From Actinomycetota bacterium (GTDB lineage: Bacteria > Actinomycetota > Coriobacteriia > Anaerosomatales > Anaerosomataceae): 64,000 nucleotides of DNA. Each line of letters starts with the position of its first letter. Within the stretch, counting starts at the first letter, position 1. The notes beneath the pieces were generated by a model. It saw nothing but the letters and a program-made list of their open reading frames with translations, was not told where the DNA came from and made no database searches. Of this stretch, positions 1 to 64,000 are shown piece by piece. A program made the position numbers and the translations under genes. The stretch spans positions 62,001-126,000 of the forward strand of contig WSXY01000004.1 in the NCBI GenBank assembly GCA_009773565.1, given 5' to 3'.

Positions 1-561
1 ATCCCTGACCTACCCAAGACGCGCTGCCACGCGGTGAGTTGGTGGGCAACGCGCAGTAGAGCGGTCGTCGTCCTCGGCCTGCGCTACAAGGCGGGTGATC
101 AGGTGTGGTTCAGCTTCTACCACGAGGCCGGGCATCTGCTCCTGGACGACCGACGTCATGCGGAGTTGTGCGCACCAGATGCTGATCGGGCGGCTGAGAC
201 TCGTGCCGATCAATTCGCGGCCGACATGCTCATCCCGCCGGATGACTACGCTGCGCTCCGGGCAGCCGGCCGACCAACGAAGGCGACCGTGCAAGCCTTC
301 GCGGAGTCCATCGGCATCGCGCCAGGAATCGTCGTCGGCCGACTGCAGAGAGACGGCGTCATACCCTACAAGCAGATGAACGACCTCAAGGTGACCCTAC
401 GTTGGGCACCCGAGCCCGAAGTCTACACGCCCGAGGAGACCGCAGAGTTCATGCTCAACAACGCCGTCACGGCCGCCGAATACGACGACGCGCTCGCGGA
501 GATTCGCGCTCTGGGGATCGACCCGGATACGCTCGTTTGCCAACCACGCCCAGAGTCGTAG
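1..561 (+). CDS. ImmA/IrrE-type metallopeptidase, C-terminal part (5' end outside window)
   Basis: The frame is open from the first base and reads LPKTR before the GTG at 34, a stretch normally internal in XRE-ImmA/IrrE proteins, so the gene starts before the window. The HEAGH zinc-peptidase motif lies near base 121, followed by ETRADQFAADMLIP, the usual third-ligand region of the family. Relatives cleave repressor partners in stress or mobile-element regulation, or act as the antitoxin-side HigA protein with an XRE domain at the N-terminus. That N-terminal domain cannot be seen here, so the exact subtype is open. The protein is cytoplasmic. It sits next to a nucleotidyltransferase module on the opposite strand, which makes this end of the window look like an accessory or defence patch. 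Confidence 0.8.
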   Translation: MPDLPKTRCHAVSWWATRSRAVVVLGLRYKAGDQVWFSFYHEAGHLLLDDRRHAELCAPDADRAAETRADQFAADMLIPPDDYAALRAAGRPTKATVQAFAESIGIAPGIVVGRLQRDGVIPYKQMNDLKVTLRWAPEPEVYTPEETAEFMLNNAVTAAEYDDALAEIRALGIDPDTLVCQPRPES

Positions 562-585
562 ACGGCACCTCACGCACGCCGACTG

Positions 586-1602
586 CTATCCCATAATCTG
601 CTCGACCCGTCCGGTCACGATTCCAACCGCATTCTCAAGCAACTGTGTTCCGTGACGGGGCCAACCCTCTACGTCGCCGACCTCGACTCCAAAGCCTTCA
701 GCCTCAAGTGCGTTCATCTGCGCGGCGAGGGCTCCGGCCAGCCGCACCCACACGGCCTCCTCGGAAAACCCCGAAGGCCGCAGCGCATCTAGCAATGCTA
801 CAAGCGCTGGCCACACGCGAACCCAGTCGACATACGCGGGCGTCGGGGTACCGGCCGCCTTGAGTGATGCGGTTGCGCGGTAGAGCGTTCGACGACCATC
901 TATGCGAGTGTCTACGAGTCCGCCTTCTGAGAGCGTCGATAGGTATTCGGCCACCGGGGCCTGGCCGTAGGCCGATCGATCGGCGATGAGCCTTCCGTGA
1001 GCCCATTCGTGGGTCCAGAGGTACGTGAGCACCTCAGCCTTTGGTCCCGGGCCTACGAGAGCCCGCGCGCGAAAGCGGGCGCATGCCGAACGCGACGCGT
1101 CTGGCCGCTGCGACATCGCGCGCAAATTGAGTGGTGGTCTCGTGAAGCCCGCACGCGCGAACACTTCATCGGTTCCTGCCCACTGCCCAGCGTCTCGCCG
1201 AGCACCCCGGAAGAGCGCCTGCGAGTCATACCCCGCGGTCGCCTCTCGGGCTATGAAGTCCTCGGCTGGGAGCCGCGCGAGGCTCGACCCTGCGCTCCGA
1301 CTTGCAGTAAGTCCCACGGCCACGCCGAGCAGGCGTCGCTGGTCACCCGAGGCCGTCCGCCCAAGTCGACGCAGTCTTGAGACATCCAAGAGCTCCGAGT
1401 TCTGGACGACCCAATCCAGCGCCTCGTCGAACAGGCGAGCGTCGGAGCGGGCGACTTCGAGGGTGGCTAACAGCAGCGCCTCCGGGTCAACGATCATGTG
1501 CTCTGACGCTCGGATGCCGGCGACACCGATGGCCGACCATTGCCGCCAGGCGAGATCGAGTGTGGCGCCCAGCAGGTGTTCGTAGAGTTCGCTAGTCGTC
1601 AT
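586..1602 (-). CDS. winged-helix protein, partner of the adjacent nucleotidyltransferase
   Basis: A protein of about 338 residues. I see no named family with certainty. The middle contains a helix-rich segment ending in AEYLSTLSEGGLVDTRIDGRR, which reads like the recognition helix and wing of a MarR/ArsR-type winged helix. The preceding PKAEVLTYLWTHEWAHGRL fits the first helices. The N-terminal 150 residues are alanine/leucine-rich helices without a recognisable motif. The ATG at 1602 overlaps the end of the DUF6036-like gene by 11 bases, so the two are translationally coupled. This pairing of a putative nucleotidyltransferase with a winged-helix protein recalls AbiE and MenAT modules, where the winged-helix member is antitoxin and repressor. 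Here the order is toxin-like gene first. The role is inferred from context only. Confidence 0.6.
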   Translation of the reverse strand: MTTSELYEHLLGATLDLAWRQWSAIGVAGIRASEHMIVDPEALLLATLEVARSDARLFDEALDWVVQNSELLDVSRLRRLGRTASGDQRRLLGVAVGLTASRSAGSSLARLPAEDFIAREATAGYDSQALFRGARRDAGQWAGTDEVFARAGFTRPPLNLRAMSQRPDASRSACARFRARALVGPGPKAEVLTYLWTHEWAHGRLIADRSAYGQAPVAEYLSTLSEGGLVDTRIDGRRTLYRATASLKAAGTPTPAYVDWVRVWPALVALLDALRPSGFSEEAVWVRLAGALAAQMNALEAEGFGVEVGDVEGWPRHGTQLLENAVGIVTGRVEQIMG

Positions 1603-2209
1603 TGGAGAATGCCTCCTCGGCATCATCGCAGCCCATGTACTGGAGCAGGTTGAGAAGCATGGTACGGAATCCTTCAGAGGGATCCTGGCTGTGCGCCCAC
1701 TGTGCGCCCCTGCGCAGTTCCTCGGAGGAAGGTCTCAGCGCTGCAAGGTCCTCGGTATGCCGACCCACCCCCACATCGGCCGCTGCGTAGACCTTGAAGC
1801 AGACGAGATCCTCGCGTGACGGAAAGTGGACCACCAGGTGTGTCCCGTAGACCCTTGGGGTGAGTCGCGACCCGAAACCCTCGGGCAGACCCCAATCCAA
1901 AAGGTCCGCAGGACCGGCGTTGAGCCAGCCCGGGTCGAGACCAAGCGCCGCCGCCACCGCAGCGGCGGCTTCCAGAATGAGTGCGGGAAGTGGCTTGTGC
2001 TTGATGAGCATGACTTCATCGTGACCGCATGAGGAGTCCGCGAGACCGAGGACATCGACGTCCTTGGTGGGTCGAACCGCTATCCCGAGCACGTTCATCG
2101 CGGCACCGCCGATGACGACCAGTTCGACTGGAGCCACACCACGCGCCTCTAATGTCGCGGACAATAGCGCGAGCGCATCCTCTATGGCGTCGATTCCGGT
2201 CAGTTCCAT
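1592..2209 (-). CDS. DUF6036-like nucleotidyltransferase
   Basis: About 205 residues. The signature VIGGAAMNVLGIAVRPTKD followed by VDVLG matches the GG...DxD active-site layout of the nucleotidyltransferase superfamily (DUF6036 / AbiEii-like). A third acidic position and the C-terminal helical part follow. The ATG at 2209 is preferred over the GTG at 2218 because GAGGTG sits six bases before it. Family members are often toxin-like enzymes that modify tRNA or proteins in toxin-antitoxin or phage-defence modules. No substrate can be read from the sequence. It is the first gene of a two-gene operon under a good promoter covered by palindromic repeats, which suggests self-repression. Confidence 0.72.
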   Translation of the reverse strand: MELTGIDAIEDALALLSATLEARGVAPVELVVIGGAAMNVLGIAVRPTKDVDVLGLADSSCGHDEVMLIKHKPLPALILEAAAAVAAALGLDPGWLNAGPADLLDWGLPEGFGSRLTPRVYGTHLVVHFPSREDLVCFKVYAAADVGVGRHTEDLAALRPSSEELRRGAQWAHSQDPSEGFRTMLLNLLQYMGCDDAEEAFSNDD

Positions 2210-2238
2210 GATGATCACCTCATTGATGACTGTGCTAT

Positions 2239-2273
2239 ACGGTCATTATGACTGTTTCGCACGGTCATGACAA
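2239..2273 (-). promoter_or_regulatory. promoter and palindromic operator of the nucleotidyltransferase operon
   Basis: On the minus strand TTGTCA (2268-2273) and CATAAT (2245-2250) are separated by exactly 17 bases. The -10 box lies inside the near-palindrome ACGGTCAT-T-ATGACTGT (2239-2255), and ACGGTCATGA (2261-2270) overlaps the -35. A third, inverted copy TCATGACCGT is at 2378-2387. Repeated half-sites over a promoter are typical of autoregulated modules. Confidence 0.65.
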
Positions 2274-2404
2274 CTCTGAGACATGCTCGTTCACCAACCG
2301 CGCCGGAGTCGTAGAAGGGGTGCCCGCTTGGGTAAGGCCGGGGTTAGCCCTGGTTTAGGGCCGCCAGGCAACATATTCATGACCGTCCCGTAACCCTCGA
2401 CAGT

Positions 2405-2432
2405 TTGACGGTTGTTCACTCACAGGTTAACT
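2405..2432 (+). promoter_or_regulatory. candidate sigma70-type promoter for the XRE gene
   Basis: TTGACG at 2405-2410 and TTAACT at 2427-2432 with a 16-base spacer, about 50 bases before the ATG at 2483. The -10 match is moderate. Confidence 0.4.
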
Positions 2433-2482
2433 TTGAGAGGCGAGCGTCAGGCTAGAGCGGTTCAACAACGAGGGAGCCCGCT

Positions 2483-4058
<1,576 letters not shown>

Positions 4059-5555
4059 TTAGTCTCGGTCCGGGCCGCGCTCGGCGGCTTCGTTGTCTTT
4101 GGCGGTGCGCCAGAGGCGCTCGTACTCGTCTAGCGAAAGGCCGCGTACGTCGATACCCTGCGCCGCGGCCTGCGACTCCATATCCTCAAAGCGTCGCCCG
4201 AACTTCGCACACGTGCCGCGAAGCGCGTCTTCACTGTCGATTCCCAGATGCCGTGCAACGTTCACTATCGTGAAGAGCACGTCCCCCACCTCGTCGGCGG
4301 CCTCGGGGCTACCGGCCGTCGTGGCCTTGAGCTCCTCGATCTCCTCGGCGACCTTGTCCCAGACGCCGTCGATGTTCTCCCACTCAAAACCGGCCGCAGC
4401 GGCCCGGCGCGACATCTTCTGAGCGTACATGAGCGCGGGCAGCGTGGGCGTGATACCCGCGAGCACGCCGGGCGCGGATGCACGCTCGCCATCCTCCGCG
4501 TCGTCACCGTCGCGCGCGGCCTTCCCGGCCCGCTCGCCGCGCTTGATCTCGTCCCAGTTGCGCAGCACGTCGGCCGAGGTCTCGGCGGTCGCGCTCCCGA
4601 AGATATGCGGGTGCCGGCGGCGGATCTTCGCGATGATACCCGCGATGACGTCGTCGACCGTGAACGCATTCTCCTCGGCACCGATCTGCGCGTGCAGCAC
4701 CACCTGGAGCAGCACGTCGCCAAGCTCGTCGGCGAGGTCGCTCAGGTCGCCCTGCTCGATCGCGTGGACGGCTTCATACGCTTCTTCCACCATGTGCTTG
4801 CCGAGGCTCTCGTGGGTCTGCTCGCGGTCCCACGGGCAGCCGCCCGGAGCGCGAAGCACGCCGATGAGGCGCACCAGCTCGTCAAAGCCGCCGGGCGGTG
4901 CGATTCGCGACGGCGCCACAAAGACCGCGGTGTCGCGGCACGTGACGGCCGCGTCTTCCAGGTCCGCCACGGTGGCAAGTTGCAGGTCGAAGCCGCCGCT
5001 CTCGAGGCAGCCGGCCGTCACAACGCTGTGCTCGGCCGCGTAGTTCTCGCGAAGACGCTTGCCGACCGCACGCGCCACCAGCGCGTTATCGATGCCGGTC
5101 ACGATGAGGTGCGTGTCGCGGTGGAAGGTCACGCCCGCAAGGCTCGACGCGTCCACGATGTCGACGTCAGCCGTGAGGTCGATATCGAGCGCCAGGACGA
5201 GCACCTGGAGCGGCGAGGAGACCGGAAACATGTCGAGACTTCCGGCCGCACGCGACAGCAGCCCCGAGATGACGCCGGTCCGCAAGAACGGGTAGCCGAA
5301 CGCCGCAAGCGCGACGTCCCCCTCGACCGCGAGGTCGAGGAGCGCCTGCACGATGCTGTCCGACGGCGCATCGGGCGGCAGGCCAAGATCGGCGTATGTG
5401 GAGACGGACATGCCGAGACGGCGGACCGCTTCTGCGGCCTCGCCGTCTCCGTTGGCAACAACTCTATATGCAGCTTTCGCGAGTCGCGCTGCTGCACGCT
5501 CATCGAGCGCGCCTCCTGCGTCTTGCTCAAGCCCTACGATCGCAATCGAACCCAC
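4059..5555 (-). CDS. mazG: MazG nucleoside triphosphate pyrophosphohydrolase with YabN-type N-terminal domain
   Basis: 498 residues, longer than E. coli MazG because a tetrapyrrole-methylase-like domain occupies about residues 1-215 (YabN architecture; the SAM-binding start is degenerate, IAIVGLEQDAGG). The MazG part begins near FDELVRLIGVLRAPGGCPWD. The first EExxE/ExxD set is HMVEEAYEAV and DLADELGDVLLQ; a second copy is VAEEIEELKA and AADEVGDVLF. MazG hydrolyses dNTPs and NTPs to monophosphates and PPi, which cleans the nucleotide pool and lowers (p)ppGpp signalling in some bacteria. The GTG start at 5555 matches the beginning of the methylase-like fold. The gene lies between eno and a foldase gene. 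Confidence 0.92.
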   Translation of the reverse strand: MGSIAIVGLEQDAGGALDERAAARLAKAAYRVVANGDGEAAEAVRRLGMSVSTYADLGLPPDAPSDSIVQALLDLAVEGDVALAAFGYPFLRTGVISGLLSRAAGSLDMFPVSSPLQVLVLALDIDLTADVDIVDASSLAGVTFHRDTHLIVTGIDNALVARAVGKRLRENYAAEHSVVTAGCLESGGFDLQLATVADLEDAAVTCRDTAVFVAPSRIAPPGGFDELVRLIGVLRAPGGCPWDREQTHESLGKHMVEEAYEAVHAIEQGDLSDLADELGDVLLQVVLHAQIGAEENAFTVDDVIAGIIAKIRRRHPHIFGSATAETSADVLRNWDEIKRGERAGKAARDGDDAEDGERASAPGVLAGITPTLPALMYAQKMSRRAAAAGFEWENIDGVWDKVAEEIEELKATTAGSPEAADEVGDVLFTIVNVARHLGIDSEDALRGTCAKFGRRFEDMESQAAAQGIDVRGLSLDEYERLWRTAKDNEAAERGPDRD

Positions 5556-5588
5556 GGTGCCCCCGCGTGCTCTTCGCCGGTCCGTACG

Positions 5589-6602
5589 CTACTGGCCCGC
5601 CGGGGTGGTGGCAGCAGGCGTGGCGACAACATCCTTGAGCTTCTTGTCGTAGATGGTGATCTTCGCGGCCTTCTTGAGCGAAGCCAGGTACTCCTGGAAC
5701 ACGGTGTTGCGCTTCTCCTGGACGAGCGAGGCCTTGATGGTCTCCGAGACGTCCTCGATCTTCTGCTGACCGGCAGCCTGCTCGTCGGTCTTCAGGATGA
5801 TGTGATAGCCGTAGTCGGTCTTGACGAGCCCGGACATCTGGCCCTTCTTGAGCTTGTCCGCAGCCGCCTTGAACTCGGGAACGTAGCTGTCGGTCGACGA
5901 CATACCGAGGTCGCCACCGTTGACGGCGGAACCAGTGTCGCCCGAGTACTTCTTGGCAAGCGCGGCGAAGTCGCCACCGGCCAGGAGCTGCTTCAGGACA
6001 TCCTCAGCCTTTGCCTTGCCTGCCGCAGCTTCAGCCGGGGTGGCGGTGGCAGGTACCGAGATGAGGATGTGCGACAGCTGTGACTGCGCGGTCGACTGGA
6101 ACTGCGTCTTGTTCTTGTCGTAATACGCCTGGACGTCAGCGGTGGTGACCGCGGACTCGGGCGCTACTTTGTCGTAGAGGAACTGGTAGAGCAGCTGGTC
6201 CTTGATGCTGCTCTGGAGCTGGGCGAGCGTCATGCCCGAAGCCTTGAGCGTGCTGTCGAAGGTCGCCTCGTCGGGGAAGCCGGCCTTGATCTGCGCAAGC
6301 TGTGCTTCGACTTCCTTGTCACCGATGGTGGCGCCTTCCTTCTTGGCGGCCTGACGCACCAGTTCGTTCTCGACCATACTGTCCAGCACGAGGCGCTGGA
6401 ACTTGAGCAGCTCGGGGCTGCCGGCAGTCGCCGACGCAACCGTCGAGTCCTGCTTCTGCGCCGCAGCTGCGAGCAGTTCGAAATCGGCCGTCTTGATGCC
6501 GACGCCGTTGACCTTGGCCACATTGGCGCCACCCGAGCAACCCGCCGAGGCGAGCACAGCGATGACGAGAACGGCGGCCGCGATCCGGATACTCTTCTTC
6601 AC
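5589..6602 (-). CDS. peptidyl-prolyl isomerase lipoprotein (PrsA/SurA-like)
   Basis: 337 residues from the GTG at 6602, chosen because AGGAGG lies seven bases before it and the protein then begins with a classic lipoprotein signal, KKSIRIAAAVLVIAVLASAGC, where the cysteine is lipidated. Residues about 30-180 form a SurA-N-like chaperone region. A parvulin domain follows (QLSHILISVPA, KKYSGDTGSAVNGGDLGM, VKTDYGYHIILK). The C-terminus ends in alanine/threonine-rich sequence. Such proteins help secreted proteins fold outside the membrane. It sits between mazG and mfd in the same direction; the cluster looks constitutive housekeeping. Confidence 0.92.
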   Translation of the reverse strand: MKKSIRIAAAVLVIAVLASAGCSGGANVAKVNGVGIKTADFELLAAAAQKQDSTVASATAGSPELLKFQRLVLDSMVENELVRQAAKKEGATIGDKEVEAQLAQIKAGFPDEATFDSTLKASGMTLAQLQSSIKDQLLYQFLYDKVAPESAVTTADVQAYYDKNKTQFQSTAQSQLSHILISVPATATPAEAAAGKAKAEDVLKQLLAGGDFAALAKKYSGDTGSAVNGGDLGMSSTDSYVPEFKAAADKLKKGQMSGLVKTDYGYHIILKTDEQAAGQQKIEDVSETIKASLVQEKRNTVFQEYLASLKKAAKITIYDKKLKDVVATPAATTPAGQ

Positions 6603-6675
6603 GCAGATTCCTCCTAAACAGATGACCGGATGCGTCTGCATCGCGATCAGTTGAGCGACTGGCGAGGACGGCGCT

Positions 6676-10092
<3,417 letters not shown>

Positions 10093-10143
10093 GGTGACCT
10101 CCGGGTTGATGCGAACAGCACGAAAGCCCGCAACCGGAGTCCG

Positions 10144-10175
10144 GTGCGGGGCCGCCCAAGTCTACGGCCCCGCAC
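10144..10175 (-). terminator. stem-loop terminator between lipoprotein gene and mfd
   Basis: GTGCGGGGCCG (10144-10154) pairs perfectly with CGGCCCCGCAC (10165-10175), an 11-bp stem with a 10-base loop. It lies 20 bases after the stop of the lipoprotein gene at 10195 and before mfd. There is no clear T-run, so it may also act as an mRNA-stabilising hairpin. Confidence 0.65.
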
Positions 10176-10194
10176 GAAGCAGGTCAAACGAACG

Positions 10195-11466
10195 TCACCT
10201 GGCGGGAACGGTGTACCGCCGGATGCGCATCGGGAACTTCGCGTACTCCGCCACCGTCGCGGTCGACGGCCTGCTGTCGGTGGAGACGACGAACGTATCG
10301 GGGCTGTATCCGCGCGCCATCGGCATGTCCCAGATGTCGTCTCCGGCATCCTCGCCACCGATAACGGTGAACGTCTCGTTCGTGGCCGGGTCGTATCCGC
10401 CGATGGTGAAGCCCTCGATCTTCTGCGAGACGCCAGACCCGGATACCGTGACGGCGTCGTAGAACACGTACTTGCCGACGGGGATGGGATCGCTCGCCGT
10501 GTTTCTCACCCTGAGCGTGACGCCGTCGGTCCCGCGGTAGAAGAGGTCGGGATACGAGAGCCCGCCTTCCCCGAACACCGTCCACACGAGAGAGCCGTCA
10601 TGGACCTGCGGGAAGTGCGAGATGTAGTCGGTGTTCTTGAGGCTGAGCGACCAGGTCTCGGCGCCCGATGCGGCGTCGAAGACGCGCACGATCGCTTCCT
10701 TTGACTCGTCGCCCTCTTCGGTGACGATGACACTCCCATTCTCTACGCTCATCGTCGCGTAATGCCGTTTGGTCTCGCAGACGGTCCGTTCATCGCCCTT
10801 GGCAAGATCACGAGCCTTCACCGCCGCGCCACTTGCTGAACGCGCGGTCTCTTTGTCGGCGGCGCTGTTGGTGAGCCAGTAGAGCGTGTCGCCTTCGACG
10901 CGGAAGAGCGGCCGCGAGAGCGACGTGAGGGCGGCCTCGGCAACCAGCACCGGCGTACCGCAGGTCATGGAATCCGCATTGATGCTCGCCGCGTAGAGCT
11001 TCCATCCCGGCGCGTCGTTCGATGCGGCCACACCCTCGCCGCCGTTGAGCTCCTCCCACGCGACCCACCGATCGGCGCCCGAGACGCCGACGATGTTGTA
11101 GCCGTTCTTGAAGTTGACCGCGCCAGACACCGCCTGCTTGGACGTGCCGGTCGTGAAATCGAGCAGGCTGATGGTCGTCGGTTCACCGGCCGCTCGCATG
11201 TTGTACTTGATGGCCGCGAATCGCTCGCCGTATCCCTCAAGTTCGCCCATCGCGGGCACCTGGTATTCCTTGAAGGTCAGCGCCGGAGCGCTCCCCTCCT
11301 TTGAGCCGATGGCCTGCGGATAGACGACCGCAGTCGCCTCCATCGAATCAACCCCCGCAGAAGCCCCCTGTGACGCCGGAGGCGCCGCATGGCGAGCGCA
11401 CCCTCCTGCCACCATGAGGACACCGATCCCACATGCCACGAGTCCCATCCTCAGCCGGTCATCCAT
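10195..11466 (-). CDS. exported lipoprotein, beta-propeller-like, unknown function
   Basis: 423 residues. The N-terminus MGLVACGIGVLMVAGGC is a lipoprotein signal with the lipidated cysteine at about residue 23. The mature part has repeated short strands ending in W-containing blocks (DRWVAWEEL, DTLYWLTN, GSLVWTVFG), the look of a WD/TolB-like propeller. I recognise no catalytic motif. GAGGGGG precedes the ATG. It is followed by a strong hairpin, so it is probably a single-gene transcript or is co-transcribed with the C39 peptidase gene 65 bases upstream. A role at the cell surface is inferred from the signal alone. Confidence 0.75.
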   Translation of the reverse strand: MDDRLRMGLVACGIGVLMVAGGCARHAAPPASQGASAGVDSMEATAVVYPQAIGSKEGSAPALTFKEYQVPAMGELEGYGERFAAIKYNMRAAGEPTTISLLDFTTGTSKQAVSGAVNFKNGYNIVGVSGADRWVAWEELNGGEGVAASNDAPGWKLYAASINADSMTCGTPVLVAEAALTSLSRPLFRVEGDTLYWLTNSAADKETARSASGAAVKARDLAKGDERTVCETKRHYATMSVENGSVIVTEEGDESKEAIVRVFDAASGAETWSLSLKNTDYISHFPQVHDGSLVWTVFGEGGLSYPDLFYRGTDGVTLRVRNTASDPIPVGKYVFYDAVTVSGSGVSQKIEGFTIGGYDPATNETFTVIGGEDAGDDIWDMPMARGYSPDTFVVSTDSRPSTATVAEYAKFPMRIRRYTVPAR

Positions 11467-11531
11467 ACCCGATTCCCCCTCTGCTCGTAGTTCCGGCTGC
11501 GGACCGGAATGGCCCGCAGCCGGTGCACAAC

Positions 11532-12272
11532 CTAGTACACGACCGCCTGCCGCCAGTGCGCTTGCAGGGCATCCGCAACCTGGAGGTAGGAGTACGTCCT
11601 GTGCCCGCCGGTGGCGCCGCCACCGGAACGCCAGCTCTGCTCGTCATACGGGTCGTTCAGGCGAACGGTTCCGTATCGCCAGTCGTATGCTTCAAGCGGC
11701 ACGATGTGACCCGGGTGGTCGTACACGTAGTTGCCCATCGAGCCACCGTGGATGTTGAGGTCGGCCACCATCGGGTGGCGCCGAGTGCTCAGGCCGTACG
11801 TCACGCGGTTCACGAAGTCCGAATCGGTCGCACATCCGCCGGAGTACGCGTAGTCCTGGCCGGCATAGGCGTTGATGGCGTTATCCACCTTGGAGAAGTC
11901 CGTTCCCGCCGTGGTCGTGCCCAGGTACTTCGCGATGGTGGCCTGGGTTGCGCACGTCCCCCAGTAGTCATCGATGATCTGCGCGGACGCCGGACCGCAG
12001 TAATAGGACTTCTCCTGGTAGTGCGTTGGCGTGTAGAAGTAGAAGTACGTCGGCTCTGTCGCTACCGGATCCAGCACCGCGGCGCTCGCCAGCTTCGGGC
12101 CCTGCGCGCTCAACCACGCCTGGAACTCCCGCTCAACGCGGGTGGTGTTGGCTGTCTGCACGTCGAGTGTCGGCCTGGGATCGTCGCCCGTTCCCGCCGC
12201 AAGCGCCAGTGCGGGCTGCGAGAGTATCGCAAGCGTGAGCGCGATCGTTGTGATGGTTCTCGTGGTTCTCAT
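11532..12272 (-). CDS. secreted C39-family cysteine peptidase
   Basis: 246 residues from the ATG at 12272, which follows GAGGGG and starts a clear signal peptide (RTITTIALTLAILSQPALALA). The mature protein carries the papain-like layout of C39 (double-glycine-leader-like) peptidases: the catalytic cysteine in SYYCGPASAQIIDDYWG, the histidine in HPGHIVPLEAYD, and the N/D in RLNDPYDE. There is no ABC transporter part, so it is the free secreted version (Peptidase_C39_2). The substrate is unknown. It is divergent from nth, with 240 bases of non-coding DNA between them in which I see only weak promoter-like boxes. Confidence 0.82.
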   Translation of the reverse strand: MRTTRTITTIALTLAILSQPALALAAGTGDDPRPTLDVQTANTTRVEREFQAWLSAQGPKLASAAVLDPVATEPTYFYFYTPTHYQEKSYYCGPASAQIIDDYWGTCATQATIAKYLGTTTAGTDFSKVDNAINAYAGQDYAYSGGCATDSDFVNRVTYGLSTRRHPMVADLNIHGGSMGNYVYDHPGHIVPLEAYDWRYGTVRLNDPYDEQSWRSGGGATGGHRTYSYLQVADALQAHWRQAVVY

Positions 12273-12512
12273 GGTTCCCCCTCGTCCTCGTTCTCTGATT
12301 CCTGTCCGAGGTGTCGTCGACGGCGGGGATGCCCGGTCATCCGAGGGCCCGTCGAGGTCCCCCAACACCTACCGCACCCCCCAGCGCTGTAGGTCCGAAC
12401 CGAGTATCAACGACGGGTCTTACCCAACCCTTACCATGCTCCGAACCGACTCCAACCGAGCCGTCACCTTTCGGGTACCATCCTGTTACGTCGGTCATAC
12501 GAGAGGACGCCA

Positions 12513-13169
12513 ATGGATCGCGAGAAGCGCGCCGCAGAGATCATGCGCAGGCTTGGCGAGCTCTACCCGGAGGCGCACATCGCGCTCGACTTCGTCGACC
12601 CGTTCTCGCTGCTCGTGGCCGTGATCCTCTCGGCACAGACCACCGACGTCGGCGTCAACAAGGTCACGCCGATCCTGATGGAGCGGTACCCCACGCCCGC
12701 AGCGCTCGCCTCGGCGGATGTGCTGGAAGTCGAGGAGATCGTGCGACCGACCGGCTTCTACCACAACAAGACGAAGCTCATCATGGGAACCGCGCGCATG
12801 CTGGTGACCGAGTTCGACGGCCGCGTCCCGGACACGATGGAAGACCTCATGCGCCTGCCCGGCGTGGCGCGCAAGACCGCGAACATCGTCATCGCCAATG
12901 CGTACGGCAAGGTCGAGGGCATCGCGGTCGATACGCACGTCTTCCGTCTCGCGCACCGCTTTGGTCTCTCGGACGAGAAAGACCCCGATAAAGTCGAGCG
13001 CGATCTGACAGCGATTCTTCCGCGCGAGTACTGGTACGCCGTGAACTACCGCTTCATCGACCACGGGCGCGCCGTGTGCACCGCAAAGCGACCGTCGTGC
13101 GGCGCGTGCACGCTGAGCGACATCTGCCCGTCGGCGTTCACTGTCCCCGGCTGGCGCCCCGGCGCGTAG
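12513..13169 (+). CDS. nth: endonuclease III
   Basis: 218 residues, full family length. Nth is a bifunctional DNA glycosylase/AP lyase that removes oxidised pyrimidines. The helix-hairpin-helix LPGVARKTANIVIANA holds the catalytic lysine, and VDTHVFRLAHRFG holds the catalytic aspartate. The C-terminal [4Fe-4S] loop has four cysteines in C-x6-C-x2-C-x5-C spacing (CTAKRPSCGACTLSDIC). An AGAGGA ribosome site precedes the ATG. It is convergent with the DUF554 gene, the stops being six bases apart. Confidence 0.97.
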   Translation: MDREKRAAEIMRRLGELYPEAHIALDFVDPFSLLVAVILSAQTTDVGVNKVTPILMERYPTPAALASADVLEVEEIVRPTGFYHNKTKLIMGTARMLVTEFDGRVPDTMEDLMRLPGVARKTANIVIANAYGKVEGIAVDTHVFRLAHRFGLSDEKDPDKVERDLTAILPREYWYAVNYRFIDHGRAVCTAKRPSCGACTLSDICPSAFTVPGWRPGA

Positions 13170-13175
13170 GCGCGC

Positions 13176-13925
13176 CTAGCCCCAGATGCCGGCGATGAAC
13201 GCGGCGATGAGCACGCCGGGCAGCATGTTGCCGTACGGCAGGCGCTTGATGCCGGTGAGGTCGAGGCCGATGGCGAGGATGAGCGCGCCACCGACGCACT
13301 CGAGACCCGCGATGACGGGAACCGTCATGTACGGCTGAATGGTGCCGGCGCCAAGTGCGATAGCGCCCTGAATGGCGATGACCGGAATGACCGAGAGGCC
13401 CACGCCCGCGCCGAAGCTTGTCGCAAGCGCGACCGAGGCGATGCCGTCGAGGAGCGACTTGAGGTAGAGCAGCGACGGGTCACCAAGTCCGCTCTGAATG
13501 CTGCCGAGAATCGTCATCGCGCCAACGCAAAACAGCAGGCTCGCGGTCACGAAACCTTCGACAAGCGTGTGCGCCTTGGCGCCCGGCTGGTTTTCGGTCG
13601 CGGGCGCAAAGAGTGGAATCTTAGCGGTCTTCTCCTGGAGGAATTGCCCGAAGCGCTCAAGTCCGCGCTCGATCCCGACCGCCTCGCCAAAGATGCCGCC
13701 CACCACGAGCGAACCAACCAAGACGAGCGGCGCGAAGTTGCCGAGATGAGAGGCCCCGAGCGCCTTGAGCCCGCCGAGGCTCATCGAGATGCCGATGATG
13801 AGCACCGAGAGGCCGACCGCGCGAAACGAGATGTCCCGGAGCTTCTCAGAGATGAGGCCGCCAAAGAGCAGACCCACAGCGGTTCCGAGGAGCACAGCGC
13901 CAACGTTCACCAGAACACCGATCAT
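13176..13925 (-). CDS. DUF554 family membrane protein
   Basis: 249 residues from the ATG at 13925. It has about seven hydrophobic segments, starting IGVLVNVGAVLLGTAVGLLFG, with the glycine-rich SVLIIGISMSLGGLKALG and the later LLYLKSLLDGIASVALATSFGAGVG that are typical of the DUF554 (YdfK/YqgA) family. Function is unknown for the family; a transporter role has been supposed. One base separates it from the stop of the NYN gene, so the two are coupled. Confidence 0.88.
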   Translation of the reverse strand: MIGVLVNVGAVLLGTAVGLLFGGLISEKLRDISFRAVGLSVLIIGISMSLGGLKALGASHLGNFAPLVLVGSLVVGGIFGEAVGIERGLERFGQFLQEKTAKIPLFAPATENQPGAKAHTLVEGFVTASLLFCVGAMTILGSIQSGLGDPSLLYLKSLLDGIASVALATSFGAGVGLSVIPVIAIQGAIALGAGTIQPYMTVPVIAGLECVGGALILAIGLDLTGIKRLPYGNMLPGVLIAAFIAGIWG

Positions 13926-13926
13926 G

Positions 13927-14403
13927 TCATTTCCCGTCTTCGAGCCAGAGCTTCTTGAGTTCTTCGGTGATGAGGTTCGCACCCTTCGGCAGTCCCGCGG
14001 AGGCCGCCGGATACCGGGTGCCTCGCCGCTTCGGGCGAACAGCCTCAAAGAGCGATTCACACCCTAGCACACGCACGCGCCCGCTTGCGGACGCGGACGC
14101 GCGGGCGGTGAGATCCCGATCGCTTGAGACGACCGTCACTTCGCCCTGCTCGGCCGCCGCAAGCCGCACGATCACGTCGTCGGCGGTCTCGTCACCCGAG
14201 AAGCGCACGTCAACCATACCGCCCACCGGTCGCGCGTCATCGGTCCGACCGTCGAAGACGACCGTCAGCGTGCCCGCGCCGAGCAACTGTGCTCCCCGGG
14301 TCGCGAGGCGTTGCACGAGCGCGTCACGCTGCTCCTCCGCCGGAAGCGCACGCGTTGCGGGGTCGTTCATCGTCACGTTGTATCCGTCGATGAGGTGCCG
14401 CAC
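13927..14403 (-). CDS. NYN-domain RNase-like protein (YacP/Rae1 type)
   Basis: 158 residues from the GTG at 14403, preceded by AGGAGA; longer reading upstream lacks homology. The acidic residues of the NYN/PIN-like fold are visible: HLIDGYNVT at the start, FSGDETADDVIVR in the middle, and VTVVSSDRDLT. This is the DUF901/YacP family; the Bacillus member Rae1 is a ribosome-associated mRNA endonuclease. The C-terminal tail is basic (RPKRRGTRYP). It is divergent from the peroxiredoxin gene with an 81-base gap that must hold both promoters. Confidence 0.87.
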   Translation of the reverse strand: MRHLIDGYNVTMNDPATRALPAEEQRDALVQRLATRGAQLLGAGTLTVVFDGRTDDARPVGGMVDVRFSGDETADDVIVRLAAAEQGEVTVVSSDRDLTARASASASGRVRVLGCESLFEAVRPKRRGTRYPAASAGLPKGANLITEELKKLWLEDGK

Positions 14404-14484
14404 AATCGTGACTTCTCCTTCTTCGGTGGTGAGAAGAATCCTAGCAGAGGTAGATACTTCAAGAAGCCCTGAAAGGAGCACACC

Positions 14485-14949
14485 GTGACCGAGCTACACA
14501 TTCCGACCGTCGGAGAGTCGGCGCCCCCCATCGTTGCCGCTGTGACCGGCGGAGGACAGTTCGACCTGTCCGCGCAGCGTGGGAAGTGGGTCGTCATCTA
14601 CTTCTACCCGCGGGCGAACACCCCCGGTTGAACGCACGAAGCGAAGGACTTCCAGGCGCACAAGAGCGATCTGGAAGCCTTAGACGCCCTGGTCGTGGGC
14701 GTGAGTGCAGATAAGCCCGAGACACAGCAGAAGTTCATCGACAAGTTCGAACTCACGTTCCCGATGCTCTCCGATACCACGAAGACGATCATCGAGGCAT
14801 ACGGCGCGCGCGAGGTTCTCGGCGTCACCGCCAAGCGCAAGACGTTCCTCGTCGGCCCGGACGGAGCGATCGCGCGAGCCTGGGACAAGGTGAAGGTCGA
14901 AGGTCACGCCGACGACGTTGTGAGCGCGATCAAGGAGCTTTCGGCGTAG
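14485..14949 (+). CDS. selenocysteine-containing peroxiredoxin (BCP/PrxQ family) read through TGA
   Basis: 154 residues if the in-frame TGA at 14629-14631 is read as selenocysteine (residue 49). The frame runs from the GTG at 14485, after AAAGGAG, to the TAG at 14947. TGA falls exactly on the peroxidatic position of the family motif: YFYPRANTPG-U-THEAKDF, where relatives have TPGC. Downstream the same frame continues with clear peroxiredoxin sequence (VVGVSADKPETQQKF, FPMLSD, RKTFLVGPDG). The protein has no cysteine at all, so no resolving cysteine: reduction would need an outside thiol such as thioredoxin. The alternative is a dead gene or base error, but an error landing on this codon is unlikely. 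A normal gene caller would give only the fragment after the TGA. Confidence 0.85.
14645..14681 (+). promoter_or_regulatory. candidate bacterial SECIS hairpin
   Basis: CTTCCAG (14649-14655) pairs perfectly with CTGGAAG (14671-14677). After one A-C mismatch three more pairs extend the stem outward. An inner CGC/GCG (14657-14659, 14666-14668) leaves a six-base loop about 29-34 bases after the TGA. The distance fits bacterial SECIS elements; the loop sequence is not a clean match to the usual G-first loop. Confidence 0.5.
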
Positions 14950-14958
14950 CGCGGGGGC

Positions 14959-14978
14959 GCGCCCACGTGCGGGGGCGC
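14959..14978. terminator. GC-rich hairpin between convergent genes
   Basis: GCGCCC (14959-14964) and GGGCGC (14973-14978) can form a short strong stem just past the peroxiredoxin stop and before the HD-GYP stop. The region is generally very GC-rich, so chance pairing is possible. Confidence 0.4.
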
Positions 14979-15006
14979 AGGTGCACGCGCGGGCGGAGCG
15001 GGAGCG

Positions 15007-16269
15007 CTACACGCTGAGCGACACGCAGTTGCTCAAGAAGACGCGCGCGATCTCCGGGTCGAACTGGGCGCCGGCGCATGACTCGATCTCACGGCTGGCA
15101 TCCTCGACGCTCATCGCCTTGCGATACGGGCGGTCCGTCGTCATTGCGTCGAACGCGTCGGCGACCGCGAGCACGCGTGCAAGATACGGGATCTCCTCGC
15201 CGGCAAGACCGGTCGGGTAACCCTTGCCGTCCCAACGCTCGTGATGGAAGCGCACCACCGGCACCACCGTGTCGAGGAACGGGATCGCCTCGAGAATGCG
15301 CGCTCCGGCGTCCGGGTGCTGCTTGATGAGCTCGAACTCGATTTCCGAGAGGGCCCCGGGCTTCAGGAGCACCGATTCGGGAACGCCGATCTTCCCGATG
15401 TCATGCAGCAGCCCCGCGCGCTCAAGCGTCGCGAGATCCTCGGATGAGAGACCGGCGGCCGTGCCGATGTGGTGCGCCCAGCCGGTGACGCCAAGCGAAT
15501 GACGCGCGGTGTACGAGTCCTTCTCGTCAACAGCGGCGGACAGCGCCTGCAACGTACCGAGCGACTGCCCTTCAAGGCTGAGAAACGAGTCATGCAGCCG
15601 GGCGCTGAGGGATGCCTTCTCCTTCTCGTGGACAGCAAGCTGCCGCGAGGCTCCTGCGAGCACCCACAGGAGGCCGAGATACGACACAATCGCGCCTACG
15701 CCCACGGGAACCCACACGACGAGGACGGCGTCGCGAACGGACGTCGCCACCTCGGCGTACGGCTTGTATGTCTCGACGACACCGATGATCTCGCCTGTCC
15801 CGGGAACCACGAGCGGCGTGAGTACCTCAAGCGCCTGCGTGTCGTGGACATCGGCGAGGGCAGCGTTTCCGGCAGTGTCAACGACGCCGACGTGCGTCTC
15901 TCCGCGAACCGACGCGCCGAATTCGACCTCTTCGGGCGTCTCGCCGACTTCCTCGGGCATCGTCGAGAAGATGACGCTACCGTTGATGTCCATCACGCGA
16001 ATAAGCATCCTGCTGTCATCGGTGCTGCGCTCTGCAACAAGCGTCTCGAGGCGATTGAGGCTCTCCGGCGTGAACGGGAGACCGGACTCGTAATCGAGGC
16101 AACTCTCGACAAGCGCGGATGACGTGGACGCAACGACATTGCCGGCACCGGCGAGAACGACCTGTTGTACCTGTCGCCCCACGAGCACAGCGACGGCTAT
16201 TGCCGCGAGCGCGATGCTCACGGCTCCGTACACGCGGATCTTGTGGAGAACCTCCCGGCTCTGCTCCAA
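15007..16269 (-). CDS. membrane-anchored HD-GYP cyclic-di-GMP phosphodiesterase
   Basis: 420 residues. A transmembrane segment at about 14-36, an extracytoplasmic sensor region of about 140 residues, a second membrane segment at about 180-205 (VLVVWVPVGVGAIVSYLGLLWVL), then an HD-GYP domain from about residue 235. The metal and GYP motifs are intact: ARHSLGVTGWAHHIG, LLHDIGKIGVPE, and HHERWDGKGYPTGLAGEEIP. HD-GYP enzymes degrade c-di-GMP. The sensor ligand is unknown. Three bases separate it from the downstream end of the threonine aldolase gene, so the two form an operon although their functions differ. Confidence 0.93.
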   Translation of the reverse strand: MEQSREVLHKIRVYGAVSIALAAIAVAVLVGRQVQQVVLAGAGNVVASTSSALVESCLDYESGLPFTPESLNRLETLVAERSTDDSRMLIRVMDINGSVIFSTMPEEVGETPEEVEFGASVRGETHVGVVDTAGNAALADVHDTQALEVLTPLVVPGTGEIIGVVETYKPYAEVATSVRDAVLVVWVPVGVGAIVSYLGLLWVLAGASRQLAVHEKEKASLSARLHDSFLSLEGQSLGTLQALSAAVDEKDSYTARHSLGVTGWAHHIGTAAGLSSEDLATLERAGLLHDIGKIGVPESVLLKPGALSEIEFELIKQHPDAGARILEAIPFLDTVVPVVRFHHERWDGKGYPTGLAGEEIPYLARVLAVADAFDAMTTDRPYRKAMSVEDASREIESCAGAQFDPEIARVFLSNCVSLSV

Positions 16270-16272
16270 CGA

Positions 16273-17307
16273 TTACTCCCCGGCCATCGCGATGGCGGCG
16301 GCCACGAACCGCGTGACATCCGACTCCTGCGTGTCCCACGAGGTCACCCAACGCACCTCATCGGATTTCTCGTCCCACAGGTAGTAATCGGAAACTGCCT
16401 GGAGCGGCTTTATGAGTTCCCGACGAACGCGCGCGAAAACCTCGTTCGCCTCGACCGCCTGCGTGATCTCGATACCGGGAACATCGCGCATTCCGGCAAC
16501 GAGAAGCGCGGCCATCGCGTTGGCGTGCGAAGCATTGCGCACCCATAGGTCGCCTTCAAGAAGCGCCGTGAACTGCGCCGAGATGAAGCGCATCTTACTC
16601 GCCAGCTGCGCGGAGTTCTTGCGGGTGAAGCGGAATCCTTCGGCCAGCTTCGGGTCGAGGAAGACGACCGCCTCGCCAAAGAGCATGCCGTTCTTGGCGC
16701 CGCCGAGGGAAAGCACGTCGATTCCGACATCGGTCGTGATCTCGCGAAGGCCACATCCGAGAAACGCCGCCGCGTTGCTGATACGCGCACCGTCCATGTG
16801 CATGACGAGCCCGTGCGCGTGCGCGACATCGGCAAGCGCCCGCAACTCTTGAGGGCGGTAGGTGGTGCCGTACTCGGTCGATTGCGTGACCGAGAGAACC
16901 CGCGGCTGCGAGTGGTGCTCGGAGCCGACACCGGCCTTCACGATCGCGGCTTCGACCTGCGCGGGTGTGAGCTTGCCGTCGGCGGTGGGCAGATCCATGA
17001 GTTTGCCGCCGGTGAACCGCTCGGGAGCGCCGCACTCGTCAGAGTTGATGTGCGCGGTCGTCGCGCAGATGATCGCCTCGAATGGCCGCATGACCGCAGA
17101 AAGACCGGTCACATTCGCCCCGGTGCCGTTGAAGACGAAGGATGGCTCGACCTGCTCGCCAAGATGCTTCCGGATGACCGCGATGGCGCGCTCGGTCCAC
17201 GGTTCGTTCCCGTATGCGTGCGCGTGCCCGTCGTTCGCCGCCGAGAGTGCGGCCATCACATCGGGATGGGCTCCCGAAGCATTGTCACTGGCGAACATCC
17301 GGTCCAC
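16273..17307 (-). CDS. ltaE: low-specificity L-threonine aldolase
   Basis: 344 residues from the GTG at 17307, which has AAGGAG seven bases before it; the ATG six bases earlier would be too close to the ribosome site. It is a PLP enzyme that splits L-threonine to glycine and acetaldehyde. Visible are SDNASGAHPDVMAAL at the start, NGTGANVTGL, MHMDGARISNAAAFLG with the PLP-contacting aspartate, and LSLGGAKNGMLFGEAVV with the PLP lysine. Domain order and length are normal. Confidence 0.93.
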   Translation of the reverse strand: MDRMFASDNASGAHPDVMAALSAANDGHAHAYGNEPWTERAIAVIRKHLGEQVEPSFVFNGTGANVTGLSAVMRPFEAIICATTAHINSDECGAPERFTGGKLMDLPTADGKLTPAQVEAAIVKAGVGSEHHSQPRVLSVTQSTEYGTTYRPQELRALADVAHAHGLVMHMDGARISNAAAFLGCGLREITTDVGIDVLSLGGAKNGMLFGEAVVFLDPKLAEGFRFTRKNSAQLASKMRFISAQFTALLEGDLWVRNASHANAMAALLVAGMRDVPGIEITQAVEANEVFARVRRELIKPLQAVSDYYLWDEKSDEVRWVTSWDTQESDVTRFVAAAIAMAGE

Positions 17308-17347
17308 AAGCATGCTCCTTCAACCAACGCGCTAGAAACGGTGGGCC

Positions 17348-19735
17348 CTACTCGTACGAGATCGCATCCCGGACGCTGACCTGACTTGCACGGAACGCAG
17401 GAGCCAGGCTTGCCGCAAACGAGATGACAGCGATGACGCCGAGCCACGTCACCACCCCGGACCACGAAAAACGGTACGAAAGCGGTATGCCGATGGCACC
17501 GGACAGCAACGAAGTAAGCCCCGTGCTCATCGGATAAGCAATTGCCGCGCCGATTGCCCACGACATGAACCCGACGGTCAATCCTTCGGTGATGAAGATC
17601 TGGTAGATGGAGATGTGTTGCGCCCCGATCGCGCGCATGACGCCGATCTCGCGGGTGCTTTCGATGACGTTGATGCTCATGGTGCCCGTCAGCCCGATGA
17701 TGCCGACCGAGGCAAGCAGAACCGCCATGACCCAGAGGAACCAGACGAGGATCCCAAGCTCGTTGGCGATCGAGTCGCGCAGCTCGGCCTGGGTCCTGGC
17801 GCCGACGACCCGGTAGCCACCCTCGTCCAGACGGGCCTCCGCGCGGTCGAGCGCTGCCCGCTGCATGAGCGGGTCGCTCGTCTCGGTCTTGAGCAGCGTC
17901 TGCGTGACACTCTGATCGCCGATGAACGAACCGAGGACCTCCCGATCGGCATAGATGACCGGGCCGCTCAGCTGTCCGGTGACAACGCCCACGACGTGCC
18001 AGGTGCTGGTCTCGCCGCCGATCTCGAGCGAGACGCGCTGCCCGACATCCAGCGAGGGTTCGGCCTTGCGGGCGTCGGTGTTCACGACGATCGCGTCCTT
18101 GTCGCCCGCCTCGAGCCACCGCCCCGCGAGGAGTTTCGGGCCGACGAACGTGGTGTCGTACGGCATCCCGAGGATGTTGAGGGTCTCGTTCTTGGTGCCG
18201 TCCGGCCGGTCGAGCACCGCTGCCGCGCCTATCCAGCTCTCGACGGCGGAGACACCGCTGGTACCGGCGGCGACCCGCTCGGCACCGATCCGGTCGACGG
18301 GCTGCTCGTAGCGGATCTGCGCGTCGTAGCGCCACCACGCGTCGAGGTCGTCGACGCTCTGCTCGATCGACGCCTGCACGCAGAAGACGCTCATCACAAC
18401 GCCGGACGCGAGCGACAGTGTCGCCAGCGTCATGAGGAGGCGGCCCTTGCGCAGGAACGTGTTTCGAAGCGACAGGGCGACAGGCCTGGGCAGGCCGCGC
18501 AGCAGCCCGAGCGCCCGGTCGACGAGCCCGTGGCCGAACTTCGCGGAGTTGACGCCGGTGTTCGTGAGCGCTCGAACGACGCTCGTGCGCGTACCGAGAC
18601 GGATCGGCACGACAGCGGCGAGAAGCGGCACGATGAGCCCCACGACGACCTCGAGCGCCGTCACCCAGCCGGGCACGGCATACGACGAGATGCGGAAGTT
18701 AAGGATGCCGGCCGCATACTCGATGAACAGCTTGCCGGCGAACTGCGCGGCAGGCACACCGAGTATCACGGCCAGCACGCCGTAGACGGCGACCATCCCG
18801 AGGTACATCCACGTCACCTGCGAGGCCCGGCCGCCGATGGCCTTCATGATGCCGATCTGCTTGATCTGCTGCGAGATGAGCGCAGACACCGTGTTGACCA
18901 CGAGGAACCCCGAGAGCAGCATGCTCAGGAGCCCGAGCGCGAGCAGCAGCAGCGACACCGCCTTGAAGATATCGCCAAGGAAGTGGCTGCCCGGCTTTGG
19001 CACGTTCACGCCGAGAACCGCGACACCGCTGTCCTCAAGCACGTCACGCTGGAGCGAAGCCGCAAGGAGTGATGCCTCGCGGAGCGTGAGGTTGGCGCCC
19101 TTCATCGAAACGAGCAGTTCGTTGAAGGACTCCTGGGCGCCGATATCGGGCAGCGTATCGAAGGAGACATAGCCCGTTTCGCCCCCGACGAACTGCGCCG
19201 GAAACGCATTGATGTCATGCGCGAATCCGGTCACCGTGAGGTTCTCGGTCTTGCCGCTCCTCGTCTCGACCGCAAGCACGTCGCCGATCTTGTAGTCGCC
19301 GGTCTGGAGTGCCGCTCGTTCCAGCACGATCTCGCCACGGTGCGGTGGCCAGCTGAGCACTTCCTCCGGAACGATGCGCTCGACCGTGATGTTCGCGTAG
19401 TCCTTATAGGCGACGACCGAGAGTGAGCGCGGGGCGTCCGAGCCGCTCCAGGTGTAGCGGTATCCGGCCGAGTGCCGTCCCTGCGCTGCCGAGATTCCCG
19501 GGTACTCTGCGGCGCGACGAACGATCTGGTCGTCGAACGGCATCGTGAAGTACGCGGCGTTCTTGGGTTGCGAGGTCGCGAACTCCGCGTCGAACTCACG
19601 GGTCAGGATCGCGCGGCCGCCCATGACGACACCGACCGCGAAGATGCCGGTGGCGATGGACAGCACGACGAGCACCGTGCGGAATCGGTGACCGACGAGG
19701 TCCCGGAAGACCTTCCTCCAGCGGACGGCTCGCAC
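17348..19735 (-). CDS. ABC transporter permease, MacB/FtsX type
   Basis: 795 residues from a GTG start. One N-terminal membrane helix (FRTVLVVLSIATGIFAVGVVMGG) precedes a large extracytoplasmic domain of about 220 residues, three helices, then a second copy of the same arrangement starting near TFLRKGRLLMTLATLSLASGVVMS and ending with three helices. This duplicated FtsX-type layout belongs to the LolC/MacB-like exporters with about ten helices (DUF214). The start lies two bases after the ATPase stop, so they form a transporter. The substrate (lipoprotein, peptide or antibiotic) cannot be told. Confidence 0.92.
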   Translation of the reverse strand: MRAVRWRKVFRDLVGHRFRTVLVVLSIATGIFAVGVVMGGRAILTREFDAEFATSQPKNAAYFTMPFDDQIVRRAAEYPGISAAQGRHSAGYRYTWSGSDAPRSLSVVAYKDYANITVERIVPEEVLSWPPHRGEIVLERAALQTGDYKIGDVLAVETRSGKTENLTVTGFAHDINAFPAQFVGGETGYVSFDTLPDIGAQESFNELLVSMKGANLTLREASLLAASLQRDVLEDSGVAVLGVNVPKPGSHFLGDIFKAVSLLLLALGLLSMLLSGFLVVNTVSALISQQIKQIGIMKAIGGRASQVTWMYLGMVAVYGVLAVILGVPAAQFAGKLFIEYAAGILNFRISSYAVPGWVTALEVVVGLIVPLLAAVVPIRLGTRTSVVRALTNTGVNSAKFGHGLVDRALGLLRGLPRPVALSLRNTFLRKGRLLMTLATLSLASGVVMSVFCVQASIEQSVDDLDAWWRYDAQIRYEQPVDRIGAERVAAGTSGVSAVESWIGAAAVLDRPDGTKNETLNILGMPYDTTFVGPKLLAGRWLEAGDKDAIVVNTDARKAEPSLDVGQRVSLEIGGETSTWHVVGVVTGQLSGPVIYADREVLGSFIGDQSVTQTLLKTETSDPLMQRAALDRAEARLDEGGYRVVGARTQAELRDSIANELGILVWFLWVMAVLLASVGIIGLTGTMSINVIESTREIGVMRAIGAQHISIYQIFITEGLTVGFMSWAIGAAIAYPMSTGLTSLLSGAIGIPLSYRFSWSGVVTWLGVIAVISFAASLAPAFRASQVSVRDAISYE

Positions 19736-19737
19736 CG

Positions 19738-20472
19738 TCAGGCCCCGTGACGCGGCCGGTAGACCCGCTCTTCGGTGATCTCGCCATCAGTGACATGGAG
19801 TGCGCGCCTGACGCGCTTCGCCATGTCGTTGTCATGGGTGACCATGATGATGGTCTTGTGCTGCTCGACAAGGCGCTCGAAGAGACCGAAGACCGCGTCG
19901 GCGGTCTTGGAGTCCAGGTTGCCGGTCGGCTCGTCAGCCGCGAGGATCGGCGGGTCGTTCGCGAGCGCGCGCGCGATAGCTGCACGCTGCTGCTGCCCAC
20001 CAGAGAGCGCCGCCGGAAGCTTGTACGCCTGATCGGCAAGTTCGACTTGCTCGAGCAGGTGCATCGCCCGCTCCACGCGCTCACGCGGGAGCCACATATG
20101 ACAGAAGTCCATCGGCAGCAAGATGTTCTCAAGAACCGTCAATGTGGGAAGCAGCTGGAAGAACTGGAAGACGACACCGATCGTCCGGCCCCGCCACCGC
20201 GCCAGGTCGTTCTCGCCAAGCCGGTGGACGGGCGTGCCGTCGATGACGATCTCGCCGGCCGTGGGGTGGTCGATACCGGTGATCATGTTGATGAGCGTCG
20301 TCTTGCCGCTCCCCGACTTGCCGATGATGCCGACGAACTCGCCGGTATGCACGTCGAGGTCGATGCCTTTGAGCGCGGTGAAGGGTACATCTCCGCTGTC
20401 GTAGGTCTTAACAACGCCGCGAAGGCGAAGCAGCGTGCTGTCGACAGAATCTGGTGTGGCAGTCTCGGACAT
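19738..20472 (-). CDS. ABC transporter ATP-binding protein, LolD/MacB type
   Basis: 244 residues from the ATG at 20472; upstream codons in frame are not conserved in character. Walker A is [17 protein letters not shown], the Q loop [14 protein letters not shown], the signature [15 protein letters not shown], Walker [16 protein letters not shown], and the H loop IIMVTHDND. It energises the neighbouring duplicated FtsX-type permease. It is divergent from the zinc-finger gene with a palindrome in between. Confidence 0.95.
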
Positions 20473-20550
20473 AGCGCGGCAACTCCATCTCGGCATATTT
20501 CGGCAGACAGACGCACGACTCACAGGATATACCCGCCGCGATGCGACGGC

Positions 20551-20567
20551 ACCCCACCGTGTGGGGT
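20551..20567. promoter_or_regulatory. perfect palindrome ACCCCAC-CGT-GTGGGGT
   Basis: Seven-base arms with a three-base centre, 35 bases before the start of the zinc-finger gene at 20603 and 78 bases before the ABC operon. G/C-tract palindromes of this form are used by CsoR/RcnR-type metal or formaldehyde sensors. It could equally be a hairpin; no such regulator is in view. Confidence 0.4.
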
Positions 20568-20602
20568 ATCTAGAACGAAAGCCTCCGGAAGGAAGGGCCG
20601 TC

Positions 20603-20887
20603 ATGAAGTGCGAGCACATCAAAACGAGTGATCCCGACCTGCAAGCCAAAGAACAGGTCTGCGAGGAGTGCGCCAAGATCGGGGATTCGTGGGTGCAGAT
20701 CCGTGTGTGTAAGGTCTGCGGCCACGTGGGGTGCTGTGACTCCTCGGCAAACCGACACGCGAGAGCTCACTTCCACGAGACCGGCCACGCCATCATGGGT
20801 CCCGCCGACCCTGTCACCGGTCACGGCGAGTGGCTCTGGTGCTACGAGCACGACGCATACGTGAGCGAGGACGGCGAAATCGGCTAG
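20603..20887 (+). CDS. UBP-type zinc finger protein
   Basis: 94 residues from the ATG at 20603 after GGAAGGAAGG. Almost the whole protein is one ZnF-UBP domain: [32 protein letters not shown] and the final [10 protein letters not shown] supply the cysteine and histidine ligands. In eukaryotes the domain binds the free C-terminus of ubiquitin; the stand-alone bacterial versions are common in Actinobacteria and have no settled function. There is no partner domain here. The neighbouring genes (ABC exporter, phosphatase) are transcribed from the other strand. Confidence 0.9.
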
Positions 20888-20920
20888 CAACGCTGTGGCG
20901 CGTGCGGGCGTGCGTGCTCG

Positions 20921-22564
20921 CTACGCGCAGGCGAGTTCGAGACGACCCTGCCCGCTGCCGCCGCCCGGCGAGCCAGTGCGACGTATCGCGAGAATCGCGA
21001 CGTCATCATCGAGGTGTCCCTCGGCAAATGAGAATGCCGAGAGGAACAGTGACTCCGGGACTTCCTCGGCAGGCTCGCCGGCGCAGTACGAGACCGTCTC
21101 GAGCAGCCGGTCGTTGCCGAAGCGCTCGCCCTGAGGGTTCTTGGCCTCGGTCAGGCCGTCGGTGTACAGGACGAGAAGGTCACCCGGGTCGAGCACCGTC
21201 TCGCTTGCCGCATACCGCGCGTCCTTGCGGGCTCCAAGCACGATGTGCGGCTCGGCGAGGAAGACCGGGTCGGCGCCGTCTCGCAGGAGCACCGGCGACG
21301 GATGACCCGCGAGGCAGTACGAGAAGTGACCGCTCATGCCGTCGAGCAGGCCGAAGAACGCTGTCGCAAACTCCTCGGGCTCAGAGCCGCGCAACATGAT
21401 GTCGTTGGCGTGGCCGAGAACGCTGCCGGGAGACGGCAACCGCATCGCCTCGGCACGCATCGCGCTCTTAAGGAGCGCAGTAAGCGTAGCCACCTCGACC
21501 CCGTGACCTGAAACGTCGCCCACAAGGAAGCCGGTGCGACTGTCCTCGAGCGGAATCACATCGTAGAAGTCGCCACCGACCCGGGCGCCGACCGACGCCG
21601 AATGGTAGAGGTGACCCAGTTGCATGCCGGGAACGCTCGCAGGCGCACTGAAGAATGCGGATTGCAGCGTCCGCGTAATCCGCTTCTCCGCGTCGTAGAG
21701 CCGCGCGTTCTCAAGCGCGAGCGAGAGCGAGATCGCCAGCTTGTTGGCAACGTCGACGATCGCGTCAGAGAAGGTCGCCTCGGTATCCCAGCAGAAGCCC
21801 ATCACCGCAGAGGGCTCGCCCCGGTGCATGAGCGGCACCATAATGAACGCGCCGATATCGTGGCGCTCCATGAGCGTACGGTGGTCGGGCGGGAGGCCCT
21901 TCTCGCCGGATGCATGCACGACAGCCCGACTTCTGGCCGCAAGTCCTGGCAGCGAAAGCTCGTCCTCCCGGAACGCGAGGCCGACCATCTCGGTGGGCCA
22001 GCCGTGAACATTGCGGAAGACCCACGCGCCATCTTCGCGCTCCGCAAGCCAGCCCCAGTCGGCCTTGAACACCTCAGTCGCCTCAACAAGCACCCGCTGG
22101 AGTATCTCCTCGGAATTAAGCGAGGAGAGGATCGTGTTGTTGATGAGCCCCATTGCCGAACGCAAGTCGGCGTACTCGCGCTCTGCCGCACGCCGCACGA
22201 GAGCCTGTTCGGTGACGTCTATGGCGAAGAGCAACACATCGAACGGGTCACCGATGCGCGACGGCATCGGAAGGTAGCTCAGCTGCCAGAACGACGTGTC
22301 GCCCCAGGAGGCGCGATATTCGTACTCGGGATCTGTGAACGCGGTGCCCGTGTACGCCGCGTCAATGAAGCGCACGGCCGATTTTGTATCCGAGAGAAAG
22401 CCCCGGACCGGCATTCCGAGTAGATCGTACTGCGGACGCGCATCGTCCATGAGGTCGAGGAACGCCTTGTTCGTCCAGCGGAAGCGCAACTCCGCTCCCG
22501 ACCAGAGCGCAGCCGGGAACGACGAGCCTTCCAGCAGCAGGGTCAGACGCGCCCAGTCGCTCAA
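20921..22564 (-). CDS. PAS-GAF-PP2C (SpoIIE-type) serine phosphatase
   Basis: About 547 residues. An N-terminal PAS domain (residues ~5-130, LEGSSFPAALWSGAELRFRW), a GAF domain (~150-310), and a SpoIIE/RsbU phosphatase domain (~320-540) with the metal-binding acids in GGDFYDVIPLED, FLVGDVSGHGVEVA, VLYTDGLTEAKN and HLDDDVAILAI. Such proteins set anti-sigma-factor antagonists in partner-switching pathways. No cognate STAS or kinase gene is in view. The start is uncertain: the frame is open for about 80 bases further, without ATG or GTG, and TTG at 22564 lacks a good ribosome site. Confidence 0.88.
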   Translation of the reverse strand: MSDWARLTLLLEGSSFPAALWSGAELRFRWTNKAFLDLMDDARPQYDLLGMPVRGFLSDTKSAVRFIDAAYTGTAFTDPEYEYRASWGDTSFWQLSYLPMPSRIGDPFDVLLFAIDVTEQALVRRAAEREYADLRSAMGLINNTILSSLNSEEILQRVLVEATEVFKADWGWLAEREDGAWVFRNVHGWPTEMVGLAFREDELSLPGLAARSRAVVHASGEKGLPPDHRTLMERHDIGAFIMVPLMHRGEPSAVMGFCWDTEATFSDAIVDVANKLAISLSLALENARLYDAEKRITRTLQSAFFSAPASVPGMQLGHLYHSASVGARVGGDFYDVIPLEDSRTGFLVGDVSGHGVEVATLTALLKSAMRAEAMRLPSPGSVLGHANDIMLRGSEPEEFATAFFGLLDGMSGHFSYCLAGHPSPVLLRDGADPVFLAEPHIVLGARKDARYAASETVLDPGDLLVLYTDGLTEAKNPQGERFGNDRLLETVSYCAGEPAEEVPESLFLSAFSFAEGHLDDDVAILAIRRTGSPGGGSGQGRLELACA

Positions 22565-22759
22565 AGGTCCGGGGTTGAAACCGACACCCTCGTTTCTATT
22601 CCCTGACCTGGCCGTGTCGACCTCCTCAAGAAGACACTTCTAACGGGTACGTTCCCCGTCTTAGGGGTTATCGGCTTGATGACAGGTGCGCTGTAGCCGT
22701 TACCGCTGTACGGCAGCAGGGGGATATACAACGGTCATCGCCAATCGAGGGGGTGCACC

Positions 22760-23674
22760 ATGATCCGCCGAACACTTCCAAGGAATCTGCTGCTTGTGGC
22801 GCTCGCGATCGCGCTTGTCGCGGGAGGCCTCGCGGGGTGCAAGCCGAAGACCCCGTCATCCTCAACCGGCGACACAACATCGTCGGTGACTCCCAGTGCG
22901 ACTCCCGCGGGCGAATCAACCGATGATGGCAGCGCCACCGGCACGACGGTGCCTGGCAAGCCGATCTCCGTGCGCGTGTACCTCACCCGTGGCGAGAAGA
23001 TCGGCGCTGCGACCAGGCAGATTCCGGCGACGAAGGCCGTTGCGAGTGCAGCGATCAGGGAGCTTCTCGCAGGCCCCACTGCCGAAGAGGTGGCTTACGG
23101 TCTTGGCACGGTCATTCCCGCGGACACAGAGCTGCGGGGTGTGACGGTGAAAGCCGGTACGGCCACGGTCGACCTGAGCGGCGAGTACGACGCTGGCGGC
23201 GGCACGCTCTCCATGACGATGCGGCTTGCGCAAGTCGTGTACACACTCACGCAGTTCCCGACCATCGATCGCGTGCTCTTCCGGATCGAGGGGGTACCGG
23301 TAACGACTTTCGGCGGCGAAGGCATCATGATCGGCACGCCGCAGACGCGCGACGACTACGAGGACGTCACGCCCGCGATCCTTGTCGAGACACCGACACC
23401 GGGTCAGGCCGTTTCCGGAAACGTTCGCGTCACGGGAACCTCGAACGTCTTCGAGGCAGTCTTCCTCGCAGAGATCCGCGATGCGGGTGGCACGACGATC
23501 GCGAAGAAGGTCGTGACATCCACGTCGGGTACCGGCACGCGAGGCGCCTATGACGTGACGATTCCGTTCACCGTGCCGACAACACAGATGGGGTCACTCG
23601 TCGTCTACGAGGCGTCAGCCAAAGACGGCTCCCCCATCAACGTCGTCAAGATCTCACTCAAACTCACAAAATGA
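22760..23674 (+). CDS. GerMN/Gmad2 domain lipoprotein
   Basis: 304 residues. A lipoprotein signal LLLVALAIALVAGGLAGC, a low-complexity Ser/Thr linker to about residue 65, a GerMN domain (VRVYLTRGEKIGAATRQ to VLFRIEGVPV) and a C-terminal Gmad2 immunoglobulin-like domain (ILVETPTPGQAVSGNVRVTG). These domains occur in sporulation proteins and in many non-sporulating actinobacterial surface proteins such as LpqB partners. It probably acts at the outer face of the membrane. GAGGGGGTG precedes the ATG. Its last 11 bases overlap the 3' end of the convergent nifU gene. Confidence 0.88.
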   Translation: MIRRTLPRNLLLVALAIALVAGGLAGCKPKTPSSSTGDTTSSVTPSATPAGESTDDGSATGTTVPGKPISVRVYLTRGEKIGAATRQIPATKAVASAAIRELLAGPTAEEVAYGLGTVIPADTELRGVTVKAGTATVDLSGEYDAGGGTLSMTMRLAQVVYTLTQFPTIDRVLFRIEGVPVTTFGGEGIMIGTPQTRDDYEDVTPAILVETPTPGQAVSGNVRVTGTSNVFEAVFLAEIRDAGGTTIAKKVVTSTSGTGTRGAYDVTIPFTVPTTQMGSLVVYEASAKDGSPINVVKISLKLTK

Positions 23675-24110
23675 TGGGGGTGGCGCAGGTGACCTCGTGC
23701 TCGTCGTCATCAGAGTGCTCGGGACCGCCCGAGATCGGCTCGCGCCCGTTCTTGACGAGGTAGTCGTCGACGGCAGCCTTGAGGCCGTCAGCCGCGAGTA
23801 TCGAGCAGTGCATCTTTGCGGGCGGCAGACCGTCGAGCTCCTCGGCGATCCTCGCTTTCGTGATGCCGACAGCATCCTCGATGCTCATGCCACGGGCCAT
23901 CTCGGTGATGACTGACGATGTCGCGATGGCCGCACCGCAACCAAGCGTCTGGAACTTGATGTCGCTGACGGTATCATCGGCCACCTTGATGGTGATCTTC
24001 ATGATGTCGCCACAGACCGGATTGCCGACCTCGCCGACACCGTCTGCATCGGCGATGACCCCGACATTCCGCGGGTTGTTGAAGTGATCCATGACCTTAT
24101 CGCTGTACAT
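23664..24110 (-). CDS. nifU: Fe-S cluster assembly scaffold NifU/IscU
   Basis: 148 residues. The three cluster cysteines are in place: NPVCGDIMKI, TLGCGAAIATSS, and PAKMHCSILAADGLKAA. The start MYSDKVMDHFNNPRNVG is typical of the NifU N-domain. A short acidic tail follows and includes another cysteine (HEVTCATPIIL). The protein holds a nascent [2Fe-2S]/[4Fe-4S] cluster built with sulfur from NifS, encoded 14 bases upstream in the same operon. There is no C-terminal Nfu domain. Confidence 0.94.
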   Translation of the reverse strand: MYSDKVMDHFNNPRNVGVIADADGVGEVGNPVCGDIMKITIKVADDTVSDIKFQTLGCGAAIATSSVITEMARGMSIEDAVGITKARIAEELDGLPPAKMHCSILAADGLKAAVDDYLVKNGREPISGGPEHSDDDEHEVTCATPIIL

Positions 24111-24124
24111 TAGAATCCTCGCTT

Positions 24125-25315
24125 TCAGGCGGACTGTGCGCCGAACATCTTGTCGTAAACGGGCGACATCGAGCGCAGCCGCTCGACGATCGGAACCAGT
24201 GAATCAACGAAGTAATCGATCTCGGCCTCGGTCGTGAAACGACCCATGCTCAGCCGGAGCGACCCGTGCGCGATCTCCTGCGGGCAATCGATAGCGAGCA
24301 GGACGTGGCTTGCGGTGAGCGAGCCGGAGGAGCACGCAGAACCCGTGGAAACTGCGATGCCCTTCGCGTCGAGGTGCAGGAGCATCGCCTCGCCCTCGAC
24401 ACCCTTCACGATGAGGCTCGTGATATGCGGCATCCGCGAGACGTTCGCGCCGTTGACGTACACGTTCTCGAGCCGGGCGACCGCAGCCGCTTCGAGGCGA
24501 TCGCGAAGCGCGGTCAGGCGGATGGTCTCGGAGACGCGATCGGCGTCCATCAACTCGAGGGCGGTCGCGAACCCTTGCGCGCCGGGGACGTTCTGCGTGC
24601 CGCTACGCTTACGGAACTCCTGACCGCCACCCATGAGGTACGGCGCGAACCGCAGCCCCTTCTTGAGATAGAGCACGCCGACGCCCTTGGGGCCGTAGAA
24701 CTTGTGTCCCGAGAAGGACATCGCGTCCACCCCGAGCGCCTGCACGTCGATGTCGAGTTTGCCAAGCGTCTGCGCCGCGTCGGAGTGGAAGAGTGCCCCG
24801 CGCCCGTGCGCAGCGGCCGCGAGCTCAGCGATGGGCTGAACCGTGCCAAGCTCGTTGTTGCCATGCATGATCGACACGAGCACCGTGTCGTCTCGCAGCA
24901 GCTTCTCCAGCGCGGCGACCGAGACGACGCCGTCGGTGTCCGGCTTGACGAGCGAGACGTCAAAACCGTGCTTAGCCAGCCACTCGGCAGGCTCAAGGAT
25001 CGCGTGATGCTCGAACGCCGACACGATGAGGTGCCCCGACGTCCGTCCACCGGCGGTCATGAGGCCGATAAGTGCGGCGTTGTCCGACTCGGTGCCACCG
25101 GAGGTGAAGAGGACCTCGTCGGGCCTCTCGGCATTGAGTGACGCGCGCACACGCTCGCGTGCGTTCTCGAGCGCGCTATGCGCCGCGCGACCTTCGGTGT
25201 GGAGGCTGTTCGGGTTGCCGTACGTTTCGGTGAAGAACGGCTCCATGGCGGCGACAACACGCGGGTCGGTCTTGGTGGTGGCGGCGTTGTCGAGGTAGAT
25301 GCGTGTGTCGGACAT
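24125..25315 (-). CDS. nifS: cysteine desulfurase NifS/IscS
   Basis: 396 residues from the ATG at 25315, preceded by AAGGAG. It uses PLP to take sulfur from cysteine. Visible are YLDNAATTKTDPRVVAAM, FTSGGTESDNAAL, HGNNELGTVQPI, SFSGHKFYGPKGVGVLYL with the PLP lysine, and the sulfur-accepting cysteine in STGSACSSGS. The start lies two bases after the stop of the Rrf2 regulator, so regulator, desulfurase and scaffold form one operon. Confidence 0.96.
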   Translation of the reverse strand: MSDTRIYLDNAATTKTDPRVVAAMEPFFTETYGNPNSLHTEGRAAHSALENARERVRASLNAERPDEVLFTSGGTESDNAALIGLMTAGGRTSGHLIVSAFEHHAILEPAEWLAKHGFDVSLVKPDTDGVVSVAALEKLLRDDTVLVSIMHGNNELGTVQPIAELAAAAHGRGALFHSDAAQTLGKLDIDVQALGVDAMSFSGHKFYGPKGVGVLYLKKGLRFAPYLMGGGQEFRKRSGTQNVPGAQGFATALELMDADRVSETIRLTALRDRLEAAAVARLENVYVNGANVSRMPHITSLIVKGVEGEAMLLHLDAKGIAVSTGSACSSGSLTASHVLLAIDCPQEIAHGSLRLSMGRFTTEAEIDYFVDSLVPIVERLRSMSPVYDKMFGAQSA

Positions 25316-25317
25316 TG

Positions 25318-25761
25318 CTACTCCTTGGTCGAAGCGGCTGGCACGAGCGCGTCCAGCCGGAGTTGATCGGTTGCAAGATCGGCGAGCGTTGCCGAGGCGA
25401 GAACGTCGCGAACGGCGTCGCTCACGCGGGACCAGATGGTGCCCGCAGCGCACCGCGCGCTCTGGGCACACCCGACGCCCTCTTGTGCGCACACGCTCGG
25501 GGCGAGCGGTCCTTCGAGTGCCTCGACGGCATCGAGTACCGAGATCTCCCCGGCCGGTCTCGTAAGTACATACCCACCACGTGCGCCACGCGTCGAAGTC
25601 ACGACACCGGCACGCTTGAGGGCCGAAAGGAGCTGCTCGAGAAACTTGAGCGGCATACCCCAGCGCTCGGCCAATTCGCGCGCGCTCGACGGCTGCCCGC
25701 CAGCGGAAGCGATCTCCACCAGTGCGAGAAGTCCGTATTCGCTGCGTGCGGTAAGGCGCAT
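25318..25761 (-). CDS. Rrf2-family regulator, IscR-like
   Basis: 147 residues. A winged helix at the N-terminus (LTARSEYGLLALVEIA, AERWGMPLKFLEQLLSALKRAG, STRGARGGYVLTRP) is followed by a loop with three cysteines (PSVCAQEGVGCAQSARCAAG), the usual [2Fe-2S] or [4Fe-4S] site of IscR-like sensors. It heads the nifS-nifU operon and lies under a promoter with a perfect palindrome over the -10 box, so it probably represses its own operon when holding a cluster. Confidence 0.9.
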   Translation of the reverse strand: MRLTARSEYGLLALVEIASAGGQPSSARELAERWGMPLKFLEQLLSALKRAGVVTSTRGARGGYVLTRPAGEISVLDAVEALEGPLAPSVCAQEGVGCAQSARCAAGTIWSRVSDAVRDVLASATLADLATDQLRLDALVPAASTKE

Positions 25762-25775
25762 TGCATACTCCCGAG

Positions 25776-25829
25776 AGCCTAAGGTTCTATTCCTACAGGA
25801 ATAGTAGGCTTTCGAAGTATCGACGTCAA
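25776..25829 (-). promoter_or_regulatory. promoter and dyad operator of the Rrf2-nifS-nifU operon
   Basis: On the minus strand TTGACG (25824-25829) and TACTAT (25801-25806) are 17 bases apart. CTATTCC-TACA-GGAATAG (25787-25804) is a perfect palindrome over and after the -10, and outer arms AGCCTA (25776-25781) and TAGGCT (25805-25810) make a longer dyad. The regulator ATG is at 25761. Confidence 0.75.
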
Positions 25830-25833
25830 CAGC

Positions 25834-27300
25834 CTACCGGTATACGAGGCGTCCTTCGATGACGCGACGCTCGTTCTGGTGGTCCCGAAGCCACTCCTGC
25901 AGGACCTCTTGCGCGGATGTCGTGACTACCTTGGCCTCGCCGGACTTCGCGAGCTCATCGGGAGTCAACGCGAGATACGCTTCGACGTTGGCCGCGTGAT
26001 ACCCCTGGAGGCCGATGGTGTACGTCGCCACGGGGTCCACCGGTTTGCCCGCGACCGTCAGTTCGGCCAGGGTGTCGAGGGCGTCGTCGTGTATCGCGCG
26101 TACGGCGCCATTCACCTGGTAACACTCACCCTCACCGTCGCGGTTGGCGTTCCGCATCCAGTGACCGAACATGCGCGAGAGCATCTCGCCGGTGACGGTG
26201 TAGCGGGTGAGGCTGTCGTCGTACGGGAAGCAGGAGATGAAGTCGCCGAGCGTCACGATCGGCCCGAGTTCGGGCACTCGTACCGAGCCCGCGCCAAGCA
26301 GGACGATATCGCATCCGAGCGGCTCGGCGAGCGCGTCGGCCATCAGGTTGCCAAGCGTCGTCTCGACCTCGCGCCGGGGGTGCGTGTGCTTCTCGGCAAG
26401 CTTGGTGAGGATGGTGGCGTACTTGCGGTCGACCGGGTCCTTGAACGCCTTGATGTGATCGAGCATCTTCTGGTCGGGCTCGCCGATGGACGCATCGATC
26501 GGCACGAGCTGCCACTTCCACTCGACGATGCTGTTGGTGTCGTCATCGACGACGATGTCGAACCGACCGACCTGATCGGTGCCGGTGCCGGCCTGAGCGA
26601 TGAGCACGCCGTTAACCTCGGCGGGCTGCTCGAGAATGGTGTGTGAGTGACCGCCGATGATCATGTCGACACCCCACGCGGGGTCGAGCATCTTGGCAAG
26701 CTCGACGTCAGATTCAAAGCCGATGTGCGTGAGGATGATGGTGAGGTCGATGTCGTCATTCTTGTAGGCGTTGCAGATACGTCCGACCTCCTCGGCAGCT
26801 TCTTTGAGCGTGACGAAGCTGCCCACGAGGCTGTCGAGCGCGAGCGCGTCCATGACCTTCTCGGTGAGGATGCCCGTGAACAGCACGTCGAAGCCGTCGA
26901 CATTCTTGATGTAGTAAGGGCGCATCATGCGCTTGTCGAACGGCTTGACGTAAAGGTTGGCGTTCACGATCGGGAAGTTCGCGATCTTCTCGAGAAAGAG
27001 CAGGTGCGGCAGGCCGTAGTCGACCTCGTGGTTCCCGAGCGACACCACGTCCGGCGCGAGATAGTTCATGACGTCGATCGTCGAGACGCCCTTGAACTCG
27101 GAGTCGATGATGGAGCCTTGCACCATGTCGCCGGCAACGCAGTAGATGACGTTGGGCTCCTCGGCACGCACGCGGTTGATGTACGTAGAAAGCAGAGCGA
27201 GCCCGCCGATGAGATCGCCCTCGGCACCGTCCATCTCGGCGAGGAAATCGCCATGCATGTCGTTGCTGTGCAGGATGGTGAACTTCTTCGTGGTTCCCAT
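25834..27300 (-). CDS. 5'-nucleotidase / 2',3'-cyclic phosphodiesterase family protein
   Basis: 488 residues from the ATG at 27300. An N-terminal metallophosphatase domain carries HSNDMHGDF, CVAGDMVQGS, SLGNHEVDYGLPH, LTHIG and MIIGGHSHT; the C-terminal 5'-nucleotidase domain begins near ETTLGNLMADAL. This is the UshA/YfkN superfamily. No signal peptide is seen (MGTTKKFTILHSND), unlike periplasmic UshA, so the enzyme is probably cytoplasmic or needs another export route. The likely substrates are nucleoside monophosphates or cyclic nucleotides. It is divergent from the cytochrome gene. Confidence 0.88.
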   Translation of the reverse strand: MGTTKKFTILHSNDMHGDFLAEMDGAEGDLIGGLALLSTYINRVRAEEPNVIYCVAGDMVQGSIIDSEFKGVSTIDVMNYLAPDVVSLGNHEVDYGLPHLLFLEKIANFPIVNANLYVKPFDKRMMRPYYIKNVDGFDVLFTGILTEKVMDALALDSLVGSFVTLKEAAEEVGRICNAYKNDDIDLTIILTHIGFESDVELAKMLDPAWGVDMIIGGHSHTILEQPAEVNGVLIAQAGTGTDQVGRFDIVVDDDTNSIVEWKWQLVPIDASIGEPDQKMLDHIKAFKDPVDRKYATILTKLAEKHTHPRREVETTLGNLMADALAEPLGCDIVLLGAGSVRVPELGPIVTLGDFISCFPYDDSLTRYTVTGEMLSRMFGHWMRNANRDGEGECYQVNGAVRAIHDDALDTLAELTVAGKPVDPVATYTIGLQGYHAANVEAYLALTPDELAKSGEAKVVTTSAQEVLQEWLRDHQNERRVIEGRLVYR

Positions 27301-27454
27301 GTCGCCCCCCGTAGTCGATCGACGCACTGAAGGCGTCGGGCTTCCTCGAATGTATTCCGCGACCGGACTCCCGCAAAACAGAACACGTATGCAACTCGGT
27401 CGATTGTTCGCTAGAATGAGTCCCAAGCACGATGAGGGTTTGCCAGGAGCTTAG

Positions 27455-28675
27455 ATGCAGAGCACGACGTACTGCGGGAACCACCACCGCACAGCGGTCG
27501 CTTGGGCGACTGCTGCTTTTGCATTCCTGACGCTGCTGGCGTTGATGGCTTTCGGCTCAGCGCAGCCCGCGTATGCGTTCCATGAGCCGTACACCGATGG
27601 AACAAGCTGCGGTGCGTGCCACAGCGCCGAAACCCTGACGTAAGACTGCACCTCGTGCCACGACCTTGTGGCGAACGAGCTCTGGTATGACAATGACAAC
27701 TTTGCCGGCCCGCACGGGGCCTATCTCACGACAACGAGCAAGTGTGACGCGTGCCACTCGGTACACAGGGCTCCGGCGGATTCGATACTGTTGCTGCCGG
27801 CCGCGACCATCGTTCAGACCTGCGAAGTCTGCCACGACGGCACCGGTGGGTACGGCGTCTACGGCACCATCCTCGCCGTGACCGGAACTGCCCCGAGCGG
27901 CGGACACAGCATGGAGTCGACGAATGTCGTTCCGGGCGGCGACGCAGACACCGGGGGCAGTACGACGATGAACTTCGGTGGCTCTGGTGGCAAACTCATC
28001 TGTACCGACTGCCACAACCCGCATGGTGCCAACGTCGTCAACCCGTTCGTCGGAGACCGCCGTCGTCTGCGGGCCAACCTGCCAAGCGTTCAGACGAACC
28101 GGCTGCTCCGGCGACTGACCGGCACGGCGACAGTACCCGTTGACGAGTACGGATCCGACTGGTGCATCGGGTGTCACGCCGGGCGCGCCTCGCGGGGAAC
28201 CGTCCATAATCATCCGGCGGATTCGGTCAACTCCAGTTACACCGTAGGGGCCCCGTACACCTACGGAAACGTGCCGATTCTCGCAACCAACGGACCGACT
28301 GCGCTCACGGTGTTGCAGGGCATGGGCGGCGTTGAGAAGATCGGCTCGCCGATCAACGGCCACGCAGCCGACCCGCCCTACACTTCTGGAAACCGCGGCT
28401 ACCTGATGCCGTACCCGCGCACCGCAGACCAGGTCGGACATGCTCCCATCTGCCAGCAGTGCCACGAGGACACACGCAGGGTCGGCTCGCTCTCAACAGC
28501 AGGCGTGGGCACCGCCCAGACGGCAGTGATCGCGGTCGACAAGGCTGACGGCCTCACCGTAAGCGATAACCCGCGGTTCCAGAACTTCCCACACGAGACA
28601 CAGAATCCGACGCTGCTCGTGGAGATCAACGACGATCTCTGCCTGAACTGCCACCCGGAGGCACAGCTACCGTAG
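27455..28675 (+). pseudogene. octahaem c-type cytochrome interrupted by in-frame TAA
   Basis: The ATG at 27455 follows AGGAG. It begins a signal sequence (FAFLTLLALMAFGSAQPAYA) and one CxxCH (CGACH). A TAA at 27641-27643 stops the frame after AETLT, and the same frame resumes with DCTSCH and runs to 28675. In total there are eight CxxCH sites: CGACH, CTSCH, CDACH, CEVCH, CTDCH, CIGCH, CQQCH and CLNCH, one before the stop and seven after. The position would naturally be tyrosine (TAC/TAT), so one base change explains it. A restart at GTG 27668 would lack a signal peptide. It could be a base error in the assembly, a recent loss, or leaky readthrough. Intact, it would be an exported electron-transfer protein. 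Confidence 0.75.
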
Positions 28676-28701
28676 ACCGAGAGCTCGTCTTGGTCCGGAA
28701 G

Positions 28702-29136
28702 CTACGCGAGGTTCTCGTTGAATCGCTTGAGATACGCCGCGAACTCATCGGACTCGCGCGCGGTGAAGCCATTGGTGGCGTGCTCGATGATCCAGCGCGC
28801 GGTGTCCTCAAGACCCGGCATCACGTCTCTCGTCTTCTGCGTGATGCACAGGGTGCTCGACTCGCCAACGGGACCTCCGTCACCGGTAGTGAGCCAACCA
28901 TCGCGCACGAGCCGTGATGCGACGGTGATGTTGACCTCGGACGGCACGTGGAGTCTCGCCGCGATGGCGAACGGAGTGCAGCCGTTTCCCTGGTGGGCGT
29001 AGGCGCTGCTCAGTACGATCCAGCCATGCTCATCGAGGCCGAGCTGGCGGAACTGCTCGCCGAGACGGGCCATCACCGAGCGTGATGCCTGATTGAGAAG
29101 AAAGCCAACGCCTTCCTCGGATGGGAACTTGGGCAT
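28702..29136 (-). CDS. MarR-family transcriptional regulator
   Basis: 144 residues. The winged helix runs from about residue 30 to 100 (LGLDEHGWIVLSSAYAHQG, AIAARLHVPSEVNITVASRLVRDGWL, then the wing). N- and C-terminal helices for dimer formation are present (FLLNQASRSVMARL and the final helical part). MarR proteins repress nearby genes and release DNA on binding a ligand. The palindrome GCCAACGTTGGC 59 bases upstream is a candidate operator shared with the divergent membrane protein gene. Confidence 0.85.
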   Translation of the reverse strand: MPKFPSEEGVGFLLNQASRSVMARLGEQFRQLGLDEHGWIVLSSAYAHQGNGCTPFAIAARLHVPSEVNITVASRLVRDGWLTTGDGGPVGESSTLCITQKTRDVMPGLEDTARWIIEHATNGFTARESDEFAAYLKRFNENLA

Positions 29137-29194
29137 ACAGGCACATCCTTGCGTGTCGAAGCGTGCGAGTCCTCAGTGCTCTAGCAAGAGAGTA

Positions 29195-29206
29195 GCCAAC
29201 GTTGGC
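29195..29206. promoter_or_regulatory. palindrome GCCAACGTTGGC, candidate MarR operator
   Basis: A perfect 12-base palindrome in the region between the MarR gene (start 29136) and the divergent membrane gene (start 29264). TATACT at 29230-29235 is a likely -10 for the rightward gene. Confidence 0.45.
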
Positions 29207-29263
29207 GTTCCACTGTCAGGGCGCTGGACTATACTCAGTCGGTAGCCGATTTCAGGGGGGACA

Positions 29264-30016
29264 ATGGCCGCATCGATCGTCGTCAAATGGAGACTCGCGC
29301 TTGAGGCACTCGTGGCGTTTCTCGTGCTCGGGGCGCTCAAGGTGCTCGTCCACGCGCTTGGATTCGAGTACCTCGAGATCAACTCGCTCTTCTCGAGCGT
29401 CATCGGTGGAGCGGTGTTCGTGTTTGGTCTCATCCTCGCCGGCACACTCGCGGACTACAAAGAGTCCGAGCGCATTCCGGCCGATTTCGCCGCGCTCTGC
29501 GGCTCGATCGTCGAGGACGGACGTTACTGCGCCGAGCAGTATCCGGAGTTCGATCTGGCTACGCTCAAGGCTCGCGTGCTGGCGCTGCTTAAGGCGTTTC
29601 GGGCGGATCTGGCGGATGCATCGTCGCGCTCGGCACTTGCCGCCCTGGGTGACCTCACTCCGTCACTTCTTGAGATGGAGCGCACCGGCCTGCCGGCGAA
29701 TCATGTCGTACGGCTCAAAGGCGAGCAGGCAGCGATTCGTCGGACACTCATGCGGGTCTACTACATCCAGCGCATCGAGTTCCTGCCTTCGGCGCGCAAC
29801 TTCGTAACCTCGCTGGTGGTGCTCATCCTAGCGCTGCTCCTGGTGACGGTCATCGAGCCCGTCTACCTCGGCATCGCGCTGGTGGGATTCCTCGCCTACC
29901 TGTTCGTTTACATCCTGCGCCTGCTCGCGCTGCTCGACACGCCGTTCCGCGTGCGCGAGAAGACGCAGGACGACGTCTCGCTGTTCTTGTTACACGAGGC
30001 GGAAGCTGAGCTTTGA
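29264..30016 (+). CDS. membrane protein, bestrophin-like layout, unknown function
   Basis: 250 residues. Two hydrophobic segments near the N-terminus (WRLALEALVAFLVLGALKVLV and SSVIGGAVFVFGLILAG), a soluble helical middle of about 110 residues, then two close membrane helices (FVTSLVVLILALLLVTVI, LGIALVGFLAYLFVYILRLL) and a cytoplasmic tail. This 2+2 layout resembles DUF4239/bestrophin-like proteins. I recognise no motif that fixes the function. TATACT 28 bases before the ATG and an AGGGGGGA ribosome site make a complete expression signal. It may be the target of the divergent MarR regulator. Confidence 0.75.
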   Translation: MAASIVVKWRLALEALVAFLVLGALKVLVHALGFEYLEINSLFSSVIGGAVFVFGLILAGTLADYKESERIPADFAALCGSIVEDGRYCAEQYPEFDLATLKARVLALLKAFRADLADASSRSALAALGDLTPSLLEMERTGLPANHVVRLKGEQAAIRRTLMRVYYIQRIEFLPSARNFVTSLVVLILALLLVTVIEPVYLGIALVGFLAYLFVYILRLLALLDTPFRVREKTQDDVSLFLLHEAEAEL

Positions 30017-30059
30017 GCTGAGTAAAGCGACCTGCATCGCACCCTAGTTACCGAGGGTG

Positions 30060-30407
30060 TCAATCTCCGCGAGCATCGCGCGGAGTCGCGGGAGAAATAG
30101 TCGGCACACCCGTGCGCACAGCCCACAGTACGACACCCTCATTGAGGCCGAAATAGTAGTGGACGATCTTGTCCCTCAAACCAGCGATACGCCTCCATGG
30201 GATGTCGCCGTAACGTACCCTCAAAGCCTCGGGTACCTGCTTGGCCGCCTCTCCTAGAATCATGAGCTGATAGAGAATCGCACCTTGGAGAGGACTCTTC
30301 GGATCAAGGAGTTTCTCGTCAGATACCTCCGCAACAAACAGTATGATTCGCTCGCACGACTCGACCATGTCCTGGACGTGCGAACCAAGATCACGCCCTC
30401 CAGACAT
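30060..30407 (-). CDS. HepT-like HEPN toxin with frameshifted C-terminus
   Basis: About 115 residues from the ATG at 30407. The HEPN RNase/adenylylation motif is present as GLRDKIVHYYF (R-x4-H), with LYQLMILGEAAKQVP upstream, as in HepT (DUF86). After VVLWAVRTGVP the frame departs from the family and stops at 30060. In another frame the same DNA reads LPRLRAMLAEIDTLGN and stops at 30044, which is the family-like C-terminus. One extra base near 30090-30105 explains this. It overlaps the 3' end of the MNT gene by 17 bases. In known HepT/MNT pairs, MNT adds AMP to a HepT tyrosine next to the RxxxxH motif, here YY. Confidence 0.75.
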   Translation of the reverse strand: MSGGRDLGSHVQDMVESCERIILFVAEVSDEKLLDPKSPLQGAILYQLMILGEAAKQVPEALRVRYGDIPWRRIAGLRDKIVHYYFGLNEGVVLWAVRTGVPTISPATPRDARGD

Positions 30408-30999
30408 TAACCCGCTCCCTCTCCACATATGGTTTGACGCGAGGGCGAAGGGACGCGAACGACCCGGCATCGGCCTTCCTCCCGAGGAGGGCCGTGAGGT
30501 ATTCCTCGGGGCCAAACACCGTCTCGAGCGTGGGTTCTAGAACCTCCACAATGAGATCAACATCGCTATCCGGTCGTTGTTCACCGCGCGCGAACGACCC
30601 AAACACGTCGACAAGGGTAACGCCGTAGCGCTCGTAAAGCTCACCTGCGTGCGCCCTGATGCGAGCGACAACTTCGCCGAGATCGCGGGCAGGGCGCACC
30701 GAGGACTGATCGGATGCTTCAATAGCCCCAGTGCCATAGCGTGCCGGAGCCTCGGCAGCTAGCGAGTGTTCTTGCGCGTCGTGCCGGGCTTCGCCTAGAG
30801 CGATCGGCAGACTGCTCAACCCAAGGGCCGCAGCAACGCGCACGAGGCGCGAAAGTGCTACGCACCCATAACGCTCCTGCTCCCAACGGGCGATTTGCTG
30901 CTGGTGAACACCGAGTCGTGCGGCAAGCTCGCGTTGCGTGAGGCCGAGCGCGAGGCGCGCGTCTATCAAGCTGTCGCCAATATCTTCGATTCGTATCAT
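30391..30999 (-). CDS. XRE-HTH fused to MNT-type nucleotidyltransferase antitoxin
   Basis: 202 residues. Residues ~5-62 are an XRE helix-turn-helix (SLIDARLALGLTQRELAARLG, QQQIARWEQERYG). Residues ~105-200 are a minimal nucleotidyltransferase with the active site VDVFGSFARGEQRPDSDVD and a later acid. MNT antitoxins neutralise HepT by adenylylation; the DNA-binding domain added here would make the antitoxin also the repressor. The downstream HepT gene overlaps it. The ATG lies where transcription should begin, so the mRNA is probably leaderless. Confidence 0.85.
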   Translation of the reverse strand: MIRIEDIGDSLIDARLALGLTQRELAARLGVHQQQIARWEQERYGCVALSRLVRVAAALGLSSLPIALGEARHDAQEHSLAAEAPARYGTGAIEASDQSSVRPARDLGEVVARIRAHAGELYERYGVTLVDVFGSFARGEQRPDSDVDLIVEVLEPTLETVFGPEEYLTALLGRKADAGSFASLRPRVKPYVERERVNVWRA

Positions 31000-31005
31000 G
31001 GGAAT

Positions 31006-31034
31006 AGACTACAACTTAATCGTTGTTTCTACAA
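31006..31034 (-). promoter_or_regulatory. promoter of the XRE-MNT/HepT module with inverted repeat in the spacer
   Basis: On the minus strand TTGTAG (31029-31034), 17 bases, TAGTCT (31006-31011). The start codon at 30999 is seven bases past the -10, so the transcript should begin at or near the ATG. ACAAC (31011-31015) and GTTGT (31022-31026) form an inverted repeat in the spacer, a likely operator for the XRE domain. Confidence 0.55.
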
Positions 31035-31073
31035 TCTTTTCGCTGTCAACGAGCGCATCCTCTACTACGGCGC

Positions 31074-31484
31074 CTACAGACCGCTCTTGCGCATGATGCC
31101 GCCGCGCGGCACGTGTACGATGTCGGCCCGCAGGCTCTGCCTGACGGCCTGAATCTCGTCGGCGATGCGCCGCTCGGTGCCACTCGCCTGCTCGAGCGCA
31201 CTGTCGAGATCGCCCTGCAGCCGCTCGATCTCGACCTGCAACTCGAGGATGCGCATCACGCCGGCGAGGTTGACGCCCTCCTCCTGCGTGAGGCGCTGAA
31301 TCAGCTGTAGTCGCTCGACATCCGCCTCCGAGTACAGGCGAGTGTTGCCCGCAGAGCGCTTCGGCTGTACGAGTTGCTTGCGCTCGTAGATACGCAGCGT
31401 CTGTGGGTGCATGCCCGCAAGCTCGGCTGCCACGCTGATCATGTACACGGGCCGGTCTTTGCCGGAGAATCGCTGGTTCTTCAT
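31074..31484 (-). CDS. hspR: heat-shock repressor HspR (MerR family)
   Basis: 136 residues. A MerR-type HTH ([34 protein letters not shown] with the [11 protein letters not shown] wing) is followed by a coiled-coil. HspR represses dnaK operons in Actinobacteria together with DnaK as co-repressor, by binding HAIR sites. The last gene of dnaK-grpE-dnaJ-hspR, 17 bases after dnaJ, the standard actinobacterial order. A GGAGGG ribosome site precedes the ATG. A HAIR-like site is found over the dnaK -35 box. Confidence 0.93.
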
Positions 31485-31501
31485 CGTCGCCCTCCGTGTC
31501 G

Positions 31502-32626
31502 CTATGCCAGGTGTTCGCGAACGTCATCATTTCGGGCCGAGTCGAAACGCTTTAGCAGTTCCTTCTGCTCGGCCGAAAGATTCTTGGGCACTACGAGCCG
31601 CACTTTCACCTTGAGGTCACCATTGCCCTTGCCCTTCAGCTTCGGCGCGCCTTTGCCCGGCAGCTTGTACACCTTGCCGTCGGCGGTCCCCTCGGCGACC
31701 CTGAGTTTAACGCGCTGCCCGTCGGGCGTGGGGATGTTGACCTCCGTGCCCAGCGCTGCCTCGGCCAGGGTGACCGGAAGGTCCATTACGATGTCGGCGC
31801 CGTCGCGCACGAAATACGGATGCGCCGCCACGTGCGTGACAACATAGAGGTCACCCGCAGGGCCGCCACCGCCGCCCGGCTCGCCCTTGCCCTTGAAGCG
31901 CAGGCGACCGCCATCTGTTGCGCCCGGCGGCACGTTCACGGTGACCGGCTTCATCCGAACGACCGAGCCTTTGCCCTTACACGAAGCGCACGGACTTTCA
32001 ATGATCCTGCCGCTACCGGCACAGCGCGGACACGGTCGCGAGAAGCCAAAGAGCCCCTGCCCTTCGGTGACGTGACCCGAGCCCTTGCAGGTCGGGCAGG
32101 TGGACGGGCTTGTTCCCGGCTTCGCGCCGCTGCCCTTGCAGGTCGCGCAGGTTTCACTCCGCTTCACGTCGATCTTGGTGGAGACGCCGTTGAGTGCCTG
32201 GTCAAAATCGAGCGTCATGTCGTACTGCAGATCGCTGCCACGGTGTGCGCCACCCCGACTGCGAGGACCGCCGCCTCCCCCGCCGCCCGAGAACAAGTCG
32301 CCGAACAGACCGCCAAGATCGCCCAGATCGACGTTCTGGTATGACGCACCGCCGCCGGCCCCGCCCGGCCAGCCCGCACCGGGCCCGCCAGCACCGCCAC
32401 CCGGCGGCATGTTAGGGCCGTAGTACTGTCCGAACTGGTCGTACTGCGAGCGCTTCTCGCCATCGGAGAGCACCTCGTACGCCTCGTTCAGCTCCTTGAA
32501 CTTCTCCTCGGAGCCGCCCGCGTCGGGGTGGTGTTTGCGCGCCTGCTTGCGGAACGCCTTCTTGATCTCATCGGCAGTGGCCTTCTTGTTCACGCCGAGT
32601 ATGTCGTAGTAGTCCTTGCCGGCCAT
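31502..32626 (-). CDS. dnaJ: chaperone DnaJ
   Basis: 374 residues. J domain at 1-70 with HPD in RKHHPDAGG, a Gly-rich linker (~75-130), four zinc-binding repeats ([32 protein letters not shown]), and the C-terminal substrate-binding beta domains. DnaJ delivers unfolded proteins to DnaK and stimulates its ATPase. The ATG lies two bases after the grpE stop. Confidence 0.97.
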
Positions 32627-32628
32627 GC

Positions 32629-33216
32629 TTACCCCTTACGAGCAGGCCCACCGCTGCCAACGATGACCATCGCCGGGCGAACGACCCTCCCGCCGAGGAG
32701 ATAGCCCTTCTGGAGGACCTCCACGACCGAATTGTCCGGAACGCTGACATCCTCGTGCTGCCCGACCGCCTGGTGGAACTGCGGATCGAACTCCTCGCCG
32801 AGGGGATCGATGATCTCGACACCCTCCTTGCCGAAGACGTCGAGTACCTGCTGGTGCACCATCCCGACACCGGTTACGAGCTGGGCAAGATCGCCACCCG
32901 CGGTCGTATGGGCGATGGCACGCTCGAGGTTGTCGAGGACCGGCAAGAGTTCCTCGACGATGCGCTTGCCCGCGCGCGCGACCGAGTCCGCCTGCTCGCG
33001 CGTAACCCGCCGGCGGTAGTTCTCGAACTCCGCCTGGAGGCGCTGTGCTGTCTCGAGATGCCCGGCGGCCTCGGTGCGGGCTGCTTCCAGCTCGCGTTCG
33101 ACGTTGTCGCCGCGCAAATCGAACTCGGCGCCGAGATCGGCTACGAGTTCCGGGTCGAACGGTGCGCTGGCGCCGGGAGGATCCCCGGCGCCAGCGTTGC
33201 TCTTGCGGCTAACCAT
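32629..33216 (-). CDS. grpE: nucleotide exchange factor GrpE
   Basis: 195 residues. A long N-terminal coiled coil ([21 protein letters not shown]...) and the C-terminal beta domain with [19 protein letters not shown] and [21 protein letters not shown], the GrpE signature. It releases ADP from DnaK. The ATG overlaps the dnaK TAA by one base. Confidence 0.96.
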
Positions 33217-35117
33217 TACTTGCTCTCCTCGTCGACGACTTCGTAGTCGGCGACCTCCTCGTCACCAGCAGGAGCCTCGGTGCCGTCCGGGGCAGCTTCG
33301 CCCTCGGCAGCTGCGGCAACGTCCTGGTAGACGATCTCGGCGAGCTTGTACGAAGCCTCCTGGAGCTTCTCGATCGCAGCCTTCATCGCCGCGACATCGT
33401 CGCCCTCAAGGGACTTGGTGAGTTCAGCTGAAGCTTCCTCACACGCCGTCTTGGTCTCCTCGGGAACCTTGTCGCCAAGGTCCTTGATGGTCTTCTCGGT
33501 CGAGTACACGAGCGTGTCGGCCGTGTTGCGAACCTCGGCCTCTTCCTTCTTCGCGCGGTCATCGTCGGCGTGCGCCTCGGCGTCAGAGACCATACGGTCG
33601 ACTTCCTCGTCAGAGAGCGCCGTGGTGCCGCTGATGGTGATCTTCTGCTCCTGGCCCGTGCCGCGGTCCTTTGCGGCTACGTTGACGATACCGTTCGCGT
33701 CGATGTCGAACGTGACCTCGACCTGCGGAACGCCACGCGGTGCGGACGGGATGTTCGCCAGCGTGAACTTGCCGAGCGTCTTGTTGTAGGCGGCCATCTC
33801 GCGCTCGCCCTGCAGGACGTGGATCTCCACGCTCGTCTGGCCGTCGGCCGCGGTCGTGTAGGTCTCGGTCTTGCGGGTCGGGATCGTGGTGTTGCGCTCG
33901 ATCATCTTGGTCATGACGCCGCCAAGAGTCTCGACGCCGAGCGACAGCGGGGTCACGTCGAGGAGCAGGATGCCCTTGACGTCGCCACCGAGCACGCCGC
34001 CCTGAATCGCGGCACCGATAGCCACGACCTCGTCAGGGTTGACACCCTGGTGCGGGTCCTTGCCGGTGATCTTCTTGACGAGTTCCTGGACGGCCGGCAT
34101 GCGGATGGAGCCGCCAACGAGGATGACCTCATTGATGTCGGCCGCCTTAACTCCAGAGTCCTTGATGGCCTGCTCGACCGGCTTCTTGCAGCGCTCGAGT
34201 AGATCTGCGGTGATCTTCTGGAACTCGGCACGCGTAAGTGTGTAGTCCAGGTGCTTGGGACCCGATGCGTCGGCTGTGATGAATGGCATGTTGATTTGCG
34301 TCGTCTGCGTGGTGGAGAGCTCCATCTTCGCCTTCTCAGCGTGCTCCTTGAGGCGCTGCAGTGCCATCTTGTCCTTGCGAAGGTCGATCCCGTGCTCCGA
34401 CTTGAACTTCTCGGCAATCCAGTCGATGACTTTCTGATCCCAGTCGTCGCCGCCGAGGTGGTTGTCGCCATTGGTCGACTTGACCTCGAACACGCCGTCG
34501 CCGATCTCGAGGATCGACACGTCGAAGGTACCGCCACCGAGGTCGAAGACGAGGACGGTCTGGTCGTGATGACCCTTGTCAAGGCCGTAGGCGAGTGCCG
34601 CAGCCGTCGGTTCGTTGATGATGCGCATGACCTCAAGGCCGGCAATCTTGCCCGCATCCTTGGTGGCCTGGCGCTGACTGTCGTTGAAGTATGCGGGGAC
34701 TGTGATGACCGCCTGCGTGACTGTCTCGCCGAGATACGCCTCAGCGTCCGCCTTGAGCTTCTGGAGGATCATGGCCGAGATCTCTTCAGGCGTGTAGTGC
34801 TTGCCCTCGATGGCGACGACCGCGCGGCCGTCCTTGCCCTTCTCGACGGTGTACGCAATCGTTCCGCGCTCCGAGGTGGTCTCCTCGAACTTGCGGCCGA
34901 TGAAGCGCTTGATGCTCTTGATCGTGTTCTCGGGGTTGGTGATGGCCTGGTTCTTAGCGGACTTACCCACGATCCGCTCGCCGTCCTTGCGGAACGCGAC
35001 GACCGAAGGGGTCGTGCGGTCGCCCTCGGCGTTCACGATGATCGCGGGTTCGCCACCCTCGAGAACCGCAACCGCAGAGTTCGTGGTACCCAGGTCGATG
35101 CCGATGATCTTTCCCAT
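33216..35117 (-). CDS. dnaK: chaperone DnaK (Hsp70)
   Basis: 633 residues from the ATG at 35117, preceded by AAGGAG; upstream codons in the same frame do not belong to the family. The ATPase domain shows [34 protein letters not shown] and [15 protein letters not shown]. The peptide-binding domain follows from about residue 365, then the helical lid and an acidic end ([14 protein letters not shown]). It is the first gene of the heat-shock operon, and the leader carries a HAIR-like operator and a stem-loop. Confidence 0.98.
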
Positions 35118-35170
35118 TCTTGACGCTCCTTCCGACGCCGCCCGAACCGGGCGGCACTGTTCGCTACTAG

Positions 35171-35203
35171 ACCGAGCGGCAGAGAGGGAGAGTGCCGCTC
35201 GGT
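35171..35203 (-). promoter_or_regulatory. inverted repeat at the 5' end of the dnaK transcript
   Basis: ACCGAGCGGCA (35171-35181) and TGCCGCTCGGT (35193-35203) form a perfect 11-bp stem with an 11-base loop. The predicted transcription start (about seven bases after the -10 box at 35210-35215) falls on its edge, so the mRNA would open with this hairpin. It is not CIRCE. Confidence 0.6.
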
Positions 35204-35209
35204 ACACCG

Positions 35210-35239
35210 AGGATAGAATCTGAGTCGTGCGTTGTCAAG
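35210..35239 (-). promoter_or_regulatory. dnaK promoter with HAIR-like HspR site
   Basis: On the minus strand TTGACA (35233-35238), 17 bases, TATCCT (35210-35215). CTTGACA-N7-ACTCAGA (35219-35239) matches HAIR, CTTGAGT-N7-ACTCAAG, at five of seven bases in each arm and covers the -35 box, so bound HspR would block polymerase. Confidence 0.75.
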
Positions 35240-35330
35240 TTTTCTGAATGCCTCGACGTAGTATACCCTGCAAAGGCCGGGCTCAATCGATGCCGGCAGC
35301 GTCGCAATCCCGAGACTTAGAAACTCGTGC

Positions 35331-35360
35331 TTTACAGGTTGGAACGCCCTCGGGTAAGGT
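35331..35360 (+). promoter_or_regulatory. candidate ferredoxin promoter
   Basis: TTTACA (35331-35336), 18 bases, TAAGGT (35355-35360), about 70 bases before the ferredoxin ATG. The rest of the 310-base gap between dnaK and the ferredoxin contains the dnaK control region and nothing else I can name. Confidence 0.4.
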
Positions 35361-35428
35361 ACGTGCGAAACGTGACCGCCTCGCGTGCGACCGTACGTGC
35401 GCACCGGCAGATGAGAGTGAGGCCCTTC

Positions 35429-35620
35429 ATGCCCCGACCGATCATCAACGAAGACGAGTGCTCCGGCTGCGGCATCTGCGTCGATGCGTGCCCCGAGGGC
35501 GTCATCGAGCTTGTTGGCGACGTTGCCAACGCCGTCAACGATGAGGCCTGCACCGCATGTGCGACGTGCATGGAAGAGTGCCCCATGGGCGCGATTGAGG
35601 AGATTGAAGAGGAAGAGTAG
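35429..35620 (+). CDS. 2[4Fe-4S] ferredoxin
   Basis: 63 residues from the ATG at 35429 (the ATG at 35411 is possible but has no ribosome site). Two cluster motifs are present: CSGCGICVDACP and CTACATCMEECP, each C-x2-C-x2-C-x3-C, of the bacterial clostridial-type ferredoxin. The tail is acidic (EEIEEEE). It carries low-potential electrons in the cytoplasm, for example to hydrogenase or radical SAM reactions. It is a single-gene transcript ended by a strong hairpin. Confidence 0.95.
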   Translation: MPRPIINEDECSGCGICVDACPEGVIELVGDVANAVNDEACTACATCMEECPMGAIEEIEEEE

Positions 35621-35644
35621 TTCCTCGCAGAAGAGCTTGATTGT

Positions 35645-35666
35645 CGGGACGCCTTCGGGCGTCTCG
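35645..35666 (+). terminator. Rho-independent terminator after the ferredoxin gene
   Basis: CGGGACGCC, TTCG loop, GGCGTCTCG (one G-T pair), followed closely by CTTTTC. It lies 24 bases past the stop. Confidence 0.8.
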
Positions 35667-35683
35667 ACTGCTTTTCGGCCCGG

Positions 35684-36229
35684 TTACGTGCGCCGCAAAC
35701 CCCTGAACTGTTGCCACACAACGGCCTTTCGGTCGCCTGCAAGCGATGCCTCAAGGCCGTCGACCGCCAGCAGTGTTCGACCGGGTAGGCTCACAGTCTC
35801 GCCGAAGGGAAGCGCCGGGATGCCGAGCGCCGACGAGATGTCCTCTGCGGCTTCGCGATCCAGAGCGACCGCGAGTGACGGGTCGAGCGCCTCGATGATG
35901 AGGCGAAGCCGCGATCCCGTCTCGGCGGGGCCGCAGACGGGGACCGTACGGGAGCACACCGCATAGAGTGGCCCTGTGACATCAAGCGCGTCGAGCGCCT
36001 TGCGGGCGGCTTCGCCATCGGCCCCCGCAAGTGCGACGCCTGCGGATATGTCCGCCTCCCCCGCAGTGCCTTTCACGAGAAGGACGGCCGGGGTCAGTGA
36101 GCCGGTGCCGGCGATTGCGGCGGACCCCGGGCACAGCGCGTCGGCGGCGCTCAACTCGGCCCGCACCTTCGCCTCCATAAGGAATCGGGTATCGGTGCTG
36201 ATGGGCTCTACTGCTCCCTCGCCAGCCAC
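35684..36229 (-). CDS. protein of unknown function downstream of the epimerase
   Basis: 181 residues from the GTG at 36229, chosen because GGAAGGA lies seven bases before it; this overlaps the end of the epimerase gene by 22 bases. The sequence is alternating helix and strand with LCPGSAAIAGTGS, GPLYAVCSRTVPVCGPAETG and LRLIIEALDPSLAVALDREAAE. The last has the pattern of the uracil-DNA glycosylase fold (a strand reading VxxVVALD before a helix), but I cannot confirm an active site, so no function is assigned. Coupling to the epimerase suggests co-expression. Confidence 0.6.
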   Translation of the reverse strand: MAGEGAVEPISTDTRFLMEAKVRAELSAADALCPGSAAIAGTGSLTPAVLLVKGTAGEADISAGVALAGADGEAARKALDALDVTGPLYAVCSRTVPVCGPAETGSRLRLIIEALDPSLAVALDREAAEDISSALGIPALPFGETVSLPGRTLLAVDGLEASLAGDRKAVVWQQFRGLRRT

Positions 36230-37149
36230 GTCGCCGTCCTTCCGAGCCCGGTTTCGAGCGGTGCCACCGCGGACCATCCGAGCCGCTCGTTGGCCTTGGT
36301 CGGGTCGAGTGCGCTTCTCCCGATATCACCTTCGCGCGCCTCGGCGTGCTCGATGGGTCCGTAGTAGCCGACCGTAAGGCGAAGGGCCGACGCGAGTTCC
36401 TCGAGGTTCACCTCAAGGCCGGTGGAGATGTTGTAAGCAGGTCCGTCGGCGCCATCGAGTGCAAGCGCGCCGTCAACCTCGAGCGCCGCTTCGATTGCCC
36501 CAACGATATCTCCGACGTAGATGAAGTCGCGCGTCTGCTGGCCAGAGCCGTAGATGATCGGTGCCTTTTTTGCGTTCATCTGTGCCGTGAAGATGGCAAC
36601 CACGCCACCCTCGCCTCGCCAGTCCTGACGCGGACCGTAGACGTTTGCAAACCGCAGAGAGGCGAAATCTGTGCCGCTACCACGCAGTTCCGCAGCAATC
36701 ACTGATTCGGCTTCCAGCTTTGATTCGCCGTACGGATTGCACGGGTGCTTCTCGGACTCTTCAATGAGCGGAACCGCTACGGGCTGCCCGTAGACGGCCG
36801 CGGACGAAGCAGAGAGCATGCGGCGTGCTCCGGCGGCGCGGGCGGCGCGGGCTACGGCGCGCGTACCCTCGACATTCACGAGGCGATCGAGTTCCGGATC
36901 CTTAAGGGAGGCGGGGACGCTCGTTTGAGCCGCGAGGTGCACGACGACATCTGGTCCGAACTCCGAAACCGCATCTGCAAGAGCGGGTCCGGTGATATCG
37001 AGCGTCCTGAACCATGCAGCCGGGTGCACGTTCCCAAACGAGCCGGTGCTGAGATCATCGATGATGCCGACCTCATGCCCGCCGCTTAAGAGCGACCATA
37101 CGAGGTTTGAGCCGATGAACCCGGCGCCCCCGGTCACGAGTACTCTCAT
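36208..37149 (-). CDS. NAD-dependent epimerase/dehydratase (GalE-like)
   Basis: 313 residues. An extended short-chain dehydrogenase: the nucleotide-binding VLVTGGAGFIGSNLV, the acidic IIDDLSTG that selects NAD, VVHLAAQTSVPAS, ASSAAVYGQP, and the catalytic NPYGESKLEAE (Tyr and Lys three apart). This group epimerises or dehydrates UDP- or dTDP-sugars. The substrate is not told from sequence; UDP-glucose 4-epimerase is the default call. It is followed on the same strand by the unknown overlapping gene. Confidence 0.92.
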   Translation of the reverse strand: MRVLVTGGAGFIGSNLVWSLLSGGHEVGIIDDLSTGSFGNVHPAAWFRTLDITGPALADAVSEFGPDVVVHLAAQTSVPASLKDPELDRLVNVEGTRAVARAARAAGARRMLSASSAAVYGQPVAVPLIEESEKHPCNPYGESKLEAESVIAAELRGSGTDFASLRFANVYGPRQDWRGEGGVVAIFTAQMNAKKAPIIYGSGQQTRDFIYVGDIVGAIEAALEVDGALALDGADGPAYNISTGLEVNLEELASALRLTVGYYGPIEHAEAREGDIGRSALDPTKANERLGWSAVAPLETGLGRTATWLAREQ

Positions 37150-37221
37150 GTGCTGTCCCTGCTTTCCAATCTCGGGCGTGTGGGCATCCCCCGCAGATTT
37201 CGGATCAATCTGCTCGGTGCG

Positions 37222-39588
37222 CTACTTCTTCTTGTTCTTCTTGTCCGCCTTTGAGTCTACTTCGACGAGTGCCCGTCGCAGCACCTCATCCATCGAATCA
37301 AGAGGGACTATCTGCATCTCCGACCGCACGTGCTCGGGTACCAGGTCAAGATCCCTGAGATTCTCCTTTGGCACGAGAACGGTCTTGATTCCCGCCCGGT
37401 GCGCTGCCAGAAGCTTCTCTTTGAGGCCCCCGATCGGCAGCACCTTGCCCCGAAGCGTGATTTCACCGGTCATGGCGATGTCACGGCGAACGCTACGCCC
37501 GGTCAGCACTGAAACGAGTGCCGTCGCCATCGTGATACCGGCAGAGGGACCATCCTTGGGAATCGCCGCTGCGGGCACATGAATGTGCAGGTCGAGCTTC
37601 TCATTGAACTCCGGATCGATACCGAGAGCCGCCGCATTCGTTCGGATGTAGCTAACCGCCGCCTGAGCGGACTCGCGCATGACTTCACCAAGCTGGCCGG
37701 TCAGCATGAGGGCACCCTTGCCGGTCATCGTCGTGGCCTCAATGAAGATTACGTCGCCGCCGACTTCAGTCCACACAAGGCCGGTCGCAACCCCGACCTC
37801 GTCCCGCTTTTCGGCAAGCCCGAAGCTGAACTTCGGGGGGCCAAGGTACTTGTGCGCCGTGCGGCCGGAGACGATGGTCTTGCCCTTCTTGCCTTCAACG
37901 ACCTTGCGCGCGATCTGACGGCAGATCGTCGCAATCGTGCGCTCGAGGTTCCTGACGCCCGCCTCGCGGGTGTAGCGCCGGATAATCTCGTGGAGCGCCG
38001 AGTCCTGAATCTCAAGTCTGCCTGATGTGAGCCCGTGCTCCTTGACCTGCTTGGGCACGAGGTATTTCTTGGCGATCTCGAGCTTCTCGTCTTCGGTATA
38101 GCCAGGAAAGTGAATGACCTCCATGCGGTCACGCAACGCTGGCGGTATCGGATCGAGCAGGTTTGCGGTGGTGATGAACATGACGTTGCTCAGGTCGAAC
38201 GGTGCCTCGAGATAGTGGTCCTGGAAGGCGTTGTTCTGCTCGGGATCGAGTACCTCGAGCAAAGCAGATGTGGGATCCCCGCGGAAGTCCATCCCGACCT
38301 TGTCGATCTCATCCATCATGAAGACGGGGTTCTTCGTCCCCACCTGGTTGACGGACTGGATGATACGGCCCGGCAGCGCACCAACGTACGTGCGGCGGTG
38401 CCCGCGGATCTCGGCCTCATCGCGAACGCCGCCAAGCGACATGCGTATGAACTTTCGGTTGAGAGACCGGGCGATCGACCGACCAATCGAGGTCTTACCC
38501 ACTCCGGGAGGTCCGACAAAGCAGAGGATCGGTCCGCGCATGTGGTCCGTCAGCTTGTGGACGGCGAGGTACTCGAGTACGCGCTCCTTGACCTTCTCAA
38601 GCCCGTAGTGATCCTCCTCGAGCACGGCCTCGGCCTCGATGAGATCGAGCTTCTCCTCATCCTCGGTCTGCCAGGGCAGCCCCGCAAGCCAGTCGATGTA
38701 CGTACGGATAACCGATGTTTCAGCTGCGGCCTGCGGCATCTTCTCGAGGCGACTGAGCTCCTTCAGCGCCTTCTCTTCCACGGACTCCGGCATACCGGCA
38801 AGACGGATCTTCTCGCGGTACTCCTCGACCTCCGCCTGGGACTCGTCGTAGACGCCTAGCTCCTGCTGGATCGCTTTGAGTTGCTCGCGCAAGAAGTACT
38901 CGCGCTGGGTCTTGGACATGGATTCCTTGACGCGATTCTGAATCTTGCTGCCGATCTCGAGGATCTCGAGCTCCTTGCGCAAGAAATCGGTCGTCTTCTG
39001 GAGGCGAACCTTCGGATCGATCGCCTCGAGAATCTGCTGCTTTTCGTCAACTTTGAGGCTCAGGTGAAATGTCACGAAGTCGGCAAGGCGCCCGGGCTCT
39101 TCAATCGCGGTCGCTGCGACGAGAACCTCTTGGGGGATGGGCTTACCCAGCTCCGAGGCCTGCTCGAAGTCCCCGACAAGGTTTCGCATGAGTGCCTGGG
39201 CTTCGACGTCTGCTTTCTCGTCGTCCTCGTAGTACTCGACCCGGACCTGAAGATACGGGTCGACCGACACGAACTCCTTGATGCGGATTCGCTGCTTGCC
39301 TTCGACAAGCGCTTTCGCAGTCCCGTCGGGAAGCTTGAGCTCCTGCAAAACAGTGACAACACACCCGATCTCGTAGACATCACCGGGCTGCGGGTCCTGT
39401 GTCTCGGCGGTCTTCTGAGTGACCAGCGCGACAAGGTGTTCGCTCCGCATCGCCTCTTCAAGCGCGTTGATGGAGCGCTCGCGACCGACGAAGAGTGGAA
39501 CCACAAGATCTGGGAAGAGAATCAGGTCGCGCAGCGGTATCAGCGGCAGCACGTCCGGAAGAACCATGCGCTCATCTTTCGAAGACAT
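37222..39588 (-). CDS. lon: ATP-dependent protease Lon
   Basis: 788 residues from the ATG at 39588. The N-terminal substrate domain begins [16 protein letters not shown]. The AAA+ domain has Walker [14 protein letters not shown] and Walker [11 protein letters not shown]; the C-terminal protease has the catalytic serine in [15 protein letters not shown] and the lysine in [15 protein letters not shown]. It is a cytoplasmic quality-control protease. No HAIR site is obvious before it. The gene ends with a lysine-rich tail (KADKKNKKK). Confidence 0.97.
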
Positions 39589-39710
39589 CGGGTCAACGTC
39601 CTTTCGTGCGGCAGGCTCCGGTCGTGAGATAATCGTTCCCCAGTACTTCTCCATCGAACACAACGACCCTGCCAGCGATGCGACTTCGGCAGGATGAGTG
39701 AGCGGATAGT

Positions 39711-41705
39711 ATGCGCCATTTGAGCACTTCACGTGTAACGGCACTTCTGCTGGCGGCGGCTCTCTTCGCTTCGTCGCCGGCTGTCTTCGCCCGCGCGCAG
39801 GGAGCCTCCCAGGAAGCAACGACGACGGCTACGGCGCAAATGGTCACTTCCCGGGTAGTGCATGCACAGCCATCAGTGGCCCCTACAGGAGTGTTCACCA
39901 CTGACGTCGTCACACGGCTCACTGCCCCGGCAGAGTACTTCGAAGTCCGTCTTCGCATCCTCGGCGACTCGGGCCGGCTGCTCTACCAGAAGACCGAGGT
40001 TCGCCACAACCTCTCCGCTGGTACCCAAAGCGTACGCTTCTCTCGCACGCTCGGAGACCTCGGCATCCGCGCGGGTCGGTATCCGCTCGAGGTCAGAGTG
40101 CTTGCAACAGGTGCCTCGGCAACCGAATTCACCGGAAGCCTTCTCGTTCTCCCCGAGGGAACCGCCCGTACTCCGGTGGCGCTTATCGTGCGCTACACCC
40201 ACTCGCCGTTCGTTGACCCCAATGGACGATTCGTCGTCGACCCGGGCACGAGCGCCCGTCCTCGCACTGATGTTGAGCGTCTGGCAAGCCTCGTGAAGCA
40301 GAATCCGAACCTCAGGCTGTCTCTTGCGATTGCCCCGCAACTCCTTGAGGAGTGGGCGCGCGCCGCTGAAGGCTACGAGACCTCCGGACCCGAAGGTGTC
40401 AGGGAGGTCACCAGCGCCGGCGCAGGAGCGGTAGCGAGCAGATCTGTGCTTGAGAGGATGCGGGAACTCGCGGCCAGCGACCGAGTCGACCTGCTCGACG
40501 TTCCCTACGCAGAACCAGATATCGTCGCCCTTGAAAGGATCGGTGCACTTGGCGACCTCGAGGGTCAGTGGCGGCTGGGCAGTAGCGTCATGAAGGCTGC
40601 CATCGGCTCAAACGCCGCAAGTGGCACCGCCTTCCTCGGCGACCTCCTGCCGACCGCGGCACTACCGGCCCTTGAACGACATAAGACCTCGTACGCTGTT
40701 TTATCTCGAGACTCGGTGCGCGCAGGGGAAGCTACGGCCTCTGCCGGCGTCTACTCGCTGAATGGGACAGCCGTGCGCGCCATCGTCTTTGACCCGCAGC
40801 TGTCCGCCGCCGTGCGAGAGGACAACGCTGACGCGTTCTATCGCGCCATCTTCGACCGGGTCCAGTCAAAACGGCCTGACGAGCCGCTCGCGATGCTCAT
40901 CGAGATCGGCCCCGGTACACCCGACACGACCGCCGACCTGGAGCGCGCGATCGACTTGCTTGAAGCAGCCCCCTGGGCGCAATTGGTCTCCGCGGAAGAT
41001 GCAGCAGCGTATGAGACTCCTCAGGCGGGGACGCTGTCCGACAGGGATCGTCCCACGAAAGCACCAGGCGGCTACTGGGCGGATGTGACGAGCGCTCGTA
41101 CGTATGCCAACGCCGCCGTCGCCGCTCTTGGCACCAAAGACGCTAACGCGCGGACCGCACAGACCGCGGTATTCGTCGCCGAGAGCCGTTCATGGGCCGG
41201 CCCCGACGGTCGCTACGCGCTTGCCGACCGGGGCCGCGCTTTCGCGATCTCGGCTAGTCGATACGTGGAAGGCGTGTTCTCGACGGTGCGCATCGAAGCG
41301 CGCGATGTAACGCTCTCCAACCGCACGGGCGAAGTTCCGATCTCGGTCATCAACGGTACGGGCAAGAACCTCGTGCTGAACCTCTCGGCGAGCGGTAACA
41401 TTCTCGGGGAAATCATGACAGAGAAGCCCGTGAAGCTTGATCCGGGCGAGAACATCCTCACCGTACCGGTAGCCCTGGGCTCGACCATCTCCGACAAACT
41501 AACAGTCAGGCTCGCTGCGGGGGACACAACCATCAGGAGCGCGAGCGTCCAGGTCACGGCTTCGTATCTCGACAGGCTCGCCACGCTCGGAATGGTCGTC
41601 CTGGTGCTTCTCGTACTGCTGCTGTTCATCCGGCGTAGGGTTCGCTCCGCAGGTGCTGGTACTATGCCAGAAGAGGAAGCCGGCATGGCTGGCGAGGATA
41701 TCTGA
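39711..41705 (+). CDS. large exported membrane-anchored protein (DUF6049-like)
   Basis: 664 residues. A signal peptide ([19 protein letters not shown]), an N-terminal beta domain, a middle region with polysaccharide-deacetylase-like helices ([26 protein letters not shown]) and a Big-type beta domain, and one C-terminal membrane helix ([18 protein letters not shown]) followed by a basic anchor. It resembles actinobacterial DUF6049 proteins found beside MurJ, though here MurJ is not next. The topology is extracytoplasmic with a cytoplasmic tail. It is the first gene of a run leading to the thioredoxin genes, 42 bases before the PIN gene. Confidence 0.78.
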
Positions 41706-41747
41706 AGCCGATCCCGAGGGATCGTCCCATAGGCGAGCGAGGCAAAG

Positions 41748-42890
41748 ATGCGCACGATAGTCCTTGATACGAACGTACTGCTCTCTGACCCGCAGACGCT
41801 TCTGGCATTCCAGGACGCTGCGATCGTCATCCCGGAGACGGTGCTTGGCGAGATAGATAAGCTCAAGACCCAGCGCGTCGATCCCGACCTGCGATTCAGG
41901 GGTCGCGAGATCAGCCGAATGCTGTTCGAGTTCTCCGAGACCGGAAGCCTGATGGACGGCGTCGCGCTGCCGGACGGCGGCACGCTTCGCGTCGCTCCGC
42001 TCCGGAGCGACATCGATCTACCCGAGGGCCTCTCGAACCGGAATGCGGATGACCGGATCCTCGCAGTCGCCTATCAGATTGCGAACGACAACTGCGAGGA
42101 TTTCACACTCATCACGAACGATCTCAACATGCTGCTGAAAGCGCAGGCGCTCGGCGTGAAGGTTGAACGTCGCGCTGAGATCGAGGGTGGCTTCGCTCGC
42201 AAGTACGTAATCCGCCCGTTCCAGCGCTACCGCGTCCCGCTCACCATTCTCGCAATCGCAATCGCCGTATTTGCTGCGGTCCTGGCGCTCGCTTTCTACG
42301 CGACTAGTCTGACCAGCACGGCTGCGGTCAGCCCGGGCGTGCCGACCGAATTCCGCGACTTGCTCACCGAGAACCAACGCAGTCTCCTCGATGGCCTTGT
42401 AGCGCTGCAAACCACGCCCGGCAATCTTGAGATGGTCCAGCAGGTGGCAAACGCGTACTACAACCTACGCGATGAGACCGGCAATGTGACGTTCGCCCAG
42501 AAGGCAATCGGCTACTACACTCGCTACCTCACGGCCCGACCAGCCGAAGTAGACGTAAGGACCGATCTCTCGGCGATGTACTTCTATTCCGGTGCCACGG
42601 ACAAGGCCATACAGGAGGCGACCCGCGTTCTGGAGGCAGAACCCGACCACATCCAGGCCAACTTCAACCTGGGAATCTTCTACTGGCGCGGGCGCACCGA
42701 CTATAAGGCCGCAGCGCTCAGCTTCAAGAAGGTAACAACGCTCACAAAGACGGGTGACGCCCACACACAGCTCATCGGCGAGGAAGCCAAGAAGAACCTC
42801 GCCACGATCGTCAAGGAAGCGCAGGCAGCGGGCCAACCGCTCGACCTCGATGCTCTTGGCATCCGCGACCTTGTAGGAGGAGTTCAGTAG
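41748..42890 (+). CDS. PIN-domain / transmembrane / TPR fusion protein
   Basis: 380 residues. Residues 1-150 are a PIN nuclease domain of the PhoH2 type: VLDTNVLLSDPQTLL, IPETVLGEIDKLK, NRNADDRILAVAY and FTLITNDLNMLLKA hold the four metal-binding acids. Residues about 165-190 (VPLTILAIAIAVFAAVLALAFYA) form one membrane helix. The rest is TPR-like helices (QQVANAYYNLRDETGN, YFYSGATDKAIQEATRVL, NFNLGIFYWRGRTDYKAAALSF). PIN inside and TPR outside is the expected topology. I know no named family with this order. One base separates it from trxB. Confidence 0.82.
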   Translation: MRTIVLDTNVLLSDPQTLLAFQDAAIVIPETVLGEIDKLKTQRVDPDLRFRGREISRMLFEFSETGSLMDGVALPDGGTLRVAPLRSDIDLPEGLSNRNADDRILAVAYQIANDNCEDFTLITNDLNMLLKAQALGVKVERRAEIEGGFARKYVIRPFQRYRVPLTILAIAIAVFAAVLALAFYATSLTSTAAVSPGVPTEFRDLLTENQRSLLDGLVALQTTPGNLEMVQQVANAYYNLRDETGNVTFAQKAIGYYTRYLTARPAEVDVRTDLSAMYFYSGATDKAIQEATRVLEAEPDHIQANFNLGIFYWRGRTDYKAAALSFKKVTTLTKTGDAHTQLIGEEAKKNLATIVKEAQAAGQPLDLDALGIRDLVGGVQ

Positions 42891-42891
42891 C

Positions 42892-43839
42892 ATGTCCGAT
42901 ACGGAGACTATCGATATTGCCATCATCGGCGGCGGACCGGCCGGACTCACGGCCGCCCTTTACGCCTCGCGCGCCCGGGCCAAGACAGTCGTGTTTGAAA
43001 GCGGCCTCCCCGGCGGGCAAATTGTCACAACCGACTGGGTCGAGAACTACCCCGGCTTTCCCGACGGCATCTCGGGAGCCGAGATCGGTGACCTGATGCA
43101 CCGGCAGGCGGAGCACTTCGGTGCCGAGTTCCGCACGTTTGCGGCGATCGAACGCATCGAGCCGAGCGGCATGGACTTTCTTCTGACGAATGCGGAGGAC
43201 GAGCAGGTCATCGCCCGCTCCGTCATCCTCGCGACCGGCGCCGTACCGAAGCGCCTGAACGTACCTGGCGAGGCGGAGTTCACCGGCCGCGGGGTTTCGT
43301 GGTGCGCGACATGCGACGGTGCGTTCTTCCGCGACAAGATCGTAGCGATCATCGGCGGCGGGGACGCGGCGGTCGAGGAGGCGATCTTCCTCACTAAGTT
43401 CGCAAGCCGGGTACACATCGTTCATCGGCGCGATGAGCTCCGCGCAACAAAGTGTATCCAGGAGAAATGCTTCGCGAACGACAAGGTGGAGCTGCAACTG
43501 AGCCGCGTGGTCACCGAGGTCATAGGTACCGACGGCAGGGTTTCCGGCGTCCGCCTCGCCTCAACAAAGGGTGAGCCTGAGATAGTACTGCCACTTCAGG
43601 GCATATTCATCTTCGTGGGAGTAGAGCCCAAGAGTGAGCTCGTGAAGGATCTCTGCGACCTCGACCAGGCTGGCTACGTGAAGATAGACCACGACGGACT
43701 CACGTCGTATCCTGGCCTGTATGCGGCAGGCGACGTCACTGACTCGGACTTGAAGCAGGTCATTACTGCAGCAGCGAAGGGCGCCTCGGCAGCATTTGAG
43801 GCTCTCCGGTGGATAGATGAGCGGGTCTGCACCATCTAG
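42892..43839 (+). CDS. trxB: thioredoxin reductase
   Basis: 315 residues. FAD-binding IAIIGGGPAGLTAALYASRA, redox pair SWCATCDGAFF, NADPH-binding IIGGGDAAVEEAIFL, and C-terminal PGLYAAGDVTDSDLKQVITAAAKG, all as in TrxB. It reduces thioredoxin with NADPH. It is directly coupled to the PIN-TPR gene upstream, and trxA follows 35 bases downstream. Confidence 0.97.
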   Translation: MSDTETIDIAIIGGGPAGLTAALYASRARAKTVVFESGLPGGQIVTTDWVENYPGFPDGISGAEIGDLMHRQAEHFGAEFRTFAAIERIEPSGMDFLLTNAEDEQVIARSVILATGAVPKRLNVPGEAEFTGRGVSWCATCDGAFFRDKIVAIIGGGDAAVEEAIFLTKFASRVHIVHRRDELRATKCIQEKCFANDKVELQLSRVVTEVIGTDGRVSGVRLASTKGEPEIVLPLQGIFIFVGVEPKSELVKDLCDLDQAGYVKIDHDGLTSYPGLYAAGDVTDSDLKQVITAAAKGASAAFEALRWIDERVCTI

Positions 43840-43874
43840 AGCACAGACAAAAAGGTACCCGAGAGGAGTCCGGC

Positions 43875-44204
43875 ATGAGCGAGAATCTCAAGCACGTCAC
43901 GGACGCGAGTTTCGACACCGATGTTATCGACAGCGACAAGCCTGTCGTTCTCGACTTCTGGGCGCCCTGGTGCGGCCCGTGCCGCATGATGGAACCGGTC
44001 CTCGAGGAACTCGCCAACGAGTACGAGGGCAAGATCGTCGTCGCCAAGCTCAACGTCGACGAGAACCCCGGAACGGCAACCAAGTTCGACATCCTCTCTA
44101 TCCCGACGCTGCTCATCTTCAACAAGGGCGAAGTGGCCAAGAAGCTCGTCGGCGCAATGCCGAAGAAGCGGCTCATCGAGGAACTCGCTTCCTGGATCGG
44201 CTAG
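43875..44204 (+). CDS. trxA: thioredoxin
   Basis: 109 residues, full length. The active site is WAPWCGPCRMMEPV, and the cis-proline is in ILSIPTLLIF. It is the electron donor for ribonucleotide reductase, methionine sulfoxide reductases and peroxiredoxins. A GAGAGGAG ribosome site precedes the ATG. It is a plausible reductant for the Sec peroxiredoxin elsewhere in the window (inference). Confidence 0.97.
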   Translation: MSENLKHVTDASFDTDVIDSDKPVVLDFWAPWCGPCRMMEPVLEELANEYEGKIVVAKLNVDENPGTATKFDILSIPTLLIFNKGEVAKKLVGAMPKKRLIEELASWIG

Positions 44205-44314
44205 ACCGGCAGAGCGGCGATACCCATACGCACCTCCTGAGCGCGGCCCTATGGTCGTGCTCAGTGTTCTCGGCAACCGGCGCACAGTGAGCGCCACCTG
44301 AAAGGGGTACCGGC

Positions 44315-44560
44315 ATGTGTGAAGGCGGCATCAACACCGGACAGATGAAGCTGGCCGTAACAATGGTTGGCGATTCCCTGGCTCAGTCGCAGCAGTGGCT
44401 TGAGCAGCTGCACCACCTGGCCGACCATGGACGGCGCGCGATTACGAGCGCGGAACTCGCCCAGGTCACCGTCATGCTCGGTGAGGCACGCGAGAAGCTC
44501 GAAAGCGCGATCGAGAATCTCAGCGTTGTCGCTGACGACGTCACGATCGAACGCCTCTAG
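44315..44560 (+). CDS. small helical protein, unknown
   Basis: 81 residues. It begins MCEGGINTGQM and is otherwise one long helical protein with coiled-coil character (SLAQSQQWLEQLHHLADHG, TVMLGEAREKLESAIENLSVVAD). A single cysteine lies at position 2. AAAGGGG precedes the ATG at a suitable distance, so translation is likely. I recognise no family. It stands between trxA and the zinc-ribbon/HEPN gene on the same strand. Confidence 0.6.
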   Translation: MCEGGINTGQMKLAVTMVGDSLAQSQQWLEQLHHLADHGRRAITSAELAQVTVMLGEAREKLESAIENLSVVADDVTIERL

Positions 44561-44599
44561 GCCAGCAGAGGGCGCCCTCGTACAGCGCCTCCGGACTGC

Positions 44600-44605
44600 T
44601 ACAAT
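44600..44605 (+). promoter_or_regulatory. -10 box TACAAT nine bases before a start codon
   Basis: TACAAT ends nine bases before the ATG at 44615, so a transcript from it would be leaderless or nearly so. There is no -35 match. Gene 44615 has no good ribosome site, which fits. Confidence 0.4.
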
Positions 44606-44614
44606 CCGGTTAAC

Positions 44615-45247
44615 ATGAAGCCAAAACCGCCCACACACATCACGGTCTTCGCGAAGGCCGACGGGGCCGCTCCCACGTACTGGGAGTGTCCTTCGTGCGG
44701 CTTCCTTTCAGGTGACGCCAGGTTCCTCGACACAGAGCATCCATGTCCCGAGTGCGGCGCGGTAGGGGTCGAACGCAGACGCTTCCCGTCAGACAGAGTG
44801 CGCAGGCTTGATGAGCGAATTCGGTCATACCAGAAGCAGGGTGACGGAGAGATCGTCGTCATCCTCGTCATGACACTTCTCGAGACGATTCTCGAGGACA
44901 TCCTCGATCGCATGATGGACGCGCACGGTGGAGACCTCCCCTTGCGCCGGATGATCATGGACTCGCAGCGCTCGATCGGTGTACGCATCGGGAAGCTCTT
45001 CCCGGCGCTCGCCGGTGAGGAGTTCGAAGAGGCTGCGGCCGAACTTGGCTACCGCGACTTCCCGAAACACTGGCGCACGATGCGCGAGGCGCGCAACGCA
45101 TTCATTCACGACTCACCCTTCGGCGGCCCGCGCGAGCGACTCGATGCGCGCATGGGCGAGGATGCGATGGTCTTGCTCGATCAGGCGTACCGGCTGTTCG
45201 TCTTGCTGAACAACCGCTTCGTCGCCGATGGCCACACGCGGAGCTGA
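44615..45247 (+). CDS. zinc ribbon / HEPN-like protein, unknown
   Basis: 210 residues. The N-terminus has a zinc ribbon: YWECPSCGFLS and EHPCPECGAVG. The rest is helical, and near residue 165 it reads MREARNAFIHDSPFG, an R-x4-H motif as in HEPN RNases, followed by DQAYRLFVLLNNRF. HEPN domains are found in toxins, RNases and defence proteins; with a zinc ribbon the unit could bind nucleic acid. No partner nucleotidyltransferase is adjacent. Its 3' end meets or overlaps the start of hypF, which may indicate shared transcription. Confidence 0.7.
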   Translation: MKPKPPTHITVFAKADGAAPTYWECPSCGFLSGDARFLDTEHPCPECGAVGVERRRFPSDRVRRLDERIRSYQKQGDGEIVVILVMTLLETILEDILDRMMDAHGGDLPLRRMIMDSQRSIGVRIGKLFPALAGEEFEEAAAELGYRDFPKHWRTMREARNAFIHDSPFGGPRERLDARMGEDAMVLLDQAYRLFVLLNNRFVADGHTRS

Positions 45248-45251
45248 TTCT

Positions 45252-47681
45252 GTGCAGCACGCGGTATCGCTGCATGTCACCGGCGTGGTCCAGGGGGTCG
45301 GCTACCGCCCCTTCGTCTATACGCTCGCACGCCGCCTGGGGGTGACCGGCTGGGTGCGCAACGCCTCCGACGGGGTCTGGTGCATCGCCGAGGCATCTCC
45401 CGACGTTCTTGCGGCTTTTGAGCGAGGGCTCCGCGATGAGGCACCGCCCATGGCCGTGGTGGAGAGTGTGACCGCCCTAGCGGCGATACCGGAAGGCTTT
45501 AGCGACTTCACGATCGTTGCGTCGCATGCCGAGGAGGGAGCGATGACGCTCGTCTCGCCCGACATCGCGACGTGCGAGTCATGCGCCGGCGAGCTCCTCG
45601 ACCCTGCCGATCGGCGCTACCGCTACCCGTTCATCAACTGCACGAATTGCGGACCGCGCTTCACGATCATCGAAGACGTCCCGTACGACCGACCGAAGAC
45701 GACGATGCGCGACTTCCCGATGTGCGTCGAATGTGCGGCGGAGTACGGGGACCCCGCCGACAGACGGTTCCACGCGCAACCGGATGCTTGCTTCGTGTGC
45801 GGGCCGCGGCTCTACCTGAACGGGGCGGGGCTCGCAAACAATGCTGATTGGGGCTGGACGCCTAACAGCGACGCGGTTCCTCGACCACATCGGGATCGGG
45901 AATTGGAGCGGTTGAGGTCGGACGCGATTCTTGCGGCGGCGGCTCAGGTGTTGCGCGACGGCGGGATCTTGGCGCTCAAGGGGTTGGGCGGGTTTCAACT
46001 GGCGTGCGACGCTACGAATGAGGCGGCGGTGTCGCGCCTCCGTGACCGCAAGCGTCGCTGGGGCAAGCCCTTCGCCGTCATGATGCCCTCGCTAGTCGCT
46101 GCGCGCGAGTACTGCGAGATCTCGGACGCCGAGGCCGCGCTGCTACAGAGCCCACCCGCCCCCATCGTGCTGTTGCGCCTGCGCGGCGAGGGCGTCGGAG
46201 AGGGTCGAGCGCGAGTTCCACAGCCGGCCGAGGATTCGGGTCTGTTTGCGGATGCCCGGCGAGGACTGCTCGAGCGAGCGACCCTCTCCGACGCCCTCGC
46301 CCCTGGTCTGAAAGAGCTCGGCGTCATGCTCCCGTACACCCCGCTGCATCACATCCTGCTCGGCGACCTGGGCATCCCGCTCGTGATGACATCGGGCAAC
46401 CTGAGCGACGAGCCGATCGCGACCGGCAACATCGAAGCACTCGAGCGGCTCTCGACCATCGCCGACGCGGTGCTCCTGCACGACCGCGAGATCTGCTCGC
46501 GCTACGACGACTCGGTCACTCGCGCGGGCGCGTGTGGGACCGAGTTCCTGCGTCGCGCACGCGGGTACGCGCCATTCCCGGTGCGCCTCCCCTTCTCCTC
46601 GGACGTGGCTATCCTCGCCGTCGGGCCCGAGCAGAAGAACACCGTCACCCTCCTGACCGGCGAGTATGCCTTCGTGTCGCAGCACATCGGCGACATGGAG
46701 AATGCCGAGACGTTTGACGCGTTCGAGCGGACTATCGAATTGTACGAGCGGCTCTTCCGCATATCGCCGCAGGTAGTCGCCTATGACCTCCACCCCGAGT
46801 ACCTCGCGACGAAACACGCGCTCACGCTCGGGCTGCCGGGCATCGGCGTGCAGCACCACCACGCGCATGTCGCCGGAGTCGCAGCCGAGCATGGCATCGA
46901 CGGACCCTTCATCGGCGTGGCGCTCGACGGCACCGGCTACGGGCCCGACGGCACGATCTGGGGCGGCGAGGTCTTGCTCGCAACGCTTGCGGGCTTTGAG
47001 CGGGTGGCGCACCTCGCGACCATGCCGATGCCCGGCGGTGCGGCAGCGATCCGGCGTCCGGCGCGCATGGCGATCGGGACGCTCGCGGGTTTCGGGCTGC
47101 TCGACCATCCCGGTGCCGCCCCGCTCCGCTCGCGCCTCGCCGAGGCCGAGGAGGAGACGCTGCTGCGCATGATCGAGCGCGGGGTGAACTCGCCGCTCAC
47201 GTCATCGATGGGTCGCCTGTTCGACGCGGTCGCGGCCATCTGCGGCGTCCGGGACGATGCTCGCTACGAGGGTCAGGCCGCAATCGAGCTGGAGGCGCTC
47301 GCCGACCCTGCGGAAGGCGGCTCGTACGCCTTCCGGCTTCTCGACGGTGAGACGTCGGTCATCGACAGCGCCCCAGTGCTTGAGGCCGTGCTCGACGACA
47401 TCGCGCATGGGGTGGCGGCACCTGTCATCTCCGCACGCTTCCACCGTGGTGTCGCAGCCGCTATAGTTGGCGAGTGCGTTAGGGCCTCGGTTGCCACCGG
47501 CACACGCACGGTTGCGCTGTCCGGCGGAGTGTTCATGAACCGGCTGGTAGCAGACCGTGTAAGACTCGGCCTGACCGAGGCGGGACTGCAACCGATCACG
47601 CACATAAAGCTACCCGTGAACGACGGTGGCGTTTCATTCGGACAGGCGGTCGTCGCCTGGGCCCGACGCCACGAACTGTGA
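45252..47681 (+). CDS. hypF: carbamoyltransferase HypF
   Basis: About 809 residues from the GTG at 45252, which has CGGAG eight bases before it; ATG 45228, inside the preceding gene, would add eight residues. An acylphosphatase domain (VTGVVQGVGYRPFVYTLARRLG), two zinc fingers (CESC..CTNC and CVEC..CFVC), a YrdC-like domain (ILALKGLGGFQLACDATNEAAV), and a Kae1-like domain with HHHAHVAGVAAEHG and GVALDGTGYGPDGTIWGGE. It makes the thiocarbamate on HypE that becomes the CN ligand of [NiFe] hydrogenase. Confidence 0.96.
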   Translation: MQHAVSLHVTGVVQGVGYRPFVYTLARRLGVTGWVRNASDGVWCIAEASPDVLAAFERGLRDEAPPMAVVESVTALAAIPEGFSDFTIVASHAEEGAMTLVSPDIATCESCAGELLDPADRRYRYPFINCTNCGPRFTIIEDVPYDRPKTTMRDFPMCVECAAEYGDPADRRFHAQPDACFVCGPRLYLNGAGLANNADWGWTPNSDAVPRPHRDRELERLRSDAILAAAAQVLRDGGILALKGLGGFQLACDATNEAAVSRLRDRKRRWGKPFAVMMPSLVAAREYCEISDAEAALLQSPPAPIVLLRLRGEGVGEGRARVPQPAEDSGLFADARRGLLERATLSDALAPGLKELGVMLPYTPLHHILLGDLGIPLVMTSGNLSDEPIATGNIEALERLSTIADAVLLHDREICSRYDDSVTRAGACGTEFLRRARGYAPFPVRLPFSSDVAILAVGPEQKNTVTLLTGEYAFVSQHIGDMENAETFDAFERTIELYERLFRISPQVVAYDLHPEYLATKHALTLGLPGIGVQHHHAHVAGVAAEHGIDGPFIGVALDGTGYGPDGTIWGGEVLLATLAGFERVAHLATMPMPGGAAAIRRPARMAIGTLAGFGLLDHPGAAPLRSRLAEAEEETLLRMIERGVNSPLTSSMGRLFDAVAAICGVRDDARYEGQAAIELEALADPAEGGSYAFRLLDGETSVIDSAPVLEAVLDDIAHGVAAPVISARFHRGVAAAIVGECVRASVATGTRTVALSGGVFMNRLVADRVRLGLTEAGLQPITHIKLPVNDGGVSFGQAVVAWARRHEL

Positions 47682-47699
47682 CCGCAAGGAGGACCTCGC

Positions 47700-47981
47700 A
47701 TGTGTCTCGGAATCCCCGCGAAGATCGTCGACGGACCCAACGATAACCAGATGGCCGAGGCCGACATCCTTGGCGTACGCCGCTGGGTGAGCATCCACAT
47801 GGTGCCTGAGGCAAAGCAGGGCGACTTCGTGCTTGTGCACGCCGGCTTCGCGCTTGAGATCATCTCCGAGCAGTTCGCTGCCGAGACGCTCGAGCTCTTC
47901 CGCCAGATGGAGATGCCGGGTACCGAGCACCTCGAGCCGCTTGAGATGCCCGAACTGCCGACGCTGCCGGCCCTCCAGTGA
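47700..47981 (+). CDS. hypC: hydrogenase maturation chaperone HypC
   Basis: 93 residues. It starts MCLGIPAKIVDG; the N-terminal cysteine is the conserved Fe-binding residue. A small beta barrel and a C-terminal helix (FALEIISEQFAAETLELF) follow, as in the HypC/HupF family. It carries the Fe(CN)2CO group with HypD to the hydrogenase large subunit. An AAGGAGG ribosome site precedes it; the stop overlaps the hypD start. Confidence 0.95.
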   Translation: MCLGIPAKIVDGPNDNQMAEADILGVRRWVSIHMVPEAKQGDFVLVHAGFALEIISEQFAAETLELFRQMEMPGTEHLEPLEMPELPTLPALQ

Positions 47982-49078
47982 CCGACGACCTCCTCGGCGG
48001 CTTTCGCAACCCCGAGCACGCGCGCGCGCTCGTGACGGCGATCCGCGAGACAGCAGTCGAGCCCTCCACCTTCATGGAGGTGTGCGGCACGCATACGATG
48101 GCGATCGCGAAGAACGGCCTGCGTGGCGTCATGCCCGACACCATCAAGCTTCTCTCGGGACCCGGCTGCCCTGTCTGCGTGACCGCGAACATCGATATCG
48201 ACGCGGCGATCGAGACCGCCCGCCAGCCAGACGTCATCCTCACCACCTTCGGCGACATGATGAAGGTCCCCGGCTCGTACTCGTCCCTCTCGCGAGAGAA
48301 GGGCGACGGCCGTGACGTCCGCATCGTCTACTCCCCGCTTGATTCACTTGCGCTCGCCGAGGCGGTGCCGGATAAACACGTCGTGTTCCTCGGCGTCGGC
48401 TTTGAGACGACCGCGCCGACAGTTGCGCTCACCATCAAAGAGGCCCAGCGACGCGGCCTGAAGAACTGGTCGGCACTCGCGCTCCACAAGACCGTGCCCG
48501 AAGCACTTCGTGCGCTCACGAACGACCCCGACGTGCAGATCAACGGCTTCATCCTGCCGGGTCACGTCTCGACGATCATCGGGAGCGAGCCGTATCGCTT
48601 CCTTGCCGAGGAGTACGGTGTCCCCGGCGTCATCACGGGCTTCGAGCCGGTCGACGTCCTCCAGGGCATCTGGATGCTCGCAAAGCAGCGTGCCGAGGGA
48701 CGGGCCGAGATCGAGATCGCATACACGCGGGCCGTCATGCCCGAGGGCAACCCGGTCGCGATGAGCGCGATCAGGGAGGTCTTCGAGCCGGTCGACTCCG
48801 AGTGGCGCGGTATCGGGGTCATTCCCGGTACGGGCCTCGCCATCCGCGCCGAGTTTGCGGAGTACGACGCGAGCCTGCGCGTGCCCGTCTCGCCGCCGGA
48901 GCCTCGGGCGATCAAAGGCTGCCAGTGTGGTGACGTGCTTCGCGGCGCGCTGCTGCCATTCGAGTGCAAGCTCTTCGGTCGCGGCTGCACGCCAGAGCAT
49001 CCGATCGGGCCCTGCATGGTCTCCTCGGAAGGCTCGTGCGCGGCGTACTACCGGTACACAGACTACGGCAAGGCATAG
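47978..49078 (+). CDS. hypD: hydrogenase maturation protein HypD
   Basis: 366 residues, GTG start overlapping the hypC stop by four bases. Key cysteines: FMEVCGTHTMAIAKNG, LLSGPGCPVCVTAN, and the C-terminal [4Fe-4S] set in AIKGCQCGDVLRG, FECKLFGRGCTPEHPIGPC. HypD with HypC assembles the Fe(CN)2CO unit. The intact cluster motifs suggest it works. Confidence 0.96.
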   Translation: MTDDLLGGFRNPEHARALVTAIRETAVEPSTFMEVCGTHTMAIAKNGLRGVMPDTIKLLSGPGCPVCVTANIDIDAAIETARQPDVILTTFGDMMKVPGSYSSLSREKGDGRDVRIVYSPLDSLALAEAVPDKHVVFLGVGFETTAPTVALTIKEAQRRGLKNWSALALHKTVPEALRALTNDPDVQINGFILPGHVSTIIGSEPYRFLAEEYGVPGVITGFEPVDVLQGIWMLAKQRAEGRAEIEIAYTRAVMPEGNPVAMSAIREVFEPVDSEWRGIGVIPGTGLAIRAEFAEYDASLRVPVSPPEPRAIKGCQCGDVLRGALLPFECKLFGRGCTPEHPIGPCMVSSEGSCAAYYRYTDYGKA

Positions 49079-49107
49079 AGCCGCTGCCGCTTAACGGGAG
49101 GTCGAGA

Positions 49108-50118
49108 ATGCAATCGGATCGCATCTTGCTCGCGCACGGCAGTGGCGGCACCATGATGCGCGACCTCATCAACGACGTCTTCATGACGGGCTTCAGCGAC
49201 GACATCCTCATGCGGATGGACGATGCCGCGTCGCTCGACTTTCCTGGCTCGCGACTCGCATTCTCGACTGACACGTACGTCGTGAACCCGCTCTTCTTCC
49301 CGGGCGCGGACATCGGCCGCCTGGCCGTCTGTGGCACCGTGAACGACGTCGCCACATCCGGTGCGAAGCCACTCTACCTCTCGGTCGGCTTCGTGCTTGA
49401 GGAAGGCTTCCCCGTCGAGGACTTGCGTCGCATCCTCGTCTCAATGCGCGATGCAGCCGCCGAGGCGGGCGTGCGCATCGTGACCGGCGATACCAAGGTC
49501 GTCGAGAAGGGCCATGGCGACGGCTGCTACATCAACACAGCTGGCGTCGGCGTGCTCGCCGAGGGGCTCGACCTCTCGGGATCGAACTGCCAGGCCGGCG
49601 ACGTCGTGTTGCTCTCGGGCACGCTCGGCGATCACGGCATCGCGGTCATCTCGACTCGTGAAGGCCTCACGTTCTCGACAGATATCGAGAGTGACGCTGC
49701 ACCACTCGGCGCGCTCATCGCCGCGGTTCTCGCTGTCGCACCGGATACTCGCTGCTTCCGCGATCCGACGCGTGGCGGGCTTGCCAGCACGCTCAACGAA
49801 CTGGCAGGCGCGTCCGGCGTGTGCATCACCATCGACGAGACCCTCGTGCCTGTGCGCGAGCAGGTGCGCGGCGCGTGCGAGATGCTCGGCTACGACGTCT
49901 TCCAGGTCGCCAACGAAGGCAAGATGGTCACCGTCGTCCCTGCGTCGCAGGCCGAAGCGGCCCTCGCTGCGATGCGCGACGCCCCGTACGGTGAGGACGC
50001 CGCCATCATCGGTGAGGTCGCCGAGAGCCCCGCCGGCCGCGTCTACGTGCAGACCGCATTTGGCGCGACGCGCATCATGGACATGCTCGTCGGCGAGCAG
50101 CTGCCGAGGATCTGCTAG
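49108..50118 (+). CDS. hypE: hydrogenase maturation protein HypE
   Basis: 336 residues from the ATG at 49108 after GGGAGG. A PurM-like ATPase: ILLAHGSGGTMMRDLI, RLAVCGTVNDVATSGAKP, RDPTRGGLASTLNELA, NEGKMVTVVPA. It ends in LPRIC; the last-residue cysteine is the group that is carbamoylated by HypF and dehydrated to thiocyanate. It completes hypF-C-D-E. hypA, hypB and any hydrogenase subunit must lie elsewhere or be absent. Confidence 0.96.
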   Translation: MQSDRILLAHGSGGTMMRDLINDVFMTGFSDDILMRMDDAASLDFPGSRLAFSTDTYVVNPLFFPGADIGRLAVCGTVNDVATSGAKPLYLSVGFVLEEGFPVEDLRRILVSMRDAAAEAGVRIVTGDTKVVEKGHGDGCYINTAGVGVLAEGLDLSGSNCQAGDVVLLSGTLGDHGIAVISTREGLTFSTDIESDAAPLGALIAAVLAVAPDTRCFRDPTRGGLASTLNELAGASGVCITIDETLVPVREQVRGACEMLGYDVFQVANEGKMVTVVPASQAEAALAAMRDAPYGEDAAIIGEVAESPAGRVYVQTAFGATRIMDMLVGEQLPRIC

Positions 50119-50173
50119 CCCGACACCCCGCGCGCAGACATCCCGGCGGCTTACTTCGGCTACACTTGGTCGC

Positions 50174-51109
50174 ATGCCGCTTAAACCTCGCTCAGATTCG
50201 CTCTCAGGCCTCGCCCGCGTTGCCATTGCCGCGACGACCTGGGGACTGATTCCGGTGTTCGTCCGCCTCGTGCACACGGGCGCGGCCGTCATCGTGTTCT
50301 GGCGCGTCGCGTTCGCGGCGATCTTCGTCACGGTCATCCTCATCGCACGCGGGCGGATCGGCGACTTCTTCAAGCTGCCACGACGGCGGATGTGGGCCAT
50401 CGTCGCGATGGGCATGCTCCTCGCGGTCAACTGGATGCTCTACCTCGGCGCACTCCAGCTCACCAAGGTCGCCATCGCCGTGCTCATCGCGTACTGCGGA
50501 CCGGTCTTCGTGGCGGTGCTCACTCCCATCGTTGCGCACGAGCCATTCGACCGGCGACTCATCGTGCCGCTGCTCCTGGCGCTCGGCGGGATCGTGATAA
50601 TCGTCGGACCGCAGGATCTTGCGCTCGAATCCGGGACGCATCTCCTCGGTGCCGGCCTGGCGCTCGGATCAGCGGTAACCTACTCGCTCCTCATCTTGAA
50701 CGCGAAACGCCTCATCCAGGGCGTGCCCTCAACGGTCTACACCTTTGGCGAGTACCTCGGCTCGCTCGCGCTGCTTCTCCCGATCGTACTGTTCTCCAAG
50801 GGGCCGACCGCGCCGGTCGAGTGGGGAGCGCTGCTCGTGCTTGGCGTGGTCATGACGTCGGCGACAGGATTGCTGTTCCTTTCAGGCCTGCGTCGGGTCC
50901 GCGCGGATCATGCGGCGGTGCTCACGTACGCAGAACCCGTCAGCGCAGTGCTCTTCTCGGCACTCTTCCTGGGTGAACCGATCACGGTCGCGACCGGTAT
51001 CGGCGGCGCACTTGTTGTCGCGGGCGGCGCAATGGTCGCTAGAATGGAACCGCAAGCGGGTATCGAGGCTCCGGGAATCATCCCTGACGAGTTCAACGAA
51101 GAGGTATAG
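50174..51109 (+). CDS. EamA/DMT-family transporter
   Basis: 311 residues with ten hydrophobic segments in two repeats of five, starting ARVAIAATTWGLIPVFVRL and later GAGLALGSAVTYSLLILNAKR and HAAVLTYAEPVSAVLFSALFLGE, the usual EamA signature. Members export small metabolites or amino acids. A TACACT box (50161-50166) ends seven bases before the ATG, so a leaderless transcript is likely. It overlaps no other gene and is followed by pgi after two bases, suggesting one transcript. Confidence 0.9.
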   Translation: MPLKPRSDSLSGLARVAIAATTWGLIPVFVRLVHTGAAVIVFWRVAFAAIFVTVILIARGRIGDFFKLPRRRMWAIVAMGMLLAVNWMLYLGALQLTKVAIAVLIAYCGPVFVAVLTPIVAHEPFDRRLIVPLLLALGGIVIIVGPQDLALESGTHLLGAGLALGSAVTYSLLILNAKRLIQGVPSTVYTFGEYLGSLALLLPIVLFSKGPTAPVEWGALLVLGVVMTSATGLLFLSGLRRVRADHAAVLTYAEPVSAVLFSALFLGEPITVATGIGGALVVAGGAMVARMEPQAGIEAPGIIPDEFNEEV

Positions 51110-51111
51110 CC

Positions 51112-52758
51112 ATGGATGCGCTCAACCGGCTCGTCGAAAGCAACGCCATCTCACGCCTCGCAGAACGCGATGCGAGCCTCTTCACCGATGATATCGATGC
51201 CCGTATCCCGGTCATGCAGCGCTTTGGCTGGACCGACCTCGCCGAGAAGGCGCCCGGTCGTTTCATCCTCCTCGCCAACCTTGCGGATGCGCTCGTCGAA
51301 GAGGGCGCGACTGACGTGGTCCTCCTCGGGATGGGCGGCTCCTCGCTCGCGCCGCTTGTCATGTCGCGCGTTTTCGGGTCGGCGCCGGGAAGGCCGCGGT
51401 TGCATGTGTTCGACACCACCTCCCCGGTGGCGGTGGCAAGCGCCATCGAGACGCTCGATCCGGAAACGACGTTCCTGGTAATCGCGAGTAAGTCCGGAAC
51501 AACCGTCGAGCCGCTCTCGCTCTACGCGATCTTCCGACAGTGGCTTGAAACGGCGTTGTCGAGAACGGTCGCCGGCCGACACTGCATCGTGATCACCGAT
51601 GCCGGCACGCCGCTCGAGAAGCTGCGACAGCGTGACCTGATGCGGATGGCGCTGGGCGCGCCGCCTACGGTCGGCGGTCGTTTCTCGGCGCTCAGCATGT
51701 TCGGCCTTGCGCCGGCCATGCTCATCGGCGTCGACCTTGAGGGACTTATCGCGAGGGCTGCCGCAATGGAGAACGCGTGCCACTTCGCCGCCAGCGAGAA
51801 CCCCGCAGCGCTCCTCGCAGCGTGGATCGTTGAGGCGAACGAGGCGGGCTGTGACAAGCTCACGCTCGTGATGTCGCAGGAGTTCGCATCCTTCGGGCTG
51901 TGGATCGAGCAACTTGTTGCCGAGTCACTCGGAAAGCTGGGCAAGGGCGTCGTGCCGATCATCGAGTACGCAGCGACGCCGCCGAACACGTACGGACCTG
52001 ACCGCGCGATCGTCGTCTTGCGCCTCACGTCCGACAGCCAACTCACCACGTGGTCGCGCGAGATCGCCGCGGCCCATCCGGTCTTCGAGATCACGGCGAC
52101 CGACACCCTCGATCTCGGCGCGGAGTTCGTGCGCTGGGAGTACGCGATCGCCCTCGCCGGGTTCCTTCTCGGCGTGAACCCCTTCGATGAACCGAATGTC
52201 GCCGAAGCCAAGTCCGCGACGAATGCGATTCTCGCGGGCACGGCGAGCGTCCCGTCGGCAGGAGCAGACTACGACGGTACCTGGGTGACGTGGGCCGGCA
52301 GTGCGCCCATGCCCGCACCGAAACCCGCCGATCGGGAGATGGCACTTCGCGACCTGTTCGGAGGCTCACGCGAGGGAGATTACATCGCGATTCTTGCCTA
52401 TCTGACCGACGACGAGACCCTCCTCGCCCCGCTTCACCGGGCGGCAAGCACCCTGTCCGCCGCTACCGGTCGCGCGGTCTGCGTCGAACTCGGGCCACGC
52501 TACCTGCACTCGACCGGGCAGCTCCACAAGGGCGGCCCGAACAGCGGCATCTACCTGCTCGTGACCGCCCGTGATCGGGCGGATATCGAGATTCCGGGTC
52601 AGAAGTTCACGCTCGCGGCACTCAACCGCGCCCAGGCTGAGGGTGACCTCACAACGCTCGCCGCGCACGGCCGCCGCGTCATGCGTGTCGATCTCCCGTC
52701 GTCCGAGCGCGGGGTCGTCACCGCACTCGCAGCGGAGATCGGTCGCGCCACCCTCTAG
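51112..52758 (+). CDS. pgi: glucose-6-phosphate isomerase, Tal-Pgi-type
   Basis: 548 residues. The sugar-isomerase (SIS) fold is clear: DVVLLGMGGSSLAPLVMSRVFG, FLVIASKSGTTVEPLSLY, and FSALSMFGLAPAMLIG. The C-terminal part reads NPFDEPNVAEAKSATNAIL and, near the end, GRAVCVELGPRYLHSTGQLHKGG. It is closer to the isomerase half of fused transaldolase-isomerase proteins than to E. coli Pgi. It interconverts glucose-6-phosphate and fructose-6-phosphate. No transaldolase domain is attached. Confidence 0.9.
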   Translation: MDALNRLVESNAISRLAERDASLFTDDIDARIPVMQRFGWTDLAEKAPGRFILLANLADALVEEGATDVVLLGMGGSSLAPLVMSRVFGSAPGRPRLHVFDTTSPVAVASAIETLDPETTFLVIASKSGTTVEPLSLYAIFRQWLETALSRTVAGRHCIVITDAGTPLEKLRQRDLMRMALGAPPTVGGRFSALSMFGLAPAMLIGVDLEGLIARAAAMENACHFAASENPAALLAAWIVEANEAGCDKLTLVMSQEFASFGLWIEQLVAESLGKLGKGVVPIIEYAATPPNTYGPDRAIVVLRLTSDSQLTTWSREIAAAHPVFEITATDTLDLGAEFVRWEYAIALAGFLLGVNPFDEPNVAEAKSATNAILAGTASVPSAGADYDGTWVTWAGSAPMPAPKPADREMALRDLFGGSREGDYIAILAYLTDDETLLAPLHRAASTLSAATGRAVCVELGPRYLHSTGQLHKGGPNSGIYLLVTARDRADIEIPGQKFTLAALNRAQAEGDLTTLAAHGRRVMRVDLPSSERGVVTALAAEIGRATL

Positions 52759-52772
52759 CGCGCTTAAACGAA

Positions 52773-52808
52773 GGTGGCGGCCCCCGGTGCTCACCGGGAA
52801 CCGCCACC
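52773..52808. terminator. strong bidirectional terminator between pgi and the symporter
   Basis: GGTGGCGG (52773-52780) pairs with CCGCCACC (52801-52808), and inside it CCCGGTG (52783-52789) pairs with CACCGGG (52792-52798). It lies between two convergent genes, where a two-way terminator is expected. Confidence 0.85.
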
Positions 52809-52851
52809 CTATCTCACTCAGGTCCCCTGGGGGTGGGACCTGGCGGGACAC

Positions 52852-54687
52852 CTACTTTGCCTTGGCAAACATGGTTCCGACCTTGTCGAGACCGTGCTGC
52901 TTCTCGTGGCGCTCGTTGGCGGTACCGTGGATACGCATCCAGATCTCGTCAACGTTCTTGGGCAACTGACCATCGATCTTGCTGACAACGTAGATGGTGA
53001 GCAGTCCAAGCGGGAAGGTGAACAACACCGGGAAGGTAAGCGCCCCGAAGAAGCCGAGGATTCCTTCCTTACCGACAACACCAAGCTGCTGGAATATGTT
53101 GAGGAAGATGATCGTGATCGCGCTGAAGAGACCGACGAAGATGCCCGCCGTCGCGCCACGCTCGGTCGTACCCTTCCACCAGATACCAGTCAGGAGCATC
53201 GGTACGAAGGCGCTCGCGCCGACCGAGAACGCCCACGTCACCATCATCGCGATGAGAGCCGGGTACGCCTGGTCAAGCCCGAACTTAGGAATGGCAAGCC
53301 CGATGACCATGGCGAGGAGCGAGAAGCCGAGTACCGACACCTTGCCGACCATGACGCGCTTGGCTTCGCTTGCGTTCGGGTTGATGTACTTCTCGTACAC
53401 GTCGTGACCGACCGCGGAAGCCGCTGCGATGAGCAGACCACCGATGGTGGAGAACATCGCGGCGAAGGCACCGGCTGCCACAACGCCCATGAGCCACTGA
53501 CCGCCGAGGATCGCGCCGAGGGTCGGCATCACCTGGTCGGGCTTAACAAGCATCCCGTGAACTGTCGCCGCAGCCACTGTGCCACCACCGGCGAGATAGT
53601 CCTTGATGAAGCCGATTCCGGCGAGACCGGCGATCGGAGCGAAGATGTAGAAGGTGCCGATGAAGATGAGCACCCAGAACGTGGAGCGCCGTGCAGCTGC
53701 ACCAGAGGGGTTGGTGTAGTACCGGTTGAGAATGTGCGGGAGACCCGCCGTGCCGAGCACGAGCGCGAGCACCATCGAGAACTGGTCAAACGCGTTGTAG
53801 CGGTGTCCGGGCTCTGCGAAGAGCTGGACGCGGAGCTCGTGCAACTTGTTCTTTGAGCCCAATGCGACCGGGATCTTGGCCTTCGGGTCATTCAGTGCGA
53901 CCTTGGCCTCGACCGCCGCGAACTCCTCGGGCGTCATGATCTTCTTGGCCGAATCAAGAGGCGTCTTGCCCGTCTTGGGATCGGCGGTGGTCAGTTCCTT
54001 GGCCGTCATAGCCTTCGTGTTGACGATGGGAGCCTTAGAGGCCTCTGCAAGTGCCTGCGGGTAGTTGAAGCCGTTACCGAATGCGAACACCACGACGAGG
54101 AACATCGCGAACCAGAGCCACCAGAACTGGAAGATCTGGTTGAGCGTCGTGCCCTTCATGCCGCCGACGGCGACGTAGAAGGCCATGATCGCAGTCACGA
54201 CGACGACGCCCGAGGTGTACGGGTCCATGCCGAAGATGCCGCGACCTACGAGGACCGCCCACGTAGTACCCGCACCGAACATCTGCGGCGCCATGTAGAA
54301 GAGCGACGTCAGGAGTACGGCGAGCACGGTGATGAGCCTGATCCGGTTGCTGCCGAAGCGCCCGAAGGCGAAGTCGGCGACCGTGTACTCACCGAAGCGC
54401 CTGAGCGCCGAAGCGAGGAACAGCACGACGACCATGAAGCCGCCGGCAAATCCTGCGGCGTACCAGACGCCGTCAAGACCGGATGCATAGACGGCCCCGG
54501 CAACACCGAGGAACGATGCCGCCGACAGGTAGTCGCCCGAGATCGCCGATGCGTTCGAGAACGAGCCGACCTTGCGGCCGGCGAGATAGAAGTCAGCCGT
54601 GGTACGGGTGAAGCGACGCGAGAAGATCGAGAGCGCGATGGTGAAGAGGATCAGTACGATTACGAGCCCGATAGCTATGGTGTTCAC
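52852..54687 (-). CDS. actP: sodium:solute symporter, acetate permease (ActP)-like
   Basis: 611 residues, about 13 membrane segments, with the SSS signature ASAISGDYLSAASFLGVAGAVYASG and GGWMG-like mid-protein helices (AVGGMKGTTLNQIFQFWWLW). A soluble loop of about 80 residues (TAKELTTADPKTGKTPLDSAK ...) between helices 6 and 7 makes it longer than ActP (549 residues) and is typical of the VC_2705-like symporter group. It pairs with DUF485, whose stop overlaps its start (ATGA). Substrate: acetate or another monocarboxylate (inference). Confidence 0.88.
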   Translation of the reverse strand: MNTIAIGLVIVLILFTIALSIFSRRFTRTTADFYLAGRKVGSFSNASAISGDYLSAASFLGVAGAVYASGLDGVWYAAGFAGGFMVVVLFLASALRRFGEYTVADFAFGRFGSNRIRLITVLAVLLTSLFYMAPQMFGAGTTWAVLVGRGIFGMDPYTSGVVVVTAIMAFYVAVGGMKGTTLNQIFQFWWLWFAMFLVVVFAFGNGFNYPQALAEASKAPIVNTKAMTAKELTTADPKTGKTPLDSAKKIMTPEEFAAVEAKVALNDPKAKIPVALGSKNKLHELRVQLFAEPGHRYNAFDQFSMVLALVLGTAGLPHILNRYYTNPSGAAARRSTFWVLIFIGTFYIFAPIAGLAGIGFIKDYLAGGGTVAAATVHGMLVKPDQVMPTLGAILGGQWLMGVVAAGAFAAMFSTIGGLLIAAASAVGHDVYEKYINPNASEAKRVMVGKVSVLGFSLLAMVIGLAIPKFGLDQAYPALIAMMVTWAFSVGASAFVPMLLTGIWWKGTTERGATAGIFVGLFSAITIIFLNIFQQLGVVGKEGILGFFGALTFPVLFTFPLGLLTIYVVSKIDGQLPKNVDEIWMRIHGTANERHEKQHGLDKVGTMFAKAK

Positions 54688-55052
54688 GATCCCTCACCAC
54701 CTTTCACTGTCGCATTCGCGATGTCGTCGGCCATGTCCATCAAACGATCGTCAAGCTTGTCGGCCTGCTTTGAGTACGTCCAGGCCATGCCCCACAAGAA
54801 GAAGTAGTAGAGCAGCGAGACGAACAGGTAGTTCGCCGTAAAGCCGCCCCAGATCGGCACCGAGTACCAACCCTGCCACCACACCGATGATGCGGGGATG
54901 GCGAGTGTCACTGCGAAGAAGATCGCGCCGTACGTGAACGAGAGCTTGCGCTGAGCACGAAACACCAGGTCGACGCTCTCGATCGTGTCGATATGCTCGC
55001 CATGTTGTATGGAAACGTTGGACGTACTGGCGTTCACCGTCGTATCTCCCAT
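54684..55052 (-). CDS. DUF485 membrane protein, symporter partner
   Basis: 122 residues. Two membrane helices (FTYGAIFFAVTLAIPASSVWW and YLFVSLLYYFFLWGMAWTYS) flanked by soluble ends; the C-terminal part YSKQADKLDDRLMDMADD is characteristic of DUF485. These small proteins are encoded with ActP symporters and likely form part of the complex. The stop overlaps the symporter start by four bases. Confidence 0.88.
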   Translation of the reverse strand: MGDTTVNASTSNVSIQHGEHIDTIESVDLVFRAQRKLSFTYGAIFFAVTLAIPASSVWWQGWYSVPIWGGFTANYLFVSLLYYFFLWGMAWTYSKQADKLDDRLMDMADDIANATVKGGEGS

Positions 55053-55097
55053 GTGTGCACCTCCCTTACTTGATAACGAGCCGGGATCACCGGCGGA

Positions 55098-55592
55098 CTA
55101 ATCGACCTTTACGACGACAACGGGGATCGGCGAGCCCTTGACCACCGTTTCCGCAACACTACCGAGCGCGATTCGCTTGAGACCGGTACGACCGGTATCG
55201 CCGACGACGATCATGTCGGCACCCCACTCCTGGGCTGTCGCGACGATGCGCTTTGCAACACCACCCTTGATGAGCTCGACTTCACACTCAACGCCATTGC
55301 GCTCGCACATCGTCTTCGCGATAACGAGCCCCTTGATCGAAGAGTGAACGCCTTCGTAGACGTCCTCGTTCATGATCTCTTCGGGATACTCGAGCGACTC
55401 AAGACCTGTGTCGACAAAGATGGCCTTGATCTTCGCGCCGAACGTCTTTGCGAGGACGACGGCATACTCCGTTGCGGCAACCGCCGGCTCGGAACCGTCG
55501 GTCGGTACGAGAATCTTGTCGATCTCGTGACAGACCTCCTGGATATCGCCAAGCTTGAGGTCCTCGGCTGAGCCCTTGATGCAGACCTTCAT
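55098..55592 (-). CDS. universal stress protein with cysteine-containing N-terminal extension
   Basis: 164 residues from the ATG at 55592 after AGGAGGAGG. The Usp fold begins only at residue ~25 with KILVPTDGSEPAVAATEYAV, ends with MIVVGDTGRTGLKRIALGSVAETVV, the ATP-binding signature G-x2-G-x9-G-S. The first 24 residues (MKVCIKGSAEDLKLGDIQEVC) are extra and carry two cysteines. It lies upstream of DUF485-actP in the same direction, 45 bases away, and may be co-regulated. Confidence 0.9.
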   Translation of the reverse strand: MKVCIKGSAEDLKLGDIQEVCHEIDKILVPTDGSEPAVAATEYAVVLAKTFGAKIKAIFVDTGLESLEYPEEIMNEDVYEGVHSSIKGLVIAKTMCERNGVECEVELIKGGVAKRIVATAQEWGADMIVVGDTGRTGLKRIALGSVAETVVKGSPIPVVVVKVD

Positions 55593-55825
55593 GCGGTTCA
55601 CCTCCTCCTCATCGGCAGGCACGCGGAATGCTGCCCGTCCGTAAGTAGAAGGTAGACCCGGATAACGAGGGGCGCGATGAACTCGCCGCGTGTGGTCAGC
55701 AGGAGTCGGTCAGAGGGCCGCTAGCGTCCGTGAGCGGTGGTGTGCCTTTCGAGGACCCGTCCTGGCGCCGTTCGCAGTGAGCGAAACGACCGTTCACCGC
55801 CACTTCTGTGTCCGGCCGGCGATTC

Positions 55826-56278
55826 TCACAAGAAGAGCAGACGGGCCTCTCGCCGGTCACCGGTGATCTCGATGATCGCAACGGACGGCCCATACCCACC
55901 ACGCGGTCTGGATGCCGAGCCGGGGTTCACGAAGGTAGCCCCGGCCGACGGGAGGACCCGGGGTATGTGCGTGTGGCCGGAGACAACGAAGGCGACACCG
56001 GCGGGAATACCCGCGCGGAGCTGCCGCTGCAGGTCGTGGACGACGGTGATTCGCGCACCCGCTGCGGTGATCGTCACAAGTCCCGGGAGCGACGAGCACT
56101 CGCCGTGAATATCGGTGTTCCCTGCGACCGCATCGACCGGCGCGATCGCACCGAGCTCGTGCAGGACCGCTGCGGAGCCCACATCTCCGGCGTGGAGTAT
56201 GCGGTCCACGCCTCGAAACGCCTCGTGAACGCGTGCGTCCAGCGATCCGTGCGTGTCCGAGATGACCCCGATGAGCAC
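55826..56278 (-). CDS. metallophosphoesterase, YfcE/MJ0936 type
   Basis: 150 residues. Metal-binding motifs: IGVISDTHGSLD, ILHAGDVGS, AVAGNTDIHG, VVHDL and VVSGHTHIPRV. Members are cytoplasmic phosphodiesterases of unclear natural substrate. It starts four bases after the LytTR regulator stop, as the last gene of the LytS-LytR run. The 230 bases between it and the universal stress gene hold no gene I can support. Confidence 0.9.
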   Translation of the reverse strand: MLIGVISDTHGSLDARVHEAFRGVDRILHAGDVGSAAVLHELGAIAPVDAVAGNTDIHGECSSLPGLVTITAAGARITVVHDLQRQLRAGIPAGVAFVVSGHTHIPRVLPSAGATFVNPGSASRPRGGYGPSVAIIEITGDRREARLLFL

Positions 56279-56282
56279 CGGG

Positions 56283-56996
56283 CTAGAGTCCCAGTGCCCG
56301 CTTCAACGCGGGGACGCGCCGCCGCGATGCGGGAACCTGCGTGGCTGCCTTGTCTTTGAGCGTCAGCAGCATCGTGCCGCCGTACATCGGAACAATCTCT
56401 TTCACCTGTGAGAGGTTCACGACGAATCGGCGATGCACCCGGAAGAAGCCCTGCGCCTCGAGTTTGCCCTCGAGTTGCGCGAGCGAGATGGTGGACAGGT
56501 AGCGCTCCTCGTTCGTGTAGATGTACGAGTAGTCGTCCTTGGCCATCACGTAGAAGATCTCCCCGACCTGGAGAAGAAGCTTCCGACCGCCCTTCTCGAC
56601 AGGGATGCGCTCGATGCGTACCGGCGCTTCCTCGGCGGGCATAAGCCGCTCGATCGCTGTGCGCAGCCGCTCCACCTCGACGGGCTTGACGAGATAGTCG
56701 GTGGCGGCGACCTCGAACGCCTTCACGGCGTGCTCGCTGTGAGCGGTCACGAAGATGATCGCGGGCTGTCGCTCCAGCGTGGTGAGCGCCTCGGCAAGAT
56801 GCATTCCGGAGAGTCCGGGCATGTCGATGTCGAGGAAGATGACGTCGTAGGGAATCGCCTTGATGAGTTGAAGTGCTTCCTGAGCGTTTGAGGCCTCACC
56901 GACCACCTCGATGCCACCGGCGCCGTCGAGCAGGAAGCGCAACTCTGATCGCGCCGGCGCCTCATCATCGACCACGAGCGCTTTAAGCATCGTCAC
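56283..56996 (-). CDS. LytTR-family response regulator
   Basis: 237 residues. A receiver domain (KALVVDDEAPARSELRFLL, DVIFLDIDMPGLSGM with the phosphorylated aspartate, FVTAHSEHAVKAFEVAATDYLVKP) and a LytTR DNA-binding domain (GEIFYVMAKDDYSYIYT, FFRVHRRFVVNLSQVKEI). It is the partner of the LytS-like kinase whose 3' end it overlaps by 14 bases. In other bacteria LytS/LytR pairs control pyruvate and acetate responses or autolysis; here the nearby acetate-type symporter is a candidate target. Confidence 0.93.
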   Translation of the reverse strand: MTMLKALVVDDEAPARSELRFLLDGAGGIEVVGEASNAQEALQLIKAIPYDVIFLDIDMPGLSGMHLAEALTTLERQPAIIFVTAHSEHAVKAFEVAATDYLVKPVEVERLRTAIERLMPAEEAPVRIERIPVEKGGRKLLLQVGEIFYVMAKDDYSYIYTNEERYLSTISLAQLEGKLEAQGFFRVHRRFVVNLSQVKEIVPMYGGTMLLTLKDKAATQVPASRRRVPALKRALGL

Positions 56997-58284
56997 GTTC
57001 GCCGGTTCCCCTCTCAGGCAAGATGAGTGTCGCGGTCACTGTCGTGCCGACACCCTCCTGGCTTGTCACCTCAACGCCGCTTCCCTGGCCGAAGTGACCT
57101 CTGAGCCTATCGTCCACGTTCTTGAGCGCTATGCCTAGTCCCTTGCCGAACCCGACCTCCATGACCCGGCTCAGGCGCTCGGGGGACATGCCGACGCCGT
57201 CGTCGGCCACGGAGACCGTCAACCGGGAATCCTCGACACCAGCTGACACGTCGATGTGAAGCTGGGCATCGGGACGCATCCCGTGCTGCACGCAGTTCTC
57301 GACAAGCGGCTGCAACACGAACGCCGGCACGAGTGCATCAAGTGCTGCGGGGTCGATGTGCTCACGGACGACGATACGATCTCCAAAGCGTGCATGCTCG
57401 AAGATGAGATAGCTCTGCGCGTACTCAAGCTCACGTCGAAGTGGGACGAGTTCCTGATTCTCCTCAAGCGTACGACGATAGAAGCGGGCGAACTCCCTGA
57501 GGAGCTCCCTCGCCCGCGGAGGGTCGGTCCTGATAAGGCTCGCGATGGTGTTGATGGTGTTGAACATGAAGTGAGGGTTGATCTGGGCCTGAAGCGCTTT
57601 GAGCTCCATGCGGCACGCGAGTGCCGTCTGCCGTTCGAGTTCGGAGAGTTCAAGCTGCGTCGAGAGCAAGCGCGCGAGACCCTCGACCATGGTGACCTGG
57701 GTCTCATTGAGAAGGCGTGGTGTGGTGTAGTAGAACTTCAGCGTTCCGACCGGCGCGCCTCGCATCTGGAGCGGCACCACGATCGCGGCGCGCAAAAGGC
57801 ATCCTTCACGCGGGCAGCCGATCTCCTCGCGCGTCGAAAGGATCCTGTGCTCGTTCGTCTCGACTGCCTCCCACGTGCCCCGTGTGAGGATCGGCCCGCC
57901 GACGGCGTGATGATCCTCGCCGAGACCTGCGAAACCAAGGACTTTCTGGGTGTCGGTGATGGCGACTGCTGCTGCTTCGGTCTCGGCAAGCGCAAGGCGG
58001 CACACGGCCTGCGCGGTCTCTTCATCGAGGCCGCGGCGGAGATGGACGAGGCTTCGGTCTGCAATCTCGAGTATCTGGTGTGATTGCAGCGCCTTGAGGT
58101 GGTCAGGCCGCGTCACGAAGCGCGCGACGACCGATCCGACGGCAACCAACACGAGACCGACGACCACCGTCGTGAAGACAAGTCGCGGAATCTCGGTGAC
58201 GAGGGCAGCGGCGGCAACGATGCCGATGATCGAAGTCGCGATCACAAGCACTACGTCGATGACCCATGTTCGCCTACTCGACAC
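56983..58284 (-). CDS. LytS-type sensor histidine kinase with GAF domain
   Basis: 433 residues. Two N-terminal membrane helices (VVLVIATSIIGIVAAAALV, LVFTTVVVGLVLVAVGSVV), a GAF domain (~70-215) that includes two cysteines in EEIGCPREGCLLRAA, then the LytS His-kinase motif QAQINPHFMFNTINTIASLIR with the phosphorylated histidine, and the HATPase domain (ENCVQHGM, VADDGVGMS). The CPREGC pair in the GAF could sense redox or metal. It is coupled to the LytTR regulator. Confidence 0.92.
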   Translation of the reverse strand: MSSRRTWVIDVVLVIATSIIGIVAAAALVTEIPRLVFTTVVVGLVLVAVGSVVARFVTRPDHLKALQSHQILEIADRSLVHLRRGLDEETAQAVCRLALAETEAAAVAITDTQKVLGFAGLGEDHHAVGGPILTRGTWEAVETNEHRILSTREEIGCPREGCLLRAAIVVPLQMRGAPVGTLKFYYTTPRLLNETQVTMVEGLARLLSTQLELSELERQTALACRMELKALQAQINPHFMFNTINTIASLIRTDPPRARELLREFARFYRRTLEENQELVPLRRELEYAQSYLIFEHARFGDRIVVREHIDPAALDALVPAFVLQPLVENCVQHGMRPDAQLHIDVSAGVEDSRLTVSVADDGVGMSPERLSRVMEVGFGKGLGIALKNVDDRLRGHFGQGSGVEVTSQEGVGTTVTATLILPERGTGERDDA

Positions 58285-58290
58285 CGCACC

Positions 58291-59139
58291 TCACGCTCCC
58301 GAGGACACCACATCCGCATCCGGCCCGAAGATCAGGAAGCACGACGCCTCCCGACTCTGCCGAAACCCACGACTCTCATACAGCGCCCGGGAGATGCGGT
58401 TCTCCTCCTGGGTGTAGAGCGTGACGCCACGTACTCCCGCACGAGCAAGATACCCGAGCGCGTCGTCAAGCAACGCCGCCCCGATGCCCCGTTGCCTCGC
58501 TTGAGGCACAACCGCGAGGCGTCCGAGCATGCCTTCGTCGCGGTCAACGGTGCACAGAGTATAGCCGATGACCTCGCCGTCGCACGTCGCCACGACAGCG
58601 CGGTGGTCTTCGAGGAGCGTCGTCAGCGACGGAGCATCGTACCGCCAGAACGGCGTGAAGGACGCCTCGTCAGCGACGAGAAGCGCGTCGAGATCGGCGA
58701 GCCCCGCCAGCCGCAGCGAGATGTCGGGCGCCGGACCGACTTCGCGGGTCTCTCGGGCCACCACCCGCATCGTCACGCCGCGATGGGCGATCCGCATGCC
58801 TGCCGCCTCGTACGGTGCGATGAGCGTCTCGGGCACGAGCGGGCTCAGGAGGTCATCGAAGCCCTGCGTGCGCGCGAGCGACAAGAGTTCTGCGAGGATT
58901 GCGGACATGTGCCTCTCGGCGCACCAGAGGCCCTTCACGGCGAGTAGACCCACATGTTGGCGCCAACGCTCGACAATCGCCGCGTCTCCGGCCTCGCTCA
59001 CCTGAACGCGCCATGGCGCCTCTCGCCAGAATGACTCGAGCGCCTCTCGTGACTCGAAGGTCCGTGCGGCCTTCACTGCGAGCCACACGGCGCCGAGATC
59101 GGCCGCATCGGCGGGTCGCAGCGTGTGTGACCGGCTCAC
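58291..59139 (-). CDS. GNAT-family N-acetyltransferase
   Basis: 282 residues. The C-terminal half is a GNAT domain with the acetyl-CoA site GRLAVVPQARQRGIGAALLDDAL and the ESRGFRQSR ending. The N-terminal half is a second, weaker GNAT-like region (RPADAADLGAVWLAVK, AILAELLSLARTQGFD). The substrate is unknown. It is four bases overlapped with the TauE gene downstream on the same strand (ATGA), so they are coupled. Confidence 0.85.
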   Translation of the reverse strand: MSRSHTLRPADAADLGAVWLAVKAARTFESREALESFWREAPWRVQVSEAGDAAIVERWRQHVGLLAVKGLWCAERHMSAILAELLSLARTQGFDDLLSPLVPETLIAPYEAAGMRIAHRGVTMRVVARETREVGPAPDISLRLAGLADLDALLVADEASFTPFWRYDAPSLTTLLEDHRAVVATCDGEVIGYTLCTVDRDEGMLGRLAVVPQARQRGIGAALLDDALGYLARAGVRGVTLYTQEENRISRALYESRGFRQSREASCFLIFGPDADVVSSGA

Positions 59140-59930
59140 AGGAGTCCGCTCTCGGAAAGCGCGAGCAGTACGCCCACCACGAGCAGGAGCGCGGAGAAGG
59201 CGATCTTGACGGTGCGCTCGCCTGAGGCGAGGGTGACCTTCGCGCCGAGAAGCGCGCCCGGAATGACGCCGAGCGCGAGCAGTCCCGCTAGTCGCAGGTC
59301 GACATTGCCCAGCGCGATATGCGTGATGCTCCCGGGAATCGAAAGCACCGCAACGACCACGAGCGACGTACCGATGGCCTTCTTGATGTCGAAACCGAAC
59401 CAGCGCACGAGGGCCGGAACGACGATGAAGCCACCGCCGAGGCCGAGGAACCCGGAGTAAAGACCGGTGATGACTCCGAGCACGACGAACCTGAGCGTCA
59501 GGCCGCGAGTCGGCGCAAGCGAGATCGCGGACGTGGTTTCGGACTCACGCGCAGCACTGCCGCGCAGCGCCAAGAGCAGCATGTCCACCGCCATGTAGCA
59601 GATGACCGCCGCGGTCACGATCATGACAGTCGACCCGCCGACGAGACGCGTTGCGAACGCCCCCGCGACCGAGGCAAGCGCGCCCGAAAGGCCGACGAGA
59701 ATACCCGAGCGGGTATCAACCAGTCCGCGTCGGTGATACGCGAGCGCACCGGCGATGGCGGTGGGCAGAATGACGAGCAGGGGTGTTCCGACTGCGATCA
59801 TCGCCGGCTGCCCGAGCACGAGTCGGATGGCAGGCGTCGTTATGAGTCCGCCGCCGATACCGAACTGTCCCGACAAAAACCCCGAGACAAGCCCGATCGC
59901 GATTGCAAGCCCGAGGTCCGAGGGGTTCAT
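59136..59930 (-). CDS. TauE/SafE-family permease
   Basis: 264 residues with eight membrane segments, beginning LGLAIAIGLVSGFLSGQFGIGGGLITTPAIRL, with the second copy GLYSGFLGLGGGFIVVPALVRWFG; the doubled GxGGG motif defines the TauE/SafE (DUF81) family of sulfite/sulfonate-type anion exporters. The substrate is not told. It is coupled both to the GNAT gene and to the glycosyltransferase (one-base overlap). Confidence 0.92.
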   Translation of the reverse strand: MNPSDLGLAIAIGLVSGFLSGQFGIGGGLITTPAIRLVLGQPAMIAVGTPLLVILPTAIAGALAYHRRGLVDTRSGILVGLSGALASVAGAFATRLVGGSTVMIVTAAVICYMAVDMLLLALRGSAARESETTSAISLAPTRGLTLRFVVLGVITGLYSGFLGLGGGFIVVPALVRWFGFDIKKAIGTSLVVVAVLSIPGSITHIALGNVDLRLAGLLALGVIPGALLGAKVTLASGERTVKIAFSALLLVVGVLLALSESGLL

Positions 59931-61177
59931 CAGTCCTGCCGTATGACCGGAAACCGTCCCGTGATCGCGCTGCGATCGACACGCCGTTCACCCGTGAGAA
60001 GCGGCTTGAGTGCGATGTCTTCCCAGAGACGGTCCATCATGAGCGGCCAGCGCCGCTGGAATGCGAAGTAGCGTTCGCAGTTATCGCGGGCGAAGGCAGC
60101 TGCCTTACCCGTGGTCGTGCGCGCGATGGCTGTGTACTCCTTGCGCTCCTTACCCGAGAGCGCGCGCAGGATGGCGGTCGCGCGGGCGCGCCAGCCTATC
60201 GATGCATCGACGAACGGGCCGGGGTACGGCTCGAGGGAGTCGGGTGTCACCTGGCGCAGGTCCACCTGCGATTTCGAGAACTCCAGCTTCCGGTGCTCGT
60301 AGACGAACCGGAAGACATCCTGCCTAAACGCGCGCGCCTCGCTCGGCAGCGCCGGTGGCTTGTGAACGACCGACCATTCGCCGTCAAGGAAGACGTCGCC
60401 GCCATGCATGCGGGCGTTGATGACGTAATCCATGTCCTCGCCGCGAACGACCCACGGATCGAATGAGACGTTGGCGAACATATCGCGATGGATGCCGAGG
60501 CACCCGCCGAACGCGAGCGTGCTCGGACGAATCCTCGGAGGAGCGGCGACGGCCGCCAGCGCACGGTTGTAGGCGTCGTCCTGTCGCCAGAACATGTCGG
60601 ACCAGGGCGCAGCGCTCGACACCTGGTAACGGCCCTCTTCGTCCGTGTAGTAACCGCTCTTTGCGAGAATGACCTTGCCTCCGGCGGTCTTCTCCCCGAT
60701 GCCCTCTTCGGCAATCTCGAGGAACCGCGGGTCGGTGATGATCTGATCGTCATCGAGGAAGACGACGAAATCGCACCCGAGGATGGCGGCGATCATGAGG
60801 CCCACGTTACGCACGGCACCGTAACTGCCAAGCGTCACGCCGGGCAGGATATCAGCGAATTCGAGCTGCTCCATGCGGCGATGAAGCGAGCCCATCTCGG
60901 CCGGACCAAAGACGAGTGAGTCAATCTCGGGGAAATCGGCGAGGATGCCGCTTACGCGGTCCTCGGCCTCGTGCTCGATGGAGGGGTCGGACGCCGCCAC
61001 GATCACTACGACTTTCCCAAGCCCCGTGACGCCCTCAAGCGAGCGGAGACAGTCTGGCAGCGTCCCGTCGATATCAATCGGTGTGGGGTGATCGTAAACG
61101 AAGGGACCGTTATCGGAACCTCGTACGCGGCGGCGCGTCCAAAAGGTCGGAATGATGACGCACGGTTCCACGGGCAA
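59930..61177 (-). CDS. GT-A-fold glycosyltransferase
   Basis: About 415 residues. It begins CVIIPTFWTRR, and the nucleotide-sugar site is in FVVFLDDDQIITDP with DDD in place of DxD. A further acidic motif is VVRGEDMDYVIN. The start is uncertain: TTG at 61177 with an AAGGG ribosome site or GTG at 61171. It lacks a membrane segment. The acceptor is unknown. It ends over the start of the TauE gene. Confidence 0.82.
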   Translation of the reverse strand: MPVEPCVIIPTFWTRRRVRGSDNGPFVYDHPTPIDIDGTLPDCLRSLEGVTGLGKVVVIVAASDPSIEHEAEDRVSGILADFPEIDSLVFGPAEMGSLHRRMEQLEFADILPGVTLGSYGAVRNVGLMIAAILGCDFVVFLDDDQIITDPRFLEIAEEGIGEKTAGGKVILAKSGYYTDEEGRYQVSSAAPWSDMFWRQDDAYNRALAAVAAPPRIRPSTLAFGGCLGIHRDMFANVSFDPWVVRGEDMDYVINARMHGGDVFLDGEWSVVHKPPALPSEARAFRQDVFRFVYEHRKLEFSKSQVDLRQVTPDSLEPYPGPFVDASIGWRARATAILRALSGKERKEYTAIARTTTGKAAAFARDNCERYFAFQRRWPLMMDRLWEDIALKPLLTGERRVDRSAITGRFPVIRQD

Positions 61178-61304
61178 CGCCCTTTCGCTCGGTCACATAA
61201 GTGGCGAGAGCCCACAAAGGGGCAACGCACCCGACCATGATACCGCTAAGACGGCCGCTTCGCGCCCTACGAGGCCTGCGAACCCCATTCCCGCCTTACA
61301 AAAG

Positions 61305-62312
61305 TCACTCGACGATACCCAGGGACTGTCCGCACGCCGCGCAGGCCCCGTCTTCAACAGAGCGTGACACGATCCTATAGCCATCGCGCGCGATTGCGAC
61401 CGCGCCGCAGGAAGGGCACACCGTGTCCGCGACTCCCGGTTCATCGATGTTTCCAAGGAAGACGTAGCGGAGGCCCTCCTCCATGCCGATCTCGCGGGCA
61501 CGCCTGAGAGTACGCAGCGGCGTAGCCGGAAGGTGTGCGAGTTCGACATACGGGAAGAACCGGGTGACGTGCCAGGGCGTGTCCGGGCCGAGCTCCGTGG
61601 CAATCCAAGAAGCGATACTCCGCAGCGTCGCCTCATCGTCGTTGATGGTGGGAATCACGTTGGTGACGACCTCGACGTGCATCAGCCAGCGCTTCTTCGC
61701 CCGAGTCGCCATCTCGAGAATCGGTTGCACCGAGCGGACCCTGCAGAGCGAACGGTATGTGCTGTCGTCAAAGCCCTTTATGTCGACGCGCCAGACATCG
61801 ATGACCTCGCCGATCGCGTCGAGACCTGCGGCGGTGATGTAGCCGTTCGTGACCATCACCGTGTCAATTCCGGCCGCTTTACACGCGGTCGCCGTGTCGA
61901 GAACCTGCTCAACCCAGATGACCGGCTCGTTGTAGGTGAAGGCGACGATCTCGCAGTTTTGCCGCCGTGCGAGCGGAACGACGTCGCGGGGCAGGAGCAC
62001 CTTGAGGTCGCTCTCGCCCGGTTTTGCCCGACTGATCTGCCAGTTCTGGCAGTGGGAACACCGCATCGTGCATCCGATGCTCCCGAGAGACAGAGCGCGC
62101 GTTCCGGGGTGATAGTGGAAGACGGGCTTTTTCTCGATCGGGTCCACGGCGACGCAGGAAACGAGTCCGTACGTGAGCGCGATCAAACGTCCGTCGCGGT
62201 TCTCGCGAACTCCGCAGATACCACGGTGGCCGACGGCAATTCTGCAGTCATGGGGGCAGAGCAGGCACCGTATCCGCTCGCCCTCGGTCTGCCACAACAA
62301 CGCCTCGCGCAT
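61305..62312 (-). CDS. AmmeMemoRadiSam-system radical SAM enzyme
   Basis: 335 residues. Two N-terminal cysteines (RCLLCPHDC), the radical SAM cluster motif GCTMRCSHCQNW (C-x3-C-x2-C), and two C-terminal zinc/iron knuckles (TVCPSCGAV and GACAACGQS). This is the AmmeMemo-associated PFL-activase-like family, where the radical SAM protein is usually next to a MEMO and an AMMECR1 protein. Neither partner is in view. GGGAGG precedes the ATG. It starts nine bases after the hydrogenase-like sensor gene ends. Confidence 0.9.
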   Translation of the reverse strand: MREALLWQTEGERIRCLLCPHDCRIAVGHRGICGVRENRDGRLIALTYGLVSCVAVDPIEKKPVFHYHPGTRALSLGSIGCTMRCSHCQNWQISRAKPGESDLKVLLPRDVVPLARRQNCEIVAFTYNEPVIWVEQVLDTATACKAAGIDTVMVTNGYITAAGLDAIGEVIDVWRVDIKGFDDSTYRSLCRVRSVQPILEMATRAKKRWLMHVEVVTNVIPTINDDEATLRSIASWIATELGPDTPWHVTRFFPYVELAHLPATPLRTLRRAREIGMEEGLRYVFLGNIDEPGVADTVCPSCGAVAIARDGYRIVSRSVEDGACAACGQSLGIVE

Positions 62313-62321
62313 CGGACCTCC

Positions 62322-64000
62322 CTAACCGGGGGCCAGACGCACCTGATCACTTCCCCCGGCCATCGCCTCGTGGAGCGCCGCATCCGCCGCTTCGAGGAAG
62401 ACCATGGCGTCCCTGAGTGCCTCTCCGGCAGTCGCGATGCCGACCGAGATGCTCAGAGCGCCTCTTTCTGTATACCCTTCGGCAGCCATGGGGTCTGCGC
62501 ACCGCAGCGCATCCTTAAGCTTCTCGGCAACAGCAAATGCGGCGGTCTTTGCAACCCCCGGGAGCAAGATGGCGAACTGGTCGGCAACGAAGCGGGCTAC
62601 CATGTCCGTCGAGCGCAGCTGGGCGGAGAAGACCTCGCCGACCGCCTTGAGCACACGGTCGCCACCGGCCTCGCCGAGGACGTCGTTCACAGCCCCAAAC
62701 GCATCGATATCGAGCAGCATCAACGACAGCGGCGTGCCGTAGCGCACGTGGCGGGCGGTCTCAAGTTCGAGCCGCGATGCGAACGCACGCCGGTTCCAGA
62801 GCCCCGTGAGTGGATCGAGCGTTTCCGCTGCCGCGAGAGCCTCCTCGGCGTGAAGAAGCCGCCGACGCTGAAGCGGGAAACACATGGTCCACGTAGAGTC
62901 AACGCCCAGAATCGCGGTCGCGTGCTCAACGCATGTGGAGTATCCACACGCCCCGCAATCGAGCACATCGGCGCGCGAGACAAATCCTCCGGCGGCGAGC
63001 GCCGCGTCGACCTGGTTATCGGATGGCCGGGGTACTCTGACGGGCTGCGCCGTGAAAGACCGGACGAGTTCGATCGACGGCAACACGCCAAGGACCGATC
63101 GCGTGCTGACTCGCGTCGTACCCGGCAGGTCGCGGGCGGAGGACTCGATGTTTCGCTTCGCGAAGAGCGAGAGTCCGGGATTGACGGCGGGTCCATCGAT
63201 ACAGCCCTCGCAGTTGAGCATGTCAACGATTGCGGGAGCGGTCTCGCCGGAGAGCATCGCCGAGAGAAGCCTGTCGAGTTGCTCAAGGCCACGCACGACA
63301 TGGACCGTCTGGTTCGTCATGTCGCGAGACACAAGTGTCTGACGCGGAAAGCCGTCGGTTAGCGATATCTCCTTCAGGAGGCCGGGACGGCAGGCTCCCG
63401 GCGATGATGGCATGCCCCGATCCGAACGCACACTCGCCCCGGCAATCAGCGCTTTGAGCTCGGTGAAGTCGATGGCAACGTCGACGGCTCCGGCAAACTG
63501 CGGGTCGTAGACCTCGTCTTTCCTCGCATAGCATGGGCTGACGTACACGATCGCCACGTCTTCGGTGTAGAGCTGCCGGATGAGCCGCGCCTGGGCAATA
63601 TAGGGAGGCACAACTGGCGCGAGCGCGGGCGTGAGGGTCGGGTAGTATTTCTGCACGAAGCTGACCGCGACCGGACAGGTCGAGCGCATGACGAACAGTG
63701 CGTCTTCCCGTGCATGAATACGCTCGTATTCCTGAGCGACCATTTCCTCGCCGAGGAGCGTGCTCTCGACCGAATGGAAGCCAAGGGCCGCGAGTGCGCG
63801 CTCCACTTCGGGAATCGTGAAGGGATGAAGTGCCGCGACGAACTCGGTGGCCATGAGCGCAACAACCGGACGACGGCTCTTCAGCAGTTCCAGCACAAGC
63901 GGGGTATCATCCCTGACGAGATGGCCACCAGCGGTGCATTCACTGACGCACAGTCCGCAGGACACGCACTTCTCCTGGATGACATCTGAGGCACCGTCGA
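62322..64000 (-). CDS. [FeFe]-hydrogenase-like sensor with Fe-S domains and degenerate GGDEF (5' end outside window)
   Basis: The gene runs off the right edge; in-frame codons before the GTG at 63965 read DGASDVIQEKC, the start of a ferredoxin-type site, so the true start lies beyond 64000. Order: [4Fe-4S] (KCVSCGLCVSEC), the iron-only hydrogenase large-subunit domain with RSTCPVAV, VSPCYARKDE and NCEGCIDGP in place of the three H-cluster motifs, another Fe-S binding DCGACGYSTC, and a GGDEF domain with GGDRV instead of GGDEF. Sensory [FeFe] hydrogenases (HsfB/HydS-like) have similar parts. The degenerate GGDEF suggests a c-di-GMP receptor or scaffold, not a cyclase. Confidence 0.85.
   Translation of the reverse strand, partial: DGASDVIQEKCVSCGLCVSECTAGGHLVRDDTPLVLELLKSRRPVVALMATEFVAALHPFTIPEVERALAALGFHSVESTLLGEEMVAQEYERIHAREDALFVMRSTCPVAVSFVQKYYPTLTPALAPVVPPYIAQARLIRQLYTEDVAIVYVSPCYARKDEVYDPQFAGAVDVAIDFTELKALIAGASVRSDRGMPSSPGACRPGLLKEISLTDGFPRQTLVSRDMTNQTVHVVRGLEQLDRLLSAMLSGETAPAIVDMLNCEGCIDGPAVNPGLSLFAKRNIESSARDLPGTTRVSTRSVLGVLPSIELVRSFTAQPVRVPRPSDNQVDAALAAGGFVSRADVLDCGACGYSTCVEHATAILGVDSTWTMCFPLQRRRLLHAEEALAAAETLDPLTGLWNRRAFASRLELETARHVRYGTPLSLMLLDIDAFGAVNDVLGEAGGDRVLKAVGEVFSAQLRSTDMVARFVADQFAILLPGVAKTAAFAVAEKLKDALRCADPMAAEGYTERGALSISVGIATAGEALRDAMVFLEAADAALHEAMAGGSDQVRLAPG

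Follow-up and report, generated by a model that had tools for sequence, protein, structure and literature searches.

A cysteine-free PrxQ-type peroxiredoxin with a predicted selenocysteine at its peroxidatic position in the order Anaerosomatales

The locus and its selenocysteine genes

The window, i.e., the whole stretch of 64,000 nucleotides analysed here, corresponds to bases 62001-126000 of a 150-kb contig belonging to a genome of 2.27 Mb (98.5% complete). It carries a gene for a peroxiredoxin (Prx) of the PrxQ type in which a TGA codon occupies the position of the peroxidatic cysteine, hereafter Sec-PrxQ (Table 1). The frame is sense from 14485 to 14946 and closes with TAG at 14947-14949; when TGA is translated as selenocysteine (Sec, U), the chain includes one in-frame TGA, at codon 49, and zero Cys. 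A GGAG-type sequence precedes the start in most orthologues, no signal peptide is evident in the protein, and no promoter or terminator match was obtained near the gene. As the preliminary description had anticipated for ordinary gene callers, the standard list of open reading frames of the window misses the gene, its sole product being an 84-residue fragment from 14695. Such genes have likely been split or dropped by standard annotation in Coriobacteriia.

Table 1. Features of the Sec-PrxQ locus and of the associated genes (positions in the window; for selA, selB, selC and selD, positions on the contig)
Feature	Position	Strand	Detail and basis
selC, tRNA-Sec	14067-14159		1.3e-12, over cut-off; anticodon UCA
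Ribosome-binding site region GAAAGGAG upstream of GTG start	14471..14484	+	direct sequence reading
Sec-PrxQ coding sequence	14485..14949	+	154 aa, GTG start, TAG stop; TGA=U translation, Pfam/NCBIfam matches, orthologues
TGA, predicted selenocysteine 49, peroxidatic position of PxxxTxGU	14629..14631	+	same codon in 30/30 orthologues read
Putative bSECIS hairpin	14643..14682	+	5' arm AAGGACUUCCAG, 3' arm CUGGAAGCCUU; fold, recoding and pair-count tests
selB	18991-20865		380 bits
selA	22000-23358		605 bits
selD	24695-25612		371 bits; own in-frame TGA
trxB, thioredoxin reductase, part of the proposed donor chain for electrons	42892..43839	+	TIGR01292 358.5 bits, over cut-off; CATC motif
trxA, thioredoxin WCGPC, proposed reductant of selenenic acid	43875..44204	+	PF00085 1.1e-33

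The genes for Sec synthesis and insertion lie on the same contig as Sec-PrxQ. All four, selA, selB, selC and selD, are present within 12 kb, and the initial claim of Sec decoding, which had been tied to their presence in the genome, stands. A weak SelD-like match at window positions 49213-49947 (42 bits) probably represents a different protein of the ATP-grasp-like AIR-synthase superfamily that includes SelD. Two of the genomes with a Sec-PrxQ orthologue (G010 and G013, 96-98% complete) yielded no selB over the cut-off and no selC, probably owing to an assembly gap at the sel cluster.

Conservation and decoding of the in-frame UGA

Conservation was surveyed at two scales. In a first survey of 61 genomes (the genome itself and 60 relatives), a strong match to Sec-PrxQ, defined by at least 60% identity, was found in 32, with exactly one TGA in each. 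The preliminary description had placed the TGA on the catalytic position of the TPGC motif, and this is borne out by the sequence TPGU and by the TGA standing at the identical codon in each of the 30 orthologues whose residues were read one by one. In a survey of the class (398 Coriobacteriia genomes), one TGA was present in 34 of 34 matches from the same order, Anaerosomatales, and in none of the 39 from other orders. No Cys orthologue was detected within Anaerosomatales at E <= 1e-20 in this survey; the two TGA-less matches from the survey of 61 genomes, in G040 (read as L172) and G028, were rejected as distant, with 26% identity. Genes of endonuclease III, DUF554 and NYN types (named by sequence reading) are kept upstream in 16-19 of 26 loci, which argues that the locus is vertically inherited. 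Outside the class, no Sec-PrxQ with TGA appeared among the matches listed for 379 genomes of one other phylum, all plasmid matches were under 60% identity and none was found in viral contigs. In a pattern scan of genome contigs, one pattern spells the active-site Cys, and Sec relatives are reachable via the second pattern only.

The absence of cysteine is also conserved. The stretch is Cys-free in 27 of the 30 orthologues read, as it is in L068 and in the partial L074, and in the other three a single Cys immediately follows Sec. In L073, a gene also listed as L174, this UC pair is accompanied by one Cys near the C-terminus. The resulting motif GUCHEA was observed in four members in all (L044, L048, L050 and L073), resembling an evolved vicinal Se-S pair.

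These surveys bear on whether the TGA is genuine and whether it is a stop. Since TGC and TGT each differ from TGA by one base, a sequencing error or an artefact of the metagenome-assembled genome at 14629-14631 might be suspected; this is refuted by the single in-frame TGA of 33 other, independently assembled genomes, at the same codon in all those read, and is the least probable of the explanations weighed here. The preliminary reading, which had been made to hinge on the absence of TGC or TGT from this codon, agrees with the TGA shown by these independent genomes. If the UGA were a real stop, the gene would be a decayed or truncated peroxiredoxin or a pair of cistrons, as its splitting by standard gene calling may suggest. 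However, the frame is conserved order-wide with purifying selection downstream of the TGA (dN 0.12-0.28 vs dS 0.39-1.13), and in every sequence read the TGA coincides with the catalytic codon. Given this conservation, a split or decayed gene is very unlikely.

Reassignment of UGA to another amino acid such as Trp or Gly would equally leave the frame open. Against it, 12 of the window's 35 open frames with 350 codons or more end in TGA, which is also the terminal stop of several Sec-PrxQ orthologues, the Sec machinery is complete, and homologues have Cys in that column. No other convincing gene with an in-frame TGA was seen within the window, nor was the large number of TGA codons inside other conserved frames that a reassignment would entail. 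This possibility, even more improbable than that of a real stop, was rejected.

A predicted hairpin just downstream of the codon provides a further argument for Sec decoding. The 67 nt beginning just 5' of the TGA fold with z = -3.0. In a codon-constrained test, in which the protein is held fixed and synonymous codons are redrawn, the 48-nt stretch directly 3' of the TGA folds on average 6.3 kcal/mol better than the recodings across 30 orthologues, with a z of about -12 that overstates the independence of these related sequences, the informative part being the local peak. Elsewhere along the gene, the same test gave z values from +2.3 to -5. Folding each orthologue separately yields a common stem in relatives, AAGGAC(U)UCCAG with CUGGAGUCCUU, whereas in the window hairpin the predicted bulge is the A of GGAC and not the U. 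Positions of the stem are paired in 87.5% of cases vs 20-52% when the pairing is slid, and two pairs are changed on both sides. This covariation is modest and would alone be weak evidence, the synonymous-recoding test being the informative one.

According to passages of PMC13188914, the bSECIS consensus places the apical loop 16-37 nt past the UGA, with an energy of at most -7.5 kcal/mol and a G among the first two bases of the loop. The predicted loop of the window, ACAAGA, which starts 28 nt after the UGA, agrees with the rules for distance and energy and departs from the G rule, as it begins with AC. In two members of another family (L049/L050), the loop AGGCUR does follow the G rule. Their hairpin, GACUUCC-AGGCUR-GGAAGUC, presents a canonical small loop; its 5' arm is retained, and a sequence closer by has taken over as the 3' arm. 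A search of the window with Rfam at gathering scores was negative, a result that bears only on such bSECIS elements as its library contains.

Taken together, the structure and conservation of the gene, the Sec machinery, the local RNA hairpin, the predicted fold, the residues of the active site and the absence of Cys argue strongly that UGA 49 is decoded as selenocysteine, as first proposed, with the complete set of sel genes, the codon conserved in independent genomes and the SECIS-type hairpin brought out by the codon-constrained fold test among the supports.

Active site and proposed catalytic cycle

The initial observation that family sequence continues beyond the TGA is confirmed by the Pfam AhpC-TSA domain (PF00578), which spans the codon and covers residues 9-130 (8.4e-35, 119.9 bits vs a cut-off of 26). 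Among NCBIfam models, PrxQ NF053650 ranks first (residues 23-151, 9.2e-38); Sec-PrxQ remains below the equivalog cut-offs of both NF053650 (129.5 of 260 bits) and NF006960 (94 of 140 bits). Judged from its sequence, the protein is of the PrxQ type, yet it lies outside the curated NCBIfam equivalogs. The AlphaFold model (pLDDT 89.7) retrieves BCP/PrxQ chains of the PDB as top structure matches, with TM scores mostly of 0.8-0.9, and a PDB sequence search likewise places BCP/PrxQ structures first. The PrxQ/BCP motif, described in passages of PMC5302317 as P(K/A/R)(D/A)xTxG-Cp with a Gly before Cp and a conserved Arg, is found as P42-R-A-N-T46-P-G-U49 together with R118, Sec replacing Cys. T46, U49 and R118 are invariant across the orthologues. 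In 2-Cys PrxQs, the resolving Cys is sought at +5 or in helix 3. Here, the +5 residue is Lys (Lys, Asn, Asp or Ala in relatives) and Cys is absent elsewhere, in line with the Cys-free chain claimed from the outset.

The catalytic cycle that these features suggest would rely on a single Sec. Ribosomes would read UGA 49 as selenocysteine with the help of SelB, tRNA-Sec and the hairpin that closely follows the codon. In the Prx active site, Thr46 and Arg118 would hold the Sec selenolate, which would then reduce a peroxide and be converted into a selenenic acid. As no resolving Cys is available in the chain, the reductant should come from outside: an external thiol would form a selenenylsulfide and then complete the reduction. 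The likeliest donor may be the TrxB/TrxA pair of the same window, whose adjacent genes lie 28 kb from prxQ. In the proteins with UC, the neighbouring Cys might offer a variant route. We put the probability of this reading as a whole, a 1-Sec PrxQ/BCP with UGA 49 decoded as Sec and an external thiol, likeliest from TrxB/TrxA, at roughly 85%. Of the one-Sec cycle with an outside reductant proposed in the preliminary description, the lack of a resolving Cys and the conservation of this lack hold; peroxidase activity and thioredoxin (Trx) as the donor are what we infer from the features above.

The genome search returned one clear thioredoxin and one thioredoxin reductase over the cut-off, and Sec-PrxQ was the only PF00578 (AhpC/TSA) protein found. 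Since the chain is Cys-free, any outside thiol could serve, and resolution by something other than thioredoxin, whether a small thiol, a different redoxin or a diselenide linking two subunits, is possible though rather unlikely. No reductant gene adjoins prxQ, and the genome also encodes a thioredoxin-domain protein with a WUPSC active site; both would suit such a route. However, this WUPSC protein looks exported, with a lipoprotein-like N-terminus, whereas PrxQ shows no signal peptide, and a standard trxB-trxA pair is present. Characterised PrxQs are, in addition, typically Trx-dependent. One such example comes from C. glutamicum (PMC5811025). TrxB/TrxA thus stays the preferred donor. The WUPSC protein, a lipoprotein-like rhodanese-thioredoxin fusion (L176, G000:C3:45400-46400), is a second selenoprotein candidate of the genome.

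Comparison with known peroxiredoxins

Selenocysteine-containing peroxiredoxins include PrxU of Eubacterium acidaminophilum, cited as such in passages of PMC13188914. Sec-PrxQ shares this property with PrxU, whereas the PrxU model NF040737 is longer (233 positions) and Sec-PrxQ scores only 50.1 bits against its 270-bit cut-off. In sister genomes of the order, in-frame TGA codons were also observed at FTPVU (AhpE-like) and FTFVU (AhpC/PrxU-like) active sites (L162, L163, L165-L168 and L171; L169 and L170); neither type was found in the genome of the window. Genome G033 contains yet another type of redoxin (L164), whose in-frame TGA lies within an SGUTIVAAE motif.

The 2-Cys PrxQs from other orders of Coriobacteriia belong to the same bacterial class and possess the same domain, but they use a peroxidatic Cys and, in 17 of the 19 read, a resolving Cys at +5. 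A tree that includes Cys PrxQs unites the Sec proteins (100/99) and separates them from the group of Coriobacteriia Cys PrxQs (100/99), but leaves the sister group of the Sec proteins without resolution. Similar in their active site are, for example, the PrxQ/BCP proteins without resolving Cys from Sphingomonas and Hyphomicrobiales (L081, L085-L091), which have 43-46% identity and the motif TPGxTHEA and likewise lack Cys where PrxQs carry a resolving one. They differ in having Cys and not Sec, within TPGCTHEA[IL]DF, as the single Cys of the matched stretch. PrxQs combining the TPGCTHEA motif with a single Cys thus occur in Alphaproteobacteria.

The nearest catalogued selenoproteins are the Sec-Prx of COG1225 (Bcp)/PF00578, in which a PrxQ/BCP-type domain likewise carries Sec for the peroxidatic Cys in PxxxTxxU. 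Passages of PMC1088965 report 43 Sargasso Sea sequences of COG1225 with TxxU in 2005, those of PMC2398784 a Prx family with TxxU of 253 GOS sequences, and the type is listed in passages of the reviews PMC13188914 and PMC9312934. The rarity implied by the preliminary description was therefore overstated, as Sec-PrxQ of COG1225 has been known since 2005 (PMC1088965) and PrxQs without resolving Cys are common. The passages searched in these four papers make no statement on a resolving Cys in COG1225 Sec-Prx and name no example from Coriobacteriia.

The catalogue of Sec peroxiredoxins is extended to Coriobacteriia, with an indication of a nearby Trx/TrxR pair. More tentatively, at somewhat below even odds in our estimation, the order would rely on a Cys-free, selenium-dependent 1-Sec PrxQ with no Cys version beside it, some members having no other AhpC/TSA peroxiredoxin, and its regeneration would depend wholly on an outside thiol; such a mechanistic variant would be undescribed for the catalogued Sec peroxiredoxins. 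Such a natural case, with peroxiredoxin redox chemistry carried by one Sec in an order without a detected Cys orthologue, allows asking what Sec buys when the resolving residue is absent. In comparison with the COG1225 Sec-Prx, the protein is very probably a real selenoprotein of a catalogued type, with a Cys-free form kept across an order as its particular feature.
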